The notes below the pieces were generated by a model. That model made no database searches, was not told the DNA's origin, and saw only the letters and a list, made by a program, of their open reading frames with translations. Below, one piece after another: positions 1 to 38,642 of a stretch of DNA of 38,642 nucleotides. Origin of the DNA: an uncultured Eubacteriales bacterium (GTDB taxonomy: Bacteria; Bacillota; Clostridia; Peptostreptococcales; Anaerovoracaceae); NCBI GenBank assembly GCA_900320285.1, contig ONRQ01000011.1, positions 1-38,642 on the forward strand. Reading direction: 5' to 3'. Each line of letters opens with the position of its first letter. The first letter of the stretch is position 1. The position numbers were made by a program, and so were the translations under genes.

Positions 1-40
1 CTTCACAAAGATGATGGAGATCGCCCTCGAAATCGCATAG
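1..40 (+). CDS. 3' end of an upstream gene (partial)
   Basis: An open frame runs from the window edge to a TAG at 38-40 and encodes about 12 residues ending MMEIALEIA. The codons (GAG ATC GCC CTC GAA ATC GCA) match the usage of the clear genes in this window, which suggests a real C-terminus. Too little is present to name the product. Confidence 0.4.
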   Translation, partial: FTKMMEIALEIA

Positions 41-691
41 TTCTGAATTACTGTTAAAAGAGTATAACGTGAAATCTGGAAATCAGAAAAGCCTCAACAA
101 AAACCTGACAGTCAGAGTTGAAAAGCGTACCTGATATTTCAGGAAACTACAATATCGCAGCCGAAACAGGTTAATAAGCTGTGCATAGTTGTCATAGTAA
201 ATGGCATCTGTGCGCAGCTTTTGCATTTTGTTTTCAAAAAAGGAGTCTTGGAAAGGGAGTCCTGGAAAAGGAGTTTTGGAAAGAGAGTCCTGGAAGAGGA
301 GTCTTGAAAAGGGAGTCCTGGAAAAGGAGTTTTGGAAAGGGAGTCCTGGAAGAGGAGTCCTGGAAAAATGTCTACATGAGGTACCGAATTTTAACATTTC
401 ATGTAGAAAAAAACAGGCACTCCGGATTATTCATCAATATACACCGCAGAATAAACCGCAGATATTCTGTAAAAATGACATCTCCAGGAACCAATCAGTT
501 GACAATCTACTATTATGCAGCTGGTTTTAGCTGTGTGGCGCCTTTTGTACGTATTTTACGCAAAAGAGACCGCTCTCTTTTCTGCACGAGATGCTATTAT
601 TTGGGCACTCCTGTAGAAGGATTTCAAATTTTCCTTTTTCACCAACAGGACACGAGGTAAAAATGCTAATAATTATTCATTTCAATGAATA
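41..691. other. Non-coding stretch of about 650 bp
   Basis: I see no convincing gene here. Open frames through it run across the 14-bp tandem array in different registers and have no family resemblance or good ribosome binding site. Besides the array it holds three small dyads: CCTGA/TCAGG at 130-143, CTACATGA/TCATGTAG at 372-379 and 399-406 (followed by seven A), and AAAAGAGA/TCTCTTTT with a CCGC loop at 562-581. None has the U-tract of a standard terminator. It is AT-richer and less codon-like than the rest of the window. Confidence 0.5.
244..369. repeat. 14-bp tandem repeat array, nine units
   Basis: Nine head-to-tail copies of a 14-bp unit, consensus AGTCYTGGAARRGG, occupy 244-257, 258-271, 272-285, 286-299, 300-313, 314-327, 328-341, 342-355 and a degenerate last unit 356-369. 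The variants recur every four units (cTTgg, cCTgg, TTTTgg, cCTggAAGagg), so there is a 56-bp higher-order repeat present twice. The strand is purine-rich. Because 14 is not a multiple of 3, any frame through it cycles registers, giving repeated peptides such as GKGVLEKEFWK that need not be real. There are no spacers, so it is not CRISPR. Confidence 0.9.
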
Positions 692-814
692 GACGCACAT
701 ATCCTGTTTTACAGTACGGCAGATCGGGCTTTACATGAGATTGACGAGCTTAAAAATACAGAGGATCGGCTTATCCCTACTCGCAGGATCCTGTTTGGTG
801 TGCGAGGCGCTTGA
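692..814 (+). pseudogene. Remnant C-terminal reading frame, unknown protein
   Basis: After an in-frame TGA at 686-688, a frame of about 40 codons runs to TGA at 812-814. Its peptide looks protein-like: a helical acidic stretch (ADRALHEIDELKNTEDRL) followed by IPTRRILFGVRGA. It has no ATG and no ribosome binding site at its head, so I read it as the surviving 3' part of a decayed gene just ahead of the next gene. It could be chance. I do not recognise the family. Confidence 0.3.
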
Positions 815-832
815 TTAAAAAAGGAGGAGCGT

Positions 833-1624
833 ATGTACTATAAGGAACAGATGGTTTCGCTAAGGGATGGATTGAATGATCAGCTATTGGACTTAAATAG
901 TGAATTGGAGAGTCTTCCGGAAGGCAAGCTTTATATTTATCAGAAAAATGGCAAGTATTACTATTGCCAAAGGATTCCTAAAGGAGGTCATCGAAAGAAG
1001 GAGCATAGGATCGCCATTACAAAAGACAGTGATGCTGTTTTGGCTCTTGTGCGTAAAACATTTGTAGAAAAAGCGGTGGAGAACATAAAAAACAACATTG
1101 GGGAGCTTAACAGAACTATCGAGAATTACAGCCCGATCAGCGAGGAGTGTGTAATGAAGTCTTTCTGCGCAAAGTATCCGGAGCTGGCAAAAGGGATTTA
1201 TTACGGTGGCAGAAATCCAGACGAGTGGGAATCCGATTATGTTCAGCCTGTATTTTATGAGGAGAGTTATAAGTCCATATCTGCTAAAGGAGAAAACATG
1301 AGATCGGGAGGTGAAATGTATATCACATCAAGACTTGATCATTTTGGGATACCGTATAGATATGAGGACGACACGGGAATACCGGATCTGGAATATGCTC
1401 CCGACCTAAAAATATTGAGGCCACGTGACCGCAAAATCATTTACTGGGAACACTTTGGAAAAGTGACAGATTACGAGTATGTACTGAATAATATTGGAAA
1501 GGTGAAAGATTATATCAGCTATGGTATCAAGCCTTGGGATAACCTGATAATGACTTTCAGTAATGAAAAAGGCGGTTATGACGGAAAACTGATAGATGCC
1601 ATGATCAAGTGCTGGCTTTTGTAG
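833..1624 (+). CDS. Orphan protein with PD-(D/E)XK nuclease-like C-terminal domain
   Basis: A protein of 263 residues with a strong ribosome binding site (AAGGAGGAG) about 5 bases before the ATG. The N-terminal half (1-100) begins with a predicted coiled helix and then a basic strand-rich patch, GKLYIYQKNGKYYYCQRIP. The C-terminal part resembles the restriction-endonuclease fold found at the ends of many hypothetical proteins and helicases of Firmicutes: SGGE (E161) in a helix, GIPYRYEDD (172-180), APD (D191) and IYWEHFG (E206), then a helix ending GI. E161, D191 and E206 are in the right order for a metal site, but the usual lysine after the last acid is not obvious, so activity is uncertain. 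It stands alone, next to a decayed frame and a tandem array, which suggests accessory DNA. The function is not known. Confidence 0.75.
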   Translation: MYYKEQMVSLRDGLNDQLLDLNSELESLPEGKLYIYQKNGKYYYCQRIPKGGHRKKEHRIAITKDSDAVLALVRKTFVEKAVENIKNNIGELNRTIENYSPISEECVMKSFCAKYPELAKGIYYGGRNPDEWESDYVQPVFYEESYKSISAKGENMRSGGEMYITSRLDHFGIPYRYEDDTGIPDLEYAPDLKILRPRDRKIIYWEHFGKVTDYEYVLNNIGKVKDYISYGIKPWDNLIMTFSNEKGGYDGKLIDAMIKCWLL

Positions 1625-1670
1625 GGCCGTGTGGTGCTTTGCATTCCTGCTGAATGCTGCGGCTGCAGAT

Positions 1671-1710
1671 TGTCAACCCCGTTGACAAAAGAGTAGCACA
1701 AATGTAACAC
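1671..1710 (+). promoter_or_regulatory. Possible promoter with a dyad over the -35 box
   Basis: A perfect TTGACA lies at 1682-1687. A weak -10 (TAACAC, 1705-1710) follows at 17 bp. The -35 is the right half of a perfect dyad, TGTCAAC-CCC-GTTGACA (1671-1687). TATGAT at 1728-1733 is an alternative -10 but has no clear -35. The dyad could be an operator for the secreted-protein gene downstream. Confidence 0.4.
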
Positions 1711-1759
1711 TTTGTTTGTACGGGGTATATGATAAAGCTTCAGGAGGGAGAGAAATATT

Positions 1760-2461
1760 ATGAAGAAAAATGTATTCAGGAGATCGCTCAGCCTGCTGCT
1801 CGGACTGCTTGTAGCGCTGGGTATGACATCAACGGTATTTGCTGTTGATGCTCAGAAGGGAGATGTTGTCTTTTTTGTAGATGGTGAGGCGTATCTGGGC
1901 TTTAGTGATGCTTATGCCGGAGTATACAGTGAGAGTGATGATGATGCCTTTCTTACATCAGTAACCTCCAGCAATACTAACGTGGCAACAGTGTATAAAA
2001 AGGATGGTGAATATTATGTTAAAGGCGTCGCTTTGGGAAAAGTAACGATCACCGGCAATTATACATATAAAGGCCAGACAGGATCAATCAGCGTTCCTTT
2101 AGAGGTAAAGCAGGTGCCGGTATTTTTCAAGAGCCTCAAAGTAAACGGCAAGAGTGTCAATCTGGCCCAGTTCCCGTTCGGCATGAATCAAAAGACCAAG
2201 AAGGCAAGCGTAAAGATCAAGGCTCCGGTGGCTCCGGGCTGGAAAGTCCAGAAGGTGACCGCGCGTGCATACAAGGGCATGAAAGACTACAAAGGCACTA
2301 AGGTCAAGGTAACCAAAAAAATGATCAAAAAAGGCAAGAAGATCAAGTTTGCCAAGAAGTATTCAAACCTGATAGTGTTTGTGGATCTGGTCAATACGAA
2401 CACAGGAGAAAGAGAAGGATATTCATTCCAGTTCTACAGAAAATCCCCGTTTGCCAAGTAA
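1760..2461 (+). CDS. Secreted protein with a bacterial Ig-like (Big2-type) region
   Basis: 233 residues, with AGGAGGG at 1742-1748 before the ATG. Residues 1-28 are a classic signal peptide: MKK, a basic residue pair, a leucine-rich core, then VFA as the cleavage site. Residues about 30-115 resemble a Big2-like Ig domain, with the typical stretch SSNTNVATVYKKDGEYYVKG followed by GKVTITGNY. Residues 140-233 are very lysine-rich (KKMIKKGKKIKFAKK) and strand-rich. There is no LPxTG motif or transmembrane anchor, so it is probably released or held to the wall by charge. It is monocistronic: its own promoter region lies upstream and a strong terminator downstream. The biological role is unknown. 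Confidence 0.75.
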   Translation: MKKNVFRRSLSLLLGLLVALGMTSTVFAVDAQKGDVVFFVDGEAYLGFSDAYAGVYSESDDDAFLTSVTSSNTNVATVYKKDGEYYVKGVALGKVTITGNYTYKGQTGSISVPLEVKQVPVFFKSLKVNGKSVNLAQFPFGMNQKTKKASVKIKAPVAPGWKVQKVTARAYKGMKDYKGTKVKVTKKMIKKGKKIKFAKKYSNLIVFVDLVNTNTGEREGYSFQFYRKSPFAK

Positions 2462-2503
2462 GCGGCCGTAATAAGGATAATAACGAATATAATAATCGAT
2501 CAA

Positions 2504-2527
2504 GGCGCGAATTATTCGCGCCTTTTT
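2504..2527 (+). terminator. Rho-independent terminator
   Basis: Perfect stem GGCGCGAA / TTCGCGCC (2504-2511, 2515-2522) with a TTA loop and TTTTT after it. It ends the secreted-protein gene. A short A-run on the left makes weak bidirectional action possible. Confidence 0.9.
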
Positions 2528-2529
2528 GA

Positions 2530-2558
2530 TGACATTGAGAGGCCCACTGTGATATAAT
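2530..2558 (+). promoter_or_regulatory. asnS promoter, extended -10
   Basis: Consensus TATAAT at 2553-2558 preceded by TGA, giving an extended -10. A partial -35 (TGACAT, 2530-2535) lies 17 bp upstream. The predicted start gives a leader of about 45 bases before asnS. Confidence 0.75.
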
Positions 2559-2608
2559 CTTACGGCTAGTGCGAACAGCACAGGCAAATAAAAAATAGGA
2601 CAAGAAGT

Positions 2609-4003
2609 ATGAAAGATATTGAGATCAGAGAATTATTCAGAAACACAGAGACTTATGCAGGCAAAGAGGTAATGGTTTACGGCTGGGTGAGAGGCAACAG
2701 AAGCTCCAACCAGTTCGGATTCCTCTCGGTCAATGACGGAACATTCTTCACACCGGTACAGGTGGTTTACGAGGCAGACAAGCTCGCAAACTTCAGCGAA
2801 GTGGCAAAGTTCAGACTGAGCGCAGGCGTCAAAGTTACGGGTACACTGGTACTCACACCTGAAGCCAAGCAGCCTTTCGAGATCAAAGCAGACGAAATCG
2901 AGCTCGTGGCTGATTCCGATTCTGACTACCCGCTTCAGAAGAAGCGCCACAGCATGGAGTTCCTCAGGGAGATAGCTCATCTGAGACCGCGAAGTAATAC
3001 ATTCAGTGCGGTATTCAGAGTGCGCAGTGTCGCGGCATTTGCTATCCATAAATTCTTCCAGGAGAAAAACTTCATTTATGTGCACTCGCCTGAAATCACA
3101 TGCAGTGATTGCGAGGGAGCAGGAGAAATGTTCCAGGTTACGACTCTCGACCTCGATAATCTTCCAAGAGACGCCGAGGGCAACATTGACTACAGCAAGG
3201 ACTTCTTCGGAAAGAAGGCGGGCCTGACTGTATCCGGACAGCTCGAAGGTGAGATCATGGCGCTCGCTTTCCGCAACATCTATACGTTCGGACCTACGTT
3301 CCGCGCCGAGAATTCCAACACCGCGAGACACGCGTCCGAATTCTGGATGATGGAGCCTGAGATGTCCTTCTGCGACATCAACGGCAACATGGACATGGCA
3401 GAGGAGATGATCAAGTATATCATCAGCTACGTTCTTGAGCACTGCCCAGAAGAGATGAAGTTCTTCAACAGCTTCATCGACAAGGGCCTGCTTGAGAGGC
3501 TTGACCACATAGTCAACTCTGATTTCGTCCGTATCACATATACCGAGGCGGTCGACATACTGCAGAAGTCGGGCAAGAAGTTCGAATATCCGGTAGAGTG
3601 GGGCCTTGAGCTGCAGACCGAGCATGAGCGCTACCTGACAGAAGAGGTGTTCAAGAAGCCGATGTTCGTCATCAACTATCCTAAGGACTGCAAGGCCTTC
3701 TATATGAGGCTCAATGATGACGGCAAGACAGTAGCTGCAATGGATATGCTCGTACCGGGAGTCGGTGAGATCATCGGCGGAAGCCAGAGAGAGGAGCGCT
3801 ACGACGTTCTCGTACAGAGAATCAAAGAGCTCGGGCTTGATGAGAGCACATACGACTGGTATCTCGACCTCAGAAGATACGGCGGCGTATTCCATTCCGG
3901 ATACGGACTCGGATTCGACCGCATCCTCATGTACCTCACGGGCATGAGCAACATCAGAGACGTTCAGATGTTTCCGCGCACACCGGGCAACGCTGAATTC
4001 TAA
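2609..4003 (+). CDS. asnS: Asparagine--tRNA ligase
   Basis: A cytoplasmic class II tRNA synthetase that charges tRNA-Asn with asparagine. The 464 residues match the usual length. An N-terminal OB-fold anticodon-binding domain (about 1-110, [21 protein letters not shown]) is followed by the class II catalytic core. Motif 2 is [22 protein letters not shown] and motif 3 is near the end at [15 protein letters not shown], with the family ending [11 protein letters not shown]. The AsnRS-type ending and residues separate it from AspRS and LysRS. The ribosome binding site is weak (AGGACAAG). The EF-G-like gene follows 83 bp later without a terminator between, so read-through is possible. Confidence 0.97.
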
Positions 4004-4086
4004 AACAGTTAATCGGCGGTCCGCGCGGCCGCACATAAAAAACGATATAAAACGGAAAGATATAAACAACATTTCAGGAGGAACAC

Positions 4087-6027
4087 ATGAAAGGCTATAC
4101 AAGCGATAAGATCCGCAACATCGTACTGCTGGGACACGGCAGCACAGGCAAGACCACCTTCCTTGAAGCAGGTCTGCTGAACACCAAGGTTATCAGCAGA
4201 CTCGGAAAGGTTGAGTCGGGCAACACAGTATCCGACTATGAAAAGATGGAGATCGAAAAGGGATACACCATCAACCAGACACTCGTTCCTGTAGAGTACA
4301 AGGGAACAAAGCTCAACTTTATCGACACTCCGGGATTCTTCGATTTCGCAGGAGAGGCAAGAGCTGCTCTTTCGACAGGAGCTACAGCTATCATCATGGT
4401 AGACGCTTCGTCCGGCATCCAGGTCGGAACAGAGAAGGCATGGGATCTCGTTAAGGAGTACAACTCGCCGACATTCTTCATCATCAACAAGATCGATAAG
4501 GACAACGTTGAACTCGACGAAGTCATCTCGGCTATCCAGGACAAGTTCGGAAGCGCATGTGTTACTCTTGATGATAAAGACGCTCTCGATGAAGCAGTAG
4601 CAGCTGCTGATGAGGAACTCATGGAGAAGTTCTTCGAGGGAGAAGCTTTCACAGACGAGGAGTTCGCTCACGGTCTGGCAACAGGTATCCACAACGGAGA
4701 CATCATGCCGATCATGACAATGAGCGCTCTGACAGGTGAAGGCGTAGACGTAGTTCTCGACTCGCTCTGCAAGTACGTTCCGAAGCCGGCAACAGTCGTT
4801 ACAGAAGCTAAGGATGCTGACGGAAACGACATCGAGATCGCATGCGATCCTGCAGGAGACCTTGTTATCTACATCTTCAAGACACTCGCTGACCCGTTCC
4901 TCGGAAAGATCTCATACGCAAAGATCGTATCGGGTACACTCAAGTCCGGTACTGACGTTTACAACCCACGTTCAGAGAAGTCCGAGAAGCTCGGTTCTGT
5001 CTTCTTCGTAAGAGGTAAGGCTCAGGAGATGACAGACACTGTAGTCGCAGGCGACATGGTAGCTCTCGGTAAGCTCCAGAACACAAAGACAGGCGACACA
5101 CTCTGCGCAAAGAACAAGCAGGTTACAGTTAAGCCGGCTGCATTCCCTACACCTTGCTACTTCGTAGCTGTAGAGGCTGCAGACAAGAACGAGGATGAGA
5201 AGATGGCTCAGGGTCTCTCCAGACTCATGGAAGAGGATCCGACATTCGTACTCGAGAGAAACGCTGAGACACATCAGACACTTCTCGGCGGCCAGGGCGA
5301 CATCCAGCTCGGAATCATCCAGGCTAAGCTCAAGGACAGATACGGCGTAAGCGTAAATGTAGTTCCTCAGAAGATCGCTTACAGAGAGACCATTAAGGGC
5401 AACTCCGATGTTCAGGGAAAACATAAAAAGCAGTCCGGTGGTGCCGGCCAGTACGGTGATGTTCACATCAGATTCTCGCCATCGACAGAGCCTGGACTCG
5501 AGTTCAGCGAAGAGCTCTTCGGCGGATCAGTTCCTAAGAACTACGTTCCTGCTGTTGAGAAGGGACTCCTCGAGTGCATGGAGAAGGGCCCTCTCGCAGG
5601 ATGCAAAGTACAGAACATCAAGGCTGTCCTCTATGACGGTTCCTATCACGAAGTAGACTCCAACGAAGTATCGTTCAAGATCGCTGCTTCCCTCGCGTTC
5701 AAGAAGGGTATCGTTGAGGCCAGACCATGCCTCCTCGAGCCTATCATGAAGCTCGAGATCACAGTTCCTGAGCAGTATGTAGGAGCTGTAATGGGCGACA
5801 TGCCTAACAGACGTGGTATGGTACTCGGTATGGATTCCTCGCACCGTGGAACAATCCTCCACGCTGAGGCACCTCAGGCAGAGCTCTTCGACTATGCTAT
5901 CGCACTCAGATCGATGACACAGGCAAGAGGATCCTTCACAGTAGAGTTCGCAAGATATGCAGAACTTCCGGGCAACCTCGCAGACAAGGTTATCGCTGCA
6001 TATAAGAAGGAGCAGGAAGAGAAGTAA
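4087..6027 (+). CDS. EF-G-like translational GTPase (EF-G2 type)
   Basis: 646 residues with the full EF-G domain plan: G domain, EF-Tu-like domain II, III, IV (HKKQSGGAGQYGDVHIRF and YHEVDSNEVSFK) and V. G motifs: GHGSTGKT (16-23), a switch region with EKGYTI instead of ERGITI, DTPGFFDF (80-87), NKID (134-137). The histidine that follows DTPG in canonical EF-G and EF-Tu is phenylalanine here (F84). It is about 40 residues shorter than the true fusA product at the right end of this window, so it is a paralogue. Thermus EF-G-2 also lacks that histidine, as I recall it. The role is unclear (a translocation or ribosome-rescue accessory factor is inference). Codon choice is as biased as in the ribosomal protein genes, hinting at high expression. 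AGGAGGA at 4076-4082 fixes the start. Confidence 0.9.
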   Translation: MKGYTSDKIRNIVLLGHGSTGKTTFLEAGLLNTKVISRLGKVESGNTVSDYEKMEIEKGYTINQTLVPVEYKGTKLNFIDTPGFFDFAGEARAALSTGATAIIMVDASSGIQVGTEKAWDLVKEYNSPTFFIINKIDKDNVELDEVISAIQDKFGSACVTLDDKDALDEAVAAADEELMEKFFEGEAFTDEEFAHGLATGIHNGDIMPIMTMSALTGEGVDVVLDSLCKYVPKPATVVTEAKDADGNDIEIACDPAGDLVIYIFKTLADPFLGKISYAKIVSGTLKSGTDVYNPRSEKSEKLGSVFFVRGKAQEMTDTVVAGDMVALGKLQNTKTGDTLCAKNKQVTVKPAAFPTPCYFVAVEAADKNEDEKMAQGLSRLMEEDPTFVLERNAETHQTLLGGQGDIQLGIIQAKLKDRYGVSVNVVPQKIAYRETIKGNSDVQGKHKKQSGGAGQYGDVHIRFSPSTEPGLEFSEELFGGSVPKNYVPAVEKGLLECMEKGPLAGCKVQNIKAVLYDGSYHEVDSNEVSFKIAASLAFKKGIVEARPCLLEPIMKLEITVPEQYVGAVMGDMPNRRGMVLGMDSSHRGTILHAEAPQAELFDYAIALRSMTQARGSFTVEFARYAELPGNLADKVIAAYKKEQEEK

Positions 6028-6096
6028 TCATTTCTTTGATATAACGCCGTTGGCGTAATGAAGAAATGATTGACCTCTGTCGGCGGTGCTCCGCCG
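6026..6096 (+). repeat. Inverted repeats after the EF-G-like gene
   Basis: AATCATTTCTT (6026-6036) pairs perfectly with 6061-6071, with an inner ACGCC/GGCGT hairpin (6044-6056). A second hairpin, CGGCGG-TGCT-CCGCCG, follows at 6081-6096. Neither has a T-run. They may protect or process the mRNA end ahead of the true terminator. Confidence 0.6.
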
Positions 6097-6128
6097 GTAA
6101 AAGCATCTGGCTGTAAAATACAAAAATT

Positions 6129-6163
6129 GAGCCCTTTTCCTGAGCGGAGAAGGGCTCTTGTTT
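6129..6163 (+). terminator. Rho-independent terminator
   Basis: A 12-bp stem, GAGCCCTTTTCC (6129-6140) with GGAGAAGGGCTC (6146-6157), has one G-U pair and a TGAGC loop. TTGTTTA follows. Confidence 0.85.
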
Positions 6164-6213
6164 AGGGATATAAGCATCGAAAACATAGTTTGCGGTGCTG
6201 AAAGAGGAAAAGA

Positions 6214-7272
6214 ATGTCTGTAATAGATAGTTCAAATGCAAAAGAACACTCATATCCGGTTTATGGAAGACAGTTCAAATCATACAGGTGGTATAAGCCT
6301 ATAATCGTATTTGTGCTTTTCATTGCCGTTTACCTGATACTGGGACTGGCCGTATGTGCCGCGATAGCATATATAAGATTAGGCGGAATGCCGAATTTTG
6401 CCGAGCTGAGTACAAGCAATATGTTTACCAACGATTACGATGAGATGGAACTTGCAGATGCATGGCAGTCAGCGGTAGGGCTTAGTGCCGTCGCAGTGAT
6501 GATCCCTTCACTGTGGCTTGTAACTAAAATAGTGCGCGACAGGCCTTTCTCGTCTTATTCGTCTTCAAGAGGCGGATGGAGCAGCAAAGTATTCTGGAAA
6601 GTTTTCCCTGTTGCTTTCATCTGCATCAGTATACCTATCATCGTTGACGAACTGGTTTATAAACACAACATCAATAACTTCCAGATGAAATTCACACTTG
6701 CGAGCTTTGCCGTGGTCACTTTACTGGGACCTCTGCAGTGCATCGCCGAGGAGTATGTATTCCGCGGACTGCTTATGCAGACCTTCGGTTCATGGTTCAG
6801 GATACCAATCGTAGCCGTGATACTTGAGTCCGTTCTTTTCGCGGCAATGCATCCGTATGACATGATGGGAAAGATCGGTATCGTTGTTACCGGTGTTGTA
6901 TTCTCGCTCACTGCATGGATGGGCCGAGGTATCGAGGCGTCGTCGGCTTTCCATATAGCCAACAACATGACGATTTTCTATCTGCAGGGCATGAATTTGG
7001 CATCGATTACAGAAGCAACGACTACGCATGACTTTATTCTTGAAGTCTGCACGGGAGTCGTATTTGTGATAGTGATATTCATCATAAGCAGAAAGACCGA
7101 TTGGTTCAGCAGGATCAAAAAAGATGATGCTGCTGCATGGAACGCCAGGATAGATGAGAAGCTTGCCCGCAAGGAGGCAAAGAAAACGGCAAAAGCGGAA
7201 AAAATCGCGGCTAAAAATGCAAAGACAGGCGCTCACGATGAAAGCGCACCCGGAAAGCATTTCAAGCAGTAG
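6214..7272 (+). CDS. CPBP-family intramembrane glutamic protease
   Basis: A polytopic membrane protein of 352 residues. The Abi/CPBP signature is complete: EEYVFRG (E179, E180, R184), FAAMHP (H213) and HIANN (H247, N251). These are the catalytic and metal-positioning residues of the Rce1-like glutamic protease family. Hydrophobic segments lie near 29-54, 88-106, 128-145, 161-178, 196-212, 220-236 and 276-292. A highly charged cytoplasmic tail (300-352) is rich in Lys and Ala (KLARKEAKKTAKAEK). The substrate is unknown; relatives act in bacteriocin immunity or protein processing. The ribosome binding site is weak (AGAGGAAAAG). It is a single gene between two terminators. Confidence 0.88.
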   Translation: MSVIDSSNAKEHSYPVYGRQFKSYRWYKPIIVFVLFIAVYLILGLAVCAAIAYIRLGGMPNFAELSTSNMFTNDYDEMELADAWQSAVGLSAVAVMIPSLWLVTKIVRDRPFSSYSSSRGGWSSKVFWKVFPVAFICISIPIIVDELVYKHNINNFQMKFTLASFAVVTLLGPLQCIAEEYVFRGLLMQTFGSWFRIPIVAVILESVLFAAMHPYDMMGKIGIVVTGVVFSLTAWMGRGIEASSAFHIANNMTIFYLQGMNLASITEATTTHDFILEVCTGVVFVIVIFIISRKTDWFSRIKKDDAAAWNARIDEKLARKEAKKTAKAEKIAAKNAKTGAHDESAPGKHFKQ

Positions 7273-7303
7273 CGATGCCTGCTTTTACGATTTATGATCC
7301 CAG

Positions 7304-7330
7304 ACTCCCGGAGTGATCCGGGAGTTTTTT
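7304..7330 (+). terminator. Rho-independent terminator
   Basis: Stem ACTCCCGGA / TCCGGGAGT (7304-7312, 7317-7325) with a GTGA loop and six T in total at the 3' side. It ends the CPBP gene. Confidence 0.93.
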
Positions 7331-7430
7331 CGCCTTAAAATAGGTATATATTCATAGTATCGGGCATATGTTTTGGATATAGTATAAATGGATGAAATTG
7401 GAATCTTTCCGGTGATAAGGAGGAGATAAT

Positions 7431-8339
7431 ATGAAAAAGAGATTAGCAATACTGCTCAGTCTGACAATGGTTCTGACCTTTGCGCTCGCAGCATGCGGCG
7501 GTGGCGGCAGCAGTGAAGACCTTTCAGACAGCAAATACGTCGGAACATGGAAGGCAGACTCGGCTTCCTTTGCCGGTGAGTCGGATAAGCTGGACGATGT
7601 AATTACTCTGACGCTGAATGGCGACGGTACAGGCACACTTGCAGGTGTTAATGAAGACGGGACTGATGACGTATCCGACATTACCTGGTCACCGACAAGT
7701 GATGGATTCAAGACACAGGGTGATGCAAAAATGACTTTCAAGGATGACGGCGACGCGATCGTGTCAACCGTTCTGGGTGTTAAGCTGCGCTTTGTAAAAG
7801 CGGATGAAAGCGGCGATGCTGCTGCTGATACCGTTGACGGCGATGCTTATGGATATGCAGGTGATGATCCGGTAGAACTTGCATGCTATAAATATATGGT
7901 TGAAACAGTCGGCAAGGACTACGACGCGGCCGATGTCAGCATTCCGGTTGTGAAAATCATACATGAGGATATCTCCCGGGAAGATGAAGTGCTCGTGTAC
8001 GGAGATTTCTGGATATATAACTACAACATTGAAGGAGATACTCTCAAGACAGCATCCGGCGGCAATTATCCGGGATGCATGCATGTAAGCAAAGCTGATA
8101 ACACTGTCACAGCATTTGATCCGGTTGAAGACGGCGGAAACTTTGAGTCCAGCGCAAAAGAGATTTTCGGAGAACATTATGATGACTTCATGGCCGCATA
8201 CTCTGACGACGAAGCGCGCAATGAGGACAGAAAGATCGCTGTATCGGATTACGTAAATCTGAACAAACTTGAAATCAACTATTATCAGGACGAAGGATGG
8301 GATCCGGTAGAGCTGTATCATGCACCTGGCGCAGAATAG
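7431..8339 (+). CDS. Lipoprotein with a lipocalin-like N-terminal domain
   Basis: 302 residues, start set by AAGGAGGAG. The signal is MKKRLAILLSLTMVLTFALAAC, with lipobox ALAAC and lipid-carrying Cys22, then a GGGGSS spacer. Residues about 35-125 (YVGTWKADS through MTFKDDGDAIV to LRFVK) look like the small lipocalin-like domain common in Clostridia lipoproteins. Residues 140-302 form a second domain with a predicted cystatin or SnoaL-like pattern (helix, then curved strands: VLVYGDFWIYNYNIEGDTL). Tentatively it sits on the outer face of the membrane. No partner genes are adjacent and the ligand is unknown. TATAGT at 7378-7383 could be a -10, but no -35 is clear. Confidence 0.8.
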   Translation: MKKRLAILLSLTMVLTFALAACGGGGSSEDLSDSKYVGTWKADSASFAGESDKLDDVITLTLNGDGTGTLAGVNEDGTDDVSDITWSPTSDGFKTQGDAKMTFKDDGDAIVSTVLGVKLRFVKADESGDAAADTVDGDAYGYAGDDPVELACYKYMVETVGKDYDAADVSIPVVKIIHEDISREDEVLVYGDFWIYNYNIEGDTLKTASGGNYPGCMHVSKADNTVTAFDPVEDGGNFESSAKEIFGEHYDDFMAAYSDDEARNEDRKIAVSDYVNLNKLEINYYQDEGWDPVELYHAPGAE

Positions 8340-8380
8340 TCTGACAGATCCCGGTCGCATATTTCCAACAGAAAACAATG

Positions 8381-8412
8381 GAGCCTGCTCATCTGAGCAG
8401 GCTCTGTTTTTA
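8381..8412. terminator. Bidirectional terminator between convergent genes
   Basis: A 10-bp perfect stem, GAGCCTGCTC / GAGCAGGCTC (8381-8390, 8395-8404), with an ATCT loop, is followed by TGTTTTTA on the plus strand. The complement of the left flank gives a T-rich run (CATTGTTTTCTG) for the minus strand. It can serve both the lipoprotein gene and the end of the radA operon. Confidence 0.85.
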
Positions 8413-8452
8413 TGGTTTCACGATTTGATGTTTATGAGCAGGAAGGATCAGC

Positions 8453-9832
8453 TCAGCTGATGAACGCGCGGATCGCATCAGATATGTTTGCTGCGCCTAT
8501 GACCCTTACGCCTTCAGCCGGAGTTTTTCCGGCCTGTCCGGCATTCTTTGCAGGCAGTATCACCGCTTCATATCCGAGCCTCACAGCCTCCTGAACAATC
8601 TTGTCTGCGTTAGGTATTGAGCGGAGGTTGCCTGTCAGTCCGACTTCGCCGGCTGCCACCAGTCGCTTCGACGATGACCTTCCTTTGTACGAGCTGTATA
8701 TTGCAAGCGCGACTGCGAGGTCTGTAGAAGTGCTGCCGGTGTTCATGCCGCCCACAACATTCACATATACATCGTAGTCGAGCAGGTTCAGACCTGCCTT
8801 TTTCTCGAGTACCGCAAGTATCATGTTAAGGCGGTTCTGGCTGATGCCGATGGCAGTCCTGCGGGCAAAGCCCACATTTGCGCGCGTCACCAGGGCCTGT
8901 ATCTCGAAGAAGACCGGGCGGCTGCCCTCATAGACTGCGGATACTACAGAGCCTTCTTCACTTTCCGGGCTCTCAATAAGACTGCCGGAGATGTCCGGCA
9001 CTTCTATCATGCCTTCTTCAGTCATGCGGAAAGCGCCGATCTCATCAGTGGTACCGAAACGGTTCTTGAATGAGCGGAGAATCCTGAGATCCCTGTCGCG
9101 TTCACCGCTGAAGCTCAGAACTGTGTCTACCATGTGCTCGATGGTCTTCGGGCCCGCGAGCTCTCCTGACTTGGTCACATGAGCCACGATGAAAACCGGC
9201 ACGTTGCGTTTTTTGGCGTATCTTATCAGCTGCCCGGAGCATTCCCTTATCTGAGTGAGACTTCCGGCCACCGAATCCGCCGACTGCGAATACATGGTCT
9301 GTATGGAATCAATTATTATGAAGCACGGCTTTATACTGTCGCATGCAGCCATGATGTTTTCGATATTGGTCTCAGGGTATATGTATAGGGAGTCGCTTAT
9401 GTTTCCGAGCACGCGGTCGGCACGCAGCTTTACCTGCTCCTCGGATTCCTCGCCGCTTACATAGAGTACCGGACCGTATTTATCAGCGATCCTGCCGGCT
9501 GCCTGCGCTATGAGAGTGGACTTGCCTATGCCCGGTTCGCCTGAGATCAGTGTAAGTGAGCCCGGAACTATTCCGCCGCCCAGCACACGGTTGAGTTCAG
9601 ACAGCCCCGAATCCATGCGTGTGTAGTCGTGAGTGCCGACTTCGCCGAGTTTCACAGGACGGCCTTCGACTCCTATGCGTCTCCTGGTATCGGCCGATGC
9701 TTCTTCAACAGGAGCTACTTTATGTTCGACTATGGTGTTCCACGCGCCGCAATAAGAACACTGACCCTGCCAGGCCGTATACTCGTTGCCGCACTCTGTG
9801 CACATAAAAACCGTCTTTGCTTTTTTAGCCAT
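8453..9832 (-). CDS. radA: DNA repair protein RadA
   Basis: A RecA-like ATPase that helps process recombination intermediates and branch migration. 459 residues from an ATG at 9832 (MAKKAKTVFMCTECG). I chose this start because upstream codons are low-complexity basic residues inside the kinase gene. Features in order: a four-cysteine zinc finger (CTEC...CSYC), Walker A GEPGIGKST, the RadA signature KNRFG, and a Lon-protease-like C-terminal domain (DLAVALAIYSS, GEVGLTGNLRSI). The first 8 bases overlap the end of the sensor kinase gene (ATGGCTAA holds the start of one and the stop of the other), so the two are probably translationally coupled. In Bacillus radA is instead followed by disA, absent here. 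Confidence 0.95.
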   Translation of the reverse strand: MAKKAKTVFMCTECGNEYTAWQGQCSYCGAWNTIVEHKVAPVEEASADTRRRIGVEGRPVKLGEVGTHDYTRMDSGLSELNRVLGGGIVPGSLTLISGEPGIGKSTLIAQAAGRIADKYGPVLYVSGEESEEQVKLRADRVLGNISDSLYIYPETNIENIMAACDSIKPCFIIIDSIQTMYSQSADSVAGSLTQIRECSGQLIRYAKKRNVPVFIVAHVTKSGELAGPKTIEHMVDTVLSFSGERDRDLRILRSFKNRFGTTDEIGAFRMTEEGMIEVPDISGSLIESPESEEGSVVSAVYEGSRPVFFEIQALVTRANVGFARRTAIGISQNRLNMILAVLEKKAGLNLLDYDVYVNVVGGMNTGSTSTDLAVALAIYSSYKGRSSSKRLVAAGEVGLTGNLRSIPNADKIVQEAVRLGYEAVILPAKNAGQAGKTPAEGVRVIGAANISDAIRAFIS

Positions 9833-11309
9833 CTTTCTTCTCTGTCTCTTCCGCTGCCGGCTTCCTGACCGTATCCATCTCGAACCAGAAGTCCGAGCCT
9901 TTGCCTTCCTCGCTCTCCACACCGTACTTGGCTCCGTGCAGGTTGAGGATGCCTTTTACTATGGAAAGACCGAGGCCGGTCCCCTCTATACCGCGTTCGT
10001 GATTTGCGGAAGTCCTGTAATATTTATCCCACACATGTCCGATCTCTTCCGCTGGGATACCCATGCCGTGATCGATACAGTGGAAAGTCACTTTCTTGCT
10101 GCTCTTGCTGAGCCTGAGGTCTATGAATTTGTTATCGCCTGAGTATTTGACCGCGTTTGAAACGAAGTTGGTCATTACCTGCGTCATCCTTGTACGGTCG
10201 CCCACCACATAAGCAGGCCTGCAAGGGTGGAACTGGATATCGAATCCCTCCGACGATGCGAGCGCGAGGGAACTCTCATATACGCTCCTGGCTGCCTGGA
10301 CGAGATCGAAGGTTTCCATGTGAAGCTCGATGTTGTTGGACTGAAGGTTGGAGACCGAAAGCATATCGGTAACCATCTTGTTGAGGTGTTCGGTCTCCGA
10401 AATGATAACGTTCAGATCGGCATTGCGCTTTTCAGGATTGTCGCCTGTGATGTCCATGATCTTCTCGGCGTAAGACCTGATCATTGTCAGCGGTGTCTTG
10501 AGGTCGTGTGAAACGTTCGCTATGATCTCACGCTGATAGAAATCAGTCTTCTCCATCTCGTATGAGGCCTTGTTGAGCGCCCTTGCTAGCTCCTTGGTCT
10601 CCGTGAAACCGGCGCCGTCAAAATAAACGTCGTGATTGCCGTTTGAGAGTTCCGTTGCCGAACGCGTGAGTTTCTCAATAGGAGAAGTCAGGCGCACCGA
10701 AAGAGCAAATGCCAGAAGCAGCGAAACTATGAGTACAATGAACGAGATGTATATGAGCATGTCCCGGAGTATCCTGACTGTAACCGGGTCAGGATAAAGA
10801 GGGGCTATTATGCAAAGAATGTTGTCAGTGCTGCCTGATGTAATAAATGAAGCATAAACGAGTCTGGTTCCCATGCCTGAGTTATCACGCCTTGTTTCGC
10901 TGACGTTTTCGGCAGTGGAGAAGACTAATTTAGTTTCGATGCGGCTGACATCAGCTTCAAATGCGTCGCTGTCCTGAGCTTCTCTTGTGCCGTCGAAAAT
11001 GAAACGTTCATCAGGAGTATCTATCCTTATATATATGTTGTTGCTTGATGCGGTCTGGAGCGCGAGCGAGCCGAAGCTGACGCTGTCCTGGCTGAACTGG
11101 GCTTCCAGCGTTTCGGCCGTACGTATAACCTCCTGTGACCTGGCGCGCTCATAGAAACTGCTCAGGAAGAAGTTTGACAGGCCCCATAACACCATTACCA
11201 GAAACAGCGCAAAAATGACGAACGACAGAAGTGTCGTCGTCTTTATGCTGCTTGTATCGATTCTTCTGACAGCGCGTTTACTGGCGCGCTTTCCGGTATG
11301 GTCTGCCAT
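9825..11309 (-). CDS. Two-component sensor histidine kinase
   Basis: A membrane kinase of 494 residues. TM1 is near 25-48, then an extracellular sensor region to about 182 and TM2 near 183-206. A HAMP linker follows (206-258). The HisKA domain has phospho-acceptor H268 in NVSHDLKTPL. The ATPase domain has an N box (NFVSNAVKYSGD), G1 (DHGMGIP), F box (WDKYYRT) and G2 (GTGLGLSIVKGI). The extracellular part looks like a double-Cache/PAS-type fold by length, but the ligand is not evident. It is 24 bp after the response regulator and overlaps radA. In architecture it is close to the PhoR/VanS group. Confidence 0.93.
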   Translation of the reverse strand: MADHTGKRASKRAVRRIDTSSIKTTTLLSFVIFALFLVMVLWGLSNFFLSSFYERARSQEVIRTAETLEAQFSQDSVSFGSLALQTASSNNIYIRIDTPDERFIFDGTREAQDSDAFEADVSRIETKLVFSTAENVSETRRDNSGMGTRLVYASFITSGSTDNILCIIAPLYPDPVTVRILRDMLIYISFIVLIVSLLLAFALSVRLTSPIEKLTRSATELSNGNHDVYFDGAGFTETKELARALNKASYEMEKTDFYQREIIANVSHDLKTPLTMIRSYAEKIMDITGDNPEKRNADLNVIISETEHLNKMVTDMLSVSNLQSNNIELHMETFDLVQAARSVYESSLALASSEGFDIQFHPCRPAYVVGDRTRMTQVMTNFVSNAVKYSGDNKFIDLRLSKSSKKVTFHCIDHGMGIPAEEIGHVWDKYYRTSANHERGIEGTGLGLSIVKGILNLHGAKYGVESEEGKGSDFWFEMDTVRKPAAEETEKKDG

Positions 11310-11333
11310 CCTTCAGCCGTTCTCCGTTATGCT

Positions 11334-12014
11334 TTACTGTTCCTCGTATTCGAATTTATATCCTACGCCTCTGAGCGTAACGATGAATTTTCTGTATGGT
11401 CCGAGGCAATTGCGCAGATTTTTTACATGCGTATCGATCGTTCTGTCGTCACCGAAGAAGTCGTACCCCCAGATATCCTCGAGGAGCTTCTCTCTGGATA
11501 GAGCTATGTTCTTGTGCTGTATCATGTAGAAGAGAAGGTCGTATTCCTTCGGGGTAAGCTCAACACGCTTGCCGTCCACGCTTATTGTGCGCGCTGCCAT
11601 GTTTATCTCGAGACCTTCGAATTTCTGGATCGTCGAGACGTTTCTCTCAGATGCGTCTCTGCGGTTTAGTACTGCATTGACTCTGGCCATGAGCTCCTTT
11701 GGGCTGAACGGCTTTACAACATAGTCATCGATGCCGAGCTCAAAGCCGAAGAGTTTATCATATTCTTCGCCTCTGGCTGACAGCATAATGACAGGAATGT
11801 TTTTGATCTTCTGTATTTCCTTGACAGCACTGAAACCGTCGAGCTTAGGCATCATGATATCCATGATGATAAGATCGTAATCATTGAGCTTTACCATGCC
11901 GATAGCGCTCATGCCGTCGGCGGCTTCCTCAGCCGCGTATCCGCTGAATTCCGCGTATTCCCTTATGACCTCGCGGATCTTTTCTTCGTCATCTACTATC
12001 AGTATTTTTTTCAT
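11334..12014 (-). CDS. OmpR/PhoB-family response regulator
   Basis: 226 residues starting at the ATG at 12014, which has GGAGGA about 8 bases upstream. A longer frame exists, but its extra residues are not family-like. The receiver domain has D8-D9, phospho-acceptor D52 (LIIMDIMMPKLDG), a serine switch (MLSARG) and lysine in VVKPF. The C-terminal winged-helix DNA-binding domain has LTPKEYDLLFYM, then TIDTHVKNLR and TLRGVGYKFE. It is the first gene of the minus-strand operon with the sensor kinase and radA. Targets are unknown; autoregulation is usual in the family. Confidence 0.95.
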   Translation of the reverse strand: MKKILIVDDEEKIREVIREYAEFSGYAAEEAADGMSAIGMVKLNDYDLIIMDIMMPKLDGFSAVKEIQKIKNIPVIMLSARGEEYDKLFGFELGIDDYVVKPFSPKELMARVNAVLNRRDASERNVSTIQKFEGLEINMAARTISVDGKRVELTPKEYDLLFYMIQHKNIALSREKLLEDIWGYDFFGDDRTIDTHVKNLRNCLGPYRKFIVTLRGVGYKFEYEEQ

Positions 12015-12051
12015 CGGAAATCCTCCGTTTTCTAAAGCCATATTTGACGTA

Positions 12052-12080
12052 AGTATATCACAGAGAACATTACAAGTCAG
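12052..12080 (-). promoter_or_regulatory. Promoter of the regulator-kinase-radA operon
   Basis: On the minus strand TATACT (12057-12052) is preceded by TGA (extended -10), with CTGACT (12080-12075) 17 bp upstream. The expected transcript has a leader of about 30 bases carrying the GGAGGA site. Confidence 0.7.
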
Positions 12081-12155
12081 CGGCGAAAAACAGGCGGCAG
12101 GCCGGGGCAAGGGGGAGCTGAAGAACAGGACGCGTTTCTTCTCTGCAGATAATTG

Positions 12156-12184
12156 TTGACAACCACTATTGACGGTGATAATAT
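12156..12184 (+). promoter_or_regulatory. Possible distal carD promoter
   Basis: Perfect TTGACA (12156-12161), 17 bp, then TAATAT (12179-12184). It is divergent from the response-regulator promoter about 75 bp away. Confidence 0.5.
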
Positions 12185-12201
12185 TACATATTTTTATGTG
12201 T

Positions 12202-12230
12202 TTGCTTTTTGATACAAAAGAAGCTATAAT
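12202..12230 (+). promoter_or_regulatory. carD proximal promoter
   Basis: TTGCTT (12202-12207), 17 bp, and consensus TATAAT (12225-12230) lie just ahead of the AAGGAGG site of carD. Confidence 0.65.
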
Positions 12231-12256
12231 GATGTTGTAAAAGGAGGAAAGCGTCC

Positions 12257-12730
12257 ATGTTTGAAGTCGGCGATTACATTGTATATCCGATGTACGGCGC
12301 GGGCATCATAACCGAGATCGTAGAAAAGGATTTTCTCGGTGAGATGCGCACGTATTATAATGTATCGCTTCCTTATTGCCGTATGGAGGCTTCAGTTCCT
12401 GTTGACAACACAGACAAACTTGGTGTAAGACATATTATCGCGCCCGAACGCATCGCTGAGGTGCTGGAAGTGCTCAGGCAGGACACTGAGCCGATGAACC
12501 CCAACTGGAACAAACGATACCGCGAAAACACCGAAAGGATGCAGACCGGAGACATTCTCGAAGTAGCAGCGGTAGTAAGAAATCTCGTCAGGACGGACAG
12601 ACTCAAACCGCTTTCGACCGGAGAGAAGAAACTCCTGAGTACGGCAAAGCAGATACTCGAGAGCGAGCTGATCTACTCCGGAGGCTACACGATGGAAGAA
12701 GCAGACGAGATGGTCGAAACCAACATATAG
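12257..12730 (+). CDS. carD: CarD/CdnL-family transcription regulator
   Basis: 157 residues. The N-terminal third is the RNA polymerase-interacting domain of the CarD/TRCF family (MFEVGDYIVYPMYGAGIITEI, then VPVDN). The C-terminal two thirds are helical with the DNA-contacting region (NPNWNKRYRENTERMQTG). CarD proteins bind the RNA polymerase beta lobe and stabilise open promoter complexes, notably at rRNA promoters. A strong AAGGAGGAAA precedes the ATG. In other Clostridia this gene also sits ahead of ispD, so the neighbourhood is conserved. Two promoter-like sequences precede it. Confidence 0.93.
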   Translation: MFEVGDYIVYPMYGAGIITEIVEKDFLGEMRTYYNVSLPYCRMEASVPVDNTDKLGVRHIIAPERIAEVLEVLRQDTEPMNPNWNKRYRENTERMQTGDILEVAAVVRNLVRTDRLKPLSTGEKKLLSTAKQILESELIYSGGYTMEEADEMVETNI

Positions 12731-12790
12731 CAGGGGGCTAGTGAAGGGATCGGCCATTTACATTGGAATAAGAATTTTTGATGAAACCCA

Positions 12791-12819
12791 TTGCAGAAGA
12801 TACTGCGTAGGATTATAGT
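12791..12819 (+). promoter_or_regulatory. Promoter upstream of ispDF
   Basis: TTGCAG (12791-12796), 17 bp, TATAGT (12814-12819). The -35 lies in a 12-bp sequence, CATTGCAGAAGA, that recurs at 12863-12874 near the start codon. Confidence 0.6.
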
Positions 12820-12879
12820 ATAAGACCATTGTAAAAAATAGCGGAAGATCGTTACAGGAAATCATTGCAGAAGAACGTT

Positions 12880-14127
12880 ATGGTAGAAAACATTTCTAAC
12901 TGGATATGTACAGTCATAGTTGCAGCCGGCCAAGGTACACGCATGGGAATCGATGTACCGAAGCAGCTGTTTACTTATGGTGGCTCCACTGTGCTGGGGA
13001 CTGCGATAAATGCTTTCGCTTCTCTTGACTATATCGATAAGATCTATGTTGTATCGCCTCAGGACGGATCCCTTGATGATACATATGAAGATATCACGGC
13101 AGAATGCGAAAGATTTACCGGACGCGAGCCCGGAAGCATAGTGATCGTGAATGGAGGAGCAACAAGAGCTGACTCTGTCAGAGAAGGTATAAAGGCGGCT
13201 TCGCGTGATGCCCGTCTGGCAGGCATAGATGAAGATGACGCCATAGTGCTCATCCATGATGCTGCAAGACCGGGGGTAAGCGAAGAGATCATAAGGCGAA
13301 ATATAGAAAACATGACATGCTGCCGTGCGGTATGCACCGCTTTGCCTTCAAGCGACTCCACGCGCATCATTAACTGTGAAAAACCTGAATATGTAACCGA
13401 ATTAGCATTGAAAGAATCTATAACATATCCTATAATGAACACTAACGTTGTCAGGAGGGAGCTTATCTACAGAACCCAGACGCCGCAGACGTTCCGGCTT
13501 TCGGACATCCTGAAAGCGCATGAGAGAGCGGTGCGTGACGGTTACTCCGCAACTGATGATGCCATGGTCGCGGAATACGCGGGCATCAACGTGGCGCTGG
13601 TAGAAGGCTCAACTGCCAATTACAAGATAACCACCAGAGAGGATATCCAAATGACTTGCAGAACAGGTATCGGATATGATGTACACAGACTTGTCCCAGG
13701 GAGACCACTTATACTCTGCGGGACCCCGATCCCCAGCAAGCTCGGGCTGGACGGTCATTCAGATGCGGATGTAGCAGTACACGCACTGATGGACGCGCTG
13801 CTCGGGGCAGCAGGACTGGGAGATATAGGGAGACATTTTCCTGATACCGATGAAAAATATAAAGGTGCGGATTCAATGAAACTGCTGTCAGAAGTCAAAG
13901 GCATGCTGGGAGGCGCGAGGATCGTGAATGTAGATGTCGCAATCATAGCTCAGGCTCCGAAACTGGCACCTTATATGGAACAAATGAAACAGAACATTGC
14001 AAATACACTCGGGATCCCTGAGAGTGCCGTAAATGTAAAGGCGACTACAGAGGAGGGACTCGGGTTCACTGGCAGGGGAGAAGGCATGGCAGCCATGGCC
14101 ACTGCCGCGATAGAAGGGAGTTTTTAA
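12880..14127 (+). CDS. ispDF: Bifunctional IspD/IspF of the MEP isoprenoid pathway
   Basis: A fusion of two cytoplasmic enzymes of isoprenoid precursor synthesis. The N-terminal part (about 1-230) is 2-C-methyl-D-erythritol 4-phosphate cytidylyltransferase: [12 protein letters not shown] nucleotide-binding loop, PKQLF, IHDAARP, and T-Q-TPQTF. The C-terminal part (about 257-415) is 2-C-methyl-D-erythritol 2,4-cyclodiphosphate synthase: GIGYDVH metal site, [19 protein letters not shown], and [11 protein letters not shown]. The middle step (IspE) is elsewhere. Start choice: ATG at 12880 gives 415 residues; TTG at 12865 with AGGA 5 bases upstream would add five. Both sites have weak ribosome binding. 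proS starts 3 bp after the stop, so the two are co-transcribed. Confidence 0.95.
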
Positions 14128-14130
14128 ACA

Positions 14131-15909
14131 ATGAGATTATCCAGAAACCATCTTAAGACACTCAGAGAGGCACCATCGGATGCTGTACTTGAGAGCCATA
14201 AGCTGCTCGTAAGAGCTAACATGATAAAGCAGGAAGCTGCGGGAATCTACATGTTCCCGAAGCTGGGCTGGAGAACAGTAAGAAAGGTAGAGCAGATCGT
14301 CCGTGAGGAGATGGATTACATCGACTGCCAGGAAATCTACATGCCGCATGTAAACCCGGCCGAGCTCTGGAAGGAAACGGGCAGATGGTATGCATACGGA
14401 CCTGAACTCTGGAGAATACAGGACCGTAACGGCAACGACTTCATACTGAACCCGACATGTGAGGAAATCTTTACTGATTTCGTCCGCAAAGAGTGGTCGT
14501 CCTATAAGGAGCTTCCGTTCTCACTTTATCATATCCAGTTCAAGTACAGAGACGAGTCGCGTCCTAGATACGGACTTCTGAGAACAAGAGAGTTCATCAT
14601 GAAGGATGCCTATACATTCGACGCTACAGAAGAAGACCTGAACGTTGCTTACATGAGACAGTATCACGCATACGAGAAGATCTTCACACGTATGGATCTT
14701 GACTACAGGATCGTAGAGGCTGACAACGGCCCTATCGGAGGAAGCAAGTCCCACGAGTTCTCGGCTCTCTCCGACTGGGGTGAGTCCGACATTCTCTACT
14801 GCGACAACTGCGGAATGGCTGCTACAGTCGAAAGAGCAGAGTGCGTAGATGATGAACCGCCTGTAGAAGAGATGCAGCCGGTACAGAAGGTGTTCACACC
14901 TGGCACAAAGACAATCGAGGACGTCTGCAACTATCTGAAGCTGCCTGTAGAAAAGTCCGTCAAGGCTCTCATGTTCACAACTTACGATACAGACCTTCAG
15001 CCTAAGGACAATGTTGTAGCATTCATCAGAGGCGACAGACAGCTCAACATGATCAAGCTCGTCAATGCACTCAACGTACCTGAGCACTACATCGAGTTTG
15101 CGGATGAGGATGTTACAGGTCCTATCACAGGATCCGTTGCAGGATTCACAGGTCCTATGGGACTCAAGAACTGCATCGTAGTAGTAGATACAGAGCTCGT
15201 AGGCACAGTCAACATGTGCGCAGGCGCTAACGAAGAAGACCACCACCTGGTCGGCGTTTGCTACGGCAGAGACTACACCGGAGATATCGTTACGGATATC
15301 AAGACGCTCCAGGAAGGCGACCGCTGCCCACACTGCGGAAAGCCGGTCAAGTTCAGACGCGGTATCGAGGTTGGCCAGATCTTCAAGCTGGGACTTAAGT
15401 ACTCCGAGAGCATGAATACTACATTCAAGGACGAGAATGGTGAGGATCATCCGTACTGGATGGGATGCTACGGCGTAGGTATCACCAGATCGATGCAGGC
15501 TGTAGTAGAGCAGCATCATGATGACAAGGGCATCATCTGGCCGCTGTCCGTCGCTCCTTATCATGTAATCGTGACAGTTGTTAAGTCGAAAGATGAGACA
15601 CAGCTGCAGGTCGCTTACGACATTGAGAAGAAACTCGAGGCACTTGGCGTTGAAGTCATGGTAGACGACCGTGACGAGAGACCGGGAGTCAAGTTCAACG
15701 ACGCAGACCTCATCGGAATCCCAATCAGGATCACAGTCGGCAAGTTCGCCGGAGAGGGCAAGGTAGAGTACAAGCTCCGCCGTGAGAGTGAGCACGAGCT
15801 CCTGACGATCGAAGATGCAATCGCTAAGGCAAAGGCACTCGTTGATCTCGAAGGTGACGGAAGATACTTCTTCTCAAGACTTTCCGAGGAGACAATGAAC
15901 GCTCACTGA
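14131..15909 (+). CDS. proS: Proline--tRNA ligase, bacterial type with editing domain
   Basis: 592 residues, a class II synthetase charging tRNA-Pro. The start MRLSRNHLKTLREAP is typical. Motif 2 region: FKYRDESRPRYGLLRTREFIMKDAYTF. The long insertion of the bacterial form (about 225-400) includes the YbaK-like editing region that removes Ala-tRNA-Pro (KALMFTTYD, FIRGDRQLN, GPMGL). The catalytic core resumes with a cysteine pair, CPHCGKP, and EVGQIFKLG, then motif 3 YGVGITRSMQ. The anticodon-binding domain ends the protein (LEALGVEVMVDDRDERPGVKFNDADLIGIP). It follows ispDF by 3 bp, with a GAAGGGAG site inside that gene's end. Confidence 0.97.
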   Translation: MRLSRNHLKTLREAPSDAVLESHKLLVRANMIKQEAAGIYMFPKLGWRTVRKVEQIVREEMDYIDCQEIYMPHVNPAELWKETGRWYAYGPELWRIQDRNGNDFILNPTCEEIFTDFVRKEWSSYKELPFSLYHIQFKYRDESRPRYGLLRTREFIMKDAYTFDATEEDLNVAYMRQYHAYEKIFTRMDLDYRIVEADNGPIGGSKSHEFSALSDWGESDILYCDNCGMAATVERAECVDDEPPVEEMQPVQKVFTPGTKTIEDVCNYLKLPVEKSVKALMFTTYDTDLQPKDNVVAFIRGDRQLNMIKLVNALNVPEHYIEFADEDVTGPITGSVAGFTGPMGLKNCIVVVDTELVGTVNMCAGANEEDHHLVGVCYGRDYTGDIVTDIKTLQEGDRCPHCGKPVKFRRGIEVGQIFKLGLKYSESMNTTFKDENGEDHPYWMGCYGVGITRSMQAVVEQHHDDKGIIWPLSVAPYHVIVTVVKSKDETQLQVAYDIEKKLEALGVEVMVDDRDERPGVKFNDADLIGIPIRITVGKFAGEGKVEYKLRRESEHELLTIEDAIAKAKALVDLEGDGRYFFSRLSEETMNAH

Positions 15910-15935
15910 TCGCTGAGCGCATAATGCAAAATGCA

Positions 15936-15966
15936 GGGCACCGTTTCACGGTGCCCTTTCTATTTT
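15936..15966 (+). terminator. Rho-independent terminator of ispDF-proS
   Basis: Stem GGGCACCGT / ACGGTGCCC (15936-15944, 15948-15956) with a TTC loop and TTTCTATTTT after it. The T-run abuts the promoter of the next gene. Confidence 0.93.
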
Positions 15967-15977
15967 GTCCGGAAAAC

Positions 15978-15986
15978 TGATATAAT
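15978..15986 (+). promoter_or_regulatory. Extended -10 promoter of the chromate transporter pair
   Basis: TGATATAAT is a perfect extended -10 with TATAAT at 15981-15986. No good -35 is present (the region is the T-run of the terminator). Initiation 6-8 bases on would fall at about 15992-15994, right before the ATG at 15996. Confidence 0.7.
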
Positions 15987-15995
15987 TATTAAGTT

Positions 15996-16598
15996 ATGAA
16001 CATATTAGTTGAACTCTTTATTGTATTTTTCAAATTAGGCGCCTTCACTATCGGAGGCGGTATTGCCATGCTTCCGCTTCTGCAGAACACGCTGATCAAC
16101 GAGAAGAAGTGGTTTACCAAGGAAGAGTTCATGGATATCGTTGCCGTGTGCCAGAGCCTGCCGGGCGTGGTGGCTATAAACATGGCGACTTATGTGGGAT
16201 ATAAAAAGAAGGGTCTGGCCGGCTCGATAGTTTCGACATTTGGAGTAACCATCCCTTCGTTTACAATGATACTTATAATCGCCAGGTTCATCACATCGAT
16301 GGGTGACAATGGAGTGCTGATGGGGGCGATGGCCGGACTCAGGGCGGCAGCGCTCGGAATGGTAGTAGTTGCTCTGATACAGCTTATGCCTGCGGCCATC
16401 AAAAATAAATGGGCTATGCTGGCAGCGATAGTCGCGTTCGTGCTCATAGCCATACTCAAAGTTAATACGGCATATGTAATATTGCTGTTTGCTGTGCTGG
16501 GCATAGCAGTCACTTTTGCGGGAAGCCGCAAGACGGTTGCTGCAGCTGAGGGCGCTGATGCAGAGGCAGAAGCCGATGAAGGGGGTGAGTCCGAATGA
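15996..16598 (+). CDS. chrA: Chromate transporter, short form, first subunit
   Basis: 200 residues of the CHR family (Chromate_transp domain). The N-terminal signature is FFKLGAFTIGGGIAMLPLLQ, then SLPGVVAINMATYVGY. About five to six hydrophobic segments follow and an acidic tail (AEAEADEGGESE). Short CHR proteins work as pairs of opposite topology; the next gene overlaps by 4 bases (ATGA) and is the second member. The family is linked to chromate efflux, but in anaerobes the natural anion may differ. There is no ribosome binding site; the start lies at the predicted transcription start. Confidence 0.88.
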   Translation: MNILVELFIVFFKLGAFTIGGGIAMLPLLQNTLINEKKWFTKEEFMDIVAVCQSLPGVVAINMATYVGYKKKGLAGSIVSTFGVTIPSFTMILIIARFITSMGDNGVLMGAMAGLRAAALGMVVVALIQLMPAAIKNKWAMLAAIVAFVLIAILKVNTAYVILLFAVLGIAVTFAGSRKTVAAAEGADAEAEADEGGESE

Positions 16599-17203
16599 TA
16601 TTCTGGCAGCTCTTCATAAGCTTCTTCAAGGTCGGGCTCCTCGGATTCGGAGGAGGACTCGCCATCGTAAGGCTCATCTACGACAGCATACAGCCGTTCC
16701 TGGACATGAGCCAGGAGACGTTCGCAAACATAGTCGCTATATCCCAGATAACGCCGGGACCGCTCGCGGTAAATACGGCTACTTATGTAGGCTATGAAGC
16801 GGCGGGTATTGGCGGTGCGGCGGCAGCTACATTCGGAGTCATTCTGCCGGCATTCATTATCGTAAGTCTGGTCTGCCGCACCATACAGAAATTCAGAGAC
16901 AGCAAGATCGTCAACGGTGCTCTGGCCGGGATAAGGCCGGCGACAATGGGCCTCATTGCAGCCGCTGCAGCGACACTTGTAAGACCATCTCTGGCAGGCG
17001 AGGGCAGGCTCGGCACGGGGCTGCTGACAAAACTCGGTGCTGATGCAGGAAGTGGCTTTTTTGGCGCTATTTCAGGCTCGCCAGTAGACGTGATTTCTGT
17101 TATCATATTGGTTGCAACAGTAATAATGATAGCAAAGTATAAAAAGAGTCCGTTCGTTGTGCTGATCATCATGGGATGCATCGGCGCGATTCTCGGAGTT
17201 TAG
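16595..17203 (+). CDS. chrA: Chromate transporter, short form, second subunit
   Basis: 202 residues, homologous to the gene it overlaps. Signature FFKVGLLGFGGGLAIVRLI, then ISQITPGPLAVNTATYVGYEAAG. A longer loop (about 128-155) separates the last hydrophobic segments. GGGGG-type sequence in the end of the first gene (GAAGGGGGTGAG) serves as its ribosome binding site. It likely forms a heterodimer with its partner. After the stop, a GGCGGCA/TGCCGCC hairpin (17214-17220, 17232-17238) without a T-run lies before cysS. Confidence 0.88.
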   Translation: MIFWQLFISFFKVGLLGFGGGLAIVRLIYDSIQPFLDMSQETFANIVAISQITPGPLAVNTATYVGYEAAGIGGAAAATFGVILPAFIIVSLVCRTIQKFRDSKIVNGALAGIRPATMGLIAAAAATLVRPSLAGEGRLGTGLLTKLGADAGSGFFGAISGSPVDVISVIILVATVIMIAKYKKSPFVVLIIMGCIGAILGV

Positions 17204-17256
17204 GATATGAGCCGGCGGCATGACGGGACAGTGCCGCCTGCTGAAAAGGAGGAGAA

Positions 17257-18657
17257 ATGCAGGTCTATAACACTCTTACTAACAGGAAAGAAGAATTCGT
17301 ACCTATCGAACCGGGAAAGGTAAAGATGTATGTGTGCGGCCCTACGGTCTACAACTTTTTCCATATAGGCAACGCGCGTCCTTTCGTGGTATTCGACACG
17401 CTCAGAAGATACTTCAAGTTCAGAGGATACGATGTGAAATTCGTTCAGAACTTTACTGACGTAGACGACAAGATCATCAACAGGGCAAAGGAGGAGGGCA
17501 TTACGGCGCCTGAGGTCTCCGAAAAGTATATAAAGGAGTACTTCAACGATGCAGAGGCTCTCAATGTTCTGAAAGCCGATGTTCATCCGAAGGTATCGGA
17601 ACACATCCCTGAGATCATCGAGTTCGTACAGACACTTATCGACAAGGGTTATGCTTACGAAGCTGACGGCGATGTCTATTATTCGACACGTAAGTTCCCT
17701 GAGTACGGAAAACTCTCCGGACAGAACATCGACGATCTCGAAAGCGGCGCACGTATCGCCATTGGTGAAGTCAAGGAAGATCCGCTGGACTTCGCGCTCT
17801 GGAAAGCACGCAAAGAGGAATCCGAGATCGCGTGGGAGTCGCCTTGGGGCATGGGAAGACCTGGCTGGCACATTGAGTGCTCAACTATGGCAAAGAAGCA
17901 CCTCGGCGATACGATCGACATCCACGGCGGCGGCCAGGACCTCACGTTCCCGCATCATGAAAACGAGATCGCACAGTCAGAGGCCTGCAACGGAGTTCCG
18001 TTCGCGCACTACTGGATGCACAACGGATATATAAATGTAGACGGCAAGAAGATGTCGAAATCACTCAACAACTTCTTCACAGTCAGAGACATCCGCGAGA
18101 ACTACAGCGGAGACGTCATCAGATTCTTCCTGCTGAGCGGACACTACAGAAGCCCTATCAATTTCTCTGACACTCTGATGGAGCAGTCGAAGCAGGGCTA
18201 TGAGAGGATCGCGACAGCTATCGAGACGCTCGAGTTCCTTAAGGCGAACGGAAGTGATGAGGCTATGGCTGACGAGGCTGCAAAGATCGCATCGCTCGAC
18301 AAGCACAAAGAGAAGTTCATCGAAGTGATGGACGACGATCTCAATACAGCTGACGGTATTGCTGCCATCTTCGAACTCGTATCGGAGATCAACCTTGACG
18401 TAAAGGACGGAGCTTCGAAGTCATTCGCGGATGAAGCTCTGAAGAGAATCAGAGAGCTGACAGAGGTGCTCGGACTCTTCGGCGGAGAAGATGAAGAGGA
18501 AGGCCTCGGAGATGACATACAGGCTCTGATCGATGAGAGACAGGCTGCGCGTAAGGAAAAGAACTGGGCGAGAGCGGATGAGATCCGCGACCAGCTTGCA
18601 GCAATGGGAATAACTCTCAAGGATACACCTCAGGGTGTACAGGTGATACGTAATTAG
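17257..18657 (+). CDS. cysS: Cysteine--tRNA ligase
   Basis: A class I synthetase of 466 residues. It has the zinc-site start MYVCGPTVYNFFHIGNARP (HIGH motif as HIGN), the zinc ligands in WHIECSTM and HHENE, and KMSKSLNN as KMSKS motif. The C-terminal helical domain and anticodon-binding end follow (RKEKNWARADEIRDQLAAMG). AAAAGGAGG lies ahead of the ATG. In Clostridia cysS is regularly followed by mrnC; here thyA and a dispersed repeat lie between them. Confidence 0.97.
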   Translation: MQVYNTLTNRKEEFVPIEPGKVKMYVCGPTVYNFFHIGNARPFVVFDTLRRYFKFRGYDVKFVQNFTDVDDKIINRAKEEGITAPEVSEKYIKEYFNDAEALNVLKADVHPKVSEHIPEIIEFVQTLIDKGYAYEADGDVYYSTRKFPEYGKLSGQNIDDLESGARIAIGEVKEDPLDFALWKARKEESEIAWESPWGMGRPGWHIECSTMAKKHLGDTIDIHGGGQDLTFPHHENEIAQSEACNGVPFAHYWMHNGYINVDGKKMSKSLNNFFTVRDIRENYSGDVIRFFLLSGHYRSPINFSDTLMEQSKQGYERIATAIETLEFLKANGSDEAMADEAAKIASLDKHKEKFIEVMDDDLNTADGIAAIFELVSEINLDVKDGASKSFADEALKRIRELTEVLGLFGGEDEEEGLGDDIQALIDERQAARKEKNWARADEIRDQLAAMGITLKDTPQGVQVIRN

Positions 18658-18667
18658 TTTTATAAAT

Positions 18668-18845
18668 GCGCAGGCAGAATACCCCTTGCGTCGACCGGCT
18701 CTCGCCTATCGCGTCTTAACGCAGCGGTACTAAGCTCTGTCTGCGCAGCCGACATTGGCTCCTCGCTTGCTCGTCGCTAAGGCTGCTTGCCAATCGCTAA
18801 GTGCCGGCTAACGCTCAGTCTCCGCGCAGGGTATGCTGCCTGCGC
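18668..18845 (+). repeat. Structured dispersed element, copy A (cysS-thyA gap)
   Basis: Outer arms GCGCAGGCAGAATACCC (18668-18684) and 18829-18845 are complementary at 16 of 17 positions. The enclosed core (about 18697-18812) is nearly the same as in copy B at 27158-27347. Shared blocks include GGTACTAAGCTCTG (18726-18739), GGCTCCTCGC, TCGCTAAGGCTGC and AATCGCTAAGTGCC. CTAAG occurs three times, two of them as TCGCTAAG repeats 20 bp apart. A small hairpin, GCGT-CTTA-ACGC (18711-18722), sits inside. The arms differ completely from those of copy B. It is non-coding and of unknown class; an RNA element or a palindrome-targeting repeat is possible. Confidence 0.8.
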
Positions 18846-18859
18846 CTATACATAAAAAA

Positions 18860-19690
18860 ATGAGTAAAGCAGATACACTTTTTGTAAATATGTGCCAGGA
18901 TATACTGGACCACGGGTTCAGTACTAAAGGTATGCCTGTTCGTCCTCATTGGGAGGACGGCACTCCTGCGCACACCATCAAGAATTTTGGTGTGGTCAAC
19001 AGATATGACCTGTCTGAAGAATTCCCTGCGCTTACTTTGCGTCCGACCGCTATAAAGCTGGCGACTGACGAGATGCTCTGGATATGGCAGAAGAAGTCCA
19101 ACAGGCTGGCTGATCTGAAGAGTCACGTGTGGGACGAGTGGGCCGATGAAGAGGGTACCATCGGAAAGGCCTACGGCTATCAGATGGCGAAAAAGTATAA
19201 ATTCAAACAGGGCGAGATGGATCAGGTGGACAATGTTCTGTGGTGCCTCAAAAACGACAGGTACAGCAGGCGCATCCTTACCAACCTCTACAACTTCGAG
19301 GACCTTTCGGAGATGAGGCTTGAGCCATGCGCGTACTCGATGACTTTCAATGTAAAGGGGGATACGCTGAACGGAATCCTCAACCAGCGTTCGCAGGATA
19401 TACTGGCTGCCAACAACTGGAATGTGGTGCAGTACTCCATGCTCCTCATGATGATGGCTCAGGTATCCGGCCTGAAGGCGGGCGAGCTGGTGCATGTGAT
19501 CTCCGATGCTCATATCTACGACAGGCATGTGGATATCATAAAGGAGCTTATTGCGAGACCGCAGTATCCGGCGCCGAAAGTCACACTTAATCCTGACATA
19601 AAGAACTTCTACGACTTTACGACAGACGACATAAAGGTTGAGAATTATCAGCACGGCGAGCAGATAAGAAATATACCTGTAGCTATTTGA
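18860..19690 (+). CDS. thyA: Thymidylate synthase
   Basis: 276 residues from MSKADTLFVNMCQDIL, the usual family start. It makes dTMP from dUMP with methylene-tetrahydrofolate as carbon donor. Seen: RPHWEDGTPAHTIK, the catalytic cysteine C157 in EPCAYSM, NQRSQDILAANNWNV for substrate binding, AQVSGLKPGE-like segment and the C-terminal IPVAI. An upstream ATG at 18833 lies inside the repeat arm and is not family-like. There is no ribosome binding site ahead of the chosen ATG; CATAAAAAAATG directly follows the dispersed element. It replaces thyX, which holds a nearby position in many Clostridia. folA, which regenerates its cofactor, is 1.4 kb downstream. Confidence 0.95.
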   Translation: MSKADTLFVNMCQDILDHGFSTKGMPVRPHWEDGTPAHTIKNFGVVNRYDLSEEFPALTLRPTAIKLATDEMLWIWQKKSNRLADLKSHVWDEWADEEGTIGKAYGYQMAKKYKFKQGEMDQVDNVLWCLKNDRYSRRILTNLYNFEDLSEMRLEPCAYSMTFNVKGDTLNGILNQRSQDILAANNWNVVQYSMLLMMMAQVSGLKAGELVHVISDAHIYDRHVDIIKELIARPQYPAPKVTLNPDIKNFYDFTTDDIKVENYQHGEQIRNIPVAI

Positions 19691-19700
19691 CATCTATCAT

Positions 19701-19722
19701 ACAGCCGCATCACAGCGGCTGT
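19701..19722 (+). terminator. Hairpin after thyA, weak terminator
   Basis: Perfect stem ACAGCCGC / GCGGCTGT with an ATCACA loop. Only TGTACGTT follows, so termination would be partial at most. Confidence 0.4.
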
Positions 19723-19758
19723 TGTACGTTAATCAGGTAAGTACGGGACCGGAAAGCT

Positions 19759-20160
19759 ATGACAAAAGAAGAGATCAGAAAAATGAATACCACTACTCTC
19801 GCGTATCTGGGGGACGCTGTCTTCGAGGTTATAGTGCGCGAGAAGATAGTGACTGAGAAACCGGGCGATGTAGGCCGGGCACATCATACTGCCGTGAGAT
19901 ATGTCTCGGCGGCAGGTCAGGCAAAAGCCGCGAAGGCGATGATCAGTGAAGGATTCCTTACTGAAGAAGAGGAAAAGCTCTATAAGCAGGCGCGCAATCA
20001 CCGCGCTATGTCAAGACCGCAGAACGCGGATCCGCGCGAGTATAAGATCGCGACCGGATTCGAAGCCCTGCTGGGCTACCTCTATCTCGCTGACGAGAGA
20101 GAGAGGCTCCGCGAGATCGCGGCCGAAGCCGTACGCATAGTTGACGCAGCAGGTAAGTAG
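19759..20160 (+). CDS. mrnC: Mini-ribonuclease III
   Basis: 133 residues: an RNase III catalytic domain without the double-strand RNA-binding domain. It matures the ends of 23S rRNA precursors as a dimer. Seen: LAYLGDAVFEVIVRE with the catalytic aspartate, RAHHTAVRYVSAAGQA, ARNHRAMSRPQNADPREYK, and FEALLGYLYL with the second acidic motif. Lengths of 125-140 are normal. The stop is 2 bp ahead of pgeF. Its place between cysS and rlmB is the usual one. Confidence 0.95.
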   Translation: MTKEEIRKMNTTTLAYLGDAVFEVIVREKIVTEKPGDVGRAHHTAVRYVSAAGQAKAAKAMISEGFLTEEEEKLYKQARNHRAMSRPQNADPREYKIATGFEALLGYLYLADERERLREIAAEAVRIVDAAGK

Positions 20161-20162
20161 TC

Positions 20163-21065
20163 ATGAAACTGAAGTATTCCGACAGCAGAAAAGTTTTCAA
20201 TATTCACACTGACGGTATACCTTGCCTGTCTTTTGACATGTTCGACAGACTCGGAGTGCCGAATCTTTTCACGACCAGATACATCAGCTACGATGAGGCG
20301 AGCGGGACCGGAGTCAAAGGTCTGCGCTGTGCTGTCATGAAGACTGAATCGGTTGAGGAAGCTTCTCCGGTATGCAGAGCCAACAGAGATATCCTTGCGC
20401 ATCAGCTGGGCTCGTCTCTCGATATGGAGCTCGTTACCGATCAGAAGCATACCAATTACGTTCATGTGGCCACATGCGAGGAGGATCTCGGAGTCGCTAC
20501 TGTAGGTACATTCTCTCTTCACAGGCAGTTTGTCGACGGTATCGTTACCGACATACCGGACGCGCTGCTGACAGTGTTCGGCGGAGACTGCCCGCCTGTT
20601 TATATCGTGGATCCGAAGCGCAAAGCTGCCGGGCTGGTACATGCGGGATGGAAGGGCACTCTCGGTAAGATACCGCAGGTCGCCATAGCGCAGATGACAG
20701 TGAAATTCGGATGTGATCCTGCGGATATGTACGCGGCGATAGGTCCCGGCGTATGCAGAGACTGTTACGAGATGGGCAACGAGGTGTATGACGCGTTTGC
20801 CGATCAGTGGAGCCGCGAGGATGCTGACCTTATACTCAGCCGCTATCCTGCTAAGGATGCGGAGGGGAATGAGATCCCGGGAGGGAAATACCATCTTGAT
20901 CTGAGGGAAGCTAACAAGCTGACACTGCTGAGGGCGGGAGTTCCGGCAGATCATATTGCCGTATCCAACGTGTGCACGATGTGCAATGTCGACACGTTCT
21001 ACTCATACCGCGGGCGCGCTCTCGAGAATGAACAGGTGGCAATGCTGGTCAACCGTTTCGAATAA
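20163..21065 (+). CDS. pgeF: Polyphenol oxidase/laccase-domain protein PgeF (YfiH)
   Basis: 300 residues of the YfiH/LACC1 family, purine nucleoside-processing or peptidoglycan-editing multicopper-like enzymes. Motifs: TDQKHTNYVHV (metal histidine), FGGDCPPVYIV (cysteine), HAGWKGTL (second histidine), IGPGVCRDCYEMG, and SNVCTMCNVDTFYSYR at the end. The segment after FYSYR is shorter than the usual RRDG...TGR form (here RGRALENEQVAMLV). It starts 2 bp after mrnC and is followed by folA after 13 bp, so it is part of an operon. Confidence 0.92.
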   Translation: MKLKYSDSRKVFNIHTDGIPCLSFDMFDRLGVPNLFTTRYISYDEASGTGVKGLRCAVMKTESVEEASPVCRANRDILAHQLGSSLDMELVTDQKHTNYVHVATCEEDLGVATVGTFSLHRQFVDGIVTDIPDALLTVFGGDCPPVYIVDPKRKAAGLVHAGWKGTLGKIPQVAIAQMTVKFGCDPADMYAAIGPGVCRDCYEMGNEVYDAFADQWSREDADLILSRYPAKDAEGNEIPGGKYHLDLREANKLTLLRAGVPADHIAVSNVCTMCNVDTFYSYRGRALENEQVAMLVNRFE

Positions 21066-21078
21066 CAGAGGTGAAAGC

Positions 21079-21573
21079 ATGAATCTTATTGTGGCTGCAG
21101 ATAAAAAGTGGGGAATCGGACGCGACGGCGGGCTGCTGGCTTCGATACCTACCGACATGAAATATTTCAGGGAGCATACGACCGGCAAGGTGGTGGTAAT
21201 GGGGCGAAAGACCCTCGAGTCCATGCCGGGCAAACGCGGACTCCCAAAGAGGATAAACTATGTGCTGACGACGAATCCGGATTATGAGGCGGAGCGCTGC
21301 ACGGTTGTTAATTCTGAGGATGAGCTCTGGGAGGAGCTCTCGCAGTATGAACCGGACGATGTCTTCCTTATAGGGGGAGCGCATCTGTACAACAAGTTCT
21401 ACAGAATGTGCGACAAACTATATGTGACAAAGATGGACGCCGATCTCAACGCGGATACATTCATCGTGGATCTCGATACTGACCCGGACTACGAGGTGAT
21501 CAGTGAGAGCGAACCGGTCACGGAAAACGGTATAACATTCAGATTTGTGGTTTATGAAAGAAGGGAAAAATAA
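21079..21573 (+). CDS. folA: Dihydrofolate reductase
   Basis: 164 residues from MNLIVAADKKWGIG; upstream in-frame ATGs lie inside pgeF and give non-family sequence. It reduces dihydrofolate with NADPH and so restores the cofactor spent by thymidylate synthase. Seen: the Met20-loop region (GIGRDGGLL), active-site acid D26 in PTDMKYF, VVMGRKTLESM for NADPH, FLIGGAHLY, and the C-terminal FRFVVYERR. AGAGGTGA precedes the start. Its TAA overlaps the ATG of the next gene (TAATG). Confidence 0.95.
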   Translation: MNLIVAADKKWGIGRDGGLLASIPTDMKYFREHTTGKVVVMGRKTLESMPGKRGLPKRINYVLTTNPDYEAERCTVVNSEDELWEELSQYEPDDVFLIGGAHLYNKFYRMCDKLYVTKMDADLNADTFIVDLDTDPDYEVISESEPVTENGITFRFVVYERREK

Positions 21574-22427
21574 TGCGTTTTTATACTAAAGAATACTACA
21601 CACTGATGATGTCTCTTGGCGTAACGGAAATGTACGAGCCGGTGATCGACAAGGACTACACGGATGAGGAAATAGAGGAGCTGTATCAGAAGGCGCTCGA
21701 TAAATATATTGAGGAAGAGCGTGCGGACTATGACGCTCCGCCGGTGCTGTATCTTGATGAGGACGGAGATCCTGAGGATCTCGAGTTTTTCAGAATGGAG
21801 ACCGAGGAGTACGAAAACCGCGAGCCGTTCGATGAAGAGGAGACGGCAGGGGACTTCGAAGAGATCTACAGGGATAATCTGGAGGATCCTGATGAGGATC
21901 TCCCTGGCTGGGTCAGGGATGAGGTAGACCCGAGGATACTGGCCATGTATTTCATGCCGGAGAAGATCTACAGGAAACTCTCTGAGCAGGATGCGGCCAA
22001 TGAGGAGAGGTTTGAAGCCCTTGATGAGCGCGCGGATGAAGCCCTCGAAGACATGCTCGCTGATCTTCCTGAAGAATATGAAGAGCTGATGGAAACTCTC
22101 GAGGAGCTTGAGGACTCTTATGTTCTGGGCATAGAGAAGTCCGGCGATGAGATAGAGCTGAAGCTCGAAGGCTGGGACGAAGAAGGCGAAGAAGCAGTAT
22201 ATACGCTGAGATTTGACGAAGTGGAAGTGCTTGAGGACGAAGGCGTAACAGCACATTCTGGCAAGGATGAAGATGGGGATACCGAATCCGACTGCGAACT
22301 TGTTTACAGCGAAATGTACATCGAAGACGGAAAGCCTGAAATACATATGATGTTCGATAACAACGGACTGAAATATCTCACATTCAGATGTGCGGAGGCA
22401 AATGCCTACATGGCAGTGATTGAATAA
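21573..22427 (+). CDS. Acidic cytoplasmic protein, DUF4085-like
   Basis: 284 residues with a very high Asp+Glu content, especially 25-115 and 150-240. The start MRFYTKEYYTLMM is like that of DUF4085 proteins of Clostridia as I recall them. The middle is helical with a repeated acidic pattern (EEYEELMETLEELEDSY). The C-terminal part is strand-rich (VLGIEKSGDEIELKLEGWDEEGEEAVYTLRFDEV). No signal peptide or membrane segment is present. It overlaps folA by one base and lies 2 bp before rlmB, so its expression is tied to both. Function unknown. Confidence 0.8.
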   Translation: MRFYTKEYYTLMMSLGVTEMYEPVIDKDYTDEEIEELYQKALDKYIEEERADYDAPPVLYLDEDGDPEDLEFFRMETEEYENREPFDEEETAGDFEEIYRDNLEDPDEDLPGWVRDEVDPRILAMYFMPEKIYRKLSEQDAANEERFEALDERADEALEDMLADLPEEYEELMETLEELEDSYVLGIEKSGDEIELKLEGWDEEGEEAVYTLRFDEVEVLEDEGVTAHSGKDEDGDTESDCELVYSEMYIEDGKPEIHMMFDNNGLKYLTFRCAEANAYMAVIE

Positions 22428-22429
22428 AG

Positions 22430-23425
22430 ATGAGCAAGAGAGACAACAAGAGATTCAACGATAAGGACAGAAAGAGCGCGCCTAAGAGAGGCGGCAAGAA
22501 CCGCCGTGACTACGGCGATGAATATACATATGAGCCTAAGAAGAGATCGTCTTCGGCAGGTTCGCGCAGACAAAGCGGATCAGGCGCCAGGGCTAAGAGC
22601 CCGACAAGGGGAAAAGTGCCCGGCAAGGAAGCGCGCAGAGTGCTCGGCTTTGACATGAATGAATCCTATGAGGAGCCAAAGGCGCTGATCGGTACCGACG
22701 GGCTTGAAGTGGTAGCCGGCAGAAATCCTGTAGTGGAAGTACTGTCAGGCGAGCGCGATGTTGAACGTATATTTATAGCTGACGGCTCTGAAGGTTCGGT
22801 GTCAAAGATCGTCGCGCTCGCGAGAGAGCAGGGCGTAATAGTCGACTTCGTACCAAAAGAGAAAATCGACGCGATGGCTCCGGGAGTGAAGCACCAGGGA
22901 GTGGTCGCCAAGGTGAGCGAATATAAATATGCGGAGATGGAGGAAGTCTTTGCCAGAGCGGAAGCTTCGGGCGAGGATCCGTTCATTATCATCCTGGATG
23001 AGATATCTGACCCGCACAACCTGGGCGCAATCATAAGAACGGCTGAATGCGCCGGCGCTCACGGCGTCGTGATCCCAAAGAGGCGTGCCGCCTCTTTGAC
23101 GCAGACAGTTGCACTGTCTGCTGCCGGCGCCATCGAAAACATGCCGGTCGTACAGGTAACGAATCTTGCGCGTACAATTGAGGAGCTTCAGGCAAAGGGA
23201 ATCTGGGTAGGCGCGGCCGACCTGGACGGCGAGACCTACTACGAAGCAAACCTTACAGGCCCGATCGCCATCGTTATAGGCAACGAGGGCAAGGGAGTCG
23301 GCCGCCTGGTAAAAGAGAAGTGCGACTTCGTGCTTTCGATCCCTATGTACGGCAAAATCAACTCACTGAACGCATCGAACGCAGCAGCGGTTTTAATGTA
23401 CGGTATCCGCCGCGCTAGAAATTAA
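22430..23425 (+). CDS. rlmB: 23S rRNA (guanosine-2'-O-)-methyltransferase, RlmB/TrmH family
   Basis: A SPOUT methylase of 331 residues that methylates the ribose of a guanosine in 23S rRNA (G2251 in E. coli). Residues 1-80 are a basic low-complexity arm (KRDNKRFNDKDRKSAPKRGGKNRR), longer than usual. The RNA-binding domain follows (VVAGRNPVVEVLSG), then the knotted catalytic domain: ILDEISDPHNLGAIIRTAECAG, IVIGNEGKGV, and IPMYGKINSLNASNAAAVLMY, which bind S-adenosylmethionine. The stretch encoding KRRAASLTQTVALSA contains two perfect hairpins. A terminator follows, and the usual next genes yacP and sigH are missing. Confidence 0.93.
   Translation: MSKRDNKRFNDKDRKSAPKRGGKNRRDYGDEYTYEPKKRSSSAGSRRQSGSGARAKSPTRGKVPGKEARRVLGFDMNESYEEPKALIGTDGLEVVAGRNPVVEVLSGERDVERIFIADGSEGSVSKIVALAREQGVIVDFVPKEKIDAMAPGVKHQGVVAKVSEYKYAEMEEVFARAEASGEDPFIIILDEISDPHNLGAIIRTAECAGAHGVVIPKRRAASLTQTVALSAAGAIENMPVVQVTNLARTIEELQAKGIWVGAADLDGETYYEANLTGPIAIVIGNEGKGVGRLVKEKCDFVLSIPMYGKINSLNASNAAAVLMYGIRRARN
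23077..23121 (+). repeat. Twin perfect hairpins inside rlmB
   Basis: AAAGAGGCG-TGC-CGCCTCTTT (23077-23097) is followed after 3 bases by GCAGACAGT-TGC-ACTGTCTGC (23101-23121). Both have 9-bp perfect stems and the same TGC loop, within coding sequence. The stretch uses TTG for leucine, which the highly expressed genes here seldom use. Confidence 0.9.
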
Positions 23426-23434
23426 AGAAAATAC

Positions 23435-23475
23435 CGGCGGGCAGACATGTGTTTGCCCGCCGCCCAATTTTTTTT
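23435..23475 (+). terminator. Rho-independent terminator after rlmB
   Basis: Stem CGGCGGGCA / TGCCCGCCG (23435-23443, 23454-23462) followed by CCCAA and eight T. It closes the thyA/mrnC-rlmB gene group. Confidence 0.93.
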
Positions 23476-23496
23476 AATTTAGCACTAAGAAACCGC

Positions 23497-23525
23497 TTGA
23501 CAATAAAACCCTTGCAAAGTATACT
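23497..23525 (+). promoter_or_regulatory. Strong sigma-A promoter of rpmG-secE-nusG
   Basis: TTGACA (23497-23502), 17 bp, TATACT (23520-23525): near-consensus in all three parameters. The leader to rpmG is about 100 bases and contains CTTCGAGTTTTCGAGTG but no leader I can name. Confidence 0.92.
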
Positions 23526-23632
23526 CATTGAGCGACTTTAAGAAGAAAATCGGAGCACTGGGCGACCGGGCTTCGAGTTTTCGAGTGAAAGGACGCATTT
23601 TTCAAGGATTAGATAGATTAAGGAGAAAACAG

Positions 23633-23794
23633 ATGGCAGCAGGCGTTAGACAGAAAGTCATCCTCGCATGCACAGAGTGCAAGCAGAGAAACTACAATAC
23701 AATGAAGAACAAGAGAAACAATCCGGACAGGATCGAGCTCATGAAGTATTGCAAGTTCTGCAACAAGGAAACACTCCACAAGGAGACAAAGTAA
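23633..23794 (+). CDS. rpmG: Ribosomal protein bL33
   Basis: 53 residues from [16 protein letters not shown], with AAGGAG ahead. A longer frame from 23528 lies in the leader. A large-subunit protein near the E site. It is the zinc-binding form, with two CxxC pairs (C13/C16 and C40/C43). It is the first gene of the rpmG-secE-nusG operon, the normal Firmicutes order. Confidence 0.96.
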
Positions 23795-23824
23795 TCTATA
23801 TTCGATTATAGACGGAGACGTAAG

Positions 23825-24133
23825 ATGGCTGATAACAATAGCAACGGAAGCAAGCAGAACAAATCGAGAGAAGATCTCGCAAAGGCTGCACAGGCATCCG
23901 CAACAAAAAAGAGTCAGAACAGCAAGAACCAGGGTAAGAAGGGCGGACTGCTCGCATACCTCAGGGGCGTCAGACAGGAGTTCAAAAAGGTCGTATGGCC
24001 TACAAGAGAAGAGCTCACAACTGACACCATCGTAGTGTTTGCATGCGTAATATTCTTTGCAGTCACATTCTGGCTGATCGATACAGGTTTCCTGGCTGCT
24101 CTTAAGGGCATCCTCGGAATAACATTGTCCTGA
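23825..24133 (+). CDS. secE: Preprotein translocase subunit SecE
   Basis: 102 residues. The N-terminal 40 are hydrophilic and Lys/Asn/Gln-rich (KQNKSREDLAKAAQASATKKSQ). The conserved amphipathic region is AYLRGVRQEFKKVVWPTREEL, then a single membrane segment (VVFACVIFFAVTFWLID). It clamps the SecY channel in the membrane. It is 30 bp after rpmG and 16 bp before nusG. Confidence 0.95.
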   Translation: MADNNSNGSKQNKSREDLAKAAQASATKKSQNSKNQGKKGGLLAYLRGVRQEFKKVVWPTREELTTDTIVVFACVIFFAVTFWLIDTGFLAALKGILGITLS

Positions 24134-24149
24134 CCCAAGGAGTTAATAC

Positions 24150-24788
24150 ATGACAGATAAGATCGATAATATCGAAAATATCGAAAGCACACAGACAACC
24201 GATACCGCAGAGACCAAAGAGCCGGAAAGGGCAAGATATACTCCGCTCGAGGGCGAAGGCCTCAGAGGCGACGGTACTGCGAAGTGGTATGTAGTGCACA
24301 CATATTCGGGATATGAGAACAAAGTCAAGACCAGCATAGACAGGATGGTCGAGTACCGCGGAATGCAGGATCTCATCCAGGAAGTCGTAATTCCGACTGA
24401 AGAAAGGATCGAGATCAAGGACGGAGTCAAGAAGGTAAAGACCCGCAAGCTGTTCCCTGGATACGTCGTCATCAAGATGGTCGTAAACAACGAGACATGG
24501 TACCTCGTACGTAACACTGAGGGCGTTACCGGTTTCGTTGGTCACGGTTCCGACCCAATTCCTCTGACAAAGGAGGAAATCGTAAGGATGGGAATCGAGA
24601 AGCTCAGAATCGACCTGGATATCGAGGTGGGCGATACTATCCGCATCATCGGAGGAGTCTTCGAAGGCCAGCTCGGCATAGTAGAAGCAATCAATCCGGA
24701 GAAGCAGATCGTAAAGGTCCGTATCTCGATGTTCGGTAGAGATACCCCTGCAGAGATCGAATTCTCGCAGGTAAGCAAACTCAGGTAG
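24150..24788 (+). CDS. nusG: Transcription termination/antitermination factor NusG
   Basis: 212 residues. A variable acidic N-terminal extension (1-45) precedes the NGN domain (KWYVVHTYSGYENKVK, KLFPGYVVIKMV, NTEGVTGFVG). The KOW domain is at the end (VGDTIRIIGGVFEGQLGIVEAINPEKQIVKVRISMFGR). It binds elongating RNA polymerase and links it to ribosomes or pause control. The extension is longer than in E. coli NusG. The 83 bp before rplK show a short CCCGC/GCGGG hairpin but no convincing promoter. Confidence 0.97.
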   Translation: MTDKIDNIENIESTQTTDTAETKEPERARYTPLEGEGLRGDGTAKWYVVHTYSGYENKVKTSIDRMVEYRGMQDLIQEVVIPTEERIEIKDGVKKVKTRKLFPGYVVIKMVVNNETWYLVRNTEGVTGFVGHGSDPIPLTKEEIVRMGIEKLRIDLDIEVGDTIRIIGGVFEGQLGIVEAINPEKQIVKVRISMFGRDTPAEIEFSQVSKLR

Positions 24789-24871
24789 CCACAGGGAGGG
24801 GCCCGCTTGCGGGAAGATCTCTTATGGCAATACCTCACAGTTTGCGAAAAAAATGAAGAAAGGAGACAGCA

Positions 24872-25297
24872 ATGGCAAAGAAGATCGACGGCTACATCAA
24901 GCTGCAGATCCCTGCCGGAGCAGCAACACCTGCACCACCGGTTGGCCCGGCTCTCGGACAGAAGAGTGTTAACATCATGGACTTCTGCAAGCAGTTCAAC
25001 GCAAGAACATCGGACCAGCAGGGAATGATCATCCCAGTAGTAATCACAGTTTACACTGACAGATCGTTCGATTTCGTATGCAAGACTCCACCGGCAGCAG
25101 TCCTCATCAAGAAGGCAGCTGGTATCGAGCACGCATCCGGAAATCCTAAGAAGGAAAAGGTTGCATCCATCACGCTCGCACAGGCAGAAGAGATCGCAAA
25201 GACAAAGATGCCGGATCTCAACGCAGCATCCCTCGAGGCAGCAACAGACATGATCAAGGGAACAGCTCGCAGCATGGGAGTTACGGTAGTTGAGTAA
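24872..25297 (+). CDS. rplK: Ribosomal protein uL11
   Basis: 141 residues, full length. It binds the GTPase-associated region of 23S rRNA and is needed for stringent-response sensing. Seen: [22 protein letters not shown] (proline-rich N domain) and the C-terminal RNA-binding domain ([25 protein letters not shown]). AAAGGAGA is upstream. rplA follows after 42 bp. Confidence 0.97.
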
Positions 25298-25301
25298 TGA
25301 A

Positions 25302-25328
25302 GTGGGAGGCTGACGCCGCAGGTACCAC
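25302..25328 (+). promoter_or_regulatory. Candidate L1-binding autoregulatory site
   Basis: The rplK-rplA gap contains GTGGGAGGC...GGTACCAC, with GTGG and CCAC pairing and an asymmetric interior. This resembles the L1 mRNA site known in L11-L1 operons, which mimics the 23S rRNA target, and it directly precedes AAGGAGG. The assignment is by pattern only. Confidence 0.45.
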
Positions 25329-25339
25329 AAGGAGGAAAA

Positions 25340-26035
25340 ATGAAAAGATCAAAGAGATACGCAGAGATCGCGAAGTCCTATGACAAGCACGAACTCGTAG
25401 ACGTAGCAACAGCAGTAAAGCAGATCAAGAGCTTTAACAACGCAAAGTTCGACGAAACAATTGAGATGCACTTCCGCCTCGGAGTAGACGGCAGACACGC
25501 AGATCAGCAGGTAAGAGGAGCTATGGTTCTCCCTCACGGCACAGGCAAGACCAAGAAGGTTCTGGTTTTCGCTAAGGGCCCTAAGGCAGAGGAAGCATTA
25601 GCAGCAGGCGCAGACTTTGTTGGCGCTGAGGATATGGCAGACAAGATCAGAACCGAGAACTGGTTCGGATTCGACGCAGTAGTCGCAACACCTGACATGA
25701 TGGGAGTTGTAGGACGTCTTGGTAAGATCCTCGGACCTAGAGGTCTCATGCCAAACCCTAAATCAGGCACAGTTACAATGGACCTTACAAAGGCTCTTGC
25801 AGACATCAAAGCCGGTAAGGTTGAGTACAGACTTGATAAGTCCAACATCATCCACTGCATCATCGGAAAGAAGTCCTTCACAGAAGAGCAGCTCGTTGAG
25901 AACGCAAACGCTCTCATCCAGGCAATAGCAAAGGCTAAGCCGGCAGCAGCAAAGGGACAGTATTTCAGAAGCATCACAATCGCATCAACGATGAGCCCTG
26001 GAGTAAAGATCAACCCTGTAACTGTAATTCAGTAG
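25340..26035 (+). CDS. rplA: Ribosomal protein uL1
   Basis: 231 residues, full length. Forms the L1 stalk at the ribosomal E site and represses its own operon in known systems. Seen: [28 protein letters not shown], the [21 protein letters not shown] signature, and a C-terminal VIQ end. AAGGAGGAAAAA sets the start. A structured leader for the L10 gene follows. Confidence 0.97.
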
Positions 26036-26068
26036 TCTGAAAAGACAAACAAAATTAGAATATCCAAC

Positions 26069-26160
26069 CTAAGACAGCGGGTGCGAAAGCTTAATTTCCC
26101 GCCGAGGTACAATTCATAGATTTGAACCCCGCTGTCTTCATGACGCGGGGTATTTGTACC
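26069..26160 (+). ncRNA. Ribosomal protein L10 leader
   Basis: The 171-bp gap before rplJ matches the L10 leader pattern: AAGACAGCGGGTG, then CTTAATTTCCCGCCGAGG, then the closing strand CCCGCTGTCTT. AAGACAGCGGG (26071-26081) pairs with 26128-26138. GGTACAA (26106-26112) pairs with TTGTACC (26154-26160). CCCCGC (26127-26132) can instead pair with GCGGGG (26145-26150), a competing fold suited to L10(L12)-dependent attenuation. Confidence 0.85.
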
Positions 26161-26206
26161 TACATGACAAAACTAGGCGAAGGGATATCGCCGGAAAGGA
26201 GAAAAA

Positions 26207-26704
26207 ATGTCTGTAGAAGCAAAGAAAGCTAAACAGGTCGTCATCGACGAGATCAAGGGAAAATTTGAAAAAGCCGGATCAATCGTAGCAGTTGACTATC
26301 TGGGACTCACTGTAGCCGAGGCCGATAAGATGAGAGCAGATCTCCGTAAGGAAGGCGTCGACTTCACAGTATATAAGAACACGCTGATCAAGAGAGCAAT
26401 CGACGGAACTGAATTCGCCGGTCTCGCTGAAGGCGACGTTCTCAAAGGCTCAACGGCTCTCGCATTCAGCGGAGAAGACGCAACAGCCGGTGCAAGAGTA
26501 CTTGCAAAAGCCATCAAGGAGTATAAGAAGATGGCATTCAAGGGCGGATTCGTAGAAGGACACGTTTACGATAAGGCTCAGATCGAAGAGTTCGCAAGCA
26601 TCCCGGGAAGAGATGTACTTATTGCCCGTTTCATGGGAAGCATCCAGAGCCCGATGACAAAGCTCGCGCTCACACTCAAGGCGATCGCAGAAAAAGACGC
26701 ATAA
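26207..26704 (+). CDS. rplJ: Ribosomal protein uL10
   Basis: 165 residues. It anchors L12 dimers to the ribosomal stalk base. Seen: an N-terminal rRNA-binding part (GKFEKAGSIVAVDYLGLTVAEADKMRADLRKEGVDFTVYKNTLIKRAI) and a C-terminal helix (LALTLKAIAEKDA) that carries L12. AAAGGAGA is at the proper distance. It follows the L10 leader, which probably senses the free L10-L12 complex. Confidence 0.97.
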   Translation: MSVEAKKAKQVVIDEIKGKFEKAGSIVAVDYLGLTVAEADKMRADLRKEGVDFTVYKNTLIKRAIDGTEFAGLAEGDVLKGSTALAFSGEDATAGARVLAKAIKEYKKMAFKGGFVEGHVYDKAQIEEFASIPGRDVLIARFMGSIQSPMTKLALTLKAIAEKDA

Positions 26705-26771
26705 TTATCGAAATTCACACACAGGGCGGCACGTTTGCCGCATAATGAACATTTGAAAAAGGAGAAAAACA

Positions 26772-27137
26772 ATGGATAAGACTCAGATCATTGAGGCTCT
26801 TAAGAGCATGACTATTCTTGAGATCAACGAGCTCGTTAAGGCTCTTGAAGAAGAATTCGGCGTTTCCGCAGTAGCAGTAGCAGCTCCTGCAGCAGGCGGC
26901 GCAGCAGCAGCAGAAGAAGAAGAGAAGAGCGAATTCAACGTCGTTCTGAAGGAGATCGGACAGGAAAAGATCAAGGTTATCAAGGCTGTCAGAGAAGCTA
27001 CAGGACTCGGACTGAAGGAAGCAAAGGCTGTCGTAGACGGAGCTCCTACAGTTGTAAAGGAAGGCGTACTGCCTGACGAAGCTAACGCTCTGAAGGAAGC
27101 TCTCGAGGCTGTTGGCGCTGTAGTTGAACTTCAGTAA
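26772..27137 (+). CDS. rplL: Ribosomal protein bL12 (L7/L12)
   Basis: 121 residues, the stalk protein that recruits elongation factor GTPases, made in several copies per ribosome. The N-terminal dimerisation domain (1-35) leads to an Ala/Glu-rich hinge ([19 protein letters not shown]). The globular domain has [27 protein letters not shown], the factor-binding helix. The gap to rpoB (534 bp) is unusually long and structured. Confidence 0.97.
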
Positions 27138-27157
27138 GCTATAAAAAACACGGTTCG

Positions 27158-27347
27158 GATGGCCGTTCTCAAATATCCGTCCGAACCGATACGGCTCCCG
27201 CCTCGCCGCGGCTTTACGCAGTGGTACTAAGCTCTGACGTCGCAACCGACACAGGCTCCTCGCCTGCTAGTCGCTAAGGCTGCTCGTCAATCGCTAAGTG
27301 CCAGCTACCGCGGAGTCGGTTCTGCCGGATATTTGCTCGCGGCCATC
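27158..27347 (+). repeat. Structured dispersed element, copy B (rplL-rpoB gap)
   Basis: Arms 27158-27195 and 27310-27347 are complementary at about 29 of 38 positions, including GATGGCCG, CAAATATCCG and GAACCGA blocks. The core (about 27196-27305) matches copy A at 18668-18845: GGTACTAAGCTCTG, GGCTCCTCGC, TCGCTAAGGCTGCT, AATCGCTAAGTGCC. The left arm also has a rival partner: CGGTTCGGA (27151-27159) pairs perfectly with TCCGAACCG (27180-27188). CGGATATTT occurs at 27326-27334 and again at 27353-27361, so the arm has two possible right-hand partners. No gene is present. Confidence 0.8.
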
Positions 27348-27671
27348 AGTAACGGATATTTTCAAAGGTTAAGAGCATATACAAACTCGCGCAGTGATGC
27401 GCAAACAAATTGAACCGTGCGATATCGGTTCGACCCATGCAATAAAATGAGCCCCGGCTATCGAGGCTCATTTCGCGCGTTTAAGGGTGGCGTTTTGCAG
27501 GTAATTTTTGAAAAAATCTTTGCACTTTTTCAGAAACAATAAATCGGGAAACGCCATATGCGCCGCACGCAGCAATTGTCCCGCCGCGAGCGTGACAGCG
27601 AGCGAAGGGAAATTGCGACGAGATGCGGCGCAACAGATATTTCTTTATAGAAAAGCAAGGAGTAACAGAAC
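27348..27671 (+). other. Structured untranslated stretch before rpoB
   Basis: No gene is seen. Hairpins in order: GCGCA-GTGA-TGCGC (27389-27402), GAACCG/CGGTTC (27412-27417, 27426-27431), AAATGAGCC/GGCTCATTT (27445-27453, 27465-27473; terminator-like but with only a broken T-run), and a large stem-loop at 27559-27632. No promoter of good quality was found; TTGAAA (27508-27513) and TTGCAC (27520-27525) lack matching -10 boxes. AAGGAG precedes the rpoB start. Confidence 0.6.
27559..27632 (+). promoter_or_regulatory. Large stem-loop just upstream of rpoB
   Basis: TGCGCCGCA (27559-27567) pairs perfectly with TGCGGCGCA (27624-27632). Inside, GCAATTGTCCC (27572-27582) pairs with GGGAAATTGC (27607-27616) with small bulges. 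The apical part is GC-rich (GCGAGCGTGACAGCGAGCG). The end lies 39 bases before the rpoB ATG. It could be an RNase III-type cleavage site or an attenuator. Confidence 0.6.
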
Positions 27672-30600
27672 ATGCCAACCCCAGTAAAAGTTGGAAGAAA
27701 AGAGCGTATGAGCTTTGCCAAGATCCATGAGGTCTGCGAAATGCCTAACCTCATTGACGTCCAGACAAAGTCATACAAATGGTTTGTCGAAGAGGGCCTC
27801 GGCGAGGTGCTCGACGACGTATCTCCTATCCGCGACACTACCAACACACTTAGCCTGGAATTCGCGGATTACCAGTTCTCCGACACTCCTAAATACGATC
27901 AGGAGGAGTGCAAGGAGAGAGATGCCACATACGCGACAGCTCTGACAGTCAAGGTAAGGCTGATCAACCGCGAGACCGGTGAGATCAAGGAACAGGACGT
28001 GTTCATGGGCGACTTCCCTCTCATGACAGAGAAGGGCACATTCGTCTACAACGGAGCCGAGAGAGCCATCGTTACACAGATGGTACGTTCTCCTGGACCG
28101 TACTTTGACGTTGCCACAGACAAGTCCAACCAGAGACTTTACAGCTCGCAGGTCATCCCTAACAGAGGCGCATGGCTCGAGTACGAAACAGACTCACAGG
28201 GCATTCTGTATGTCAGAGTCGACAGAACGAGAAAGCAGCCGCTGACATCGTTCCTCAGAGCACTCGGCATCATTGATCCGGAAGCGCTCGCGCTCAGCAG
28301 CAACGAAGACATCATCGCTATCTTCGGCGAGGATGAGAGACTGATGCGCACGCTCGAAAAGGATACAACAAAGAACAGCGCAGACGGACTCAGAGAACTC
28401 TACAGAAGACTGAGACCGGGAGAGCCGCCGACAGTTGAGAACGCAAGATCCATGCTGATGGCACTGCTCTTCGATGAGAGACGCTATGACCTCGCAAAGG
28501 TCGGAAGATTCAAATATAACCGCAAGCTCGGACTGCACGACAGACTCGTCGACACAGTTGCAGCCGAAGATGTAATCGATCCTAATACCGGCGAGATCCT
28601 CGTTGAAAAAGACGGACATATCTCAAGATCGATGGCTATGGTCATCGAAGATGCCGGCGTTAAGTCAGTTTATGTGTACAGCAAGAACGAAGACGAAGAG
28701 GAAAATGTCACAAAGGTCATCGGAAACAACTTCGTAGACCCTGCTAAGTATGTCGACATCGACCTCACACCTTACAGGCTGTCCGAGAAGGTCTTCTATC
28801 CTGTCCTCATGGACATCATCGAGAAGGCAGAAGGCGATGAAGACAAGCTCAAATCACTCATCGCAAACAGAAGAAAAGAGCTGAGCCCGAAGCACATCAT
28901 CCTCGAGGATATCATCGCTTCCATCAGCTATCTGATCAACCTCAACAGCGGCGTAGGCGAGACCGACGACATCGACCACCTCTCCAACAGACGTCTTAAG
29001 ACAGTCGGAGAGCTCCTGCAGAACCAGTGCAGGATCGGATTCGCAAGAATGGAGAAGACTATCAGAGAGAGAATGACCACTGAGAACTCGACTCCTCAGC
29101 AGCTGATCAACATCAGACCTGTGACTGCAGCTATCAAGGAGTTCTTCGGATCATCCCAGCTGTCACAGTTCATGGACCAGAACAACCCGCTCGCAGAGCT
29201 GACTCACAAGAGAAGACTCTCGGCACTCGGACCTGGCGGACTTTCAAGAGAGAGAGCCGGCATGGAGGTCAGAGACGTACACTACTCGCACTACGGCAGA
29301 ATGTGCCCTATCGAGACACCTGAAGGTCCTAACATCGGACTTATCGGTTCGCTCACAACATACGGCATCATCAACCAGTACGGATTCATCGAGACTCCGT
29401 ACCGCAAGGTTGACAAGGAGAAGGGCATCGTCACAACAGAGGTCAAGTACCTCGCAGCTGCTGACGAAGACCTCATGATCGTTGCACAGGCGAATGAGCC
29501 TCTCGATGAAGAAGGCCACTTCGTCAACAACAAGGTCGCTGTAAGAGGAATCAAGGGTGAGATCACCATGGTTCCGAAGACAGAAGTCGACTACATGGAC
29601 GTTTCGCCTAAGCAGGTAGTATCCGTAGCCACGGCCATGATCCCGTTCCTCGAGAACGACGACGCTAACCGTGCGCTGATGGGTTCAAACATGCAGAGAC
29701 AGGCCGTTCCTCTGCTCGTTACCGAAGCGCCTTACATCGGCACAGGCATCGAGTACAAGGCTGCATGTGACTCCGGTGCTGTAGTTCTTTGCAAGCACGC
29801 CGGTGTAGTTACATATGTCGACGCTAATTACGTCAGAGTCACAAGAGACGATGACGGAACCGTAGATGAGTACAAGATGCTCAAATTCAAGCGTTCCAAC
29901 CAGGGAACCTGCATCAACCAGAGACCTATCGTCGCATACGGCGAGCATCTGGAAGCAGGCGAAGTAGTAGCTGACGGTCCGTCCACAAGCCTGGGCGAGA
30001 TCTCCCTCGGAAAGAATCTCCTGATCGGATTCATGACTTGGGAAGGCTACAACTACGAGGACGCTATCATCCTCAACGAGAGACTGCTCATGGACGACGT
30101 ACTCACTTCTCTCCACATCGAGAAGCACGAGTGCGAGGCCAGAGACACCAAACTCGGACCTGAGGAGATCACAAGGGATATCCCTAACCTCCCGGGCGAC
30201 ATGCTCAAGGAGCTCGACGAAGAAGGTATCGTCAGAATCGGCGCCGAGGTCAAGTCGAACGACATCCTCGTCGGCAAGCTGACTCCGAAGAGCGAGACAG
30301 ACCTCACTCCGGAAGCAAGAATGCTGCGCGCTATCTTCGGCGAAAAATCGAAGGAAGTCAGAGACTCGTCCCTCAAGCTGCCTCACGGCGAAGAGGGTAT
30401 CGTCATCGATGTAAGAGTCTTCGACAAGACGAACAGCACAGAGCTCCCACCGGGAGTAAACAAGATAGTCAGAGTCTACGTTGCTACAAAGAGAAAGATC
30501 AACGTAGGCGACAAGATGGCCGGCCGTCACGGAAACAAGGGTGTCATTTCGAGGATCCTTCCTCAGGAAGACATGCCGTTCAAGGAAGACGGTGAACCGC

Positions 30601-31514
30601 TGCAGGTAATGCTTAACCCGCTGGGCGTTCCTTCCCGTATGAACGTAGGACAGGTTCTCGAGGTACACCTCGGACTGGCTGCTAAGTCAAAGGGATGGTA
30701 CGTATCGACTCCGGTATTCGACGGAGCGCATGAGAGCGACGTTATACAGCTCCTCAAGGAGGAAGGCTATTCTGAGACAGGTAAGCTGAGACTCAGAGAC
30801 GGACGTACTGGCGAGTACTTCGACAGCCCTGTTACAGTAGGCTACATGTACATGCTCAAACTCCACCATCTGGTAGACGACAAGATCCACGCCAGATCCA
30901 CGGGCCCGTACTCACTGGTCACACAGCAGCCTCTCGGCGGAAAGGCACAGTTCGGCGGACAGAGATTCGGAGAGATGGAAGTATGGGCGCTCGAAGCTTA
31001 CGGCGCTGCTTACACTCTGCAGGAGATCCTGACCGTCAAGTCCGACGATATCATCGGACGTACAAAGACATACGAGTCGATCATCAACGGAGTCAACATC
31101 CCTGAACCGGGTATTCCTGAATCGTTCAAGGTACTCATCAAAGAGCTCCAGGCACTTGCTCTTGACATCAGAACAAAGGCCGGCGATGACAGTGAGATCA
31201 AGATCAGAGAGACTTCGGAATATGACGGCGCGCTTACATTCGACAGAATGATAAGTGAAAACGACAGAAGAGCTGAGCGCGAGAGAAGAGAGCACATGCA
31301 GGATGAGGAAGCAGCTGCTGCAGCTGCTGAACTGAATGCTGCTGAAGCTGACGAAGAGGGCGATTTCGATATCGACAGCCTCTCGTCCATGATCGAGGCA
31401 CTGGCACTTGGCGCTGCTGAGCCGGATGTCGACCTTACAGAAGCTGTTGAGATGGACAGCCTTGAAGACCTGGCGGAAGCCGAGTCCGAAGAGGTGTTCG
31501 GGGATGAAGAGTAA
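27672..31514 (+). CDS. rpoB: RNA polymerase subunit beta
   Basis: 1280 residues, a catalytic-core subunit. The rifampicin region reads [19 protein letters not shown] and continues [12 protein letters not shown], with the sensitive-type Asp, His and Ser at the classic positions. Also seen: [13 protein letters not shown], the [15 protein letters not shown] active-site segment, and [27 protein letters not shown] near the end. After the conserved end, about 75 residues form an acidic, Ala/Glu-rich tail ([17 protein letters not shown] through [17 protein letters not shown]). rpoC starts 18 bp on. The upstream gap is long and structured, so its expression may be set separately from rplL. Confidence 0.98.
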
Positions 31515-31532
31515 GAAAGGGGAGGCAATATC

Positions 31533-34500
31533 ATGATTACAGATAACAACCAGGATCTTAGAAATATTGAATCCCTGCAGATCAAGCTCGCATCCACAGA
31601 AGAGATGCTCAAGTGGTCGCACGGTGAGGTAACAAAACCTGAGACGATCAACTACAGATCGCTCAAGCCGGAGTTCGACGGACTGTTCTGCGAAAGGATC
31701 TTCGGACCTACAAAGGACTGGGTCTGCGGCTGCGGAAAATACAACAAGATTCGCTATAGAGGACTCATCTGCCCGTACTGCGGAGTAGAGGTCACCAAGG
31801 CAAAAGTAAGAAGAGAGAGAATGGGACACATCGCTCTCGTATCTCCGGTATCACACATCTGGTACTTCAAGGGCATCCCTTCAAGGATCGGCCTGGTACT
31901 CGATATGACACCGAAGGAACTCGAGAAGGTTCTGTACTTTGCTGCTTACGTAGTAACTGACCCGGGTGACACACCATTCGCATACAAGCAGATCATCGAG
32001 GAAGAAGAGTATAACGAAGCTCGCGAGATCTATGGAAAGAACTTCGAGGCAGGCATGGGTGCCGAGGCCGTAAAGAAGCTCCTCATGGATATCGATGTAG
32101 ATCAGAAGGCTGAAGAACTCAGAGATCAGCTCAAGAAGGCTTCCGGCCAGAAGAAGATCAGACTCGTAAAGATACTCGAAGTCATCGAGGCGTTCAAACA
32201 GTCGGGCAACAAGCCTGAGTGGATGATACTCGACGTGATCCCTGTCATTCCGCCTGATCTGAGACCTATGGTCCAGCTCGACGGCGGCAGATTCGCGACA
32301 TCAGACCTCAACGATCTGTACAGAAGAGTTATCAACAGAAACAACAGACTTAAAAAGCTCGGTGAGCTCGGCGCTCCGGACATCATCATCCGTAACGAGA
32401 AGAGAATGCTCCAGGAATCCGTCGACGCACTCATCGACAACGGCAGAAGAGGCAGAGCAGTTCAGGGAGCGGGCGGACGTAAGCTCAAATCCCTGTCCGA
32501 CATGCTCAAGGGTAAGCAGGGAAGATTCCGTCAGAACCTGCTCGGTAAGAGAGTTGACTTCTCGGGACGTTCCGTAATCGTAGTAGGTCCGGATCTGAAG
32601 TTCTATCAGTGCGGACTTCCTAAGACAATGGCCCTCGAGCTCTTCAAGCCGTTCATCATGAAGGAACTCGCTAACAGAGAGCTCGCTCAGAACACAAAGC
32701 AGGCAAGAGTCATGGTAGAGAGAGCAGAGCCTGAAGTATGGGACGTTCTTGATTACATCATCAAGGATCACCCTGTTCTGCTCAACCGTGCCCCTACACT
32801 GCACAGACTGGGAATCCAGGCGTTTGAGCCTGTACTCGTAGAGGGCAAGGCCATCAAGCTTCACCCGCTCGTATGTACGGCGTTCAACGCTGACTTTGAC
32901 GGAGACCAGATGGCTGTTCACGTACCTCTTTCGGTAGAGGCACAGGCAGAGGCAAGATTCCTCATGCTCTCGGTCAACAACATCCTTGCTCCTAAGGACG
33001 GATCACCTATCACTGTCCCGACTCAGGACATGATCCTCGGATCGTACTACCTGACACATCCGGGCACAGTTGAAAGAGACCGCCCGGCAGAGAAGGGTGA
33101 CGGAAAGAGCTTTGCTGATTACGACGAGATGATCATGGCTTATAACGCAGGCGCCATCGGCATCCATGCAAAGGTCAAGGTCAGACGTTTCGCTTATGAA
33201 GGCGACCCTGGTAAGCTCGTAGAGTCAACAGTAGGAAGATTCATCTTCAACGAAGGACTTCCTCAGGATCTCGGATTTGTTGACAGATCGAAGGATCCGT
33301 ACTCACTCGAAGTCGACTTCCTCTGCGACAAGAAGGCTCTCGGAAGAATCATCGCCGCATGCTTCAAGGCTCACGGCAACACCGAGACAGCTCTCATGCT
33401 CGACTACATCAAGGATACCGGTTACCACTACTCAACTCTGTCTGCAGTAACGATCAGTATTTCCGACATGGAGATCCCGGCTGCAAAGAAAGATATCGTA
33501 AGCAATGCTGAGCACAAGGTAGACCAGTACGAGGCTCTCTACAGAAAGGGTCTCATGTCCGACAAGGAGAGATACGAAAGCATCATCAGCACATGGAGAA
33601 AGGCAACTGAAGATACAGCCGACGCTCTCATGGATAACCTGGGATCACTGAACAACCTCTACATCATGGCTAAGTCCGGAGCGAGAGGTAATAAGTCCCA
33701 GATCAGCCAGATCGGCGGAATGAGAGGACTGATGGCGAACGCTACAGGTCACACTGTAGAGATCCCTATCAAGGCTAACTTCCGTGAAGGCCTGTCCATA
33801 CTGGAATACTTCATTTCATCGAACGGTGCCCGTAAGGGACTTACCGATACAGCGCTCAGAACAGCCGACTCCGGATATCTGACAAGACGTCTTGTAGATA
33901 TCTCACACAGCATCATCATCAATGAGATCGACTGCGGAACGGAAGAAGGAATCGAAGTAAGAGCGTTCAGAGACGGTAAGGAAGAGATCGAGAAGCTCAG
34001 CCTCAGAATCGCAGGCAGATATACAAGTGAAGACGTTGTAGACCCTGCGACAGGAGAAGTCCTTGTTGCTGCTAACGAGTACATCACTGACGACATGGCA
34101 AAGGTCATCGAAGACCGCGGCATCGAGACCGTTAAGATCAGATCCGCAATGACATGCCGTGCAAAGACCGGACTCTGCGCTAAGTGCTACGGCAAGAACA
34201 TGGCAACAGGCAGACTGGTACAGGCCGGTGAGGCCGTTGGTATCATCGCTGCTCAGTCCATCGGTGAGCCGGGTACTCAGCTGACAATGAGAACATTCCA
34301 CACGGGCGGCGTTGCCGGTTCCGATATCACTCAGGGTCTCCCTAGAGTTGAGGAGCTCTTCGAGGCACGTAAGCCTAAGGGTCTCGCAGAGATCTGCGAG
34401 GGCGACGGAGTCGTTACAGCGATCGAGCCTAGAGAAGACAACAAGACCGACGTCATCGTCGAGGAGAAAGACGGAGAGAGAAACTACGTCATTCCGTTCG

Positions 34501-35189
34501 GCGCAAGAATCAACGTCGAGGTTGGTCAGGAAGTCAAGGCAGGCGATCAGATCACAAAGGGACCTCTCGATCCTCACGACATCATGAGACTCAACGGTGT
34601 TCAGGGTGTTTATGAATACCTCCTGAGAGAAGTACAGAGAGTGTACAAGAATCAGGGTGTAGACATTAATGACAAGCATATCGAGATCATCGTAAGCCAG
34701 ATGCTCTCCAAGTACAAAGTAGAGAAGCCTGGAGATACAGCTCTTCTTCCGGGCGGACAGTACTCCAGAAGAGACATCGAAGCTGCAAACGAAGCTCTTG
34801 AAGAGGGCGAAGAACCTTGCACAGCTCACAGACAGCTGCTTGGTATCACCAAGGCTGCTCTTGCAACATCGTCATTCCTCTCGGCTGCTTCCTTCCAGGA
34901 GACAACGAGAGTACTGACAGATGCTTCGATCAAGGGCAAGACCGACAGACTCGAAGGCCTCAAGGAGAACGTCATGATCGGAAAGCTCATCCCTGCAGGA
35001 ACAGGAATGAAGCGCTACTCCGAGGTGCAGGTCGATTACGGTGAATACTCCGAACTGATCAACGGCAAGGACGAAAGCGATGATGAGCTGGTTATTGCCG
35101 GTCTCGAAGAGGAAGAAGCTGCAGTTGCAGCCGCGGCTGAACCTGAAGAAGAGATCAAGGTATACGGCGTCGAAGCTATCGTCGAATAG
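31533..35189 (+). CDS. rpoC: RNA polymerase subunit beta'
   Basis: 1218 residues, the other half of the catalytic core. Order of motifs: zinc finger [22 protein letters not shown], the clamp segment [28 protein letters not shown], the active-site Mg motif [12 protein letters not shown], the trigger-loop region [16 protein letters not shown], and the second zinc site with [13 protein letters not shown]. The large insertion of proteobacteria is absent, as usual in Firmicutes. The tail is acidic ([28 protein letters not shown]), like that of rpoB. GGGGAGG precedes the start; a strong terminator follows. Confidence 0.98.
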
Positions 35190-35206
35190 TCTGTATTAAT
35201 TGAATT

Positions 35207-35250
35207 AAAAGAACCGCATGCGTTTGTGTGCGGTTCTTTTCGCTATTTTG
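35207..35250 (+). terminator. Rho-independent terminator of rpoBC
   Basis: AAAAGAACCGCA (35207-35218) pairs with TGCGGTTCTTTT (35229-35240), then CGCTATTTTG. The stem is perfect and ends in T. The A/T flanks make it potentially active on both strands. Confidence 0.93.
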
Positions 35251-35305
35251 CTCCAAAGAGTATATGAAATGTCTAAAAATGGTGACGAAAAAACAAATGA
35301 AGTCA

Positions 35306-35334
35306 TTGACATTTCAATAGTTTGTCAGTAAAAT
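35306..35334 (+). promoter_or_regulatory. Promoter of rpsL-rpsG-fusA
   Basis: TTGACA (35306-35311), 17 bp, TAAAAT (35329-35334). The leader holds a CCCTT-ACGA-AAGGG hairpin (about 35352-35365) before the AAGGAG site. Confidence 0.88.
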
Positions 35335-35403
35335 ATACAAGTTCGAGTGCGCCCTTACGAAAGGGTGTATTTGAAGAAGAATACTAGAAGAAAGGAGAAA
35401 AGA

Positions 35404-35823
35404 ATGCCTACAATTAACCAGTTAGTACGTCAGGGCAGACAGAGCTCGGTAAAGAAGTCGACAGCTCCTGCACTCGGTAAGAACATGAACACACTTCACA
35501 AGACACTTACCGACGTTAACTCCCCTCAGAAGAGAGGCGTATGCGTAGCAGTAAAGACAGTCACACCTAAGAAGCCGAACTCAGCTCTTCGTAAAGTTGC
35601 AAGAGTCCGTCTTACAAACGGAATGGAAGTTACTGCTTACATTCCTGGAATCGGACACAATCTGCAGGAGCACAGCGTTGTTCTGGTAAGAGGCGGCAGA
35701 GTTAAGGACCTCCCGGGTGTAAGATATCACATCATCAGAGGTACACTCGACGCATCCGGCGTTGCAAACCGCGGACAGGGTCGTTCCAAATACGGAGCAA
35801 AGAGACCTAAGGTCAAGAAGTAA
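35404..35823 (+). CDS. rpsL: Ribosomal protein uS12
   Basis: 139 residues from [13 protein letters not shown], chosen over an upstream GTG at 35347 that lies in the leader hairpin. A decoding-centre protein. The loop [13 protein letters not shown] keeps the lysine whose loss gives streptomycin resistance, so the sequence is of sensitive type; the second loop [26 protein letters not shown] is intact. AAAGGAGAAAAG is upstream. The 199 bp before rpsG hold an AGGGGC-CTG-GCCCCT hairpin (about 35843-35857) without a T-run and no clear promoter. Confidence 0.97.
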
Positions 35824-35875
35824 TTCGAAAACCTTGACTTACAGGGGCCTGGCCCCTTCAGTAAAAATTAATTAA

Positions 35876-36493
<618 letters not shown>

Positions 36494-36543
36494 TTTGAAG
36501 AAACAGTTAATTCACAAAGTAAGCAGTGAGAAAGGAGGGAGTA

Positions 36544-38610
36544 ATGGGCAGAGCGTTTACTCTTGAAAAAACACGCAATATCGGTATCATGGCTCACATC
36601 GATGCCGGTAAAACAACCACAACGGAAAGAATCCTCTTCTACACAGGACGCACCCATAAGCTGGGTGAAACTCATGAGGGCGCTGCCACCATGGACTGGA
36701 TGGAGCAGGAACAGGAACGCGGCATAACTATTACTTCCGCCGCGACAACTGCTCAGTGGAAGGACACCAGGATCAACATCATCGACACTCCGGGACACGT
36801 CGACTTCACGGTCGAGGTAGAGAGATCCCTGAGAGTTCTGGATGGAGCAGTGATGGTGCTCTGCGCCAAGGGCGGCGTTGAGCCTCAGAGCGAGACCGTC
36901 TGGAGACAGGCAGAGAAATACGGAGTGCCGCGCATGATATTCGTCAACAAGATGGACATCATGGGTGCCAATTACTTCCACGTACTGGACATGATCCATG
37001 ACAGGCTCAAGGCCAATGCCGTAGCTGTACAGCTGCCTATCGGTTCCGAATCCGAATTCGTCGGTATAATCGACCTCATCAAGATGAAGGCCGAGCTCTA
37101 CCACGATGATGACCTCGGAAAAGTGTACGAGGAAAAAGAGATCCCCGCTAACATGATCGAAGAGGCAAAGGCGTGGAGAGACAGGATGCTCGAAGCCGTA
37201 GCCGAGTGCGACGAAGATCTCATGATGATGTATCTCGAAGGCGAAGAAATGCCGGTAGAGGACATCAAGAGAGTCATCCGCCGCGAGACCATCAAGGGCA
37301 ACATGTACCCGGTGTTCTGCGGTTCGGCTTACAGAAACAAAGGCGTTCAGCTGATGCTCGACGGAGTTGTCGACTACATGCCGTCGCCTCTGGACATCCC
37401 GGCCATCAAGGGCGTCAATCCTTATACCAAGAAGGAAGAGGACAGACCGGCCGACGATAACGGACCGTTCTCGGCCCTAGCGTTCAAGATCATGGCTGAC
37501 CCGTTCGTAGGCAAGCTCGCGTTCTTCAGAGTGTACTCGGGCTCGATCGATTCGGGAAAGCATGTGTACAACGCTACAAAGGACCGTAAAGAGAGGTTCG
37601 GCCGCATCCTGCAGATGCACGCCAACCACAGAAACGAGATCGACACTGTCTACTCGGGCGACATCGCCGCGGCGGTAGGACTCAAGTTCACGACCACGGG
37701 CGATACGCTCTGCGACGACAAGCACCCTATAGTGCTTGAGTCGATGGACTTCCCTGATCCTGTCATAGAGATCGCCATCGAACCTAAGACCAAGATCGGT
37801 CAGGAAAAGATGGGAATCGCGCTTGCAAAACTTGCGGAAGAAGACCCTACGTTCAAGACTTACACGAATCCTGAAACGGGTCAGACCATCATCGCGGGCA
37901 TGGGCGAGCTCCATCTTGAGATCATCGTGGACAGGCTCCTCAGAGAATTCAAGGTCGAGGCCAACATTGGCAGGCCGCAGGTATCCTATAAGGAGACTGT
38001 CACCCGCTCAGCGGATGTGGACTGCAAGCATGCCAAGCAGACAGGCGGCAGCGGCCAGTACGCTCACGTCAAGATCAAACTGTATCCGAGAGAGCCGGGC
38101 GAAGGATTCGAATTCAAGAACTCCATCGTCGGCGGAGCGATCCCTAAGGAATACATCCCGGCCGTACAGAGCGGTATAGAGGAGGCCATGCAGGCCGGCC
38201 CTCTGGCAGGCTACAATGTAGTCGATGTCGGAGTAGAACTGTACGACGGATCATTCCACGAGGTCGACTCATCCGAGATGGCGTTCAAGATCGCGGGATC
38301 CAAGGCGTTCAAGGAAGCCGTTATGAAGGCGTCTCCGGTACTGCTCGAGCCTGTATTCAAAGTAGAGGTAACAGTGCCTGATAACTACATGGGTGATGTA
38401 ATCGGCGATATCAGTTCCAGAAGGGGCCGTATCGAAGGCTCCGATATCGACAATGGTGTTGCTGTCATCAGAGGCATGGTACCACTGTCCGAAATGTTCG
38501 GATATGCCACAGATCTGAGATCAAGGACTCAGGGAAGAGGCGTTTACTCGATGCAGTTCGACCACTTCGAGAAGCTGCCGGAATCATTGGCTGATAAAAT
38601 CACCAAGTAA
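36544..38610 (+). CDS. fusA: Translation elongation factor G
   Basis: 688 residues, the canonical translocase. Start is at [14 protein letters not shown] with AAAGGAGGG upstream; a GTG at 36526 would sit on the ribosome binding site. GTPase motifs: AHIDAGKTT (17-25), ERGITI (58-63), DTPGHVDF with catalytic H85, and NKMD. Domain IV has [13 protein letters not shown] and the tip loop near [11 protein letters not shown]. Domain V is complete ([13 protein letters not shown], then [11 protein letters not shown]). It is the last gene of rpsL-rpsG-fusA in this window. The second EF-G-like gene at 4087-6027 differs at the catalytic histidine. Confidence 0.98.
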
Positions 38611-38642
38611 ATTAGCACATATTAATTATCTATTTTATCTAT

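What the first reader, a model, noticed from the sequence alone, without database searches (positions are those of the whole stretch)
18668..18845. Dispersed element family: conserved core inside non-conserved complementary arms
Copy A (18668-18845) and copy B (27158-27347) share a core of about 120 bp, same orientation, with long identical blocks and repeated CTAAG motifs. Each core is closed by its own inverted arms: A has 16/17 paired positions, B about 29/38. The arm sequences are unrelated between copies. Ordinary transposon ends would be conserved. Complementarity kept while sequence changes suggests an RNA helix under selection, or an element that inserts in the middle of palindromes. 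Both copies sit between housekeeping genes, directly ahead of thyA and in the rplL-rpoB gap. I know no named class that fits.
Basis: partly seen in the sequence, partly recalled or inferred. Interest (0 to 1): 0.75.

Follow-up and report, generated by a model that had tools for sequence, protein, structure and literature searches.

The report
Mobile hairpins with private stem sequences
Short DNA hairpins scattered between genes of many gut and rumen Clostridia share a conserved inner structure, but nearly every copy has its own differently spelled yet self-complementary stem; they look like mobile DNA, and how the private stems arise is unexplained.

Summary
Copies A and B belong to a dispersed family without an Rfam match. 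A covariance model of the core finds it in 44 of 47 genus genomes, 114 of 349 genomes of the taxonomic family and 98 of 397 of a second family. In 112 of 119 copies the arms beat the 95% point of arm-swapped controls, yet arms are mostly unrelated between loci. The core covaries strongly (14 of 15 pairs); so does one locus including its arms. Copies sit on either strand relative to neighbouring genes (33 vs 32), some are inverted in place, and at three sites element-free relatives have no palindrome. That argues against a strand-specific RNA and, at those sites, against insertion into ready-made palindromes. Arms and core assort independently: none of 23 within-genome pairs with identical apical loops shares arms. 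Best reading: non-autonomous mobile DNA hairpins, probably recognised by folded shape, with cores exchanged between copies while each locus keeps its own paired stem. The enzyme and the source of new stems are unknown.

The parts
18668..18684 (+). Copy A, left arm GCGCAGGCAGAATACCC
   Evidence: sequence; 16 of 17 positions pair with the right arm; conserved at the same site in G013 and G026, where the A.G mismatch is a C-G pair
18719..18809 (+). Copy A, inner core (model R1 hit; CGGTAC at 18725-18730, UAA/UAA loop, long apical domain)
   Evidence: 71.5 bits, E 1.6e-13
18829..18845 (+). Copy A, right arm GGGTATGCTGCCTGCGC
27158..27188 (+). Copy B, left arm (paired blocks 27158-27164, 27170-27179, 27183-27188)
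   Evidence: seven orthologues keep pairing with compensating changes
27216..27306 (+). Copy B, inner core (model R1 hit)
   Evidence: 67.7 bits, E 1.3e-12
27317..27347 (+). Copy B, right arm (paired blocks 27317-27322, 27326-27335, 27341-27347)

Best explanation
A family of non-autonomous mobile DNA hairpins. Shown: a conserved core of internal loops and covarying helices, closed by arms that are complementary in each copy and mostly unrelated between loci; both orientations; two in-place inversions; presence or absence of the whole hairpin with its arms; independent assortment of arms and apical loops. Inferred: a protein supplied in trans acts on the folded single strand or cruciform and reads the bulges and internal loops rather than an end sequence, so the outer stem must pair but may have any sequence. 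Inferred: copies exchange cores by recombination or gene conversion, which keeps cores alike within a genome while each locus keeps its stem. Stem pairing is kept by selection for the hairpin or by hairpin-templated repair; the data do not separate these. Where a new copy first gets its private stem is not explained.
For: Arms above the 95% point of swapped arms in 112 of 119. Core covariation, 96.1% of cells paired, 14 of 15 pairs changed on both sides, slid controls 20-42%. Covariation at one locus with 7 orthologues. 33 versus 32 orientations. In-place inversion with arms kept: L033 versus L018/L114, and L092 versus L007 (by eye for the second). Element-free sites without palindrome. Whole hairpin lost by an internal deletion in G038. 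0 of 23 within-genome pairs with identical apical loops share arms; same locus and left arm but a different apical loop in G464 and G794; at rplL like arms hold cores of 48 to 81 nt. In G991 nine copies sit in different flanks with shared arms, in three stretches inside an element with both terminal repeats visible.
Against: No transposase or recombinase was identified; no target duplication or excision product was shown; polarity of the presence/absence differences was not established, and the L312 difference takes in a neighbouring stretch. In G991 arms do travel with the core, and 15 of 52 pairs with similar arms are not at homologous sites (less two inverted orthologues), so arms are not always private. 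Core exchange is inferred, not observed. Covariation is also what a functional RNA would show.
Confidence: 0.5

Rival explanations
1. A structured RNA (regulator, processing site or small RNA) whose outer helix is selected for pairing only.
For: Strong covariation in core and arms; 65 of 99 copies lie between co-directional genes; folding z-scores.
Against: No strand preference, 33 versus 32 of 65; in-place inversions; patchy presence at a given site; no Rfam match.
Confidence: 0.17
2. A mobile core that inserts into the middle of palindromes already present (REPs, terminators, remnants of earlier hairpins).
For: Cores alike within a genome with unrelated arms: G028, G464, G824 (7 copies, all 21 arm pairs at 0.56 identity or less). 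The rplL-rpoB gap of G044 holds a short hairpin without the element. A second hairpin element is itself often nested in loops of this one.
Against: Element-free alleles without a palindrome at three sites; no element-free arm palindrome found in G991.
Confidence: 0.15
3. An invertible or recombinase-exchanged segment: the arms are inverted recombination sites and must match each other, not a fixed sequence.
For: In-place inversions; arm differences of G991 copies concentrated in a 3-4 bp window of both arms.
Against: No promoter role or recombinase identified; two of the nine G991 copies are mismatched in that window on both or one position (L379, L380), and L376 has one mismatch.
Confidence: 0.1
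4. Ordinary MITE or terminator hairpins whose ends have decayed.
For: Intergenic, palindromic, many copies; one host carries it in an element with terminal repeats.
Against: Decay would lose complementarity, but arms stay about 86% paired (median); no T or A tract at arm ends.
Confidence: 0.08

Closest known systems
REP / REPIN repeats with REP-associated tyrosine transposases (abstracts PMC3733652, PMC3116915)
   Same: Dispersed, mostly extragenic, palindromic, many copies per genome, hairpin predicted in single-stranded DNA or mRNA, no coding capacity.
   Different: REP units are 20-40 bp with a GTAG or CGTC tag at one end; here the conserved part is the middle, the stem differs between copies, tags are not enriched at arm ends, and Y1 transposase genes do not track the copies.
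Integron attC sites (abstract PMC2727003)
   Same: A folded single strand with extrahelical bases and little sequence conservation, recognised by structure: the closest model for how this may work.
   Different: No gene cassettes seen around copies; an attC-like R-box pattern is found near arm ends in 0 of 119 copies (2.1 expected; box pattern recalled); the conserved part is central.
MITEs (miniature inverted-repeat elements)
   Same: Short, non-coding, inverted repeats, presence/absence between relatives; in G991 it lies in an element with terminal repeats CACGGTAAACGCATG.
   Different: The inverted repeats of a MITE family are conserved between copies; here, outside G991, they mostly are not.
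Candidate structured RNAs of bacteria (Rfam-type families)
   Same: Covarying helices around conserved internal loops.
   Different: No Rfam match even at E <= 1 on 8 loci, and no strand preference.

Membership tests
REP / REPIN | GTAG or CGTC tag at the end of the hairpin | tested here: not met
   Within 8 nt of arm ends in 119 copies: GTAG 18 (15.9 expected), CGTC 13 (25.0 expected)
REP / REPIN | Associated Y1 (RAYT) transposase in copy-rich genomes | tested here: not met
   PF01797 in 23 of 47 genus genomes but in none of G003 (18 copies), G030 (12), G023 (11), G011 (10), G044 (6), each at least 93% complete
MITE | Terminal inverted repeats conserved between copies | tested here: not met
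   Within-genome pairs sharing arms at 0.75 or more: 1 of 141 in 11 hand-chosen genomes; 0 of 21 in G824. Exception: nine G991 copies share arms
MITE | Target site duplication | not tested
   No sufficiently young insertion with clear polarity was available; none was obvious by eye at the L065 site
MITE | Presence/absence at orthologous sites | tested here: met
Integron attC site | R-box sequences at the stem ends | tested here: not met
   0 of 119 near arm ends, 2.1 expected
Integron attC site | Recombination of the folded strand by an integrase | not testable with these tools
   needs protein and DNA assays
Structured RNA family | Covariation supporting a conserved secondary structure | tested here: met
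   hairpin DNA would give the same signal
Structured RNA family | Consistent strand relative to neighbouring genes | tested here: not met
   33 versus 32 of 65
Structured RNA family | Match to a described family | tested here: not met
   Rfam at gathering threshold, whole window (only the L10 leader) and at E <= 1 on 8 loci
Intrinsic terminator | T tract after the hairpin | tested here: not met
   T fraction 0.24-0.41 around and beyond the right arm end in 112 copies, no run of high values

The most novel reading that the evidence does not exclude
A transposable element without sequence-defined ends: a DNA hairpin recognised by shape, whose core is passed between stems or whose stem is rewritten at insertion, so that each copy carries a private self-complementary stem.
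Probability: 0.3. Interest if true: 0.85.

Novelty: new variant of a known kind. Interest (0 to 1): 0.66.

Why it matters
Mobile repeats are usually found and classified by conserved ends. A family with a conserved inside and freely varying but paired stems would escape such tools, would show that covariation alone does not prove an RNA, and would point to an unknown enzyme that reads DNA shape in a large group of gut bacteria (98 of 397 sampled genomes of one family). It also makes a concrete question testable with strain collections: does a stem travel with its core, pre-exist at the target, or get rewritten?

Tried and rejected
Y1/RAYT transposase as the mover: presence does not track copy number. 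Carriers: an exact core pattern has no hit in viral contigs and copy A has no blastn match at E <= 1e-5 in the plasmid and phage collections; other copies were not tried there. An autonomous version with a gene between the core halves: none in the 1.17 Mb then held; the nine orphan halves were sequence variants (L115, L149, L167, L168, L170), a truncated copy (L188), copies with a nested hairpin (L246, L284) and one chance hit in coding sequence (L099). Terminators: no T tract. Inverted copying of the target flank: by eye the arms do not resemble the flanks at cysS-thyA or L312. Insertion into a REP-like palindrome in G991: not found. Arm ends from RNAduplex and from a lenient aligner overshot and were replaced; fixed-offset pairing failed because of small length differences. 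Result against: the measure 'further standard pair types' was not above shuffles (399 of 500 at least as high), and only 3 of the 23 arm pairs there changed on both sides, with 4 unpaired cells. Result against private arms: 17 of 52 similar-arm pairs had no flank homology (7 of them L065 against the rplL-rpoB copies); 2 of the 17 proved to be inverted orthologues. Papers: 6 searches of the held library listed no description of this family; preprints and most subscription journals are not held; lists of candidate RNAs in supplements (for example those of PMC8040213, listing only) were not read. Of PMC3733652, PMC2727003 and PMC3116915 I saw the abstracts and section lists.

Full report
Observation. 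A's arms (18668-18684 and 18829-18845) pair at 16 of 17 positions; B's pair in three blocks. The window is contig C41 of a 2.02 Mb, 78.6% complete assembly. Records carrying the core pattern are titled Mogibacterium sp., Candidatus Crickella equi, uncultured Clostridiales and similar, many from rumen and gut; Mogibacterium is in Anaerovoracaceae.

More copies. A DNA search and a covariance model of the inner core (R1, from 31 sequences) give 8 model hits in the own genome. An exact pattern hits 30 of 99 relatives, all in the same genus; the pattern read backwards hits none. The model reaches further: 44 of 47 genus genomes at E <= 0.01; 114 of 349 genomes and 27 of 92 genera of the taxonomic family at E <= 0.001; 6 of 391 genomes drawn across the class at E <= 0.0001, two of the window's family and four of family f36; 98 of 397 genomes and 88 of 334 genera of f36 at E <= 0.0001. 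No Rfam match (whole window at gathering threshold, at E <= 1 on 8 loci). Viral contigs, phages and plasmids: no match.

Anatomy. The inner core is CGGUAC, a symmetric UAA/UAA loop, a GC/GC step and a variable apical hairpin. On 51 matches (50 distinct rows) from 41 hand-picked loci of both families, 96.1% of cells are paired and 14 of 15 pairs show changes on both sides; sliding the partners leaves 20-42% paired (this alignment was fitted to the model). Around it lie a 5' bulge containing CUCUCGC and at least two kinds of junction helix, then the arms. In 119 distinct copies arms extend a median of 30 nt beyond the junction and 86% of aligned positions pair; 112 of 119 exceed the 95% point and 98 the 99% point of 1181 swapped-arm controls; there is no T or A tract at the ends.

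Arms between copies. Of 52 pairs of copies with similar arms, 35 have homologous flanks in the same orientation and 17 do not; two of the 17 are inverted orthologues. In one and the same gene gap, arms can be alike or unrelated. At rplL-rpoB seven orthologues keep their arms: 98.6% of 280 cells paired, 8 of 40 pairs changed on both sides (3 of the 23 arm pairs), 0 of 500 shuffles as good on these measures, though 'further pair types' was no better than shuffles. Within 11 hand-chosen genomes 23 of 141 pairs have identical apical loops and none of the 23 shares arms; 1 of the 141 pairs shares arms at 0.75 or more. L158 and L162 of G028 share arms by eye but not apical loops; they were not scored as sharing because a nested hairpin shifts L158's arm. 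In G824, 7 of 11 fetched stretches matched my pattern; cores of equal length are 78-96% identical and all 21 pairs of outer arms are at 0.56 or less. Against this, nine G991 copies share arms; three of the stretches show both ends of a larger element with terminal repeats CACGGTAAACGCATG around the hairpin, and the copies differ notably in a 3-4 bp window of both arms, where some variants changed on both sides and others are mismatched.

Orientation. With a simple open-frame caller, 99 copies have readable neighbours: 65 between co-directional, 17 convergent, 17 divergent genes; of the 65, 33 are on the gene strand and 32 on the other; 7 copies overlap an open frame of at least 90 codons. L033 against L018 and L114 has homologous flanks and arms but an inverted core. 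L092 against L007, the C32 copy of the window's genome, does too: one search scores its arms only 0.71 and 0.50 because of a nested hairpin, but the letters show the same AT-rich arms on both sides of an inverted core.

Element-free sites. At cysS-thyA the genes overlap at TAATG with no spacer in G004, G015, G002, G023, G017, G012 and G037, and are 1-50 nt apart in eight more; G000, G013 and G026 share one insertion; G003, G041, G028 and G030 have insertions with other outer arms; G011 and G021 have an unrelated filler; six genomes have another upstream neighbour. At the L065 site G002 and G033 lack arms and core; G003 and G038 have short fillers of unclear origin; G041 and G025 have other insertions. 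At the L312 site G794, with nearly identical flanks, lacks arms and core together with a neighbouring stretch. At the L113 site G038 keeps the left arm joined to the end of the right arm, a deletion inside the hairpin. Polarity was not established. The rplL-rpoB gap is used again and again: both orientations, several unrelated arms, partial copies in G035 and G022, other hairpins in several genomes, and short gaps in others.

Core turnover. G464 and G794 have the same locus and the same left arm but different apical loops, G464's resembling its own paralogues; their right arms differ at several positions. At rplL similar arms hold cores of 48, 57, 60 and 81 nt. I read this as exchange of cores by recombination; that is an inference.

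Mechanism. Most likely a non-autonomous DNA hairpin recognised by shape and moved by an unidentified enzyme, with cores exchanged between copies and pairing kept in the stem (0.5). Y1 transposases do not track the copies. The origin of new stems is open. The RNA reading is weakened by the lack of strand preference, and palindrome insertion by the element-free sites; neither is excluded everywhere.

Relation to known things. REPs and REPINs (abstracts) are nearest in habit, attC sites (abstract) nearest in principle. Defining features that I tested were not met. I call it a new variant of a known kind: mobile palindromic repeats in which the stem is private to most copies.

Noticed in passing
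L007 (G000:C32), L023, L149, L158, L177, L216, L246, L284; alone in L197: A second hairpin element (AATGCTTTC..ACGGCAACGCCGT..GAAAGCATT with GGAGGC..GCCTCC-like stem) sits inside several copies of this family, at different loops, and once alone in the rplL-rpoB gap.
   Followed up: partly
L186, L187, L189, L197 (rplL-rpoB gap of G041, G040, G025, G043): Another palindromic repeat (core CTCACTTACATAC..GTATGCGCG, arms such as GTCAGACTTTGTTG/GTCTGACAAAG) occupies the same gap.
   Followed up: no
L209, L210 (cysS-thyA gap of G011 and G021): A 183 nt unrelated filler with its own complementary ends; G021 also has second copies of thyA and rplL, which suggests a mixed assembly.
   Followed up: no
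L025/L105: Three copies in tandem about 180 nt apart with similar arms.
   Followed up: no
L393, L394, L395 (G991): The hairpin lies in an element with terminal repeats CACGGTAAACGCATG; half copies of that element lie next to it.
   Followed up: partly
L306-L316 (G464): Outside the private arms of several copies a weak motif recurs (GTGAC on the left, TGT on the right), and further subfamilies with GGACGCTAAGC..GCTAAGCGCC lie beside them.
   Followed up: no
window 210-377: Tandem 14-base repeat, nine overlapping register copies reported.
   Followed up: no
window 26050-26165: Ribosomal protein L10 leader, Rfam RF00557, 65.4 bits.
   Followed up: no
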